This document shows positions 1-47,879 of a DNA stretch of 47,879 nt, piece after piece. Origin of the DNA: Candidatus Eiseniibacteriota bacterium (lineage in GTDB: Bacteria > Orphanbacterota > Orphanbacteria > Orphanbacterales > Orphanbacteraceae). The stretch lies in contig JAJRWB010000035.1 of the NCBI GenBank assembly GCA_024276995.1, positions 1 through 47,879 of the forward strand, in the 5' to 3' direction. Both the position numbers and the translations under genes were made by a program. Numbering within the stretch: position 1 is the first letter of the stretch; each line of letters opens with the position of its first letter. The notes below the pieces were generated by a model that worked only from the letters and a program-made list of their open reading frames with translations, searched no databases and had not been told where the DNA came from.

Positions 1-1156
1 ATCCTTCGAAGCCGGCGGGAGAACCGCCGCCGAAGAGGGTGATGAATCCACCGGGAGCGATCGTCGTTCCCTCGGGGAAGACGAATTCCGACCCGGGAGC
101 GTCGTCGTCGGAAAGAACCCATCCCGAAAGATCGACATCCTCCCGGCCGGCGTTGTACAGCTCCACGAATTCATCCTCGTACGAGTCGACCGTCCCGTCG
201 CCGTTGACATCGCCCGGCGGGTCGGCGAGCACCTCGTTGATCGCCACGGGAGGGAGCGTATCCTCCACGCGGTAATCGCGGAGCACACCGGGCGCCCCCG
301 GCGGATCGTACGACGCATCGCCACCGTTGTCGGTGGCGCAGATGTAGTATTCCACCGCCGTGCCGTCCGGAAGAGGGGGGATCCATCCTTCGTACCAGGA
401 CTCGCCCGTGTCGGTCATCGGAACGAGAGAGAACGCCCCCCCTCCTCCGCGGTAGTAGAGCGAGACACCGGCCACGAACTGATCGTCGATGACCCGTGCG
501 CTCACGAGCACCGAATCGGCCGATCCCGGGTACGATGGGAAATGCGCGGTCCCGGTGATCACCGGCGGTCCCGATGAGGCGCCCCACGACGCGTTCGCCG
601 CCCCGGGTGTTCCGTAGTCGCCATCGCCGAACAGGTCGGTCACGTTTTCCTCCCAGTTCGCCCCCGCATTGTTCTCCGCGTCTGGATCGGAAAGCTCCAT
701 CGACGCTCCCGACGGATCGGGAAAGAACGTTCCTCCGTCGTACGCCACCGAATCGATCGTCGCCGATCCATCGCGGAGCACCACCCGGTCGGCGCCGTTC
801 CCGAGCACCACACCACCACCGTAGGCGTAATCGACCGGGCATCCGCCGTTCACCGCCGTGTCGGAGCTGCGTCCCAGAACGACGAATCCACCGGCCGCCA
901 CGATGAGCGTCCCCCCCGCATCGATCGTATGGCTCTCCCCTTCCCCATCGCCGACCGTCCATCCGTCGAGGTTCACCGGCGAGTCCGTCCGGTTGTACAG
1001 TTCGAACCACTCCCCCTGGCTGTCGCCGACGGCGGCCGGATTCTGCATGATCTCGGTGATCACCACGTCCCCGGGCGAGGCGGCGTTCGCCGCCGGAACG
1101 AAAGCGGCGAGAAACACTCCCGCCCACGCGAAACGAAGTCTTCTTCCCATACCCAT
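1..1156 (-). CDS. Secreted lamin-tail-domain protein (C-terminus beyond left edge)
   Basis: The frame is open from an ATG at 1156 to the window edge (385 codons seen, no stop). A Sec signal peptide (RRLRFAWAGVFLAAFVPAAN, then A) is followed by a first lamin-tail (LTD) domain: GDVVITEIMQNP, then EWFELYNRTDSPVNLDGWTV. A linker region contains a FlgD/Ig-like stretch (ADSVLVSARVIDDQF, YYICATDNGG). A second LTD follows (VAINEVLADPPGDVNGDGTV, then EDEFVELYNAG). The second LTD carries an EF-hand-like DVNGDGTVDS loop before the DEFVELYN strand, consistent with Ca2+ binding. LTDs are beta-sandwich modules common in secreted bacterial proteins of unknown role or attached to nucleases. GGAGG lies 8 bases upstream of the ATG at 1156; the in-frame ATG at 1150 is an alternative. 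No enzymatic domain is visible in the part present. Confidence 0.8.
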   Translation of the reverse strand, partial: MGMGRRLRFAWAGVFLAAFVPAANAASPGDVVITEIMQNPAAVGDSQGEWFELYNRTDSPVNLDGWTVGDGEGESHTIDAGGTLIVAAGGFVVLGRSSDTAVNGGCPVDYAYGGGVVLGNGADRVVLRDGSATIDSVAYDGGTFFPDPSGASMELSDPDAENNAGANWEENVTDLFGDGDYGTPGAANASWGASSGPPVITGTAHFPSYPGSADSVLVSARVIDDQFVAGVSLYYRGGGGAFSLVPMTDTGESWYEGWIPPLPDGTAVEYYICATDNGGDASYDPPGAPGVLRDYRVEDTLPPVAINEVLADPPGDVNGDGTVDSYEDEFVELYNAGREDVDLSGWVLSDDDAPGSEFVFPEGTTIAPGGFITLFGGGSPAGFEG

Positions 1157-1427
1157 CTCCTCTTCCTCCCTTCCATTGTAAAGATGTCTCGGTGAACGTC
1201 CTTTCCCTACGGGGCCGCGATTCCCCTTCCGTCCCCCTTTCCCGCGACGGACGGAGGAGCACGGAGCAGGAACCGTTCCATGTCGGGATCCCGGTGCGAG
1301 CGGACGGAGCGGCCGTCCGGCGCCTGTCGCCGGAGTTCGCCATCGATCGGAAGGGACCTCGGCCGGCCACGCCGTGTGCGGCACATGGTATCGCCGTGGC
1401 GAGTGGACGGGCGAATAGGGAAGGGAA

Positions 1428-2234
1428 TCAGCGGAAAGCGAACATGCGGAAGTAGGAGAGTCCCCCCGGCCCTCCTTCACCACCGGAGAGCCAGCTGAAG
1501 CCGAGGGCGAATCGACGCAGGAGCAGTTCGACCCCCGCGGCGACATCTCCCTCGTCATCCACCCTCGCCCGGAAAAGGAGGGTCCGGCCGGCGGCGAAAC
1601 TCGCCCCGGCGAAAAACGCCGCGTCACGGGGAGAAGTGTTCTCGGACATCCGGCCGCGAATGTAGAGCCCACCTCTCCCACCGGCCACGAGGATGGAAAC
1701 TTCCGTCTCGTAAAAGCGGTCGATCCGCTCGTCCCGGAAGGCGGCCCTCCCGAGGTTCCTCGCGGCGAAGAGAAACGCCATCCTTCCGGAAGTGCGAACA
1801 CCGTAGGAGAGATCGATACTGGAAAGGTCGCCCATGTCGGCGTCATCGGAGGTGTAAAACGTATACGTCACCCCGATGGCGGTGCGCGGATCGTACCGGC
1901 TCGCCAGCGACACGGTGTAGCGCCGCGCGCTCTCTTCCCCTTCGAAGTGAATCGATTCCGTGCCGAAACCGAATCGTCTCGAGCGGATGTAGAGCGTCCC
2001 GTCGCCGTCGAAGGAACCGTCCGTCTGCAAACGGCCGAACATCACCTCGGGACGCTCCTCCAGCGCGAGGAACGCAGGCGCACGGATCACGGCGAGAGCG
2101 GTCCGGTCCCCCGCGGCACCGCCCGGATCGAAGCGCTCCGCCGGGCCGATGAGACGCTCCGGCCCGATGGCGGCGGCCCCGGAAAAGGCGCCGCACACGA
2201 GGAGCATCGCGACGGGCAGAACCGAATATCTCAT
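1428..2234 (-). CDS. Exported beta-rich protein, possible small outer-membrane barrel
   Basis: About 268 residues with an N-terminal signal peptide (MRYSVLPVAMLLVCGAFSGA, then AA). The remainder shows alternating hydrophobic/polar strands separated by short polar turns (YTVSLASRYDPRTAIGVTYT, GRMAFLFAARNLGRAAF, ALGFSWLSG) and ends in an aromatic-rich strand (YFRMFAFR). This pattern fits a small outer-membrane beta-barrel; the FAARNLG element recalls PorV/PorQ-like barrels, but this is inference. The frame is open further upstream to 2450. However, GGGGAGGA lies immediately before ATGATG at 2237/2234, and the signal peptide begins there, so the start is set at 2234 (2237 is equally usable). It is divergent from the dehydrogenase gene at 2323. 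No function is recognised. Confidence 0.7.
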   Translation of the reverse strand: MRYSVLPVAMLLVCGAFSGAAAIGPERLIGPAERFDPGGAAGDRTALAVIRAPAFLALEERPEVMFGRLQTDGSFDGDGTLYIRSRRFGFGTESIHFEGEESARRYTVSLASRYDPRTAIGVTYTFYTSDDADMGDLSSIDLSYGVRTSGRMAFLFAARNLGRAAFRDERIDRFYETEVSILVAGGRGGLYIRGRMSENTSPRDAAFFAGASFAAGRTLLFRARVDDEGDVAAGVELLLRRFALGFSWLSGGEGGPGGLSYFRMFAFR

Positions 2235-2255
2235 CATTCCTCCCCGGTGAACCGG

Positions 2256-2284
2256 TTCTTCTATCCGGGGAAGAATGATATAGT
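2256..2284 (+). promoter_or_regulatory. Possible promoter for the dehydrogenase/ABC exporter operon
   Basis: In the 88-bp divergent gap a TATAGT hexamer (2279-2284) lies 17 bp after a weak TTCTTC -35-like element (2256-2261) and about 40 bp before the ATG at 2323. The same AT-rich patch could also serve the minus-strand gene. Only the -10 element is convincing. Confidence 0.3.
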
Positions 2285-2322
2285 CTTCTCTTCCTAAGTA
2301 CAGCGAAACCGGCGGAGGTCCG

Positions 2323-3342
2323 ATGCGCGCGGCGATTCTGGATGGAAAGGGAAATATACGTATCGGCGAGGCGCCGATGCCTCGGCTCGGGCGGGGCGGG
2401 GCGATTCTGCGGGTAACGGCGGTGGGCATCTGCGGCTCCGACCTCGTCAAGTTCGGCGGCGCACCGGCCGGAACGATTCTCGGTCACGAGGTGGCCGGCG
2501 TGGTGGAGCGCGTCGGTGCCGGGGTGAGCCGTTTCCATCCGGGCGACAGGATCACCTCGGCCCATCACGTGCCGTGCGGCCGTTGCGTCTACTGCCGGGG
2601 CGGGAACGAGTCGCAGTGCGCCTTTTTCCGGTCAACGAATATCCGGCCGGGCGGTTGGACCGAGTTTATCGCCCTGTCGGCACGGCACCTCGAAAAGGTG
2701 ACGTTCCGCATTCCCCGCAACCTTTCCGACGGGGTGGCGAGTCTCACCGAACCGCTCGGATGCGCGGTGCGCGCCGTGCGCCGCGCCGGAGCGCGCCGGG
2801 GCGATACGTTCGTCGTGATCGGGCTCGGCCCCGTGGGAATCCTGATCGCGGCGCTTTTCGTAAGAAAGGGGGTCTCCGTCTTCCTCCTCGATCGATCGGC
2901 GAAAAGGACGAGGATCGCCGCCGGTCTTTCCGGTGCCGTCGCGCTCCGCCCCTCTCCCGGCGGGGCGCTGCACCGAACGCTCCGAGCGACCGGCGGGAGG
3001 GGCGCCGACCAGGTGATTCTCTGCGCCGGGGCGCCCTCCACCCTCGCGCTCGCCCTCCGTCTCGTCCGCCGTGGGGGAAAGGTACACCTCTTCTCGGGCG
3101 TGCCGGGAGGAACAGGGGTGGAAGTGGATGTCAATTCGATATATAAGAGGGAGGTGGAGCTTTTCTCCACCTACTCTTCCACGCCGGCGGACCTGGCTGC
3201 CGCGTTCCGGCTGATCCGCCGCCGGGAGGTGCCCGCGGCCGGTCTGATCAGCCACACGCTCCCCCTCTCACGGATCGGGACGGGCATCGATCTGATCCGC
3301 CGCGGCGAAGCACTGAAAGTCATTCTCGATCCGTCGCGCTGA
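2323..3342 (+). CDS. Zinc-dependent medium-chain alcohol/polyol dehydrogenase
   Basis: A 339-residue MDR-superfamily NAD(P)-dependent oxidoreductase. The catalytic-zinc region is visible as GICGSDLVKF followed by the GHEVAGVVERVG signature. Structural zinc is supported by four Cys in CGRCVYCRGGNESQC. The Rossmann dinucleotide-binding loop reads VVIGLGPVGILIAALF, followed by an acidic residue at the end of beta-2 (VFLLDRSAK), which suggests NAD preference. Family members oxidise sorbitol, threonine, glycerol or other secondary alcohols; the substrate cannot be told here. GGAGG lies 4 bases before the ATG. It is the first gene of a plus-strand run with a second MDR gene (14-bp gap) and two overlapping ABC exporter genes. 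Confidence 0.85.
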   Translation: MRAAILDGKGNIRIGEAPMPRLGRGGAILRVTAVGICGSDLVKFGGAPAGTILGHEVAGVVERVGAGVSRFHPGDRITSAHHVPCGRCVYCRGGNESQCAFFRSTNIRPGGWTEFIALSARHLEKVTFRIPRNLSDGVASLTEPLGCAVRAVRRAGARRGDTFVVIGLGPVGILIAALFVRKGVSVFLLDRSAKRTRIAAGLSGAVALRPSPGGALHRTLRATGGRGADQVILCAGAPSTLALALRLVRRGGKVHLFSGVPGGTGVEVDVNSIYKREVELFSTYSSTPADLAAAFRLIRRREVPAAGLISHTLPLSRIGTGIDLIRRGEALKVILDPSR

Positions 3343-3356
3343 CCGGCCGGAATCGG

Positions 3357-4406
3357 ATGGAAAGGACGATGACGTTGGCCACCATGAAAACCGCCCTCTT
3401 CTACGGCGCCAGGGATCTGCGCATGGAAGAGACCCCGATTCCCCATCCCAAGCCGGGCGAAGTGGTGATTCGCGTCGAAACGGCGCTCACGTGCGGCACC
3501 GATTTGAAGACATACGTCCGGGGGACGCACAAGATGATTCCCACCCTCCCATCCCCCTTCGGTCACGAGTACGCCGGCGTCATCGCGGAGGTGGGGCGCG
3601 GCGTGACGGAACTCGAGCCGGGCATGCCGGTGGTGACGGCGAATTCCGCACCGTGCAACCAGTGCTACTTCTGCCGTCTCGAGCGGCACAACCTGTGCGA
3701 AAACCTCCGGTTCCTCAACGGGGCGTACGCGGAGTACGTCCGTGTGCCGAAGAGGATCGTTCGGCAGAATCTCTACCGCGTTCCGCCCGGCGTCCCCTTC
3801 GAAAGAATCGCCCTCCTCGAACCGCTCGCCTGCGTGGTCCACGGTGTGGAGAGGACGGGGATCGCCATGGACGACCGCGTAGCGGTGATCGGTGCCGGGC
3901 CGATCGGGTTGATGTTCGTCCGGTTGATCAAGATGACCGGCGCCGACGTGATCGTGCTCGGCCGCTCCCCGTGGAAGCTCGACGCGGCACGCCGGTATGG
4001 AGCCGACCATGTGATCGACGTCACCGCCGGCGATCCGGAGAAGCATGTGCGCGAGCTGACCGACGGGCGCGGCGTCGACGTGGTGATCGAGGCGGTCGGC
4101 CTTCCCGAAATCTGGGAGAGGGCGATCAATATCACCCGCCGCGGCGGGACGGTCAATCTCTTCGGCGGGTGCCGCAAGGGATCGGAAGTGCGGATCGACA
4201 CCCATAAGCTCCACTACGAGGAGAAGCGGATCATGTCGGTGTTCCACCACCCGCCACGGTATGTCGCCATGGCGTTCGACATTCTCCTGCGAGGGGAAGT
4301 GGACGAATCGGTTCTGATCAGCGACCACCTCCCGCTTGAGAGGCTCGCCGACGCCTTCGAGAAGATGGAGCGCCGCGAAGCGCTCAAAATCGCCCTCACC
4401 CCGTGA
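3357..4406 (+). CDS. Zinc-dependent medium-chain dehydrogenase, threonine/sorbitol dehydrogenase-like
   Basis: A 349-residue MDR oxidoreductase related to but distinct from its upstream neighbour. Catalytic zinc elements are TCGTDLKTYVRG and GHEYAGVIAEVGRG. Structural zinc Cys are in CNQCYFCRLERHNLC. The NAD-binding loop reads VAVIGAGPIGLMFVRLIKM, then VIVLGRSPWKLDAARRYGAD. The long shared domain order and GRGVDVVIEAVG are typical of L-threonine/polyol dehydrogenases. The start is uncertain: ATG codons at 3357, 3369 and 3384 are in frame. The last gives the usual family N-terminus (MKTALFYGARDL) but lacks a clear Shine-Dalgarno. Its stop overlaps the GTG start of the ABC exporter gene (GTGA), implying translational coupling. 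Substrate unknown. Confidence 0.85.
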   Translation: MERTMTLATMKTALFYGARDLRMEETPIPHPKPGEVVIRVETALTCGTDLKTYVRGTHKMIPTLPSPFGHEYAGVIAEVGRGVTELEPGMPVVTANSAPCNQCYFCRLERHNLCENLRFLNGAYAEYVRVPKRIVRQNLYRVPPGVPFERIALLEPLACVVHGVERTGIAMDDRVAVIGAGPIGLMFVRLIKMTGADVIVLGRSPWKLDAARRYGADHVIDVTAGDPEKHVRELTDGRGVDVVIEAVGLPEIWERAINITRRGGTVNLFGGCRKGSEVRIDTHKLHYEEKRIMSVFHHPPRYVAMAFDILLRGEVDESVLISDHLPLERLADAFEKMERREALKIALTP

Positions 4407-6139
4407 GAGAACTCCTCCGCCTGAGACCGTATCTCGCCCGCTACCGGCGCAGCTATGCCGTCGGCACGCTTCATGTGCTGATCACCAACGCGATCACCCT
4501 CCTCGGCCCGCTCGTGCTCAAACGTGCGGTGGACGAACTCCGGGCGGGCGTCCTCACGATGCCCCTCGCCGGGTACGCGGCGATCCTCGTCGGCCTCTCG
4601 TGCGCCCAGGGAATCTTCCGCTTCTGGATGCGCCGCGTGATGATCGGCGCGTCCCGCAGGATCGAGTACGACCTGCGAAACGACCTGTTCGAACACCTCG
4701 AGTCGCTATCCGTTCCGTTCTACGACAAGATGCGCACCGGCGATATCGTGGCGAGGGCGACGAACGATTTGAACGCGGTGCGTATGTTCCTCGGCCCGGC
4801 GATCATGTACGTGGCGAACACCGTTTTCACCGTCACCATCGGGCTCACCATGATGGTCTACATCGACTGGCGGCTCACGGTGGTGGCGCTCATCCCCTTC
4901 CCCGTCCTTTCGGTGGTGGTCAACCGGCTCGGGAAGCGGCTTCATACCCTCTTTGCCCGGATCCAGGAACAGTACTCCGCGATCAGCACGCACGTGCAGG
5001 AGAATATTTCCGGAATCCGGGTGGTGAAGGCGTTCGTTCGTGAGGAGGAACAGGTCGGACGGTTTCGTCTGTTGAACAACGAATTCATAAGACGAAATAT
5101 GTCTATGGTCAAACTTTGGGGCCTCTTCTTCCCCTTCATGGGTCTGCTCACCGGAATCGCCCTTCTCATCGTCCTGTGGTACGGCGGTATGCGTGTCATC
5201 GCGGGAAAGCTCACCCTCGGCGGTTTCGTGGCGTTCACCACGTACCTCGGCATGCTCACGTGGCCCGCCATCGCCATCGGGTGGGTGCTCAATATGATCC
5301 AGCGGGGCGCCGCGTCGATGGGAAGAATCGGCGAACTGCTCGATGAAACGGCACAAATCGCCTCCCCCCCGACCGCACGGGCCGTAGAGATCCGGGGGGA
5401 ACTCGAATTCGACGGCGTTTCCTTCGCCTACGACGACGAGCCGATCCTCCGGGGGGTCGATGTCGCGGTACACGCCGGCGAGACGGTCGCCGTGGTGGGC
5501 GGCATCGGGAGCGGGAAAAGCACGCTGCTGAGTCTCGTGCCGCGGCTCTTCGATCCGACCGAGGGGGAAATCCGGCTCGACGGCGTTCCCCTTCGCACGA
5601 TTCCACTCCCCCAGCTCCGCGCCGCCGTCGGGTTCGTACCCCAAGAGACATTCCTCTTTTCGATGACCGTCGGCGAGAATATCCTCTTCGGCGCCCCCAC
5701 CGTCGGAGACGACCGTCTCCGCGAGATCTGCGCCATCGTCCGGATCGAGGAGGATCTGGCGAAGTTCCCGAAGGGACTCGACACGATGGTCGGGGAACGG
5801 GGCGTTCTCCTGTCGGGGGGACAGAAGCAGCGGATCGCCCTGGCGAGGGCGATCGCCCGCGACCCGAGGATCCTAGTGCTCGATGATTCTCTCTCGAGCG
5901 TCGATGTGCGCACCGAGGAGGAGATCCTCGCCGGGCTCCGCCGTTTCCGCCGCGGCAGGACGACGCTGATCGTCTCCCACAGGTTGAGCGCCGTGCGCGA
6001 TGCCGACCGCATCGTAGTGCTCGAAAAGGGCGCGGTGGCCGAATCGGGAAGCCACGGGGAACTGATCGGCGGGCACGGCTTCTACCTGCGCCTGTACGAG
6101 CGTCAGAAACTGAAGCGTGAACTGGAGGGACTCGCATGA
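4403..6139 (+). CDS. ABC exporter half-transporter, degenerate-site subunit
   Basis: A 578-residue fused TMD-NBD type IV ABC exporter (MsbA/LmrA/BmrC-like). Six membrane segments lie in residues ~1-310. The nucleotide-binding domain has Walker A GGIGSGKST near residue 367, a Q-loop in VGFVPQETFLF, the canonical LSGGQ signature near residue 470, and Walker B ILVLDD near residue 490. The catalytic Glu after Walker B is replaced by Asp. That substitution, together with the noncanonical signature of the next gene, is the hallmark of heterodimeric exporters such as TM287/288 and BmrCD, where one of two ATP sites is degenerate. GTG start overlapping the previous stop; 4-bp ATGA overlap with the partner gene. 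Substrate (lipid, drug or peptide) unknown. Confidence 0.92.
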   Translation: MRELLRLRPYLARYRRSYAVGTLHVLITNAITLLGPLVLKRAVDELRAGVLTMPLAGYAAILVGLSCAQGIFRFWMRRVMIGASRRIEYDLRNDLFEHLESLSVPFYDKMRTGDIVARATNDLNAVRMFLGPAIMYVANTVFTVTIGLTMMVYIDWRLTVVALIPFPVLSVVVNRLGKRLHTLFARIQEQYSAISTHVQENISGIRVVKAFVREEEQVGRFRLLNNEFIRRNMSMVKLWGLFFPFMGLLTGIALLIVLWYGGMRVIAGKLTLGGFVAFTTYLGMLTWPAIAIGWVLNMIQRGAASMGRIGELLDETAQIASPPTARAVEIRGELEFDGVSFAYDDEPILRGVDVAVHAGETVAVVGGIGSGKSTLLSLVPRLFDPTEGEIRLDGVPLRTIPLPQLRAAVGFVPQETFLFSMTVGENILFGAPTVGDDRLREICAIVRIEEDLAKFPKGLDTMVGERGVLLSGGQKQRIALARAIARDPRILVLDDSLSSVDVRTEEEILAGLRRFRRGRTTLIVSHRLSAVRDADRIVVLEKGAVAESGSHGELIGGHGFYLRLYERQKLKRELEGLA

Positions 6140-7998
6140 GCCTCGGCGATCCTGTGATCCCCGACGAGGAAGTGATCAGCCGCTCCTTCGACGCGACGCT
6201 GATGAGAAGGCTTCTCCGGTACCTGAGGCCGTACCGCTATCGCGTGCTCCTTTCGGTGGGGCTGCTCCTCATCCTCTCCGGTCTGTCTCTCGTCGGTCCG
6301 TACATCATCAAGACCGCCATCGACGGCGCCATCGCCGCGGACGATCTTCCCCTCGACGAGAGGCTGAACACGCTCACGACGCTGAGTGCCCTCTTTCTCG
6401 CGGCGCTCGCCCTCGAATTCTCCGTCCGCTACGTTCAAATGCTGATCACCCAGTACGTAGGCCAGCGGGTGATGTACGACCTCAGGCTCGAGATCTTCAC
6501 CCATCTCCAGAAACTGTCGCTCACCTACTTCAACCGCAACCCGGTCGGCCGGCTGATGACGCGCGTCACCTCCGACGTGGAGGTGCTCAACGAAATGTTC
6601 ACGTCGGGGGTGGTGCAGATCTTCGGCGACATTTTTCTCCTCGCGGGGATCATCGCGGCGATGGTGCTCATCAACGCGAAGCTCGCGCTTATCACCTTTT
6701 CCGTCCTCCCGATGATCTTCTTCACGTCGTACGTCTTCCGGCGGAGAGTCCGCGATTCGTACCGCGACGTCAGGACCCGGCTCGCGAGAATGAACTCCGC
6801 CCTCCAGGAGAGCCTCACCGGCATGAAGGTGATCCAGCTGTTCACGGCGGAGAAGAGGAGTTTCGAGCGTTTTCGCGCGCTGAACGCCGACCACAGGGAA
6901 GCCCATCTGCGCTCCATTTTCTACTACGCCGTCTTCTTCCCGGTGATCCAGGTGATCGGCGCCCTCTCCGCGGCGCTGATCATATGGTTCGGCGGCCGGT
7001 CGCTGCTCGAAGGGGCGCTCACCTTCGGCGCCCTCACCGCCTTTCTCCAGTACACGTCCCATTTTTTCCAGCCGATTCGCGACCTGTCGGAGAAATACAA
7101 CGTCCTCCAGTCCGCCATGGCGTCGTCGGAACGGATCTTCCTCCTCCTCGACACGAAGCCGGCGATCACGGCGCCGGCTATCGGCGCCCCAGGCGGGAAG
7201 AAACGCACGGCTTCACAGGCGACGTCCCTTCCCCGGAAGGGAACGATAGAGTTCGACCACGTCTGGTTCGCATACAACGACGACGACTGGGTGCTCCGTG
7301 ACATCACGCTCACCGTGGAGGAAGGGGAGCGGCTCGCCCTGGTCGGCGCCACCGGGTCGGGGAAATCGACGCTCGTCACCCTCCTGGGGAGGTTTTACGA
7401 CGTGCGGCGCGGGGCGATCCGCGTCGGCGGCGTCGACGTGAGAGAACTCGATCCGGCGGAACTTCGGCGCCGGATCGGCACGGTGCTCCAGGACGTGTTC
7501 CTCTTCAGCGGTACCATCGACAGGAATATCCGCCTCGGCGACGAGACGATCTCGAGGGAGGAGATGATCGCCGCCTCGCGGATCGCCAACGCCCACTCCT
7601 TCGTGAGCCGTCTCGAGGGGAAGTACGACCACGTGCTGCAGGAGCGCGGGGTTGGACTCTCCACGGGCGAGCGGCAACTCCTCGCCTTCTCCCGGGCGAT
7701 CGCCTTCGACCCGGAGATCTTCGTCCTCGACGAGGCGACATCGAATATCGACAGCGAGACGGAAGCACTCATCCAGGAAGCGCTCGAGAAGATCATGAGC
7801 CGCCGCACGTCGATCGTCATCGCCCACCGCCTCTCGACGATCCGGAAGGTCGACCGGATCGCCGTGCTCCATCACGGCGAAATCCGGGAGATGGGGAGCC
7901 ACGCGGAGCTTCTCCGCCGGAACGGTCTTTACAGAAAACTCCACGATCTCGAATTCGGCGGCGGAACGCCCGGGCCGACCGGGTCGATTTCACGATGA
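6136..7998 (+). CDS. ABC exporter half-transporter, catalytically competent subunit
   Basis: A 620-residue TMD-NBD ABC exporter and partner of the preceding gene. N-terminal membrane domain residues ~25-330; a short linker rich in Gly/Pro/Lys; then an NBD with Walker [10 protein letters not shown] near residue 404, [12 protein letters not shown]-loop, signature [10 protein letters not shown] near residue 507, and Walker [12 protein letters not shown] near residue 530. Here the catalytic Glu is present but the signature deviates from LSGGQ. In a heterodimer this NBD's Walker motifs pair with the canonical LSGGQ of the other subunit, giving one active site, while the reverse pairing gives the degenerate site. 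The ATG at 6136 overlaps the upstream stop by 4 bp. Confidence 0.92.
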
Positions 7999-8096
7999 AA
8001 TCGGTTGCGTCCCATGGGAGTTTCTGCTATCGTGGCGAATTCCGAGTGGTTTTTTCCGGTTTCCGGCCCCCCGGGGGCCTTCTGAGGAGAATGATC

Positions 8097-8285
8097 ATGG
8101 CTCGTCGCTGTGAAGTGTGCAACAAGGGCGTCATGTTCGGCCACAACGTGAGCCACGCCCACAACACCACGAACCGCCGCTGGCTTCCCAACCTGCAGCG
8201 GATCCGTGTGGTGGAGAATGGTGTGGTTCGGCGCCGCACGGTCTGCACCCGCTGCATCCGCACCGGCAAGGTCCGGAAGGCCTGA
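8097..8285 (+). CDS. rpmB: 50S ribosomal protein L28
   Basis: A 62-residue L28. It begins [20 protein letters not shown] and contains NRRWLPNLQ and a C-terminal CTRCIRTGK. The two CxxC pairs (CEVC and CTRC) form the zinc ribbon seen in the C+ form of L28. The frame is open upstream to 7995, but the conserved N-terminus and a GGAG placed 7 bases before the ATG at 8097 fix the start. It is monocistronic-looking: about 100 bp after the ABC exporter and convergent with ftsZ. Confidence 0.96.
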
Positions 8286-8345
8286 TCGCCTCCCAGACCT
8301 CCCTCCCGGTTCTCGCGTCCGACCGGTGGATCTCCTCCTTAGGGA

Positions 8346-8379
8346 GAGAGGCCCCGCGGACGAATCCGCCGGGCCTCTC
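8346..8379. terminator. Bidirectional terminator-like hairpin between rpmB and ftsZ
   Basis: A perfect 9-bp stem (GAGAGGCCC at 8346-8354 with GGGCCTCTC at 8371-8379), a single C/C mismatch, then a further 5-bp stem (GCGGA/TCCGC) closing a CGAA loop. It sits between the stops of two convergent genes. There is no long U-tract on either side, so it may act as a weak intrinsic terminator or an mRNA 3-prime stabiliser. Confidence 0.6.
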
Positions 8380-8405
8380 CTTCCACCCTGGATTATCCGT
8401 GCCGC

Positions 8406-9572
8406 TCAGTCGGCCTGTGCACGGAGGAAAGTGGGCCGGTCGAGATCTTCTCCCCCTTTCGCGCCGGCCTGGTTCACGCTCGGACTCGACTTCCAGCGGG
8501 GGAAGAACCCTTCACGCCGCTTGAAGGCGGGCCTCTCGAGTTCGCGGTTTTCGATCGTCTCTTCCGTACGGTTCACCCTCTTTTCGCACGGGATCACCCG
8601 CCGCCTCTCGGGCGTGCGCGACCCCACCCCGGTAGCGACGACGGTCACCCGGACGGTCCCTTCCAGTTCGTCGCTCACCGTGGCGCCGAAGATGATGTGG
8701 GCGTCCTGCCCGGCCGTGTCGCACACCAGACTCGCCGCATCGCTCACCTCGCGCAGCGAGAGATCCTTGCCGCCGCTGAAACTGATCATGACGCCGCGGG
8801 CGCCCGCGAGAGTCACGTCTTCGAGGAGGGGGCTCGAAATCGCCTGGTTCGTCGCCTCGAGGGCGCGCCCGTCGCCGGTCGCCTCGCCAGTGCCCATGAT
8901 CGCGTCGCCCATGCCCGCCATCACGGTACGCACATCGGCGAAGTCGAGGTTGATCAGCGCCGGAATGGTGATCAGCTCCGAGATCCCCCGGGTCGCGCGA
9001 AGAAGCACTTCGTCCGCCATGGTGAACGCCTCGATCAGCGTCACGTCGTCGCCCACCACCGAGAGGAGCCGCTCGTTCGGGATGACGATGAGCGTGTCGA
9101 CGCACTCCCGCAGTTCATCGAGTCCCTCCTCCGCGTGGCGGAGGCGCTGTCTTCCCTCGAAGTCGAACGGCTTCGTCACGATCGCCACGGTAAGGGCGCC
9201 GATCGAGCGGGCCGCCTCGGCCACCACGGGCGCCGCGCCGGTGCCCGTTCCCCCTCCCATGCCGGCCGTGACGAATACCATGTTGGCACCGTCGAGCGCC
9301 TCAAGGACGATGTCGCGACTCTCCTCCACCGCCTCCCTACCGATCGCCGGGATCCCGCCCGAACCGAGTCCCCTCGTCGCCTTCTCGCCGATCTGCAGCC
9401 TGTTCCCCGCCTGGGAAAGCTGCAACGCCTGGCTGTCCGTATTGACGGCGATGAACTCCACCCCCGCCAGTCCACCGGCGATCATCCGGTTCACGGCGTT
9501 GCCGCCGGCGCCGCCCACGCCGACTACTTTGATCCTCGCCGCATCGACCTGCTCACTCACGAACTCAAACAC
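8406..9572 (-). CDS. ftsZ: Cell division protein FtsZ
   Basis: A 388-residue tubulin-like GTPase that forms the Z-ring at midcell. Seen directly: N-terminal IKVVGVGGAGGNAVNRMI, the tubulin signature GMGGGTGTGAAPVVAE (GGGTGTG at residues 106-112), and the T7 loop NLDFADVRTVMAGMG needed for GTP hydrolysis in the adjoining subunit. A linker of ~55 residues leads to the C-terminal conserved peptide DLDRPTFLRAQAD, which is the docking site for FtsA and other partners. It is the last gene of the dcw cluster, 29 bp after ftsA, and ends at a bidirectional hairpin. Length and motifs are typical. Confidence 0.98.
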   Translation of the reverse strand: MFEFVSEQVDAARIKVVGVGGAGGNAVNRMIAGGLAGVEFIAVNTDSQALQLSQAGNRLQIGEKATRGLGSGGIPAIGREAVEESRDIVLEALDGANMVFVTAGMGGGTGTGAAPVVAEAARSIGALTVAIVTKPFDFEGRQRLRHAEEGLDELRECVDTLIVIPNERLLSVVGDDVTLIEAFTMADEVLLRATRGISELITIPALINLDFADVRTVMAGMGDAIMGTGEATGDGRALEATNQAISSPLLEDVTLAGARGVMISFSGGKDLSLREVSDAASLVCDTAGQDAHIIFGATVSDELEGTVRVTVVATGVGSRTPERRRVIPCEKRVNRTEETIENRELERPAFKRREGFFPRWKSSPSVNQAGAKGGEDLDRPTFLRAQAD

Positions 9573-9601
9573 GGTCCACCTCCCGCTGTTCAGGTTTATC
9601 C

Positions 9602-10840
9602 CTAAAACGAATCGACAACATTTTTCAACCAGCTCCCGATCTTCTGGAAACCGCCGCCGCGCGACGCCGCGTGGAAGCGGAGGACGCTGCTCCCTTCTCT
9701 TTCCCAGCCGTAGAGGGCGAGTCCCACGGCGGTCGAGCTGCGCGCGGTCTTCACTTCGTCGGTCAGGCCTCCGATACCGCGGGGAAGACCGACCTTGACG
9801 GGCATCTCGAAAATCGCCTCGGTCATCTGTGCCGCCCCCCTCAGGTCGGACGTTCCGCCGGTGACGACGACGCCGCCGCCGAGCATGTCGAGCATGCCGC
9901 TCCGGCGCGCCTCGTTGTAGGCCATCTCCAAGATCTCCGCGATGCGCGATTCGATGATCGAGCAGAGAACCTGCTGGGAGATTTCGCGGTCCGCCCTCCC
10001 CCCGATGCCGGGGACGTCGATTCCCGTGTCGGGCGGCGCCATCGAGGCGATGGCGAAGCCGTGTCCCGTTTTCAGCATTTCCGCATCCGCCAGGGGCGTG
10101 CGAAGTCCGATGGCGATGTCGCTCGTGATATTCTCCCCGCCCAGTCCGACCGACGACGTGTGACGGATGCTCCCGCCGCCGAAGATCGTGATGTCCGTCG
10201 TCCCGCCCCCGATGTCGAGCAGAATCACACCCAGATCCCGTTCATCCTGTTCGAGCACGGCGTACGAAGAAGCGTACGATTCGAGGACGAGTTCGTTCAC
10301 GTCGATGCCCGCCTTCTTCACGCATTTTTCGACGTTCCGCGCCGACGTTTCGGCGGCGGTGACGATGTGAACCTCCGCCTCGAGCCGCGTGCCCGACATG
10401 CCGACGGGATCGCACACCCCCTCCTGGTCGTCCACGGCGAACTCGAGGGGGAGCACGTGGATCACCCGCCTGTCCGAGGGAATCGAGATCGCCTTCGCCT
10501 GCTCGAGCACCCTGTCGAGATCGCCGGTGGTGATCTCGTCGCTCGAGCGGGAAACGGCGATCACGGCGCGGCTGTTCACCCCTTGAATGTGGCTTCCCGC
10601 GATGCCGACATAGGCGTCCTGTACCTTGACGCCCGCCATCTTCTCCGCTTCCTCCACGGAGCGACCGATGGCGTCGACCGTCTTCTCGACGTTCACCACC
10701 GCTCCGCGCTTCACGCCCACCGATCGGCTCAGGCCGACGCCGACGATCTCCGGCGGCGTCCCCTCTCTCACCTCGGCGATCACCGTGCACACCTTCGTGG
10801 TGCCGATATCGATCCCGGTTACCATCTTTTTGCCAGCCAT
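9602..10840 (-). CDS. ftsA: Cell division protein FtsA
   Basis: A 412-residue actin-like ATPase that tethers FtsZ to the inner membrane. Phosphate-1 motif GIDIGTTKVCTVIAEV, the SHS2/1C insertion region around VKVQDAYVGIAGSHIQ, phosphate-2 motif VILLDIGGGTTDITIFGGG, and adenosine motif GVVVTGGTSDLRGA are all present. The C-terminus ends in an amphipathic segment (FQKIGSWLKNVVDSF), the expected membrane-targeting helix. AGGAG is 8 bases before the ATG at 10840. Lies 4 bp after ftsQ and 29 bp before ftsZ, the conserved dcw order. Confidence 0.97.
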   Translation of the reverse strand: MAGKKMVTGIDIGTTKVCTVIAEVREGTPPEIVGVGLSRSVGVKRGAVVNVEKTVDAIGRSVEEAEKMAGVKVQDAYVGIAGSHIQGVNSRAVIAVSRSSDEITTGDLDRVLEQAKAISIPSDRRVIHVLPLEFAVDDQEGVCDPVGMSGTRLEAEVHIVTAAETSARNVEKCVKKAGIDVNELVLESYASSYAVLEQDERDLGVILLDIGGGTTDITIFGGGSIRHTSSVGLGGENITSDIAIGLRTPLADAEMLKTGHGFAIASMAPPDTGIDVPGIGGRADREISQQVLCSIIESRIAEILEMAYNEARRSGMLDMLGGGVVVTGGTSDLRGAAQMTEAIFEMPVKVGLPRGIGGLTDEVKTARSSTAVGLALYGWEREGSSVLRFHAASRGGGFQKIGSWLKNVVDSF

Positions 10841-10844
10841 TTGC

Positions 10845-11600
10845 CTATCTCCTGCTTACAGCCATCGGATTGCGCGCGATCGCCTGTCCCTCGTAGCGCA
10901 GGTCGAGTTCGGCGTACCGTTGCCCGGTTGCGTCCCACTGCTGATATACCGCAAGAAGCCGCTCCACTTTTCCGGCGAACGGCATCGTTCCCAGTTCGAT
11001 CCTGGTGCCCCTATGCATGTCGGACAGCGTCACCCCTCCGTCGGGCGCCACGCTGATCTCGGCGCACCACTTCGAAATCCAATCGTTCTCCGGAGGCGAT
11101 ACCTCCGCGAGTGCCCGGATCACAGCCCCGGCGTCTTCCGAGAAGTCGACCAGCAACGGCAGGTCAAGGCGGTCGGCCTTTCCCATGGCGGCGAAGCAAA
11201 AGCCGTTCCGGTCGACGAGAACGCTCTCCTCGCGCGGTTCGAGAAGCCACGGCCGGCGTTCTTCGATCCGAATGATCACAGTGCCCGGAGGGCGCCGGCT
11301 CACCGACGCGCCGACGATCCAATCCGACTCCTCGAGCCTCTTCTCCACCGCCTCCGGGGAGAGGGCGAAGAGATTCTCCCCCCGGTCGACGAAGGCGAGG
11401 GCGAGCACTTCTCCTTCGAGGAGGAGCCGGTTTCCGTGCACGCGGATCTCCTCCACGGGGAACCGGCCGTCCGCCGTTACCCACGTCCTCGCCCGCTCAC
11501 CGCCGTACACCGCGACCGTCACGGCGCCGAGCAGGAGAAGACCGGAAAGGCCGCGCCGCATCCCGGAATTCGTCGCTCTTCTCTTCCTTCCCCTTTTCAT
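10845..11600 (-). CDS. ftsQ: Cell division protein FtsQ
   Basis: A 251-residue bitopic membrane protein of the divisome. A short basic cytoplasmic tail (MKRGRKRRATNSGMRRG) is followed by a single membrane segment (residues ~18-33) and a POTRA domain starting FPVEEIRVHGNRLL with the typical ENLFALSPEAVEKRLEESDW element. The FtsQ/DivIB domain continues through RRPPGTVIIRIEERRPW and VLVDRNGFCF. Start overlaps the murB stop by 4 bp; ftsA follows after 4 bp. Sequence identity in this family is low, so assignment rests on POTRA pattern plus gene order. Confidence 0.93.
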   Translation of the reverse strand: MKRGRKRRATNSGMRRGLSGLLLLGAVTVAVYGGERARTWVTADGRFPVEEIRVHGNRLLLEGEVLALAFVDRGENLFALSPEAVEKRLEESDWIVGASVSRRPPGTVIIRIEERRPWLLEPREESVLVDRNGFCFAAMGKADRLDLPLLVDFSEDAGAVIRALAEVSPPENDWISKWCAEISVAPDGGVTLSDMHRGTRIELGTMPFAGKVERLLAVYQQWDATGQRYAELDLRYEGQAIARNPMAVSRR

Positions 11601-12535
11601 ATCAACTGTTCCTCTCCCACCACTCTCACCTCCATGTCGAGGTGAATGCCGTACTTTTCGAACACCCTGTGCCGGACGATCTGTATCAGCTCGAGAACCT
11701 CCTCCGCCGTGGCGCCGCCCCGGTTGACCAGAAAGTTCCCGTGGATATCCGAAATCTCCGCCCCGCCGACGGCGAGTCCTTTCAGACCGGCGCGGTCGAT
11801 GAGGAGCCCCGCCTGGGGGCCGGTGTCGGGATTCTTGAAGATGCAGCCGGCGCTCGCCGCACGGAGGGGCTGTGTCTTCCGCCGGTAACTCGCGTAGCGC
11901 CGGACGGCTTCCTCGATGGCGTCACGCCTTCCGGGAGCGAGCCGGAATAGGACCCTCGTGACCACCGAGCCGGCGGGAAGCTCGATCAGGCGGTAGTGGG
12001 CCGCCATCTCCTCCACCGGGATCACGCGTTCCGTGCCGGAGGCATCGAGAAGATGAATCTCCTCGATGAAATCGGCGAAAGACCGGTTGTACGCCCCCAC
12101 ATTCGTCGCCACACCCCCGCCCACGGTTCCCGGGACGGTGGCGAGGTACTCGAAGCCGGTGAGCGAAGCGTGGCGCGCGGTTCTGAGGAGCGACGGGTAC
12201 GGCTCGCCGGCGAGGGCGTCGATTCCGCACTCGCCCACCACGCGGGAACCTCGGAACCCCTTCCCCAGGCGGATGCACACGCCGCGGAAGCCGCCGTCGC
12301 GGACGATCAGGTCGGAGCCGCGGCCGAGCACGAAAAGGGGGAGGTCCGCGCTTCGCGCGAAGCGGAGAACCCCGCACAGTTCCTCCACCGTTTCGGGAAA
12401 CACCATCATATCGGCCGGCCCGCCGACGCGCAGCGTGGTGTGGGCGGACACCGGCTCGTTCAGGGCGATCCGCCCGTGAACGATTTCGCCGATCCGACGC
12501 TCCACATCTTTACGTTTCAATGTCATCGGCATCAC
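11597..12535 (-). CDS. murB: UDP-N-acetylenolpyruvoylglucosamine reductase MurB
   Basis: A 312-residue flavoprotein (FAD) catalysing the NADPH-dependent second step of UDP-MurNAc synthesis in the cytoplasm. FAD-binding elements: TTLRVGGPADMMVFP, VLGRGSDLIVRDGGFRG, and FEYLATVPGTVGGGVATNVG. The proton-donor position that is Ser in E. coli is Cys here (SAGCIFKNPD), a common variant. The C-terminal acidic residue is present in HLDMEVRVVGE. The Tyr-loop of type I enzymes is not evident, so it looks like type II. Lies between murC and ftsQ in the dcw operon. Confidence 0.96.
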   Translation of the reverse strand: MMPMTLKRKDVERRIGEIVHGRIALNEPVSAHTTLRVGGPADMMVFPETVEELCGVLRFARSADLPLFVLGRGSDLIVRDGGFRGVCIRLGKGFRGSRVVGECGIDALAGEPYPSLLRTARHASLTGFEYLATVPGTVGGGVATNVGAYNRSFADFIEEIHLLDASGTERVIPVEEMAAHYRLIELPAGSVVTRVLFRLAPGRRDAIEEAVRRYASYRRKTQPLRAASAGCIFKNPDTGPQAGLLIDRAGLKGLAVGGAEISDIHGNFLVNRGGATAEEVLELIQIVRHRVFEKYGIHLDMEVRVVGEEQLI

Positions 12536-12540
12536 TCCGT

Positions 12541-13983
12541 TTATCCGCCCGCTCCGCCCCGCCGGCCGGTCATGTTCACGAGGATCTCCTCACCGAGGCG
12601 CCACACGTCGCCGGCGCCGAGAGTGAGGAATAGATCCCCCGGGAGCAGCTCGGCGGCGATCTCGCCGGCCGCCTCGTCACGGCTGGTGAACCAGCGTGCT
12701 TCGGGACCGCCGGCGTCGAGAATCTTTCGCTGTACGAGACCGCTGTCGATCCCCGGGATCGGCTCTTCGCCCGCCGGGTAGATGTCGAGAAGGAAGAGGC
12801 GGTGGGCGTCCGCGAAGGCGTCGCCGAATTCGTCGAGCAGGAATTTCGTCCTCGAGTACCTGTGCGGCTGGAAGAGAACGACGAGCCTCCGATTCGGGTA
12901 CGCTTCCCGCAGGGAAGCGAGGGTCGCCTTCACTTCCGTCGGATGGTGGCCGTAATCGTCGATGAAGATCCGGCCTCTGAATTCCCCCTTGATCTCCAAG
13001 CGGCGCTGGATTCCGCGGAACGATTCGAGTCCCGCCGCGATCCGGGAGAAGGGAATCTCGAGTTCGATTCCCACCGCCACGGCGGCGAGGGAGTTCAGCA
13101 CGTTGTGCCTGCCCGGCACGCGCAACCGGATCCTTCCCTCCTCCCGGCCGAAGGCGCTCACCGTGAACGAGGCGGCCCGACCCGTATGTTCGATCGACCG
13201 GGCGCGGATGTCCGCCGTCGATTCGATCCCGAAGGTGATCGTCCGGCGCGTCACGCGGGGCAGGATGTTCCGCACCGACCGGTCGTCGAGGTTCGCCACG
13301 GTGACACCGAAGAAGGGGACGCGGTTCATGAAACGGAGAAACGCCTCCTCGATCGATTCGAGACCGTCGTAGAAATCGAGATGTTCCCTATCGATATTCG
13401 TCACCACCGAGATGGCGGGCGTAAGCATGAGAAACGTGCCGTCGCTCTCGTCCGCCTCCGCCACGAGAAGATCGCCGGCGCCGAGCTTCGCGTTCGTGCC
13501 GAGCTGTTTCAGCCGCCCTCCCACCACCACCGTCGGATCGAGCCCGCCCTCGGCGAGAACGAGGGAAGTGAGCCACGTCGTGGTGGTCTTCCCGTGGGCG
13601 CCGCCGATGGCGATCCCCCTTTTCACGCGCATCAACTCGGCGAGCATCTCCGCCCTCGGGATCACGGGAACGGCGCTCGATCTTGCGAGGAGAAGCTCCG
13701 GGTTGCCGGCATCGATCGCCGACGACACGACCACCACGTCCGCCTCGGCGGCGAGATCGGATCGATGTCCCTCCACCACGATGGCGCCTTTCTCCTCGAG
13801 CCGGCGTGTCACCTCGCTCCGCCGGGCATCCGATCCGGTCACGGTGAAATCGAGATTGAGCAGGATCTCTGCGATACCGCTCATACCGGTTCCGCCGATA
13901 CCGATGAGGTGGATTCTGCGTACCCGTCCGAACATCTCTTTCTCAACCCCCGGCTCTTCCGGCGCCACCGGTTGCAATGCCAT
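12541..13983 (-). CDS. murC: UDP-N-acetylmuramate--L-alanine ligase MurC
   Basis: A 480-residue Mur ligase adding L-Ala to UDP-MurNAc. N-terminal Rossmann IHLIGIGGTGMSGIAEILLN, ATP-binding GIAIGGAHGKTTTTWLTS, central VAEADESDGTFLML and NIDREHLDFYDG, and C-terminal FIDDYGHHPTEVKATLASL with FQPHRYSRT are all MurC-type. Start choice: ATG at 13983 has AAGGAG 9 bases upstream and overlaps murG by 41 bp. ATG at 13935 gives a shorter, more usual N-terminus (MFGRVRRIHLIG) but a poor Shine-Dalgarno. A GTG at 14001 is also in frame. Followed after 5 bp by murB. Confidence 0.97.
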   Translation of the reverse strand: MALQPVAPEEPGVEKEMFGRVRRIHLIGIGGTGMSGIAEILLNLDFTVTGSDARRSEVTRRLEEKGAIVVEGHRSDLAAEADVVVVSSAIDAGNPELLLARSSAVPVIPRAEMLAELMRVKRGIAIGGAHGKTTTTWLTSLVLAEGGLDPTVVVGGRLKQLGTNAKLGAGDLLVAEADESDGTFLMLTPAISVVTNIDREHLDFYDGLESIEEAFLRFMNRVPFFGVTVANLDDRSVRNILPRVTRRTITFGIESTADIRARSIEHTGRAASFTVSAFGREEGRIRLRVPGRHNVLNSLAAVAVGIELEIPFSRIAAGLESFRGIQRRLEIKGEFRGRIFIDDYGHHPTEVKATLASLREAYPNRRLVVLFQPHRYSRTKFLLDEFGDAFADAHRLFLLDIYPAGEEPIPGIDSGLVQRKILDAGGPEARWFTSRDEAAGEIAAELLPGDLFLTLGAGDVWRLGEEILVNMTGRRGGAGG

Positions 13984-15097
13984 CTCTTCCCTCTCCTTCA
14001 CGATCCCCGCCGCACAGGGCGAGAATCGAATCCGCGATTTTCTCGGCCGCCTCCGGCCTTCCGAGCCGGCGGCTTCGCTCCGCCATTTCCGAGCGTCGTT
14101 TCCCGTCGGCGAGGAGCGACGTAATCACTTCGGCAAGTGTCTCCGGCCGGAGGGTCTCCTGGTCGAGGGTGACCGCCGCGCCGTGGGCCGCCATGCGCCG
14201 CGCGTTCTTCTCCTGGTGATTCGCCGCCGCCCAGGGAAGGGGAATCAGCACCGCCGGCAACCCGAGGGCGGTGATTTCGGAGAGGGTGGACGCGCCGGCG
14301 CGGCAGACGACGAGGTCGGCCACGCCGTACGCATCCCCCATGTCCGCGAGGAACGGCGCCACACGGACGGTTCGATCGATCCGGCTGCAGGATTCCCGGA
14401 TCGGTTCATAGTCCGCGTCGCCCGTCTGGAAGAGGAACTGAACCTCCCCAGGCCGCTCCCAGCGCTCCAGCATCTCCCGGACGATGCGGTTCATCGTCCG
14501 GGCCCCCTGGCTTCCTCCCGTGATGAGCACGGTCGGCGTGCCGTCCTTCAGGTCCCATCTTTTCATTCCCCGCGCGCGGTTCCCCTCGAGGATGGCGGTG
14601 CGCACCGGGTTGCCGGTGACGGTGTACGACCGTCCGGGGGGAAGAGCGCGCCGGGCGTCGTCGTAGGCGAGAAAGATCCTCCGCGCGAAACGGGCGTTCC
14701 ACTTCGTCGCCACGCCGGGCTCCATGTTCTGCTCCGCGGCGAACACCGGCACCCGCGCGAGGAATCCGGCGAACGCCACCGGGGTGCTCGTGTATCCGCC
14801 CATGGCGACGACCACCGCAGGTTTCAGCCGGCGGATCAGTCTCAACGCGCCGAGCACCCCCGCCGCGACGCCGGCGAGAAACCCGATCAGGGCGAGAGGG
14901 TTCCTCCGCGGCATCCCGCCGACGGGAATCGTCTCCCATCGAACGGCCGACCGATCGAGATGGGCGCTTCCCCTTCCTCCCTTTCCGAGTACGAAGAGAG
15001 GATCCACTCCCGCCGCACGCCGGCGAAGCGCCTCGATCACCGCCACTGCGGGGAAGATGTGCCCCCCCGTTCCTCCACAGGCGAAAATCACCTTCAT
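13943..15097 (-). CDS. murG: UDP-N-acetylglucosamine transferase MurG
   Basis: A 384-residue GT28 glycosyltransferase that converts lipid I to lipid II at the inner face of the cytoplasmic membrane. It starts MKVIFACGGTGGHIFPAVAV (the first glycine-rich loop), has a second N-domain loop in VVVAMGGYTSTPVAFAG, and the donor-binding C-domain motif LITGGSQGARTMNRI with DLVVCRAGASTLSEITALG and LIPLPWAAANHQEKNA. The frame is open upstream to 15154, but the conserved start and GAGG just before 15097 decide it. The C-terminal ~20 residues (Gly/Arg-rich) overlap murC and look like an extension. Confidence 0.97.
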   Translation of the reverse strand: MKVIFACGGTGGHIFPAVAVIEALRRRAAGVDPLFVLGKGGRGSAHLDRSAVRWETIPVGGMPRRNPLALIGFLAGVAAGVLGALRLIRRLKPAVVVAMGGYTSTPVAFAGFLARVPVFAAEQNMEPGVATKWNARFARRIFLAYDDARRALPPGRSYTVTGNPVRTAILEGNRARGMKRWDLKDGTPTVLITGGSQGARTMNRIVREMLERWERPGEVQFLFQTGDADYEPIRESCSRIDRTVRVAPFLADMGDAYGVADLVVCRAGASTLSEITALGLPAVLIPLPWAAANHQEKNARRMAAHGAAVTLDQETLRPETLAEVITSLLADGKRRSEMAERSRRLGRPEAAEKIADSILALCGGDREGEGRDGIATGGAGRAGG

Positions 15098-15116
15098 GAC
15101 CTCACTTTTCCGCGCT

Positions 15117-16295
15117 TCATGGCTTTCCTTTCCCGAGCCGGCGGCGTGCCACATCGGCGCTGGCGAACGGCCTTCCGATCGACATTCTCGATATGTTCAG
15201 CAACACGCCCGTACCGAAAAGCCCGACGAGAAGCGACGAGCCGCCGTAACTGACGAAGGGGAGCGGCACGCCGGTGGTCGGTATCGCGTGGATCACCACC
15301 GCCACGTTCAACATGGCGTAGAGAAACACGAGGAGGGTGATCCCGGTGGCGAGAAGCCTTCCCTGCGGATCGGGCGCCCTTAGGGCGATCCGGATTCCCC
15401 GCCAGGCGAAGACGAGGAAGAGGATCATCACGGCGGAAGTGCCGGCGAATCCCCACTCCTCGCCGACGATGCTTAGAACGAAATCGGTGTGCGAGTCGGG
15501 GAGGAAATAATACTTCTGTCTCGACTGGCCGAGGCCGACGCCGGTGGCCCCTCCCGAGCCGAGGGCGATCATCGACTGGTACACCTGGTAATCCTTCCCC
15601 CTCGGATCGAAATCATCCGCCGCCCACGCGCGTATCCTGTCGCGCTGGTAGGAACTCGAAGCGAGCGAGACGCCCGCAACGGCGAGAAAGATCGCGCCGA
15701 GCACGACGAGATGACGGATCCGGCTTCCGCCGGCGAACAGGAGGAGCGACGAGAGAATGGCGATATGAATGACACATGAAAGATTTCGCTCCATCGCCAC
15801 CAGACCGACCACGACGGCGAGCACCAGGAGGCACGGAAGAAGACCCTTTTTGAAATCATCGAGCACGCGGCTCTTCCGGGAGAGGAAATCGGCGAGGTAG
15901 ATCACGAGGGTCATCTTTGCGATCTCGCTCGGCTGGAACGAGAGGGGGCCGAGACGGATCCAGCGCATCGAGCCGCGCACCGGATCGTTCCACGACAGGA
16001 GGAGCACTCCCACGAGACAAAGGATGCTGACCATCACGAGGGCGCGGGCGAGGCGCGTGAGATAGTGGTAGTCGAATAGATAGCCGATGCAAAACGCGCC
16101 GAAGGCGATCGCCACGCGGACCATGTGGCGCTGCAAGATGAATGTCAGGCTCCCGGCGCGCTCGGAGGCGCGGAACGAGCTGGCGCTGTAGACCATCACC
16201 ACGCCCACCATGACGAGAAGGGAGACGGATAGCCAAAGAAGTGTATCGGGGCCTCCCTTTTCGCCGCTGAATGTCGCGCCGCTTCTAGTCTTCAT
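15117..16295 (-). CDS. ftsW: Lipid II polymerase / cell division protein FtsW
   Basis: A 392-residue SEDS-family membrane protein with about ten transmembrane segments; the septal peptidoglycan glycosyltransferase partnered with FtsI. Typical motifs: GSMRWIRLGPLSFQPSEIAK, then QVYQSMIALGSGGATGVGLG, SHTDFVLSIVGEEWGFAG and the C-terminal IPTTGVPLPFVSYGGSSLL. The catalytic Asp region of SEDS proteins corresponds to DSHTDF. ATG at 16295 has GGAGGG 6 bases upstream and overlaps the murD stop by 11 bp. The open frame extends further upstream antisense to nothing conserved, so it was trimmed. Confidence 0.96.
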   Translation of the reverse strand: MKTRSGATFSGEKGGPDTLLWLSVSLLVMVGVVMVYSASSFRASERAGSLTFILQRHMVRVAIAFGAFCIGYLFDYHYLTRLARALVMVSILCLVGVLLLSWNDPVRGSMRWIRLGPLSFQPSEIAKMTLVIYLADFLSRKSRVLDDFKKGLLPCLLVLAVVVGLVAMERNLSCVIHIAILSSLLLFAGGSRIRHLVVLGAIFLAVAGVSLASSSYQRDRIRAWAADDFDPRGKDYQVYQSMIALGSGGATGVGLGQSRQKYYFLPDSHTDFVLSIVGEEWGFAGTSAVMILFLVFAWRGIRIALRAPDPQGRLLATGITLLVFLYAMLNVAVVIHAIPTTGVPLPFVSYGGSSLLVGLFGTGVLLNISRMSIGRPFASADVARRRLGKGKP

Positions 16296-17661
16296 GGGTA
16301 TCCCTCCGTTCGAGGCGGCCGACGATCTCCTTGAACATCCTTCCCCGCTCTTCGAAATCGGAAAACATGTCGAAGCTGGTGCACCCCGGAGAGAGGAGGA
16401 CCACGTCCCCCTTTCGGGCGAGACGGTAGGCGAGGAGTACCGCCTGCTCCATCGTATTGGCGTAGTACCGGCCGGCGAAGTCGGTGAACACATCCTCGAG
16501 GAGGCGCTTCGCCTCGCCGATGAGCACGATCGCCCGCACGTGGATCGCCACGAGATCGATGAGGCGCTCGAAATTCGGCTTCTTCGGCCTCCCGCCGGCG
16601 ATCCAGACGATGGGGGCGTCGAAACTCTGCAGCGCGTAGTGCACCGAATCGACGTTCGTCGCCTTCGAATCGTTTATGAATGTAATGCCGTTCAGCATGG
16701 CGACCCGTTCGAGCCGGTGCTCGAGGCCGGGAAAGTCGCGCAGCGTACGGCGGATCACCGGGGAGGGCACGCCGAGGATCTTCGCCGCCGCCACCGAAGC
16801 GAGTGCGTTCGTCCGGTTGTGCGGTCCCGGAATGGTGATGTCCCTTTCGAGCCCCACCAGTTCCTCTCCCGACAACGTGGAGGAAATTTCGCCGAACTGG
16901 AGAAAGACGCCGGGGAGCTTTCCCGCATACTCCCTGCTGATCCATACGACGTGCGAGGCGATCTCCCCGCCGAGACGCCGGCAGACCGGATCGTCGTAGT
17001 TGAGCACGGCATAATCGCTCTCGTCCTGGTTCGCGAAGAGCCGCGCCTTGAGGCGGACGTACTCCTCGAAGGTGCCGTGGCGGTCGAGGTGGTCCTCGGT
17101 GACATTGAGGAGCACCGCCACACGGGGACGGAAGTCACGAACTCTTTCGAGCTGGAAGCTCGAGATCTCCGCCACGATGAGGTCGTAGTCCCTGTAAGGA
17201 CCCACCGCATCCGAAAGGGGACGACCGATGTTGCCCGCCACGGCGACGCGCCGTCCCTCGTGACGGAAGACCTCCCCGATCAGTTCGGTGGTGGTCGATT
17301 TTCCGTTCGTCCCCGACACGGCGACAATAGGGCAGTCGGCGGCGCGAAAAGCGAGTTCGATCTCGGCGATCACCTCGATCCCCCGCTTTTCCGCCTCCAC
17401 GACGATCGACTGATCGGGGCGGAAACCGGGGCTCACCACGAGGATGTCGGCGCCGTCGAGAATGGAGACGTCGGGCGGCCCGAAACGGAAACGACCGCCC
17501 TCCTCCTCCCACCGCTCGATGTCGGCGGCGCTCTCCCCTTCGGGCCGGACCAGGTCATACGCCGTCGGTTCGCCGCCGAAACGGAGGATCAAGTCGATCG
17601 CGCCCCGGCCGCTCCGGCCGAGTCCGAGCACGACGAATCTCGTTTTCTTCCAGTCGATCAT
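16285..17661 (-). CDS. murD: UDP-N-acetylmuramoylalanine--D-glutamate ligase MurD
   Basis: A 458-residue Mur ligase adding D-Glu. N-terminal FVVLGLGRSGRGAIDLILRF, ATP loop VAVSGTNGKSTTTELIGEV, ELSSFQL-type motif seen as VAEISSFQLERVRDFRP, NVTEDHLDRHGTFEEY, FPGLEHRLE, FINDSKATNVDSVHYALQSF, and C-terminal LLSPGCTSFDMFSDFEERG. The frame runs on upstream across mraY to 18606, but the ATG at 17661 overlaps the mraY stop as ATGA and gives the family N-terminus (MIDWKKTRFVVLG). Followed by ftsW with an 11-bp overlap. Confidence 0.97.
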   Translation of the reverse strand: MIDWKKTRFVVLGLGRSGRGAIDLILRFGGEPTAYDLVRPEGESAADIERWEEEGGRFRFGPPDVSILDGADILVVSPGFRPDQSIVVEAEKRGIEVIAEIELAFRAADCPIVAVSGTNGKSTTTELIGEVFRHEGRRVAVAGNIGRPLSDAVGPYRDYDLIVAEISSFQLERVRDFRPRVAVLLNVTEDHLDRHGTFEEYVRLKARLFANQDESDYAVLNYDDPVCRRLGGEIASHVVWISREYAGKLPGVFLQFGEISSTLSGEELVGLERDITIPGPHNRTNALASVAAAKILGVPSPVIRRTLRDFPGLEHRLERVAMLNGITFINDSKATNVDSVHYALQSFDAPIVWIAGGRPKKPNFERLIDLVAIHVRAIVLIGEAKRLLEDVFTDFAGRYYANTMEQAVLLAYRLARKGDVVLLSPGCTSFDMFSDFEERGRMFKEIVGRLERRDTHED

Positions 17662-18743
17662 CGCAGCTTCAGCGTGCTGAGCGACAGTAGCGCCAGCAGG
17701 ATTCCGATGATCCAGAAACGGACCACCACTTTTTCTTCCGGCCATCCTTTCAGTTCGAAGTGATGATGGATCGGCGCCATACGGAATACGCGCTTCCCGC
17801 GCAACCGGAACGATCCGACCTGGATCACCACCGAAAGGACTTCCATGACGAACACCCCGCCCAGGAGGGCGAGGAGAAATTCCATCTTGATGAAAATCGC
17901 CACCGCGCCGAGCACTCCGCCGAGGGCGAGCGAACCGGTGTCGCCCATGAAGATCTCCGCCGGGTGGCCGTTGAACCAAAGGAAGCCGAGCGCCGCGCCC
18001 ACAAGGGCGCCGCAAAAGACGGTCAGCTCTCCGGCGCCTGCAAGGAACGGGATATTCAGATACGAACTGAATGTGGCATGACCGGTGAGGTACGCCACCG
18101 CAGCGAGGGCCAGCGCGCAGAGCGCCACGAGGCCGATGGCGAGGCCGTCGAGGCCGTCGGTGAGATTCACGGCGTTCGATGAACCGGTGAGCACGAAGAC
18201 GATGAACGGTATGTAGAGGTAGCGGAAATCGATGAAGTGCTCCTTGAAGAACGGGACCGTCGTCTTCGTCGACCATTCCGGTTCGATCGGGTGAACGGTG
18301 AGCGCCAGACCGAGAACGATTCCGAGGGCCACCTGACCGACGAGCTTGTAGCGCCCGATCAAACCCTTCGGGTAGCGGCGGACCACCTTGAGATAATCGT
18401 CGAGGAGGCCGATCCCTCCCATCCACACGGTGGTCAGCAGGATGAGTTGCACGTAGCGGTTCGTCAGGTCCGCCCACAGAAGGGTGGGCAACACGATGGA
18501 GAGGAGTATGAGAAGGCCTCCCATGGTGGGGGTTCCCCGCTTGGCGCGGTGCGTCTCGGGCGTCAACTCGCTTCCCGCCTCGACGAACTGGATTCCCCTG
18601 AGCCAACGGATCATCACCGGCCCGAAGACGAAGCTGATGATCAGCGCCGTCACGGCGGCGTAGGCGGTGCGGAAGGTGATGTATTTGAACACATTGAGAA
18701 CGGAGTAAGTGTCGCTTAATGGATAAAGGAGATGATAGAGCAC
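17658..18743 (-). CDS. mraY: Phospho-MurNAc-pentapeptide transferase MraY
   Basis: A 361-residue polytopic membrane enzyme that makes lipid I from UDP-MurNAc-pentapeptide and undecaprenyl phosphate. Conserved blocks: HRAKRGTPTMGGLLIL, the Asp pair in GLLDDYLKVV, NAVNLTDGLDGLA, the catalytic Asp in IFMGDTGSLALGG, and the His-rich APIHHHFELKGWPE. About ten membrane segments. Only 1 bp separates it from murF upstream and it overlaps murD by 4 bp. Confidence 0.98.
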   Translation of the reverse strand: MLYHLLYPLSDTYSVLNVFKYITFRTAYAAVTALIISFVFGPVMIRWLRGIQFVEAGSELTPETHRAKRGTPTMGGLLILLSIVLPTLLWADLTNRYVQLILLTTVWMGGIGLLDDYLKVVRRYPKGLIGRYKLVGQVALGIVLGLALTVHPIEPEWSTKTTVPFFKEHFIDFRYLYIPFIVFVLTGSSNAVNLTDGLDGLAIGLVALCALALAAVAYLTGHATFSSYLNIPFLAGAGELTVFCGALVGAALGFLWFNGHPAEIFMGDTGSLALGGVLGAVAIFIKMEFLLALLGGVFVMEVLSVVIQVGSFRLRGKRVFRMAPIHHHFELKGWPEEKVVVRFWIIGILLALLSLSTLKLR

Positions 18744-18744
18744 G

Positions 18745-20169
18745 TCACACCCCTCCCGGCGCGGCCTTGTGGACCGCCGCCTCCCGGATCGCCCGGACCA
18801 CTTCTTCCATTTTCATCCCCCGAGACCCCTTGACCGCCACCACATCGCCCGGTTCGAGAAAAGCGATGATCTCCGAGATGAACCGCTCCTTGTGGGACAC
18901 GGCGCGAACAACGGCGCCGGGAGGAAAATCATCGCGAAGGGCGGCGCGTTCCACCGACGCGGTGCGCTCTCCCCAAAGGAAGAGCGCGTCGAGCCCCGCC
19001 CGGGCCGCGGCGCCGCCGACCTCCTCGTGGGCCTCCTCCTCCGCATCGCCGAGTTCGAGCATGTCGCCCAGGACGAGAACCCGCCTGCCGGAGCATTCCA
19101 CTTTCGAGAGGAACTCCACCGCCGCGATCGTCGACGCGGCGTTCGCGTTGTACGTGTCATCCACGAGAAGAATTCCTCCCGCCTCCTCGGGAACGAAACG
19201 GCCCGGTGCGGGGCGGATATCCCCCACGCCCTTCACCACCGTTTCCATCGGAATGCCCGCGCCGATACAGGCCGCCACGGCGCCGACTATGTTCGCCGCC
19301 TGGTGCATCCCGTGGAGCGAAACATCGAGGCGGTATCCCCCTTCGAGCTTGAGGCGGATACCTTCGCGGCGCCATGGTTCGACGCGCACAGGGTGGATGT
19401 CGCACCGGTCCGAAACGCCGAAGGTGCGGAACGAAAGCCCTCTGTCGCGCGCTTCGCGCGGGAGAAGGTCGTCATCGCCGCCCAGGTAGAGCGCGCCTCC
19501 GCTCCGAATGTGCGAAGCGATCTCGAGTTTCTCTCCGGCGATGGCGCGAAGGTCTCCGAGTCCTTCCACGTGGGCCGCGTTCACGTTGGTGATCAGCGCC
19601 GCGTCGGGCCGCACAAGCCTCCCGAGGCGCGCCATCTCCCCGGGAGCGCTGATGCCCAGTTCCACCGCCACGTAGCGGTGGGTCTCGTCGAGGCCGAGGA
19701 GGGTGAGGGGAACGCCGAGGAGATTGTTGTAGTTTCCCGGTGACGCGAGCGACGCCCCGGCGGCGGCGAAGACCGAAGCGATCAGATCCTTCGTGGTGGT
19801 CTTGCCGTTCGAGCCGGTCACGGCGACGACGAATGGAGAGAAACGGTTCCTATGGTGGGCGGCGAGAGCGACGAGCGCTTCGGCCGCATGATCTACGAAG
19901 ATCAGTTTTTCCGGCGAAATCGACCGGCGCGCATCCGGATCGAGACGGCCCCTCTCGACAACCGCCGCCGACGCCCCCCTGTTCAGCGCGTCGCCGACGA
20001 AGCGGTGTCCGTCGGTTCTTTCGCCCGAGAGGGCGAAAAAGATATCTCTCTTCCTCGCGGTGCGGCTGTCGATCGAGGCGCGCGGACCGCACCGGTCGCC
20101 GCCTCGGCTCTCCGCGGCCGTTTCCCCCGAGACGATGCGGGCGATTTCCGTTCTCGTGTATCCCCTCAT
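18745..20169 (-). CDS. murF: UDP-MurNAc-tripeptide--D-Ala-D-Ala ligase MurF
   Basis: A 474-residue Mur ligase. Family motifs: GASAAVVERG in the N-domain, ATP loop VVAVTGSNGKTTTKDLIASV, GNYNNLLGVPLTLLGL, VAVELGISAPGEMARL, NVNAAHVEGLGDL, LVDDTYNANAASTIAAVEFL, VLVLGDMLELGD, and C-terminal VAVKGSRGMKMEEV. The ATG at 20169 overlaps the murE stop by 4 bp. The D-Ala-D-Ala substrate supplier ddl is not in this window. Confidence 0.97.
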   Translation of the reverse strand: MRGYTRTEIARIVSGETAAESRGGDRCGPRASIDSRTARKRDIFFALSGERTDGHRFVGDALNRGASAAVVERGRLDPDARRSISPEKLIFVDHAAEALVALAAHHRNRFSPFVVAVTGSNGKTTTKDLIASVFAAAGASLASPGNYNNLLGVPLTLLGLDETHRYVAVELGISAPGEMARLGRLVRPDAALITNVNAAHVEGLGDLRAIAGEKLEIASHIRSGGALYLGGDDDLLPREARDRGLSFRTFGVSDRCDIHPVRVEPWRREGIRLKLEGGYRLDVSLHGMHQAANIVGAVAACIGAGIPMETVVKGVGDIRPAPGRFVPEEAGGILLVDDTYNANAASTIAAVEFLSKVECSGRRVLVLGDMLELGDAEEEAHEEVGGAAARAGLDALFLWGERTASVERAALRDDFPPGAVVRAVSHKERFISEIIAFLEPGDVVAVKGSRGMKMEEVVRAIREAAVHKAAPGGV

Positions 20170-21674
20170 CTCCCCTCCCCCATTCGATCGAGCGCCTCGG
20201 TCGCCACCACGGCATCGAGGAAGGGTATCTTCTCATTTCCCACGATCTGCGCGTTCTCGTGGCCCTTGCCGGCGATGAGCACCGTGTCCCCCGGCCGTGC
20301 GATCTCGATCGCCCGCGCGATGGCGTCGCGGCGATCACCGATCACCTCGTACGCCGTCCCGGTGGAGGCGAGTCCCTCCTCGACCTGCCGGCGAATCTCG
20401 GCGGGATCCTCGTTCCTCGGGTTGTCGTCGGTGAGGATGCAATGGTCGGCGAATTCACCGGCGATCCTCCCCATGGAAGGGCGCTTCCCCGTGTCCCGGT
20501 CGCCGCCGCATCCGAAAAGGCAAATCACGCGCCCGCGGGTCGACGGTCGCACGGCGCGCAGCACGTTGAGAAGACCGTCCGGCGTGTGGGCGAAATCGAT
20601 GTACACGTCGAACGGCTGCCCCCGGTCGATCCGCTCCAGCCGGCCGGGAACGGGAGGCGTCGCGGCGAGTCCGGCGGCGATCCGGGCAAGATCGAAACCG
20701 TGATGGATCGCGAGTGCGGCGGCGGCGAGGGCGTTCGACGCGTTGAAGACGCCCGGCAGGGGCAGAAGAAACTCCACCGTCTCCTCCCGATACGTCATCG
20801 AAAGGCGCGTGCCGGCGGGTTCTTCTCCGAGCAGCTCGCCGCGCACGTCCGCGCCGCCGCTCAGACCGAACGTGATGGTCCGCCCGCCGATCTCTTTCGC
20901 CAGGCGGCGGCCGACGAGATCATCGATGTTGAGCACCGCGGCACCGACCTCCACGCCGTCGTCAAACCGGCCTTCCGCGCGAAAGAGTCGTTCCTTGATT
21001 CCAATATATTCTGTAAATGAACCGTGGTAGTCTAGATGATCCCTCGTGACATTGGTCAGCGCCAACGCACGGAAGCGAAGTCCGGCGAGCCTCCTTTGCG
21101 CCACGCCGTGGGACGACACCTCGAGCGCCGCCGCTGCTACGCCGTCTTCCGCCATGAGAGCGAGATATCGGTGAATCGCGTCCGACGACGGCGTGGTGTT
21201 CACCGCCGGGACCCTCCGATTCTTCCACCGGTATTCCACCGTGCCGATCACCCCGCAGTGAACAGCGGAAAACTCGAGCACCGAGGAGAAGAGGAACGCC
21301 ACGGTGGTCTTCCCGTTCGTCCCGGTGACGCCGAAAAGGGAGAGCTTCCGGGATGGATGATCGTGAACCTCCGCCGCCGCCAACCCGAGAGCGACCCGGC
21401 TGTCACGCACGACGATAAGGGGAAGGTCGGCCGCAAGATCACGTCCCTCTTCCACCACGGCGCACGCGGCGCCCGCGCCGGCGGCGTCCCGCACGAAGGC
21501 GTGGCCGTCGAACGAGGCGCCTCTCACCGCCACGAAGAGGAATCCCGGTTTCACGGCGCGCGAATCGCACGTCACATCCACCACTTCGCCCCGAAGGTCG
21601 CCGCGCACCTCGAGGGCGCCCACGACCCGGCGGAGACGTTCGGCGTCGATTCCTTTCATCTCGTCCACCATCAT
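20166..21674 (-). CDS. murE: UDP-MurNAc-L-Ala-D-Glu--2,6-diaminopimelate ligase MurE
   Basis: A 502-residue Mur ligase adding the third peptide residue. ATP loop SLFGVTGTNGKTTVAFLFSS, TTPSSDAIHRYLALMAEDG, ALEVSSHGVAQRRLAGL, LTNVTRDHLDYHGSFTEY. The substrate-specificity motif DNPRNEDP (near residue 416) is the meso-diaminopimelate type rather than the lysine type, so the organism should make DAP-type peptidoglycan. ATG at 21674 overlaps the ftsI stop (ATGA); its own stop overlaps the murF start. Confidence 0.97.
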   Translation of the reverse strand: MMVDEMKGIDAERLRRVVGALEVRGDLRGEVVDVTCDSRAVKPGFLFVAVRGASFDGHAFVRDAAGAGAACAVVEEGRDLAADLPLIVVRDSRVALGLAAAEVHDHPSRKLSLFGVTGTNGKTTVAFLFSSVLEFSAVHCGVIGTVEYRWKNRRVPAVNTTPSSDAIHRYLALMAEDGVAAAALEVSSHGVAQRRLAGLRFRALALTNVTRDHLDYHGSFTEYIGIKERLFRAEGRFDDGVEVGAAVLNIDDLVGRRLAKEIGGRTITFGLSGGADVRGELLGEEPAGTRLSMTYREETVEFLLPLPGVFNASNALAAAALAIHHGFDLARIAAGLAATPPVPGRLERIDRGQPFDVYIDFAHTPDGLLNVLRAVRPSTRGRVICLFGCGGDRDTGKRPSMGRIAGEFADHCILTDDNPRNEDPAEIRRQVEEGLASTGTAYEVIGDRRDAIARAIEIARPGDTVLIAGKGHENAQIVGNEKIPFLDAVVATEALDRMGEGR

Positions 21675-23635
21675 CGCATCGTCCCCGTCAGAACCGGCGC
21701 GGACGCCCTGCCGAGATCGGATCCCGCCGGTGGCGATTGGCTCGCCACCGTGCCGCCCCCCCGGCAGCAGACGGCCGCCCCGGCCTCGAGAAGAAGCCGT
21801 TTCGCCACACGCATCGGAAGTCCCCTCAGATCGGGCATCTTCGCCCGTCCCGGACGCGCCGCGGGCGCCGCCGCCTGCGCGAAATGTTCGCCGTGGCTAC
21901 CGGCGTCCGCCGCCGCCGCCCCTTCCGCCGTTTTCGCGCGAAGCCACCCGCGAACCGCCTCGCGCTGCAGCTCCGGCAGGAAGCTGTCGGACAGATCGGT
22001 ACACATCGCCCTGGTGAGAATGTTTCGGAAGGCGGGACCGGCCACGAGGCCGCCCGCGGAGATTCCGGAAGGGTCTACCAGTATCACCGCCGCCACCACC
22101 TTCGGGTTCCCGACAGGCACGAAACCGATGAACGATGAGATGAAATCGGTGTTCGAGAAGCGGCCGTCGGCGCGAAGCATCTGCGCGGTTCCGCTCTTTC
22201 CCCCGGTCGGCCAGTTCCCCACCGCCGCCGCCTTGCCGGTCCCCCGGCGCACCACACCCTCGAGGAACCGGCGCATCGTTCTCGCCGTCTCCACCGAGAC
22301 GACGCGCCGCACCGGCATGGGGGGAAATGTCTCTCGCGGTTCGCCGTCCGATCCGCGGATCTCTCGCACAATCCTCGGTTCCATCAACACGCCGTCGTTC
22401 GCGATCGCCGAGAACGCCGAACAAAGCTGCACCAGGTTGACCGCCACCTCGTGGCCGATCGAAATCGTCTCCAGAGATCGGCCGCTCCAGTCGGAGGGCT
22501 TGTGAAGCATGCCGGGCACCTCCCCGGGAAGAGCGATCCCGGTGAGTGTTCCGAATCCGAAGTCCCTCGCATAGGCATAAAGTTTCTCTCTCCCGAGCGC
22601 TTCGGCGACCTGGGCGGTCACGATGTTCGATGAGAGTTCGAAAGCCCGTTGCACGGTGAGCGTGTCGTACTCCTTCGCATCCCGGATCGTGTACGTGCCG
22701 AAATCCTTCTTTCCGTGCCAACCGTAGAAACGATCGTCCGGTGACACGACCTTCTCCTCGAGCGCCGCGGAATAGGTGATCAGCTTGAACGTCGAGCCCG
22801 GTTCGAACTGCGACACCACACATCGGTTTCCCCTCGGCACCTCCATCCCGCCTTTCGTCCCATCCTCGGAAGCCATGGCGAGAATCTCCCCGGTGGAAGG
22901 ATCCATGACGAGCGCCATGCCCCACCGGGCGCCGCATCGTTCGATCGCCTTGCGCAACTCCGATTCGGTGGCGCTTTGCATGTCCGAGTCGAGGGTGAGC
23001 ACGATGTCGCAGCCGTTCACCGGAGGACGACAGGGGTAGGTGCACACGGGACGGCTCTCGCTCGAGGGCACTCTCTGGAGCACCTGCCACCCGGGAGTGC
23101 CCCTCAGCAAACGGTCGAACTGCTTCTCGATCCCGCCCAGGCCGACGCCGTCCACATCGGTCGATCCCACCACCTGGCGGGCGAGGGGACCGGAAGGGTT
23201 CACCCGGTCGATCTCCGGTATGCGGTAGACCCCGGGGAGATTCTTCGCCTCGATGCTCTCCCAGAGCGCGGGATCGACCTTCCTCCGGATCCAGACGAAT
23301 TTCTTCCGCCTGTCGGAGAGACGCTCGAAAAGAACGTCTCCGTACGAACCGACGAGCGGGCCGAGAACCCGGCTAACCGCCGCGGCGTCGGCGATCTGCG
23401 CCGGATTGGCGATCACCGACGGCGAGGATATCGATCCCGCGAGAAGAGTGCCGCGCCGATCGAGGATTCGGCCTCTCATGAACGGAATCACGACACGAAG
23501 ATTGTGCTGCTTCTCGGCGAGCGTATTGAAACGATCGTGTTCGGCGATCTGGATTCGGGCGAGACCGGAGACGAGGAGGAACCACACGAGGACGCCGCAC
23601 GTTACCACCACGAACATGCGGACGCTCCGGTTCAC
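21671..23635 (-). CDS. ftsI: Class B penicillin-binding protein FtsI/PBP2x-like with PASTA domain
   Basis: A 654-residue septal transpeptidase. One membrane anchor (MFVVVTCGVLVWFLLVSGLA), a dimerisation domain beginning MRGRILDRRGTLLAGS, then the transpeptidase with active-site motif GSTFK (Ser ~281), SSN (~335-337) and KSGTAQ (~480). The last ~60 residues form a PASTA domain (MPDLRGLPMRVAKRLLLEAG) as in SpoVD/PBP2x, thought to bind peptidoglycan or beta-lactams. The start is GTG at 23635: it overlaps the ftsL stop (GTGA) and has AAGGAG 10 bases upstream. The frame is open further to 23782, but that part has no family similarity. Confidence 0.95.
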   Translation of the reverse strand: MNRSVRMFVVVTCGVLVWFLLVSGLARIQIAEHDRFNTLAEKQHNLRVVIPFMRGRILDRRGTLLAGSISSPSVIANPAQIADAAAVSRVLGPLVGSYGDVLFERLSDRRKKFVWIRRKVDPALWESIEAKNLPGVYRIPEIDRVNPSGPLARQVVGSTDVDGVGLGGIEKQFDRLLRGTPGWQVLQRVPSSESRPVCTYPCRPPVNGCDIVLTLDSDMQSATESELRKAIERCGARWGMALVMDPSTGEILAMASEDGTKGGMEVPRGNRCVVSQFEPGSTFKLITYSAALEEKVVSPDDRFYGWHGKKDFGTYTIRDAKEYDTLTVQRAFELSSNIVTAQVAEALGREKLYAYARDFGFGTLTGIALPGEVPGMLHKPSDWSGRSLETISIGHEVAVNLVQLCSAFSAIANDGVLMEPRIVREIRGSDGEPRETFPPMPVRRVVSVETARTMRRFLEGVVRRGTGKAAAVGNWPTGGKSGTAQMLRADGRFSNTDFISSFIGFVPVGNPKVVAAVILVDPSGISAGGLVAGPAFRNILTRAMCTDLSDSFLPELQREAVRGWLRAKTAEGAAAADAGSHGEHFAQAAAPAARPGRAKMPDLRGLPMRVAKRLLLEAGAAVCCRGGGTVASQSPPAGSDLGRASAPVLTGTMR

Positions 23636-24060
23636 TCCCCGCGCTCTCCTTCCCGGCCGAATACCGCCCGTCCGATTCCCCTGCCCGCGGAAAGAAAGAG
23701 ACTCGCCGCGAGGGAGGGTCCCGTCCCACCGCGCGGCTCGGCGCTCCGCCACTGCGGGAGGAGCACCCGATCCTCCACGCATGCGAACCGGAGGCCGATC
23801 TCTTCGCCCGCCTCCTTCTCGATCCGATCGCGGCCCGCGAGGAGCGCCACCGTCCTTTCGGTCCTGTCAATCTGCCCGTTCAACTCCCTCAGACGGTTCG
23901 ACAGCCGCCGGTTTTCCACGGTGAGCTGCTCCACGCAGAACCGCTGCGTCACGCAGCAGATCATCACGAAAAGCGTCCCCGCCAGGAGCGGGGCGATGAC
24001 GAGCACCGTGCCGGGGTGCTTCGCGTTCGAACGCCTCTTCGGCCTTCTCGCCCGTGTCAT
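23632..24060 (-). CDS. ftsL: Cell division protein FtsL-like
   Basis: A 142-residue bitopic protein between rsmH and ftsI, where FtsL is found in dcw clusters. Basic cytoplasmic tail (MTRARRPKRRSNAKHPG), one membrane segment (residues ~18-38, VLVIAPLLAGTLFVMICC), then a heptad-like coiled coil (VEQLTVENRRLSNRLRELNG). A further ~60 residues after the coiled coil make it longer than usual. The ATG at 24060 overlaps the rsmH stop (ATGA). Assignment rests on topology and position, as sequence conservation of FtsL is low. Confidence 0.88.
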   Translation of the reverse strand: MTRARRPKRRSNAKHPGTVLVIAPLLAGTLFVMICCVTQRFCVEQLTVENRRLSNRLRELNGQIDRTERTVALLAGRDRIEKEAGEEIGLRFACVEDRVLLPQWRSAEPRGGTGPSLAASLFLSAGRGIGRAVFGREGERGE

Positions 24061-25016
24061 GATCCGTTCTCCTCGCGATCGAGTCTCCTTACGGCCCGAA
24101 GCCTGGCGCTCCGGGCGCGACCATTTCTTTCGATCTCCTTTTCTCCCGGTTGGATGGCACGGCGGGTGAGACGCTCGACGAGCGGCTTCTTTCCGCACCG
24201 GCAGACCGGGAAACCGGGGGGGCATTCGCACCCCTTCACGAAGCGGGCCATCGCCCTTTTCACCATGCGATCCTCGAGGGAGTGATAGGCGATCACCGCG
24301 AGTACGCCCCCGTCGTCGAGGATCTCGACGCACCCTTCGAGCGCCTCGCCGAGCGACGAGAGTTCGTCGTTCACCTCGATCCGGATCGCCTGGAATACGC
24401 GGGAGAGTTCGGCGTTCCTCCTCCTGGCTGGGATCCGCCGGGAAACCGTCCGGGCGAGTCGATCCGTGTGGAGGATCGGTTCCGCACTCCGCTCCCGAAC
24501 GATCTCTCCGGCGATCGCCCTCGCGTTGCGCACTTCCCCGAAGTCGCGCAGAATGTCGGCCAATTCCTTTTCCGAGTAGTGATTCACCACGTCCAGGGCG
24601 CTCTTCGTTTCACTCCGGTTCATCCGCATGTCGAGGGGACCTTTCCGCCTGTACGAAAACCCGCGGTCGGCGCGGTCGATCTGAAGGGACGACACGCCCA
24701 GATCAAGAAGAATCCCTCCCACCCCCTCGATCCCTTCGACGGCGAGGAGGCGGGGGAGTTCGCGGAAGTTCCCGTGGACGAAACGAAGGGGTGTCTCGAA
24801 ACATCCGAGCCGCTTCGATGCGACGGCGAGCGCCGCTTCGTCCCGATCGACGCCGACGAAACCGCGCACCCTCCCGGCGAGGGCTGCGAGAAGAGCCTCC
24901 GCGTGCCCTCCCATTCCGACGGTGCCGTCCACGAGGAATCCCCCCGGAAACGATTCGAACAGGCGGACCGCTTCTTCGAGAAGAACGGGAACGTGAAGAT
25001 CGGCCGGTTCATCCAT
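24057..25016 (-). CDS. rsmH: 16S rRNA (cytosine(1402)-N(4))-methyltransferase RsmH
   Basis: A 319-residue SAM-dependent methyltransferase (MraW) that N4-methylates C1402 of 16S rRNA. Starts with HVPVLLEEAVRLF, SAM loop FLVDGTVGMGGHAEALLA, GILLDLGVSSLQIDRADRGF, PLDMRMNRSE, FQAIRIEVNDELSSL, and IAYHSLEDRMVKRAM. The C-terminal region has the usual NGRARSARLRAVRR. It lies 12 bp after mraZ and overlaps ftsL by 4 bp. Confidence 0.98.
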   Translation of the reverse strand: MDEPADLHVPVLLEEAVRLFESFPGGFLVDGTVGMGGHAEALLAALAGRVRGFVGVDRDEAALAVASKRLGCFETPLRFVHGNFRELPRLLAVEGIEGVGGILLDLGVSSLQIDRADRGFSYRRKGPLDMRMNRSETKSALDVVNHYSEKELADILRDFGEVRNARAIAGEIVRERSAEPILHTDRLARTVSRRIPARRRNAELSRVFQAIRIEVNDELSSLGEALEGCVEILDDGGVLAVIAYHSLEDRMVKRAMARFVKGCECPPGFPVCRCGKKPLVERLTRRAIQPGEKEIERNGRARSARLRAVRRLDREENGS

Positions 25017-25028
25017 CTCATCTCCCGG

Positions 25029-25541
25029 TCAGTCCGCGCTCAGCTTCCGGATCGTCATGTGCGCCTTGCGTGCCGCCTCGATGTACTTCGCGTCGACGGC
25101 GTTCTCGTAGCGGAACGTCCCTTTCAGGTATTCGTCGTACACCACGGGGCTGAAGATCTCGAAGTGGGTCCTCCCCCCGCCGACGATCACCACGTCCCGG
25201 TCGATCCTCGCCCAGTTGCGCACTTCCTGGGTGAGCACGATCCGGCCCTGTTTGTCGAACGAGTGTTCGCTCGCATTCGAGTTGAGAAAGCGGAGATAGA
25301 AACGGACGTCGTCGTTCGTCCAGTCGAGAGAGGCGTTCTCCGTTTCGAGGGCTTCCCAGATCTCCATCGGGTAGGCCATGAGGCACAGCTCGAAGCCGCG
25401 GCTGATGATGAACGACTTCGAATCGTTCCCCCCCTCGCTCCGGGAGCCTCCCGGTGCGAGGAGCTTCCGGAAGCGGGCGGGAATGTTGATCCGCCCCTTC
25501 GGGTCGACCGCGAATCTGTACTCGCCTACGAATCGGGCCAC
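25029..25541 (-). CDS. mraZ: Transcriptional regulator MraZ
   Basis: A 170-residue DNA-binding protein with two SpoVT/AbrB-like domains: YRFAVDPKGRINIPARFRKL near the N-terminus and FDKQGRIVLTQEVRNWARI in the second half. MraZ forms ring oligomers and represses the dcw operon by binding repeated TGGGN boxes. The start is set at GTG 25541: GGGGAG is 5 bases upstream and the product begins (M)ARFVGEYRFAVDPKGR as in other MraZ proteins. The in-frame ATG at 25589 has no Shine-Dalgarno and adds 16 nonconserved residues. First gene of the dcw operon. Confidence 0.95.
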   Translation of the reverse strand: MARFVGEYRFAVDPKGRINIPARFRKLLAPGGSRSEGGNDSKSFIISRGFELCLMAYPMEIWEALETENASLDWTNDDVRFYLRFLNSNASEHSFDKQGRIVLTQEVRNWARIDRDVVIVGGGRTHFEIFSPVVYDEYLKGTFRYENAVDAKYIEAARKAHMTIRKLSAD

Positions 25542-25706
25542 GGTTTCTCCCCGGGGATCGTTTCCCCTCGTGAAGAGGCCGGTTGTCATGTCCGGTACGG
25601 GCCCGTATACTCGCGTCTGAGATGTGTATCCGACGGTGTTCGGCGAAGTGGACGATCCCCTCCCACGGAGAAGGGGCAGGACCCGAGAGAACCGGTTGCC
25701 GACTTA

Positions 25707-25731
25707 ACCCAAAGCAACCCACTTCAACCCA
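25707..25731 (-). promoter_or_regulatory. MraZ-box operator: three TGGGT repeats, 10-bp period
   Basis: Read on the minus strand, TGGGT occurs three times (25731-25727, 25721-25717, 25711-25707) separated by 5-bp spacers. MraZ of E. coli binds TGGGN repeats separated by 5 nt upstream of mraZ, so this is an evident autoregulatory operator. It starts 11 bp downstream of the -10 element, where occupancy would block initiation or early elongation. Confidence 0.85.
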
Positions 25732-25741
25732 CCGGTGCTAT

Positions 25742-25768
25742 ACTATAAGAACAGATCGGGTCGTGCAA
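25742..25768 (-). promoter_or_regulatory. Probable dcw operon promoter (mraZ promoter)
   Basis: Minus strand: TTGCAC (25768-25763) as -35 and TATAGT (25747-25742) as -10, spacer 15 bp; a shifted -10 TAGTAT would give 17 bp. It is followed directly by the three MraZ boxes and a ~200-nt leader before the mraZ GTG. Sigma-70-like match, not proven. Confidence 0.55.
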
Positions 25769-25888
25769 GAGTTTTTTAAACTTTGTTATGGCTTTTATTT
25801 CAACAGATTAGAGGGATCTCACCGTAAAAACCCCGAAAAAGATTTCCGGTGGGTTCCGATCTGTCGAAGGAGAGGGAATCGGGGAGAG

Positions 25889-27775
25889 ATGAAGACTTCG
25901 ATGGGAGAACGGATCGACCGAATCGGGCGGCGGGGACGGATCATTCCCTTCTTGGCGGCGCTTCTCCTCCTCGGCGGCTGCGCGCCGAAGGCGATCCTGC
26001 CCGGCGTCAACATGATCCTGATCACCATCGATACGCTCCGGGCGGACCATCTCGTCACGTACGGTTATCAGGGGGGAAAGACGCCGAATATCGATCGGCT
26101 CGCCCGGGACGGGACACTCTTCCTCGATGCCTACGCGTCGGTGCCCCTCACCCTGCCGAGCCACACCAGCTACCTTACCGGAACGAACCCGACGTGCCAC
26201 GGCGTGCACGACAACGGCGCCTACACCCTCGGCGAGGAGAAGAGCACCATCGCCGAATACTTGAGCGACGCCGGCTACGAAACCGCGGCGATCGTCTCGT
26301 CGTTCCAACTCGACCGGAAGTACGGCCTGAGCCAGGGGTTCGACTTCTACGACGACGAGATGGCGAAGGAATTCCAGCTGTACGATCCGAGGCTCCTATC
26401 GGGCCCGAAAAGTCAGGAGCTGAAATATCACACCGACCAGCAACGCGCCGAAGCCGCCGTGGCGAAGGCGAAGAAGTGGTTCGGCGGTCGGGACGAAACG
26501 AGACCGTTCTTCCTGTGGCTCCACTTCTTCGATCCGCACAGCGTCTACGATCCCCCCCCTCCCTACAACGATCTCTTCCAGGACCGCGCCTATCCCGACA
26601 GTCTCTACGACGGCGAAATCGCGTATCTCGATCACAACATCGGGGAACTCGTCCGGTTTCTCCGTGACAAGGGACTCTACGATAATACACTGATCGTCTT
26701 CGTGGCCGATCACGGCGAGGGGCTCGGCCAGCACAGGGAACTCTTCCACGACCAGTTCATCTACGATTCGACACTTCATGTCCCGTACATCTTCGGCGGC
26801 GGCGCCGTTCCCGGCGACTGGCCTCCCCTGGTGGACGACATGGTCCGGAGCATCGACGTCCTCCCCACCCTCCTCGACCTGGTCGGCATCCGGCCGAGGG
26901 ATGACGTGGAAGGGGAGTCGCTTCTTCCCCTGCTCGAGGGAGGCGGCCGGGACGTGGCGCACTACATCGAATCGTACTCGCCCACACATAATTTGTGCGT
27001 CAAGCTATTCGGCGTCAAGAAGGGGGGCTGGAAGTATATCGAGGCGCCCACGCCGGAGCTGTACCACACCGATACCGATCCGGGAGAAACGGTCAACCTC
27101 GCCGACCGGAACACGGCGAAGGCGGAGGAGCTGCGGGAGGTCCTGAAAGGATACATGGTGGAAGATGACGTGCTCCCCGCGGAAGTCGATTTCGAGACGA
27201 GACGGAAACTGGAGGCGATCGGCTACGTGCAACAGACGGCCCGGCGCGTTTCGATGGCCCGGGAGAACCGCGCCGATCCGAAGGACATGGCGGCGTGCAT
27301 CGAGGGTCTCCACATGTCGATGGAGTATTTCAACTTCGGCCGGTTCGACTCCTCCCTCGCCGTTTCGCTCCGGTTGATGGAGATCTTCCCCGGCCAGTCG
27401 AGAATCTACTACAACATCGGGAACCTGCAGATCCGCATGGGGCTCTACGAGGATGCGGTGAAGGACTTCAGGAAGATCCTCGCCCAGAATCCCCGCTACG
27501 CCAAGGGGATGTTCTGGGAGGGGATGGCGCTCATGCGCCTGAAACGGGACGACGAGGCGATCGAGTGGTTCCGCAAGGCGATCGCCATCGAACCGAACCT
27601 GCAGGTGGCGCGCTACAACTACGCCGTCGTTCTCGCGAGAAACGGTTCTCTCCGCGAATCGATCAACGAGTTCGAGAAGGCTCTTCAGATCGATTCGAAA
27701 AGCAGCCTGGGACAGATGGCCCAGGCTGCGCTCACCGACATCCGGGACAAGCTGAGGGCAGCGAGCGACAACTGA
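25889..27775 (+). CDS. Sulfatase-like (alkaline phosphatase superfamily) lipoprotein with C-terminal TPRs
   Basis: A 628-residue lipoprotein: lipobox LLGGC with Cys31, then an alkaline-phosphatase-superfamily catalytic domain. Metal-ligand elements: MILITIDTLRADHL (Asp48), FFDPHSVYDPP, VFVADHGEGLG and LHVPYI. The nucleophile position reads PLTLPSH, i.e. Thr88 instead of the Cys/Ser of the sulfatase C/S-x-P-S-R motif, so formylglycine maturation is impossible. Thr nucleophiles occur in NPP phosphodiesterases and phosphoethanolamine transferases. After KLEAIGYVQ, residues ~475-628 hold about four TPR-like helix pairs (YYNIGNLQIRMGLYEDAV, AKGMFWEGMALMRLKRDDEA, VARYNYAVVLARNGSL). ATG 25889 has GGGGAG just upstream. 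Likely periplasmic, membrane-anchored; substrate unknown. Confidence 0.85.
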   Translation: MKTSMGERIDRIGRRGRIIPFLAALLLLGGCAPKAILPGVNMILITIDTLRADHLVTYGYQGGKTPNIDRLARDGTLFLDAYASVPLTLPSHTSYLTGTNPTCHGVHDNGAYTLGEEKSTIAEYLSDAGYETAAIVSSFQLDRKYGLSQGFDFYDDEMAKEFQLYDPRLLSGPKSQELKYHTDQQRAEAAVAKAKKWFGGRDETRPFFLWLHFFDPHSVYDPPPPYNDLFQDRAYPDSLYDGEIAYLDHNIGELVRFLRDKGLYDNTLIVFVADHGEGLGQHRELFHDQFIYDSTLHVPYIFGGGAVPGDWPPLVDDMVRSIDVLPTLLDLVGIRPRDDVEGESLLPLLEGGGRDVAHYIESYSPTHNLCVKLFGVKKGGWKYIEAPTPELYHTDTDPGETVNLADRNTAKAEELREVLKGYMVEDDVLPAEVDFETRRKLEAIGYVQQTARRVSMARENRADPKDMAACIEGLHMSMEYFNFGRFDSSLAVSLRLMEIFPGQSRIYYNIGNLQIRMGLYEDAVKDFRKILAQNPRYAKGMFWEGMALMRLKRDDEAIEWFRKAIAIEPNLQVARYNYAVVLARNGSLRESINEFEKALQIDSKSSLGQMAQAALTDIRDKLRAASDN

Positions 27776-27776
27776 T

Positions 27777-27805
27777 CGGCGGGGCGGCGACCGGCCGGCC
27801 CGCCG
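27777..27805. terminator. Terminator-like hairpin between convergent genes
   Basis: A perfect 7-bp GC stem (CGGCGGG 27777-27783 with CCCGCCG 27799-27805) enclosing a GC-rich loop that can pair further; on the plus strand it is followed by TTCTCT. It directly follows the sulfatase-like/TPR stop and lies before the stop of the minus-strand LeuB-like gene. Confidence 0.5.
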
Positions 27806-27856
27806 TTCTCTCCACAGACATCGCGGCGAACATCACGACCCCACCCGCTCGAAACT

Positions 27857-28924
27857 CTAGTCGGCCTGCTCCCCGAGCGCGCCTAGAACCAGATCGCCGA
27901 TCTCGTCGGTCATAAGTCCGCTCGACGCGGACAGTCCGGGAATCCTCTTCGAGCGGAGGAGATGCTCGATCGTCCGTTCGATCCCCTGCGCCGCCTCCGT
28001 TTCGCCGAGAAAATCGAGCATCATCTGGACCGCGGCGATCGTGGCGAGCGGGTTCGCCACGTTCTTCCCCCTGTACTTCGGGGCACTCCCGTGGATCGGC
28101 TCGAACATCGACACCCGTCCGGGATGGATGTTGCCCGATGCGGCGATGCCGAGCCCGCCTTGGATCATGGCGCCGAGATCGGTGAGAATATCGCCGAAGA
28201 TGTTGTCCACCACGACCACGTCGAAATCCTCGGGGTTCTTCACCATCCACATGGTGGCGGCGTCGATGTACATGTGATCCCGTTCCAGCTGCGGGTACTC
28301 GCCCCCCACCTCCTCGAAGACGCGGGTCCACAGGTCCTGCGGCCGTATGGCGTTCGCCTTATCGACGAGGGTGATCTTCTTCCGTCCCGCGGCGCGCGCG
28401 GTCTCGAAGGCGTAACGAACGGCGCGTTCCACCCCCTTGCGGGTCATCACCATCTCGGCGAGGGCGACCTCGTCGGGCGTCCCCCGCTTGAACTGGCCGC
28501 CGATCCCCACATAAAGACTCTCGGTGTTCTCCCGCACCACGAGCATGTCGATATCTTCCGGCTTCTTCCCCTTGAGGGGGCAGAGGTGCTCGGCGTAGAG
28601 GCGGATCGGCCTCAAGTTGATGTATAGGTCGAGCTTGAACCGGATCCCCCCGATGATCGCCCTCTCCAGGAGGCCGACCTCGATGCGCGGGTCGCCGATG
28701 GCGCCCACGAGGATCGCATCATGGTCGCGGCACTCGGCAAGCGCCGAGTCGGGGAAGAGTTCTCCCGTTTCCAGATAGTGATCGGCGCCGTGCGGGAAAT
28801 GCGTCGTTCTTACGCGAAAGCCGTGAATCTCGGCGGCGGCTTGAAGCACCCGAAGGCCTTCGCGAACGATTTCATCTCCGATGCCGTCTCCCGGCAGCAC
28901 GGCGATAGAATAATCCTTGCCCAT
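27857..28924 (-). CDS. Isocitrate/3-isopropylmalate dehydrogenase family protein (LeuB-like)
   Basis: A 355-residue beta-decarboxylating NAD(P)-dependent dehydrogenase. N-terminus SIAVLPGDGIGDEIVREGLR, substrate region LLERAIIGGIRFKLDLYINL (LLExx...R pattern like LeuB), MLVVRENTESLYVGIGG, catalytic Lys in ITLVDKANAIRPQDLW, metal Asp in DNIFGDILTDLGA, and MFEPIHGSAPKYRGKNVANP near the nucleotide site. The substrate helix resembles short LeuB enzymes of actinobacteria, but no other leucine gene is nearby, so isocitrate or tartrate-type activity is not excluded. Start ATG 28924 has AAGGA 7 bases upstream; a GTG at 28939 is in frame. Third in a minus-strand set after crotonase and thiolase. Stop is TAG. 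Confidence 0.88.
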   Translation of the reverse strand: MGKDYSIAVLPGDGIGDEIVREGLRVLQAAAEIHGFRVRTTHFPHGADHYLETGELFPDSALAECRDHDAILVGAIGDPRIEVGLLERAIIGGIRFKLDLYINLRPIRLYAEHLCPLKGKKPEDIDMLVVRENTESLYVGIGGQFKRGTPDEVALAEMVMTRKGVERAVRYAFETARAAGRKKITLVDKANAIRPQDLWTRVFEEVGGEYPQLERDHMYIDAATMWMVKNPEDFDVVVVDNIFGDILTDLGAMIQGGLGIAASGNIHPGRVSMFEPIHGSAPKYRGKNVANPLATIAAVQMMLDFLGETEAAQGIERTIEHLLRSKRIPGLSASSGLMTDEIGDLVLGALGEQAD

Positions 28925-28983
28925 TCTTTGATCCTTCACCGCCGGAGCGGGCGCGGAGGCTCCTTCCCCGGCCGGTCGTTCCG

Positions 28984-30195
28984 TCAGTTCCGTTCAAGCA
29001 GGACGGCGATTCCCTGTCCACCGCCGATGCAGGCGGACGCGATGCCGTACCGTACGCTTCTCTTCTTCATTTCGACGGCAAGCGTGTAGATCAACCGTGA
29101 GCCGGTCGCCGCGAGCGGATGCCCGAGACCGATGGCGCCCCCATTGACGTTCACCTTCTCCCTCGAAAGGCCGAGATCCCGCTCGACGGCGAGATACTGC
29201 GCCGCGAAAGCCTCGTTGACTTCGAATAGGTCGATATCTTCGAGGGAGAGACTCTTCTTCTCGAGGAGCGACCGGATCGCCGGCGCGGGGCCGATCCCCA
29301 TGATCTCCGGTTCGACGCCCACCACCGACCAGCCGGCCACCTTCGCCAGCGGCTCTTTCCCCATCTCCTTCGCCCGTGAAGCGGTCGCGAGCACGAGGGC
29401 GGCGGCGCCGTCGACGATTCCGCTCGCGTTGCCCGCCGTGACGAAGCCATCCTTCGCGAAGGCCGGCGGGAGCTTGGCGAGCGCTTCGAGTGTCGCCCCC
29501 GGTTTCATATGGTCGTCTTCGGCAACGGTCATCGTCGTCCGCCTCGGGCCGGGCGTTTCCACCGGCTCGATCTCCTCGGCGAGGCGGCCGGTCTTCTTCG
29601 CCTCATTCGACCGGGTCATGCTCTCGAAGGCGAACCGGTCCTGATCTTCCCTCGAGATCTCCATGCGGCGCGCGAGGTTTTCCGCCGTGCCCGCCATGTA
29701 GGTGCCGCAATAAGGATCGAGAAGGGAACTCATCAGCGAATCCTCGAGCTGGGCCTTTCCGAACTTGAGACCGCTCCGGGCGCCCCGGATCACGTGGGGA
29801 CACTGGCTCATGTTTTCCATCCCCCCGGCGATCACGACCGACGCCTCGCCGAGGAGCATCATCTGCGAACCGGTCACCACCGACTGGAGGCCCGAACCGC
29901 AGATCCGGTTCACGGTGAGCGCCGGCGTTTCCACCGGAACACCCGCCTTGAGCGCCACGTGCCTGGCACCGTAGATCGCGTCGGACGATGTCTGCATGGC
30001 GTTTCCCATGATCACGTGCTCCACGTCGGCCGGGGCGACCCCCGATCGGGTAAGCGCCGCCTTCGCGGCATGCGCCCCTAGATCGATGGCCGAAACATTC
30101 CGCAGGGCACCGCCCGGTCTTCCGTCACCCGTCTTGCCTCCGACCCACTCCGTCATCGGTGTTCTCGCTCCGTCGAGAATCCAGATCTCCTCCAT
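28984..30195 (-). CDS. Acetyl-CoA C-acyltransferase (thiolase)
   Basis: A 403-residue thiolase of the acetoacetyl-CoA/3-ketoacyl-CoA type. Starts MEEIWILDGARTPMTEWVGG. Nucleophilic Cys99 in TVNRICGSGLQS, GGMENMSQCPHVIRG, NEAFAAQYLAVERDLGL, His359 in NGGAIGLGHPLAATGSR and Cys389 in ASACIGGGQGIAVLLE make a complete active site. Start at 30195 is supported by GGGAG four bases upstream and by the conserved N-terminus. It lies 42 bp downstream of the crotonase, so the pair probably handles acetoacetyl-CoA/3-hydroxybutyryl-CoA or beta-oxidation intermediates. Confidence 0.94.
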   Translation of the reverse strand: MEEIWILDGARTPMTEWVGGKTGDGRPGGALRNVSAIDLGAHAAKAALTRSGVAPADVEHVIMGNAMQTSSDAIYGARHVALKAGVPVETPALTVNRICGSGLQSVVTGSQMMLLGEASVVIAGGMENMSQCPHVIRGARSGLKFGKAQLEDSLMSSLLDPYCGTYMAGTAENLARRMEISREDQDRFAFESMTRSNEAKKTGRLAEEIEPVETPGPRRTTMTVAEDDHMKPGATLEALAKLPPAFAKDGFVTAGNASGIVDGAAALVLATASRAKEMGKEPLAKVAGWSVVGVEPEIMGIGPAPAIRSLLEKKSLSLEDIDLFEVNEAFAAQYLAVERDLGLSREKVNVNGGAIGLGHPLAATGSRLIYTLAVEMKKRSVRYGIASACIGGGQGIAVLLERN

Positions 30196-30237
30196 GGTTC
30201 TCCCTTTCCTTAATCGCAATCTATTTCATCTGCGAAA

Positions 30238-31017
30238 TTACTTGCCCTCGAAGTTCGCCTTCCGTTTCTCCAGAAACGCCGCCATCCCCTCGGCGCTGTC
30301 CGCCGTGCCGCACACCAGGCCGAAAAGAGCCGCCTCGTGGGCGCACCCTTCGGCGAGGGTCATTTCCAGACCGTCGTGAATCGCATCCAGCACGTAGCGC
30401 ACCGACAAGGGCGCCGCCTTTTCCACTTTCGCGAGGATCTTTTCGCACTCGCCGATCAGGTCCGCCGCGGGAACGACACGGTTCACGAGGCCGATACGCT
30501 GCGCTTCCGCCGCGTCGACTTTCCGCCCGGTGACGGCGATCTCCGTGGCGATCCCCCTTCCCACGATGCGCGGAAGACGCTGCGTGCCGCCATAGCCCGG
30601 GATCAGTCCGAGCGTCACTTCGGGAAGACCGAACACCGCCTCCTCCGAGGCGATGCGCAGGGAACAGGCGAGGGCGAGTTCGCAGCCGCCGCCGAGGGCG
30701 AAGCCGTTCACCGCGGCGATCACCGGCTTCCCGAGACATCCGACGAGATCGAACACATGCTGACCCCGGAGGGCGAAATCTTTCGCCTGGGCCGCGGTGA
30801 ATGCGGCGATCTCCTTCACGTCCGCGCCGGCGACGAACGCTCTTCCCGCGCCCGTGATGATCGCCCCGCGAACGGAGCGGTCCGAACGAATCTCGAGAAG
30901 AGCGTCCCTCAGGCCGTCCATGGCCTCCCGGTTCAGTGCGTTGAGCGCCTTCGGACGGTTGATGGTAATGAGAGCGGTTTGTTCCCTCCGCTCGAGGGTG
31001 ACAGTCTCAGACGCCAT
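30238..31017 (-). CDS. Enoyl-CoA hydratase (crotonase family)
   Basis: A 259-residue crotonase-fold protein. Oxyanion-hole element [15 protein letters not shown], second oxyanion block [20 protein letters not shown], and both catalytic glutamates are present: Glu113 (GGCELA) and Glu133 ([20 protein letters not shown]). This matches short-chain enoyl-CoA hydratase / 3-hydroxybutyryl-CoA dehydratase. First gene of the crotonase-thiolase-LeuB-like set, with a good promoter 60 bp upstream and AAGGA 8 bases before the ATG. Confidence 0.93.
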
Positions 31018-31080
31018 GATTCAGGTCCTTCCTCTGTGCCGGAGAGGGTGAGCGGGGATGACGAAAACTCCTGTCCGACC

Positions 31081-31109
31081 ACGATAACGGGAGTGATTCA
31101 CAAGGTCAA
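31081..31109 (-). promoter_or_regulatory. Promoter for crotonase-thiolase-LeuB-like operon
   Basis: Minus strand: TTGACC (31109-31104), 17-bp spacer, TATCGT (31086-31081). This places the start near 31074, about 57 nt before the crotonase ATG. Good sigma-70-like match (5/6 and 4/6). Confidence 0.6.
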
Positions 31110-31305
31110 CCGCTCCGCCCAGGTGGAGAAATCGACCCGAAAGATCTGGACAGATCACAAGGCCTTATCATACACGAGCCCATTTGATTACAGCCATCTT
31201 TTCATGTTGATTCTAGGTCGAGTCGGATCAAGACACCACCCCACACCCCGCCGGAAACACCGCGGGGAGCGACCTGTTTTTTCCGCATGGGACCCGGCGC
31301 GCCGA

Positions 31306-31334
31306 TTGACCGCGCCCCATCGCTCGGATACTCT
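31306..31334 (+). promoter_or_regulatory. Candidate promoter for methylmalonyl-CoA mutase gene
   Basis: TTGACC (31306-31311), 17-bp spacer, TACTCT (31329-31334), 20 bp before the ATG at 31354. The -35 is good, the -10 is weak. Confidence 0.4.
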
Positions 31335-31353
31335 CCGGGACGGGGGGTTTCCG

Positions 31354-32988
<1,635 letters not shown>

Positions 32989-33037
32989 CCGCCCGCGGTG
33001 CAGCTACGGGGAAACCGGTGCGGACAGGGGAGGGATC

Positions 33038-33445
33038 ATGGGTGTCGTGAGAATCGATCACGTGGGCATCGCCGTGAAGAGCGTCGAGAGCGTCTCGCCG
33101 GCGATCCGGAATCTTTTCACTCCTCCGCCGGCGGAGGTGGAAGAGGTGGAGGACCAGGGAGTGCGCGCCGTCTCGTACCGGGCGGGTGAAGGTTCGATCG
33201 AATTCCTCGAAAGCCTCGACGAATCGAGTCCGGTAGGGCGTTACCTCGCACAGCGGGGGAGCGGGATTCATCATATCGCTCTCGAAGTGGACGACCTGGA
33301 GACGACCCTCGCCGACCTGAAGCGTGAAGGGGTCGTCCTCATCGACGAGAAGCCGCGCGCCGGGGCGGGGGGAAAACGGATCGCCTTCATTCACCCGAAA
33401 AGCGCCGGCGGAATCCTGATCGAACTGTGCGATCGTCCGGCATGA
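33038..33445 (+). CDS. mce: Methylmalonyl-CoA epimerase
   Basis: A 135-residue VOC/glyoxalase-fold metalloenzyme interconverting (R)- and (S)-methylmalonyl-CoA. Metal ligands expected for the family are seen: His8 (IDHVGIAV), His in GSGIHHIALEVDD (residues 78/79) and Glu129 (GILIELCDR). FIHPKSAGGILIEL is the usual C-terminal block. GGGGAGGG lies 3 bases before the ATG. Directly downstream of the mutase gene, it completes the propionyl/succinyl-CoA interconversion step. Its stop overlaps the next gene's ATG (ATGA). Confidence 0.94.
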   Translation: MGVVRIDHVGIAVKSVESVSPAIRNLFTPPPAEVEEVEDQGVRAVSYRAGEGSIEFLESLDESSPVGRYLAQRGSGIHHIALEVDDLETTLADLKREGVVLIDEKPRAGAGGKRIAFIHPKSAGGILIELCDRPA

Positions 33446-35160
33446 AGCTTCGGCTGATCCTGCCGGCGGGATCGCTCGTCTACATCCTTGCCGCTCTTCT
33501 CTCCGGCGCCTCTCCCGCTTCGCCCGGAACGTATGTCCCCTTCCTTCTCTCGTGCCTCTCTTTTCTTCCGGCTCCTTTCGCACCGACGCGGGCACGCGAA
33601 TCGATTCTCCCATGGGGCAACCGTTTTTTCCCGCAACTGCTCTGCGGGTTCGCGCTGGCGATCGCCCTTTTCCACGGTTTCAACTGGTACGGACCGGGCG
33701 GGAGGTTCCACCCGGTAGTGCACGACGAGTTCGCCTATCTCTTCCAGGCGAAAACATTCGCCGCGGGACGGCTCTTCTACCCTTCCCCACCCGAACCTCT
33801 CTTCTTCGACGCCATGCACATCCTCACCGAGCCGGTGTACGCCTCCAAATATCCCCCGGGACATGCGCTCTATCTTGCTCCTTGGACGGCGGTGGGGGCA
33901 CCATGGGCCGGATCGCTCCTTCTCACATTCGTCTCGCTTCTTCTCATGGGCGCCCTCGCACGGCGGTATGTCGGCTCATGGGGGGCTCTTCTTCTCGTCG
34001 TCCTCTTCGGCATCTCCCCGATGGAGATGAAAGTCGCGCCCACCTACCTTTCCCAGATAACCCTCCTCGCCGGCGCGGCGGCTTATCTCTATCTCCTTCA
34101 GCGCACCGGCGGACGCGGGAAAACGGCCGCCGCCGGGACGGCGGGCGCGCTGCTCGGTTTTCTCTTCTTCACCCGCCCGCTCAACGCCCTCGTACTCGCC
34201 GGCGCATCGATACCGCTTCTTCCCTCCTTCCTCGGCACCGCGCGCGGCATGTCCGCACCGAGGCGATCGATTCTCTTTTTCGCCGCTCTGGCCGCCGCGT
34301 GCGCCGCCGGCACGATGTACAACCGCGCCATCACCGGATCGTTCACGCGGATGCCGTGGCAGGAATACGCCGCACGCTACACGCCGGAAGACCGGCTCGG
34401 TTTCGATCACGGCGAGCCGCCGCAAGAGAGGGAAATCGGGCCGGGTAAACGAATGTGGCTCGAGCAGGTACTCTATCCGAACCGCAGGCTCTACACCCCC
34501 TCCTTCGCGGCGGCCACGCTCTTTCGATTCCGGATCCCCTACACCACGAAAGAGACGGCGCCGTACGCGTTCTTCATCCTACTGGCACCGTTGTTCCTCC
34601 CGGGCCGCCACCGCCGCGCCGCCCTTTGGACCGTTTTCTATGCCCTCCTCTTGCACGGGGCATACCTTTTCTACTGGTTTCCCTGGGCGAATTACTACCA
34701 CGAGATCTCCCCCCTCCTCCTCTTCCTTCCCCTTCTCGGCGCCGCCGCCCTGGTGAGAGCCGCCGCCCGCGCGGGCCGGGAAGGAGTGGTTCTCGCCGTC
34801 GCGGCGCTGATTCTCCTCGCCTTGGCGGGTAACGCGCGGCAGATCCCCCGGCAGATCGATTTTCTCAGGACGAAACCGCTCTACCACCTGAGATTCGACC
34901 GTCTCGTGGAAGAGAACGTCCCGAAAAACGCCCTCGTCTTCGTTCATTACTTCAAGTCTCATAATTCGGAACTCGACCTGATCAACAACGAGCCTGATCT
35001 CGCCGCGGCGGACCGCGTTTTCGTGCATGATTTCGGCGGCGGGAGAAACCGCGCGTTCCACGACCGCTACTTCCCGGGCAGGAAGCCGTACCTCTACCTC
35101 GAGGGAGCGAAAAAAATCATTCCCGGGTATGAACGCCCTCCCGCGCGCGCCGGAGGATAG
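33442..35160 (+). CDS. GT-C family glycosyltransferase-like membrane protein
   Basis: A 572-residue polytopic membrane protein with about ten or more hydrophobic segments. The first large extracytoplasmic loop contains a His-Asp-Glu element (FHPVVHDEFAYLFQAKTFAA, Asp95-Glu96) and later YASKYPPGHALYLAP, the arrangement of ArnT/PMT-type GT-C glycosyltransferases that use polyprenyl-phosphate sugars. A soluble C-terminal part (VFVHDFGGGRNRAFHDRYFP) follows the last membrane segment. ATG 33442 overlaps the epimerase stop, so it is translationally coupled to a metabolic gene with no obvious link. Sugar and acceptor unknown. Stop is TAG. Confidence 0.75.
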   Translation: MKLRLILPAGSLVYILAALLSGASPASPGTYVPFLLSCLSFLPAPFAPTRARESILPWGNRFFPQLLCGFALAIALFHGFNWYGPGGRFHPVVHDEFAYLFQAKTFAAGRLFYPSPPEPLFFDAMHILTEPVYASKYPPGHALYLAPWTAVGAPWAGSLLLTFVSLLLMGALARRYVGSWGALLLVVLFGISPMEMKVAPTYLSQITLLAGAAAYLYLLQRTGGRGKTAAAGTAGALLGFLFFTRPLNALVLAGASIPLLPSFLGTARGMSAPRRSILFFAALAAACAAGTMYNRAITGSFTRMPWQEYAARYTPEDRLGFDHGEPPQEREIGPGKRMWLEQVLYPNRRLYTPSFAAATLFRFRIPYTTKETAPYAFFILLAPLFLPGRHRRAALWTVFYALLLHGAYLFYWFPWANYYHEISPLLLFLPLLGAAALVRAAARAGREGVVLAVAALILLALAGNARQIPRQIDFLRTKPLYHLRFDRLVEENVPKNALVFVHYFKSHNSELDLINNEPDLAAADRVFVHDFGGGRNRAFHDRYFPGRKPYLYLEGAKKIIPGYERPPARAGG

Positions 35161-35242
35161 GGGCCGGCTCGAACCGCCCCGTCCCCGGCGCCTTCGCGAT
35201 CGTGAATCGGTCTGCGAAACAAAGACCGCATACTCGAAAACG

Positions 35243-37894
35243 TTACTTCACGAGAACCATCTTCCGCGTCACCGATTCGCCGTCCGCCCTCAACCGCAGG
35301 AAGTAAACTCCCCCTGAAAGGGTCGAGCCGTTGTCGTCCTTTCCGTCCCAGTGGAGGGTATGGCCGCCCGCTTCCCGGTTTTCCCCCGGGAAAGCGCGCA
35401 CGCGACGGCCCGCGACGTCGTAGATCGCGATTTCCACGAACCCGGGCGACGCGAGGGTGTACTCGATGTCGGTGGAGGGGTTGAATGGATTCGGCGAGTT
35501 CCCGGCGGCGATGACCGCTCCGCCGGCGGCGAACAGCTCTTCCGCCCGTTCGTACGGGATCGCATCGACGATGGGACCCTTGAAGAAAGTAAGCCTTTCC
35601 CCCATCCCTTTCCGGAAGATCAGGCCGCGCGCGATGGCGCGTCCGTACGCATCCGCCCGGCCGTTTCCGCTCGCCAAGAGGACACCCGTCGCTTCGTCGG
35701 TGAGGGTCCAGCGGAAGTTCCCCCTCGGCGGGATGCCGAATTTCCCACCGGGCGCAGGTCCGACATCGACGGTGAGGCTTTCCGGAAACACCGCGCCGTA
35801 CGATCCCTCCGGAGGCGCATCGGGAATGAAGAGCGTGATCCCCCACTTCCGCCCGGTGTCGGTGATCGTTTCGCTCCCCCATGATAGGAAGGCGTTCATC
35901 TTCCCTTCCACGGCAACATCGAAATCATCGTCCGTCGACGCGTTAAGAAAGAAGGGAACCGTGACGCCCCGGGTGAAGAGGAGGTGGCTTTTCTGCGACT
36001 TGTCGTAACCGTACGGGTCGAGAAGCGCCACGCGCTGGGAGTGGCCATACATCCCCCATTGGAAGTTGAAGGGACGTTTCGTGTCGACCAGGGCGCGGGT
36101 GAAGCGCTTCACCTGATCCCAGCCGATGCCATCATCGTTCGTCCCGTTGGAGAAGGTGATCCACGGAGTCGCCGTCGAGCGGTGCGAGCGAAGCCACTTG
36201 TCATTGTCGTAGTAGTCCCATACCGAATACCGGTCGTTCGCCGTGATCGTCTCCCCGCCGAAACGCGCGGCGAACTCCTCGTTCGAGAAGGGGACCGCCC
36301 ATTCCTGCTCTCCCCAGGCGGCGGGGAACGACGAGGCGAAAGTCGGCGATTCCGAGGGGATATGGATGCCGACCCAGGAGATGAGATTGCTGAAGAGTTG
36401 ACCATTCCTCAGGCCGACGAGGGAGGTTCCCGCCCCTCCCATGGAAGAGCCGGAAAGGGTGATCCTATTGAGATCCACATTGTATAGAGGAGCGACGAAA
36501 TCGTAAACGAACGCCATCAGCCTGTGCATGGTGAACGGTTTCACCGATCCGGCGGCATACGATTTCAGCGTGCCGAGATTCTCATGGTAGCCGGTCCACC
36601 AATCCTGGAAGGGGAACTGGTTGCCCGCCACGAGGATGTGCCCCTGCTCGAAGGAGTACCACCAGCCGTAACCGCCGGTGAGGCTCCCCCCCCAGTTGTG
36701 GAGTGCAAGATCGACGCCCGGCTCGCTTACCGCGTAGTCGGACGAGGGCGTGACCACCAGATAGTTGAACGGGCTGCTCGGGAAGTTCGCCCGGGGAGGT
36801 GCCTCCCACTTCACATAGAAATATTGCCCCGACGAGGCGCCGTACATGAATTCCGTTGCATGCTCCTCCTTCAAGAGAAGCACCATGCCCGACCCGGGCG
36901 TTTCCACCACCGCCGCCGTGGCGTTCTCTCCCTCGGCGAGAGAGGAGAAGTCCTCGGCGCCGTCCACCGTGTGGCTTACGAAATACCAGGCGGTGTCGGT
37001 GCCGGCGCCCTCGTAGTGATCGACATAGATCCCCGTTCCGCCGGAAGCGGCGACGCCGTCGCCGATCGGCAGGCGGTAGACCGTACCGGCGCCGTACGTG
37101 GGATAGCAGTTCCCTCCCGGCCCGGGGAGCTTGGGATTCCATCCGCTGAGCGGCTTGATCTCGTCGACCAGCCGGGAACGGAGAATCGCGTCGGCGGTGA
37201 CGATCGGCTCGTCCGAGCGGTAGATCCGGTACCTCGTTTTCTGCGCGTCGTCGAGGGCCCCGCTCGTCTGGTAGAAGAGATCGCACGGCGCCGAATCGCC
37301 GGTCAGCGGCGGATCGACTTCTTCGAAGGTGATCATCGCGTCTCCCCTGTCGAAACGCACCGCCGCACCGGTCACCTGCGCGATCGATCCGGGAAGGGGA
37401 ACGTCGCAGAGCACATCGAGAGAGAGGCGCTCCCCCATGCCGGCGCCCGGGTCGGCGATGGAGAGATAAAGCGTCGTGCCTCCTCCCTCCAGAAGAGCGC
37501 GAACCGCTGCCGTCGCATCGAATGTGCGGTAGCGGGGCGCCACGAGCGAAAGAGCGGAGCCGCCCGTGCGTATCTCCATCGTCGTGGCGGCGAGATTGTT
37601 CATGCTCACATCGACGTAATCGAAGGAAACTCCCGGATCGAAGGTCGCCCTCGCCACCGAAGCCCCGGCGATGGCCGACAGATCGACGGTGATCGTCTCC
37701 CCCGATCTCTGGAGCGCGCCCGGATGGGTTCCTCCCCCGTGATTCGTGAAACTGTGCGTCGCCGCGACGGTCGCGACGGCCGCGGCCGCACCGGTCTGTG
37801 ACGCCACGAGGACCAGACAGGCGATCACCGCCGGCGCGATCCGCAGCACCCTCCGTTTCCTTCCTTCTCTTTTCGACGATCCTTTCCGTTCCAT
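35243..37894 (-). CDS. Secreted alpha/beta-hydrolase-like protein with FlgD-Ig/T9SS-type C-terminal domain
   Basis: An 883-residue exported protein. Signal peptide (VLRIAPAVIACLVLVASQTG, then AAAAVA), then a beta-rich region up to residue ~230 that includes the fragment TTLYLSIADPGAGMGERLSL, a fibronectin-like section (RYRIYRSDEPI, TDTAWYFVSHTVDG) and an alpha/beta-hydrolase-like core. The nucleophile elbow LSGSSMGGAG has Ser484 in GxSxG; a downstream NGTNDDGIGWDQ could supply Asp and GMYGHSQRV a His. Such triads occur in secreted esterases and depolymerases; substrate unknown. The C-terminal ~85 residues form a sorting/FlgD-Ig domain: NSPNPFNPSTDIEYTL, AIYDVAGRRVR, HTLHWDGKDDNGSTLSGGVY and KMVLVK. 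Stop TAA. Likely exported and surface-attached. Confidence 0.8.
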   Translation of the reverse strand: MERKGSSKREGRKRRVLRIAPAVIACLVLVASQTGAAAAVATVAATHSFTNHGGGTHPGALQRSGETITVDLSAIAGASVARATFDPGVSFDYVDVSMNNLAATTMEIRTGGSALSLVAPRYRTFDATAAVRALLEGGGTTLYLSIADPGAGMGERLSLDVLCDVPLPGSIAQVTGAAVRFDRGDAMITFEEVDPPLTGDSAPCDLFYQTSGALDDAQKTRYRIYRSDEPIVTADAILRSRLVDEIKPLSGWNPKLPGPGGNCYPTYGAGTVYRLPIGDGVAASGGTGIYVDHYEGAGTDTAWYFVSHTVDGAEDFSSLAEGENATAAVVETPGSGMVLLLKEEHATEFMYGASSGQYFYVKWEAPPRANFPSSPFNYLVVTPSSDYAVSEPGVDLALHNWGGSLTGGYGWWYSFEQGHILVAGNQFPFQDWWTGYHENLGTLKSYAAGSVKPFTMHRLMAFVYDFVAPLYNVDLNRITLSGSSMGGAGTSLVGLRNGQLFSNLISWVGIHIPSESPTFASSFPAAWGEQEWAVPFSNEEFAARFGGETITANDRYSVWDYYDNDKWLRSHRSTATPWITFSNGTNDDGIGWDQVKRFTRALVDTKRPFNFQWGMYGHSQRVALLDPYGYDKSQKSHLLFTRGVTVPFFLNASTDDDFDVAVEGKMNAFLSWGSETITDTGRKWGITLFIPDAPPEGSYGAVFPESLTVDVGPAPGGKFGIPPRGNFRWTLTDEATGVLLASGNGRADAYGRAIARGLIFRKGMGERLTFFKGPIVDAIPYERAEELFAAGGAVIAAGNSPNPFNPSTDIEYTLASPGFVEIAIYDVAGRRVRAFPGENREAGGHTLHWDGKDDNGSTLSGGVYFLRLRADGESVTRKMVLVK

Positions 37895-37996
37895 TTCGAT
37901 TCCTCCCGTTTGACCGGTCCGTCCGAGCCGGACGTTCCGGTGTATTGTCCATTCATCCTTCCGAGTCGAAACCGGCCGGGTCGTGGCCGGAAAAAG

Positions 37997-38986
37997 TTAC
38001 CGGATCATCACCATACGGCCGCCCTTCCGTTCACCGCCGGCATCGATGGTGTAGAAGTAGACGCCGCTCGCCGCCGACTTCCCCTCTTCGCTCCGTCCGT
38101 TCCACGTCACCGTGTGACGCCCTTCGGCGAGCGGTCGTCGGTCGATCAAAACGCGTACGAGCCGTCCCCCGGCGTCATACACGTTCAGCGTCACGGACGA
38201 GGCGACGCCGAGATCGAATGCGATCACCGTTTCCGGGTTGAACGGGTTCGGCTTGTTCCCTTCGATATGAAGCGCTCCGGGAACTCCACCCTCCGGTGAC
38301 GCGGTGGCCACGGCGGTGGGGAGACGGTACTCGTCCGCTCCGATGTCGGGAGCACCCGGAGAAATCGCGTCGCAGTCGATGTCGCGGAGCCTGTCCGGAT
38401 GGGGCGTGCCCGCATCGATGGCGGCCGATCCGGCCGCCAGATGAAGATCGTCCACGGCGGGGTCGAGAAAAGCCCCTGCCGAAACGTTTTCCATGTTAGT
38501 CACCGTCGAATTGGCGGCGCCGTCGGCGCCCCGATCGAAGACGATGACGCCGCCGAGAAGGTTGTTTTCCACCGTGTTCCCGCCGCCCGAGCTGCCGGAG
38601 ATCTCGATCGACGTCCCCGGTGATGTCGCCCCGAAGAAGATCGTGTTGTTCAAAACGAGCGCACTTTCGGCAAAGGCGAGTTCGAAGGCGGGAACGTCCG
38701 CGGCGCCGCCCGATACGATGTTCCCCCGGAGGAGACCGCCCGCGTGGCCGTCGGCCGCCTCGAAGTCGCCGAGTGCCACCGACCTGTCACAACGGACGAA
38801 CACATTCCGATCGGCCGTCGTTCCCGACGAACCTTCGTGGAAAAAGAGCGCCGTCGCGGGAGATGCCGTCCCGGACGGACTCGTGATGTCGCGAAAGACG
38901 CTGTTCCGCACGATCCAGCCGGTTCCGAAGCGGACATCGATGCCGCCGCCGCCGGTGGCGGCCGGCGGGATCGTGTCGCGCTCCAC
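37997..38986 (-). CDS. C-terminal half of beta-helix protein with sorting domain (downstream of in-frame TAG)
   Basis: 329 residues in the same reading frame as the gene ending at 39026. It continues the second beta-helix module (IVRNSVFRDITSPSG, VLNNTIFFGATSPGTSI, NTVENNLLGGVIVFD), closes with the choice-of-anchor style motif GAPDIGADEY, and ends with a FlgD-Ig/T9SS-like domain (GNKPNPFNPETVIAFDL, LNVYDAGGRLVRVL, HTVTWNGRSEEGKSAASGVY). It has no signal peptide and no proper start (first candidate GTG at 38986), so alone it should not be exported. It is best read as the 3-prime part of a single ~990-codon gene interrupted by TAG at 39026-39028. Confidence 0.7.
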   Translation of the reverse strand: MERDTIPPAATGGGGIDVRFGTGWIVRNSVFRDITSPSGTASPATALFFHEGSSGTTADRNVFVRCDRSVALGDFEAADGHAGGLLRGNIVSGGAADVPAFELAFAESALVLNNTIFFGATSPGTSIEISGSSGGGNTVENNLLGGVIVFDRGADGAANSTVTNMENVSAGAFLDPAVDDLHLAAGSAAIDAGTPHPDRLRDIDCDAISPGAPDIGADEYRLPTAVATASPEGGVPGALHIEGNKPNPFNPETVIAFDLGVASSVTLNVYDAGGRLVRVLIDRRPLAEGRHTVTWNGRSEEGKSAASGVYFYTIDAGGERKGGRMVMIR

Positions 38987-39025
38987 GAGCGAGCACTCGA
39001 TGATACCGCTGCTCCCCCCCGCCGA

Positions 39026-39028
39026 CTA
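39026..39028 (-). other. In-frame TAG splitting the beta-helix gene
   Basis: The codon series reads ...GGC ACG ATC GCG TAG TCG GCG..., and coding similarity resumes in the same frame immediately after. The neighbouring module has the equivalent loop without a stop. Genes at 27857, 33442 and 42927 in this window end in TAG, so TAG is a normal stop here. It is close to a run of seven G (minus strand), but an indel there would change frame and does not explain the stop. Confidence 0.75.
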
Positions 39029-40966
39029 CGCGATCGTGCCGATCGCATCGTCCCCGGCGTTCACCACGCGGATGTTGTGGAGGAGAAGAGCGTCGATCGT
39101 GCTGTAATACGCCACCAGGGATATGGCATCCGCCGCCACGTCGCGGATCGTCAAATCGGCGAGTGTCACGTTCTCGATGTTTCGCGCACCGAAGCTGTCG
39201 AACACGAATCCGAAGTCGCTCTCGTGGTTGCCGTAGAACACGACGCGGTCACGATCGCCGCCGAGAGAGCGGATTGTCACGTTCGATGTGTACAGATGGA
39301 TGTTGCCGAAGGGAGAGTCGCCGAGGAAATACTCGCCGTCCAATAGGAAGATCGTCCGTTCCCGGTTGTCGTTGTTCGTATGGAGATTGTAGAGCAAAAC
39401 CTGAAGATCGTACGCCGATCCCACCGTATCGAGGATCGCCCCCGCCCCGGGGGCGGGAAGAGGATCGCAATCGCACAGGTCGTACGGCGGCGCCGCCTCG
39501 GGAGGCGGAAAGAGATCGCCCAGGCCGGCCGGATCGATCGGAGGTCCGTCGTATCCGCCGTCGCACGGTCCGCCGGAGAACGGCCGCCCCGCGCGTTCGT
39601 CGGCGCCGATATCGGCGTGCCCGTCGATCACGCCTTCTCCGTCGATGTCGGCGCACATCTCGTCATACATCACACCCGCGTCGACGGCGACACTCCCCGG
39701 AGCGAGATGGAGATTCCCGTTCGCCACCGAGACGAACTGTTCCGCGGTCGCGTGTTCGATGTTCGCTTCGAACCGGTTCGCCGCGCCGCTCGCGCCGCCG
39801 CGAACGATAATCGAACGGCTGATGATGTTGTTCACCACGCGGTTCGATCTCGTATTCGACCCGAGAATGTCGATGCCGCGGTCGATATCGCCGGGCGACC
39901 AGATCGTGTTGTTCGCCACCACGGCGTTCACCGTGTTCGCCAGGGCGATCCCCTCATATGAGCCGAGCGATCCTTCCGGGTTGGCGTCGGAATAGCCGAG
40001 AATCATGTTGTTCCGGATCACTCCGCCGGTGTGATCGAGAAACGCCGCGTCATGATGCGACCAGTCGCCGAAGCTGATCCCCCTGTCGCAATCGATGATC
40101 CGGTTCCGCTCCACCACAGTGCCTACGGAGTTCGACCAGACGAGTACCGCGAAGCCGCTGATCCTCCCCGATTCCGGATGGGCCCGGATGTTCCGTATCG
40201 TGTTGTACCGCACCACCCAGTGATCTCCGCCGTGGATGTCGATCCCCTGGGTGTACCACCCCTCGTCGAGATGGGTCTCGTACTCGAGGAGAGAGCATGC
40301 CACCGTGCCGCTCGAAACGGGTTTCGGGTCCGAAAGCGACTCCGGGTTCACCTTGATGAGCTGCTCCCCCGAATTGACGAAATGAACGTTGTGAACCATC
40401 ACGTTTCGCGGATGGAATTCCCCTTGCACCGAAAGAAGATGATTCGATGCGTTTTGGATCGTGATGTCCGCGAGGGTGATATTCCACAGCGTATCGAGGT
40501 GGGTGGTGTAGTCGGAAATCATGAAGGCCTTGCCCACACCCGTTCCCATTCCACCGGCATCGAAGATCACATCATCCCTGTTTCCCGTCTCCGAGCGGAT
40601 CGTGATGTCGCTTCTCCCGATCTGGATTCCGATCCCCGAGCCGGCATAGGGCGACTGACGAAGATCGTAGTAGCCGGAACGAACGAGAATGGTAGTGCTC
40701 ATCGTCGCGTCGTTGATGACGCTCTGCAGACGCGCGAGATCGTCCACAACGATGACGGTATCGCTCACGGGCGTCACGTAGTCGCACATGCCCCCGTCCC
40801 ATCTCTCTCCTCCCGGTGACTGTCCGCCCCCCCCCGTGGCAGGGAGCCGATCCGATAGGGCGACAGAATATGTAGACAACAGAATGAACAGAACAACGCG
40901 GGTAAGACCACCAATCGAACAGGCTCCCGCGCCCCCCTTCTTCGAGTGTTCCCCTCTTCCCTTCAT
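39026..40966 (-). CDS. Secreted right-handed beta-helix protein, N-terminal part
   Basis: 646 residues before an in-frame TAG. A basic N-region and hydrophobic core (VVLFILLSTYSVAL) form the signal peptide. Module 1 (residues ~50-460) is a parallel beta-helix with repeated asparagine-ladder-like strands (ITLADITIQNASNHLL, VMVHNVHFVNSGEQLI, VVRYNTIRNIRAHP, VVNNIISRSIIVRG) and ends in ADIGADERAG. A Pro/Gly/Cys-rich linker (residues ~465-510) leads into module 2, which repeats the scheme (YTSNVTIRSLGGDRDRVVFY, LLLHNIRVVNAGDDAIG). Such folds are typical of polysaccharide lyases and adhesins; no catalytic motif could be assigned. The Shine-Dalgarno is the full AAGGAGGT, 9 bases before ATG 40966 (GTG 40969 also possible). 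Confidence 0.8.
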   Translation of the reverse strand: MKGRGEHSKKGGAGACSIGGLTRVVLFILLSTYSVALSDRLPATGGGGQSPGGERWDGGMCDYVTPVSDTVIVVDDLARLQSVINDATMSTTILVRSGYYDLRQSPYAGSGIGIQIGRSDITIRSETGNRDDVIFDAGGMGTGVGKAFMISDYTTHLDTLWNITLADITIQNASNHLLSVQGEFHPRNVMVHNVHFVNSGEQLIKVNPESLSDPKPVSSGTVACSLLEYETHLDEGWYTQGIDIHGGDHWVVRYNTIRNIRAHPESGRISGFAVLVWSNSVGTVVERNRIIDCDRGISFGDWSHHDAAFLDHTGGVIRNNMILGYSDANPEGSLGSYEGIALANTVNAVVANNTIWSPGDIDRGIDILGSNTRSNRVVNNIISRSIIVRGGASGAANRFEANIEHATAEQFVSVANGNLHLAPGSVAVDAGVMYDEMCADIDGEGVIDGHADIGADERAGRPFSGGPCDGGYDGPPIDPAGLGDLFPPPEAAPPYDLCDCDPLPAPGAGAILDTVGSAYDLQVLLYNLHTNNDNRERTIFLLDGEYFLGDSPFGNIHLYTSNVTIRSLGGDRDRVVFYGNHESDFGFVFDSFGARNIENVTLADLTIRDVAADAISLVAYYSTIDALLLHNIRVVNAGDDAIGTIA

Positions 40967-40969
40967 CAC

Positions 40970-41411
40970 GTGGGACCTCCTTTTTCCATCATTGCCGATC
41001 GATCCCGCAAAACCGTCATCCTCCTCAGTGCACCATCGGTACCCTGGAAACGGAATCGCGAAGAACGCACATCGGCGATTGCATAAGATATGCCGTTGAA
41101 GATTCGCTATGTAACACTTCAGGTATACGGCGTTTATTGCGGGCCGTACCGGTGGCGGGGAAGCCTGGTTGCCGGAGTCGGGACGCGGGGAAGTGCGCCG
41201 CCTGTTCGATGAGCCACGGAGCCAACCGGCGAGGGGAATTGTACCTCAGGGGCGCTGTTTTGTAAAGAGGGAAACCGGCGCGTTTGCGGGCGATTCACCT
41301 CAAGTTCGAACGAATGAGTGACGATTGATCTGAATGGGCAGCCGTCAGGCCGCCCGCCGGAGGCGCGATCGACCGTCGTCGTCCCGGCCGGGACCGCCAA
41401 TGGAGGTATTC
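40970..41411. other. Divergent intergenic region, beta-helix gene / tail-tube-like pair
   Basis: About 440 bp without a gene. The left third (41050-41140) is AT-rich and probably carries the beta-helix promoter. The middle (41145-41230) is GC-rich with several short complementary stretches (for example GGTTGCCGG and CCAACCGGCG). Structured leader RNA is possible but no known riboswitch class fits. A weak plus-strand promoter candidate (TTGTAC 41239-41244, 16 bp, TGTAAA 41261-41266) precedes a ~140-nt leader to the first tube gene. Confidence 0.5.
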
Positions 41412-41981
41412 ATGATGAAAAGGCCGAAACCGTTCACCACCGCGGCGGCGGTTGTCGCCCTGATCGCCCTGAACGGGACGTTTCCCTCCGGCCGGTGCCC
41501 GGCCGGAGGCGGAGCGATCACGGGGGACGGATTGAAGGTGGTGGTGAAATGGGATGGAAAGGTGATCCCCGGAATCGCCCGCGTATCCGCGCTGAGACGG
41601 ACCACGGAAGTGCTCGTCCACCGTTCCGGAGGCGACCCGTCGATGTCGCGGAAATCTCCCGGTCGGTCCGATTATCCTCCGCTGGTGCTCGAAAGGGAGC
41701 GAACCACGGACACCGCTTTCGAAGAGTGGGCGAACAAGACGTGGAACTTCGGCGCCGGCCTCGGAACCGAGTCTTCGCTCAAAGATTTTCGGAAGGACGT
41801 GATCATCGAGTTCTACGACTCGGACGGCAATCTCACGTCCCGATTCCTCGTTTTCCGGTGTTGGCCCTCTGAATACGCGCCCATGGGCGATTACGGCGCG
41901 GGCGATCCGGCATCGGGCATGGAAACGCTCGTTCTGCAATACGAGGGGTGGGAGCGGGATTACTCCGCCGGCGCACCGTGA
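41412..41981 (+). CDS. Exported phage T4 gp19/tail-tube-like protein (copy A)
   Basis: A 189-residue protein: Sec-type signal peptide (MMKRPKPFTTAAAVVALIAL) and then a tail-tube (T4 gp19, Hcp-fold) domain. Family hallmarks seen: an N-terminal strand with KWDGKVIPGIARVSAL (matching FxVEIDG...GFxEVSGL), HRSGGDPSMSRKSPG (matching REGG...RKxPG), LVLERERTTD (matching LxLKRGxT), WANKTWNF, DVIIEFYDSDGN, FRCWPSEY (matching FxNAWPxKW) and ETLVLQYEGWERD (matching ETLELAHEG). GGAGG is 5 bases before ATG 41412. No sheath, baseplate or ATPase gene is near. Cys29 and Cys150 are present; Cys29 is not in a lipobox. Function unknown; export is the odd feature, as known tail tubes assemble in the cytoplasm. 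Confidence 0.8.
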   Translation: MMKRPKPFTTAAAVVALIALNGTFPSGRCPAGGGAITGDGLKVVVKWDGKVIPGIARVSALRRTTEVLVHRSGGDPSMSRKSPGRSDYPPLVLERERTTDTAFEEWANKTWNFGAGLGTESSLKDFRKDVIIEFYDSDGNLTSRFLVFRCWPSEYAPMGDYGAGDPASGMETLVLQYEGWERDYSAGAP

Positions 41982-42052
41982 ACCGCCGGCGCCCGATCGA
42001 TCTCCCGGCACCGAACCGGTCGACCGGCACGACTCGGCATGGAGGAATGGCA

Positions 42053-42646
42053 ATGTCTCAAAAACTCGCTTCGATTCTATTCGTTTCGGCGGCGCTCCTG
42101 ATCGCCGCGGCCACCACGGTGGAGGCGGCCGATTTCGCCGTGAACCCGTCACGGTTCGATCCGTATAAACAAAGCAAGTTCCGCGTGAAATGGGACGGCA
42201 AGTACGTTTCCGGAGTGTTCCGCGTGAGCGGTCTGAGCAGGACGACACAGGTCGTTTCCCACCGATCGGGAAGCGAAGTGAGCCTGGTGAGAAAGTCGCC
42301 CGGCGAGACCGGCTATGATCCGATCGTTCTCGAAAGGGGACGGACCCACGACGAGGCGTTCGAAAAATGGGCGAACAAAGTGTGGAACTTCGGTTCCGGC
42401 GCCGGCTCGGAAAGCTCCTTGGGTGATTTCCGCAAGGATATCATGATCGAACTGTACAATGAGGCGGGCCAGCTGGTGATGGCGTTAAAGGTGTATCGTT
42501 GCTGGCCGTCGAAATATGTCGCTCTCTCCGAACTGGACGCCAACGACACGCAGGTCGCCGTGGAGTCGATCACCCTCGAACATGAAGGGTGGGAGAGAGA
42601 TTATGAAATCACCGAGCCGGCGGAACCGACGTTCACCGAACCTTGA
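42053..42646 (+). CDS. Exported phage T4 gp19/tail-tube-like protein (copy B)
   Basis: A 197-residue paralogue of the preceding gene. Clear signal peptide (KLASILFVSAALLIAAATTV, then EA|AD; predicted cleavage after Ala25). The mature part reads FRVKWDGKYVSGVFRVSGLS, HRSGSEVSLVRKSPGE, IVLERGRTHDEAFEKWANKV, DIMIELYNEAGQ, YRCWPSKY, and ESITLEHEGWERDY. Residues 42-184 align with copy A without a single gap and with the same numbering; I count about 80 identical positions by eye. A Glu/Pro/Thr tail (EITEPAEPTFTEP) is unique to this copy. GGAGG lies 7 bases before ATG 42053. It starts 71 bp after copy A, on the same strand, probably co-transcribed. A tandem duplication with signal peptides kept. 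Confidence 0.83.
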   Translation: MSQKLASILFVSAALLIAAATTVEAADFAVNPSRFDPYKQSKFRVKWDGKYVSGVFRVSGLSRTTQVVSHRSGSEVSLVRKSPGETGYDPIVLERGRTHDEAFEKWANKVWNFGSGAGSESSLGDFRKDIMIELYNEAGQLVMALKVYRCWPSKYVALSELDANDTQVAVESITLEHEGWERDYEITEPAEPTFTEP

Positions 42647-42926
42647 CAGAAGAGTGCCGGACGGGAGAATCAGGATACGCGACGCGCCTCGTAGCCGATG
42701 AGAAGATCACTGCGTAAAGACTTCCATTCGATGCGAGGGAACGTTGATCCCCCCCTTTCGGACATGGAAATCGTGGAAATGTTCGAATAGGCGTTTGCCC
42801 TTCGCTCATCGAACCGTGGAGGTGCATCCGCACGCAGATCGGACGAAGCGTACCATGCTCGAAGCGGGTCACAAGCGACGGGGCGGCGAGGAAGGCCGGG
42901 AAGAAGAGCGGCGGTAAGATCGTCCG

Positions 42927-44291
42927 CTAGAAATAGCCCAGTGCCTTCAGTTTCTTCATCGCATCCCGATCGGGACGAAGAGGGATGGCCTTCTTTTCCG
43001 GATGTTCGCGCAAGAATCGCTCGAGAAGGGCTTTCATTTCGGCTCGCTCATCCGGGCTCGACGACATAAGGTTGTTCTCCTCGATCGGATCGGTTTCCAG
43101 GTCGTAGAGTTCGTCGCCGAGCTTCTCCGGCTCCCTCCCGCGCCTTCTTCTTTCGTTCGCGATGAACCGCCATCGGCCCGAAGTGATTCCGCGACGCACC
43201 CTGCCGGTATTTCCCTCGAGCAACCCGAAGAGCGTTTCCGAGTAGCACGAAGGATCGCCGGTGCGCCCCCTTTCGAGCGCGCCCGCAAGGGAGACCCCTT
43301 CGAGCCGCTCCGGGGATTCGATACCTGTGAGCCCGCAGAGCGTCGGGAGAATGTCCACCGAGCGGCAGAGACCCTTCAGGCGGAGACCCTCGCTTAGAAC
43401 ACCCGGCCAGGAGGCGATGAACGGCACATGGAGCGCCCCTTCCGTGAGATATTCCTGGTGCTGATAGCGCCCTAGTTCGCCGAGACACTCTCCATGATCC
43501 GCCGTGATCACCACCAGCGTGTTCCTTCGGATTCCCTCGTTTTCGATTTCATCGAGGAGAACGCCGATCTGCTCGTCCACGAACGCCACCTCTCCCGAGT
43601 ATAGATGGGCGAATTCTCCCCGGAATCGTTCGGGAGGAGCGTAGTCGTGGTGAGGATCGAAATAGTGCACCATCAGGAAGAAAGGACGGTTGTCGCCGTC
43701 GCCGAGCCATCGGACCGCCTTTCCGGTCACCACATCGGCGGTGTTCTCGAAGTTTTCGACACTGTTTCCGAGCCAGAGAAAAGATCCGTCGTCCCACTCC
43801 TTCATCCCCGCCATCGGGCGGTGCGAGGTCATTTCATCGTCGTAGCTTTCGAAGCCCTGATCGAGACCGAATCTCGAATCGAGGGGAAAGCCGGCCAGAA
43901 TCGCGCCGGTTCGATACCCCTGTTCACGGAAGAGTTCCGCGGCGGTGATCGCGTCGGGAGAAAGGGCGAAGCGGCCGTTGGCGCGGACGCCGTGGGTGGG
44001 GGGATACGTGCCGGTCAGGATCGTGCAGAACGATGGAAGCGTCTGCGGCGCCTGGCAGATCATCCGTTCCGCGAGAACCCCCTCCGACGCGATACGGTCG
44101 ATATTCGGAGACGTCCGTTCCCCCCAGCCGTAACAGGAAAGATGGTCCGCGCGGAGAGTATCCACCACGATGAGAAGAACATTCGGCACGCCGCCGGAAC
44201 GAAAAAGAAAACGAGAAAGACCGGCGGCGATCATGAACAGGAGAACGCCGACGAAGAAGAAAAGAAGCCGTTTCCGGGTTGTTCCAGACAT
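42927..44291 (-). CDS. Membrane-anchored sulfatase-like protein (alkaline phosphatase superfamily, Thr site)
   Basis: A 454-residue protein with one N-terminal membrane segment (LLFFFVGVLLFMIAAGL) and an extracytoplasmic alkaline-phosphatase-superfamily domain. Metal sites: VLLIVVDTLRADHLSCYG (Asp44), YFDPHHDYAPP, VVITADHGECLG, ALHVPFIASWPG. The nucleophile motif is APQTLPSF with Thr84 in place of the sulfatase Cys/Ser, and Phe in place of the Arg of C-x-P-S-R. C-terminal LKALGYF resembles the KLEAIGYV and LKSLGYVK elements of the other two copies in this window. Shine-Dalgarno is weak. Divergent from the third copy at 44468. Annotated sulfatases of this type more likely act as phosphodiesterases or phosphotransferases; this is inference. 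Stop is TAG. Confidence 0.85.
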   Translation of the reverse strand: MSGTTRKRLLFFFVGVLLFMIAAGLSRFLFRSGGVPNVLLIVVDTLRADHLSCYGWGERTSPNIDRIASEGVLAERMICQAPQTLPSFCTILTGTYPPTHGVRANGRFALSPDAITAAELFREQGYRTGAILAGFPLDSRFGLDQGFESYDDEMTSHRPMAGMKEWDDGSFLWLGNSVENFENTADVVTGKAVRWLGDGDNRPFFLMVHYFDPHHDYAPPERFRGEFAHLYSGEVAFVDEQIGVLLDEIENEGIRRNTLVVITADHGECLGELGRYQHQEYLTEGALHVPFIASWPGVLSEGLRLKGLCRSVDILPTLCGLTGIESPERLEGVSLAGALERGRTGDPSCYSETLFGLLEGNTGRVRRGITSGRWRFIANERRRRGREPEKLGDELYDLETDPIEENNLMSSSPDERAEMKALLERFLREHPEKKAIPLRPDRDAMKKLKALGYF

Positions 44292-44467
44292 CGCACTATT
44301 ATTGTTTCCGTTCCCGTGTCGATCAAGCGATTTGTGTGCCGGCCCGGCTGCGGAGGGAAGCGACCCGCCTGGAAGCGATTGCCGTCGTCGTTCCGGTCGG
44401 GTAATGTTCCACCGTGGCCGGGATCATGCGCACCCGCCGAAAGAGAGGGGAACGAACGAAGTTGTCG

Positions 44468-45865
44468 ATGAATGCCCGGGAGGAGCGGGCCGGCTCGGTG
44501 AGCCGAAGGGAGTTCTTGAAGCGAAGCCTCTACGGCGGCGGAACCGTCGCATTGGCCACACTCGCCCCCTTTCCGGGATGCGGCCTTTTCGACAGCCGCC
44601 GGACGGCGACGAATTTCATTCTCATTTCCATCGATACGCTACGTGCCGATCATCTCGGCTGCTACGGCTATCCCAGGTCCGTATCCCCGGCGATCGATCG
44701 CTTCGCCGCCGGGGGCGTCCTTTTCGAGGACGTGACTTCGCCCGCGCCCTGGACGCTCCCGGCGCACACATCGATGCTCACCGGACTCTACCCGAGTCGA
44801 CACGGCGTGAAGTCCCTCACCCAGCGCCTGGACGACTCCGTACCGACGCTGGCGGAGATCCTCGCGGACCACGGTTTCCGGACGGCCGCCTTCGTCAATT
44901 GCAGCCACTTGAACCGGAAGCACGGTCTTCACCGGGGATTCGATGAATTCCGGTACATCTTCAGGAGCGCCGGCGAGATCCATCCTTCGCGGATCGGCGA
45001 CCTCGCGCTTCGATGGCTCGATGGCGCGGGGGGCGGACGATTCTTCCTTTTTCTTCACTTCTATGACGTCCACAGCGACTACCGTTCGAAAGAAACCTAC
45101 GAGAAGCAATTCGTGCGGGCGTACAGCGGAGAGGCGGATGGAACGACCGCGCAGTTTAAGCGCTTCCGCGACGGTGAGATCGTCTTCGGCGACGACGATG
45201 CCACGCATCTCGTCGACCTGTACGATGCGCAGATCCGCCAGATCGACGACATGATGAAGCGACTCTTCCGAAAGATCGATGCAACCGGGCGGTTCGACGA
45301 CACCGTCGTGATGATCACCTCCGATCACGGCGAAGAATTCCTCGAACATGGCGGCGTTCTCCACGGCAGGACCCACTATCGCGAGGTTTCGCGTGTCCCC
45401 CTGCTCATTCGCGGCCCGGGGGCGGCGGGGGGAGCCCGCATCCGCGAACCCGCCTCGCTTATCGACATCGTTCCCACCGCTCTTTCGAATCTCGAACTCC
45501 CCGCATACAACGATGCGGACGGCATTGATCTGAACGCCGGGCGGCGCCGTGGCCACGGAAGGCGAAAGGAGCGCCGCCTATTCGCCGAGGCCGATCACAA
45601 CAACGCCGTGCGGGACAGCCGCCGCCTGGTGCGCGATCGCCGTTTCACGTGCCACGTCGATCTTGTCACCGGTACGGTACGACTCTTCGATCTCGCCCGC
45701 GATCCGCGGGAGAAAAACGATATCGGCGCCGGTCATCCCGAAAAGGTGAAGTATTTCCAGAAGGAGCTGGAGGCGTTCATGGACACGAAAGGCGCCGCCG
45801 CCCCGGAGGTGGAGCTGTCGCCCGCAGAGATCGAGAGGCTGAAAAGTCTCGGCTATGTGAAATAG
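44468..45865 (+). CDS. Tat-exported sulfatase-like protein (alkaline phosphatase superfamily, Thr site)
   Basis: 465 residues from this ATG. A twin-arginine motif SRREFLKRS (RR at 13-14) with a weakly hydrophobic stretch (YGGGTVALATLAPFPGC) marks Tat export; Cys38 might be a lipid anchor, though the preceding FPG is not a good lipobox. The catalytic domain has ILISIDTLRADHLGCYGYPR (Asp56), FYDVHSDYRS, MITSDHGEEFLEHG, VSRVPLLIRGPG. The nucleophile position reads APWTLPAH with Thr96. The C-terminus ends IERLKSLGYVK. In-frame alternative starts are ATG 44426 and GTG 44414; none has a good Shine-Dalgarno, so the start is uncertain. Together with the divergent gene at 42927 it forms a pair of related enzymes by different export routes. 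Confidence 0.85.
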   Translation: MNAREERAGSVSRREFLKRSLYGGGTVALATLAPFPGCGLFDSRRTATNFILISIDTLRADHLGCYGYPRSVSPAIDRFAAGGVLFEDVTSPAPWTLPAHTSMLTGLYPSRHGVKSLTQRLDDSVPTLAEILADHGFRTAAFVNCSHLNRKHGLHRGFDEFRYIFRSAGEIHPSRIGDLALRWLDGAGGGRFFLFLHFYDVHSDYRSKETYEKQFVRAYSGEADGTTAQFKRFRDGEIVFGDDDATHLVDLYDAQIRQIDDMMKRLFRKIDATGRFDDTVVMITSDHGEEFLEHGGVLHGRTHYREVSRVPLLIRGPGAAGGARIREPASLIDIVPTALSNLELPAYNDADGIDLNAGRRRGHGRRKERRLFAEADHNNAVRDSRRLVRDRRFTCHVDLVTGTVRLFDLARDPREKNDIGAGHPEKVKYFQKELEAFMDTKGAAAPEVELSPAEIERLKSLGYVK

Positions 45866-45875
45866 GTTCGCCCAT

Positions 45876-45899
45876 AGCGCCGGTCGAATGCGCGGCGCT
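45876..45899. terminator. Possible terminator hairpin after sulfatase-like gene
   Basis: AGCGCC (45876-45881) pairs with GGCGCT (45894-45899) around a 12-nt loop, 11 bp after the stop of the plus-strand gene and before the stop of the convergent minus-strand membrane protein. No U-tract, so weak. Confidence 0.3.
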
Positions 45900-45928
45900 C
45901 CCGGGCGGGTTTCCTCTGACAAGCGATT

Positions 45929-47146
45929 TTACATCCCTCCGATCAGGGGAACGATCAGGTTCCGATCATAGTGTATCGTCACCTGGAGGCCCGAGGCGAT
46001 TTCCAGCAGGAGCGCCGCGCCGGCCGCGCCCGCCAGCAGGATGATCCATACCTTTCCCGGGGAAAAGAGTCGCCTCGGATCGAGCCGCCCGACCACCAAG
46101 GAAAAGAACCGAGAGAAGACGAGGATCGTTGCCGGCGTGATCAGGATGACGTAACGCACCACTTTCGAGTAGCCGGTGAATCCCATCACGATATGAAATA
46201 CAAGCACCGTGAGAATCCATATATGAAGCGCGATTCCCTGCCGCATCGTTTCCCGGTCGGTCCGGGCGAAGAGATAGAGGAACGCGCCGGGCAGGAGAGT
46301 CCAAACGATTCTCGGGACGAGAGTCAGATAGATCCAGGGCGATCGCACGACCGTCAGATAGCGGACATAACGGTTTGTTGCGATGAGATCTGCCGACGGC
46401 TTCCCCGCCCACCCCGGAAAGGGAGTGCCCACCCGGCTCCAGAGCCAGAGTTCCCACGGCAAATGGATCAACAGCGCCGCGGCGAAGTAGGAAAGGAGCA
46501 ACCGAATCGGCGCCTTCCATCGCCTTGAGCGGAGGCGGGGCCAGGCGAGCAGCACGAGTCCCGGCACGATCAGCACGGCGGTGATCTTGATCAGGGCGGC
46601 GTAACCGAGAAGGAGACCGGCCGCGAACGAGCGCCACGGACTGTTCCGCGACGAAGCGTGGAGAAAAAGAAACGCCGATGCCGCGCAGAACGCCAGCTGC
46701 GGTCCATCGAGCCAGTACCTCGTCGAAACATGCGCCATGATCGGAGTGAACGCGGAGAGGATTCCCGCCGTGATCAGGCCGGCTCTTGACGATCCCAGCC
46801 CCAGTTCGAATGCCAGGCCGATCATGCTCCAAAAGAAGAGCGCGAAGCAGGCCAGCTGCACCATGGGAAACCCGGTGCGACCGAAAAGGCGGAAAGAAAG
46901 CCAGAAGAGGCCCACGCCGCCGGGAGGATGGAAGAAGTAGGGACGGTCGTAGCCCGCCCGGTCGACCGCCCTCTTCTCCAGGAGCCGGCTTCCCTGGAGC
47001 GTGTAGCCGTTTCCCCTATCGAGCTGATCGACGAGAGCCATATAGATACACTCGTCCCCCTCCCTGTGCGGCCCTACGAAGACGACGGAACGCGTACCGA
47101 GGCCGATCAGGAAGAGAAGGATCACGATCTTCATCTGCACACTCAT
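45929..47146 (-). CDS. GT-C family glycosyltransferase-like (PMT/ArnT-type) membrane protein
   Basis: A 405-residue polytopic membrane protein with about nine to ten hydrophobic segments. After the first segment (KIVILLFLIGLGTRSVVFV) comes an acidic loop motif GPHREGDECIYMALVDQL (Asp31-Glu32), followed by YFFHPPGGVGLF; this is the typical layout of the dolichyl/undecaprenyl-phosphate-sugar dependent GT-C fold (PMT_2/ArnT-like). Central ARYWLDGPQL-type segment appears as STRYWLDGPQLAF. The frame is open upstream to 47500, but that part overlaps yifB and is not conserved; ATG 47146 or 47134 begins just before the first membrane segment. Sugar and target unknown. It is convergent with the Tat sulfatase-like gene. 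Confidence 0.75.
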   Translation of the reverse strand: MSVQMKIVILLFLIGLGTRSVVFVGPHREGDECIYMALVDQLDRGNGYTLQGSRLLEKRAVDRAGYDRPYFFHPPGGVGLFWLSFRLFGRTGFPMVQLACFALFFWSMIGLAFELGLGSSRAGLITAGILSAFTPIMAHVSTRYWLDGPQLAFCAASAFLFLHASSRNSPWRSFAAGLLLGYAALIKITAVLIVPGLVLLAWPRLRSRRWKAPIRLLLSYFAAALLIHLPWELWLWSRVGTPFPGWAGKPSADLIATNRYVRYLTVVRSPWIYLTLVPRIVWTLLPGAFLYLFARTDRETMRQGIALHIWILTVLVFHIVMGFTGYSKVVRYVILITPATILVFSRFFSLVVGRLDPRRLFSPGKVWIILLAGAAGAALLLEIASGLQVTIHYDRNLIVPLIGGM

Positions 47147-47441
47147 CGAGGCGGCGCCCTCATATTGAACGGTCCGGCAACGATCCGGCTTCGCCCTTAT
47201 CGCTTGAATGGCACGGAACGATCCTTGTGCGGGATTATTGCCGATCGTGGTGTTGAATCCAATGGGAAACGCCGAAGGCCTCGGCGCGAGAATCGACGAC
47301 CGCTTGCGGGATCGATGCTCTATACGGATTCGCCGGTCTGCCGGGCGGCGGATGAATACAGCCCAGGCACGCCCGACCGGTGCGAAGAGCACGAGTTGGG
47401 GGGACGCGAAGAAGCTCTTTCGTTGACCTCCGTGCCCCCCC

Positions 47442-47879
47442 TCACTCCCCCCGCCACCTCGGCCGGTCGAGGGAGCGGTACTGGATCGCCTCGGCGACAT
47501 TGGGGAGACCGATCGTTTCCGCCCCCTCGAGGTCGGCGATCGTCCGCGCCAGTCGGAGGATCCGGGTGTAGCCGCGCGCCGATAGGGCGAGTTTCTCCAT
47601 GGCCGATGCGAGAAGAGACTCTCCCTCCGAATCGAGGAGGTAGAACTCGCGCGTCTCCTTCTCCCCCATCCTCGAATTCGTGAATACGCCGCAAGCCCTT
47701 GAAAGTCGCCTCTGCTGGATCTTCCTCGCCGCGACGATCCGGCGTCTCACGGCGGCGGAGCTCTCTTGCTCCTCCCGGCCGGTCAGTTCCTCGTAGCGCA
47801 CACGGGGCATCTCGATCTGGATATCGATGCGATCGAGAAGCGGTCCCGAAAGCCGCCCGGCATAGCGCTGCACCATCGC
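47442..47879 (-). CDS. YifB/ComM family Mg chelatase-like AAA ATPase, C-terminal fragment
   Basis: 146 codons visible, with no start: the gene continues past the right edge. Recognisable C-terminal blocks: RYAGRLSGPLLDRIDIQIEM (sensor/arginine-finger region of the AAA domain), RRRIVAARKIQQRRL, and the Mg_chelatase_C helical domain with LSARGYTRILRLARTIADLE and IGLPNVAEAIQYRSLDR. ComM is a helicase that promotes branch migration during natural transformation; YifB homologues are widespread. Only the last third of the protein is seen. The next 295 bp (47147-47441) hold no gene; a short stem (CGCCGA 47270-47275 / TCGGCG 47281-47286) with a following T-rich stretch on the minus strand might terminate this transcript. 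Confidence 0.92.
   Translation of the reverse strand, partial: AMVQRYAGRLSGPLLDRIDIQIEMPRVRYEELTGREEQESSAAVRRRIVAARKIQQRRLSRACGVFTNSRMGEKETREFYLLDSEGESLLASAMEKLALSARGYTRILRLARTIADLEGAETIGLPNVAEAIQYRSLDRPRWRGE

Follow-up and report, generated by a model that had tools for sequence, protein, structure and literature searches.

An in-frame TAG in a two-module beta-helix gene of Candidatus Eiseniibacteriota is probably accidental nonsense, most likely a consensus error

A long minus-strand reading frame for a putative surface protein in Candidatus Eiseniibacteriota (assembly GCA_024276995.1) is divided by a single TAG, which raises the question of whether this codon separates two genes, is decoded as an amino acid, controls the length of the product or is an accident. 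The window analysed is the whole 47,879-nt stretch of contig JAJRWB010000035.1. The frame at 37997-40969 comprises 990 codons followed by TAA, and its sole internal stop is the TAG at codon 648 (Table 1). The first-pass annotation had joined the two open frames on either side into one secreted beta-helix gene and had listed several causes of the interruption without choosing among them.

Both parts of the interrupted frame are coding. The codon score per codon was 0.155 for the start and module 1, 0.243 for module 2 before the TAG, 0.137 after the TAG and 0.149 for the C-terminal domain, GC3 stayed at 0.76-0.80 over all parts of the gene, and the codon usage on either side of the stop resembles that of the neighbouring genes. 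Moreover, the alignment of module 2 with module 1 (378 columns, E 2e-53) crosses the TAG in-frame, and module 2 aligns in the same single frame with the one close homologue found, the L045 protein described below. The otherwise unbroken frame and these alignments across the TAG place the continuity far beyond chance, bearing out the earlier reading of one gene in one frame, coding on both sides of a single stop, with homology that continues past it.

Table 1. Coordinates in the window of the interrupted gene, its parts and the adjoining gene
Feature	Position	Strand	Remark
Whole interrupted reading frame	37997..40966	-	ATG at 40966, TAA at 37997-37999
In-frame GTG	40969	-	adjacent to the ATG at 40966
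Shine-Dalgarno-like AGGAGGT	40975..40981	-	upstream of the ATG at 40966; coordinates counted by eye
N-terminal signal-peptide-like segment	40850..40966	-	hydrophobic stretch
Beta-helix module 1, residues 62-470	39560..40786	-	64% identical to the single module of the L045 protein
Beta-helix module 2, about residues 499-881	38327..39475	-	contains the TAG; 33% identical to module 1
In-frame TAG, codon 648	39026..39028	-	loop within the module 2 model
C-terminal FlgD_ig / Por_Secre_tail-like domain, residues 897-990	38000..38281	-	profile matches
Next gene, esterase-like with FlgD_ig	35243..37894	-	domain matches; L045 counterpart also adjoins, homology by eye

The ends of the frame fit a single exported product. 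The N-terminal part carries a hydrophobic segment with a 13-residue Kyte-Doolittle mean of 2.27, and the part after the TAG ends in a domain matching Pfam FlgD_ig (E 3.3e-10, 40.2 against a cut-off of 27), in agreement with the earlier assignment of the signal-like start to the first part and the C-terminal domain to the second. As a sorting domain of Type IX cargo, this domain is recognised by the NCBIfam T9SS type A model TIGR04183, barely over its cut-off (24.4 bits against 23), and falls below that of Pfam Por_Secre_tail (18.8 against 27). The interrupted protein gave 105 matches in its own genome. One is the gene itself, the only match with an internal stop, and the remaining 104 fall on the C-terminal region. 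That the TAG instead separates a truncated secreted beta-helix protein from a downstream gene starting at an internal GTG is highly unlikely. An in-frame GTG does lie at 38986, 14 codons past the TAG, but none of the five listed internal starts has a good ribosome-binding site by eye, the 80 residues past the TAG contain no comparable signal-like segment (Kyte-Doolittle maximum 1.09), and the cut would fall in the middle of a beta-helix module. An independent second gene was rejected on the missing signal and the missing good start.

AlphaFold2 models built from three-row alignments gave a mean pLDDT of 72.6 and a pTM of 0.78 for module 1, and 72.0 and 0.75 for module 2 with the TAG taken as Gln. 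From these models of middling confidence, both modules are predicted to be right-handed beta-helices, and the TAG corresponds to residue 152 of the modelled module 2 piece, between the predicted strands E147-151 and E157-162. The best PDB fold matches included the alginate lyase 6kfn (TM by target 0.69 for both modules), PL6 enzymes, and beta-helix lyases for alginate and chondroitin. The predicted fold of both modules is of the kind found in these lyases and in choice-of-anchor Q proteins. Sequence identity to the solved structures is 7-16% among the matches listed, and no enzyme activity can be claimed. At the sequence level, no Pfam beta-helix family matched either half of the gene at E 0.01, choice_anch_Q gave a weak match under its cut-off, and a PDB sequence search with module 1 returned no match.

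A scan of the GTDB collection, which detects close relatives only and may have left out the organism's own genome, found a sole homologue of the helix region, in a Candidatus Eisenbacteria MAG (L045). Its protein (L045:5926-7593) has 555 residues, with one module followed by a C-terminal domain, and lacks module 2. In the module alignment, the position of the TAG is occupied by Glu in module 1 and by Ala in the L045 protein, the latter having no module 2 orthologue. The helix region found no match in the remaining six family genomes (the phylum set consists of the same seven genomes), and in the phylum of L045 a match was present in 7 of 47 genomes, six of them weak and partial.

The lesion is not confined to this gene. 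The sample surveyed consisted of the window and 60 stretches of 20 kb, 1.25 Mb of the 3.76-Mb genome, and yielded 20 further single in-frame stops in genes with homology on both sides, or 21 with the interrupted gene; by extrapolation, the whole genome would carry roughly 60. A codon-usage script returned 64 same-frame continuations past gene ends, the interrupted gene included, most of which are neighbouring genes by eye, and the joining of two frames as one protein was partly made by eye. The Pfam scan covered 23 own-genome places, namely about 20 of these 64 (some as examples of neighbouring genes) and three found by homology. A single Pfam domain extends over the stop at 13 of the 23 places, a number that the roughly 44 script candidates outside the scan could only raise. 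The domains so interrupted belong to FlgK, a family 9 glycosyltransferase, an M28 peptidase, a group 1 glycosyltransferase, two sulfatases, a sigma-54 activator, Lon, McsB, AtpB, an aldehyde dehydrogenase, an ABC substrate-binding protein and the Fis-type HTH that ends a second sigma-54 activator; for this last one and for one of the sulfatases, the stop lies close to the domain edge. Homologues cross seven more stops, at L176, L104, L106 (two), L125:850, L105 (a single homologue) and L127.

Stops in conserved genes lie, among others, at L178:12700, L107:16329, L168:18474, L169:3027, L123:14446, L113:1869, L117:17908, L118:6038, L182:19748 and L136:8220; the genes at these loci include AtpB, FlgK, McsB, Lon and sigma-54 activators (sites on L178, L107, L168, L169 and L123) as well as M28, glycosyltransferase and sulfatase genes. 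AtpB has a single match in the genome and this match bears a TAG, and for Lon the stop is in one copy. AtpB, FlgK, McsB, Lon and the other stop-bearing genes will come out split in whatever annotation is made of this MAG. Among the titles listed in literature searches, none dealt with stray stops in this group.

As controls, 400 kb each of three further genomes (G001, G002 and G004) were run through the same script, yielding 16, 7 and 18 candidates. All 41 were scanned, and in none did the best-scoring Pfam domain extend over the stop; the tool does not display further stretches of repeat families. Per gene end, this amounts to 13 of 965 in the organism's own genome against 0 of 861 in the controls (Fisher p 0.0003), where the own-genome places had been picked by eye or homology and the control candidates were unpicked. 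A looser automatic count, in which every homologue that ran past a called gene end was recorded and weak flanks were allowed, did not separate the genomes (14/965 own, 4/305 in G001 and 4/254 in G002). Half of its 14 own-genome rows had a non-coding score after the stop and six belong to the set of 21, and seven of the eight control rows were scanned against Pfam and showed no domain across the stop.

Two further comparisons were made at the level of shared homologues. In a two-way comparison with G004 at identities of at least 45%, over about 170 kb each way, the count was four stops for the own genome and zero for G004 (p about 0.06), under a flank rule of at least 11 identical residues of 25 on each side that was set after the rows had been seen; one G004 row with 11 and 10 identical flank residues looked antisense. 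With homologues drawn from the same three samples, 9 of the 19 printed own-genome stop rows were judged real (eight at once, the one on L127 later), against 0/12 in G001 and 0/4 in G002. Frameshift-like breaks, taken as printed, numbered one in the own genome and two each in G001 and G002. The single own-genome break is at L171 near 16875, where the affected sequence is homologous to a long protein of G001. In the search that gave the single AtpB match, no internal stop occurred in the 21 matches of the relatives; in a further search, among the matches listed, one relative's match (G006, to the L104 fragment) contains a TGA, its position unchecked.

The identity of the stray stops bears on whether TAG is a sense codon here. 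The 21 comprise 13 TAG, 6 TAA and 2 TGA, and uniform substitution acting on the genome's own codon usage predicts 11.9, 5.1 and 4.0 (p 0.53); an earlier set of 19 misfitted the gene-end usage of the genome (p 2.6e-6). Since GC-rich codon usage by itself makes TAG common among stray stops, TAG need not be special. Reassignment of TAG to an amino acid in this organism, to which the 13 TAG among 21 could also point, is extremely unlikely. Gene ends in the sample are 234 TAG, 626 TGA and 105 TAA (965 called genes), TAA and TGA also occur inside genes, and the residues of relatives vary from site to site. Within the window, the first-pass annotation had taken TAG to end three other genes; this holds for 27857 and 42927 but could not be confirmed for 33442, as the plus-strand frame ending at 33445 stops with TGA. 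Its argument against general recoding is upheld by the sample.

The decoding machinery leads to the same side. No CUA anticodon appeared among 43 tRNA-model matches (ARAGORN on the surrounding stretches), a set possibly incomplete as tRNA-Ala(TGC) and tRNA-Ile(GAT) were also unseen, PylS had no match in the genome, and RF1 scored over its curated cut-off and carries no internal stop. A suppressor-tRNA pattern matched the genome five times, against 13 times for a control pattern (6 forward, 7 reverse), and two of the five matches fell within tRNA-Glu genes, away from the anticodon. Amber-recoding systems, as in phages and pyrrolysine organisms, also present an in-frame TAG in an open frame, but here TAG terminates about a quarter of the genes, the other two stops are hit as well, and neither a CUA tRNA nor a PylS match was detected. 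General recoding was rejected on the use of TAG as an ordinary terminator, RF1, the missing CUA tRNA and PylS, and the varied residues in relatives.

Programmed read-through, in which some ribosomes pass the TAG and yield a long anchored form beside a short soluble one, is very improbable. The frame is open and coding beyond the stop, and the 120 nt following it fold somewhat better than shuffled sequences (z -1.88, with 9 of 200 shuffles as good), but 7 of 48 windows along the gene attain the same z, those 120 nt scored -1.53 in a control script, and with the window centred on the stop the value was -0.09. The RNA structure was set aside as weak and not special within the gene. The tRNA, PylS and RF1 results likewise speak against such a mechanism, like stops are present in genes with no need for such control, and module 2 is missing from the one close homologue found, so that conservation of the codon cannot be shown. 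Still less probable is that ribosomes read all three stops unusually often without a suppressor tRNA, with AtpB, FlgK and the surface protein being made from interrupted frames. Seen against the rest of the genome, an attractive case for read-through becomes a likely error or chance mutation, and the lesson is that a single in-frame stop should be weighed against the genome-wide stop load before a control mechanism is proposed.

Between error and mutation, the nature of the substitutions offers some guidance. At the stop sites, relatives carry Tyr in AtpB (6/6), Ser in FlgK (4/4), and Glu (4/6) or Asp (2/6) in McsB, and mixed residues in M28. For all seven sites at which a former residue was ventured, the change is a transversion by the author's reading, the M28, L117, aldehyde dehydrogenase and L176 sites having been left out of the tally as too mixed. 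This has a p of 0.008 if half of mutations are transitions and of 0.25 without transition bias, and the pattern leans, as weak evidence, away from ordinary mutation.

A real nonsense mutation, fixed or polymorphic, that made the gene a fresh pseudogene in a genome of unusual nonsense load (for example with a mutator background) is possible but rather unlikely. The intact flanking frame and unchanged codon usage are those of a very recent lesion, random true mutations predict the scatter of stops equally well, and the gene looks dispensable, its helix region being unmatched in all six family relatives. In decaying genes, however, frameshifts are usually at least as common, and here they are not raised; the transversions count against it as well, and selection should protect the only AtpB match, FlgK, McsB and the Lon copy. 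Within one gene, real nonsense alleles would look alike; in AtpB, FlgK, McsB and Lon together they are hard to accept. If the stops in AtpB, FlgK and McsB were true, the organism would tolerate nonsense on a massive scale and would well deserve study.

Accidental nonsense, and most likely a consensus error of the assembled genome, is therefore the reading that probably holds for the TAG. Homology in the same frame lies on both sides of it and like stops lie in unrelated genes. The recurrence of the same lesion genome-wide, in unrelated genes and as TAG, TAA and TGA alike, favours sequence error or nonsense mutation among the causes listed earlier, and the programmed, phase-variable-like read-through also listed there found no positive support. 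Scattered substitution-type stops that include AtpB, frameshifts that are not raised and a normal termination machinery are what consensus errors give. An accidental single-base substitution would have produced the TAG in one secreted two-module beta-helix gene, one of many genes hit in this way, and the stop would be carried by the consensus rather than by the cell. The frame is probably uninterrupted in the cell and may yield one exported and anchored protein, in which two beta-helices are followed by a C-terminal domain for anchoring or sorting. Assembled genomes in general contain both genes broken by nonsense codons and substitution errors in the consensus, and these likewise show single in-frame stops of all three kinds in otherwise intact frames of unrelated genes; the present genome differs from the usual case in its high rate, 21 in 1.25 Mb, with frameshifts not raised. 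A point against consensus error is the assembly itself, which has 81 contigs and 96% completeness and gives no hint of being poor.

The surroundings of the gene offered two observations. The beta-helix gene and its esterase-like neighbour are paired in L045 too, with one module there and two here, so that within this conserved pair the L045 gene and 37997-40966 apparently differ by the gain or loss of a module. On the plus strand, two proteins of the T4 gp19-like tail-tube family are encoded in tandem at 41334-41981 and 41948-42646 (PF06841, E 1.1e-26 and 1.7e-39), and both have an apparent N-terminal signal peptide by eye, which is odd for a tail-tube protein.
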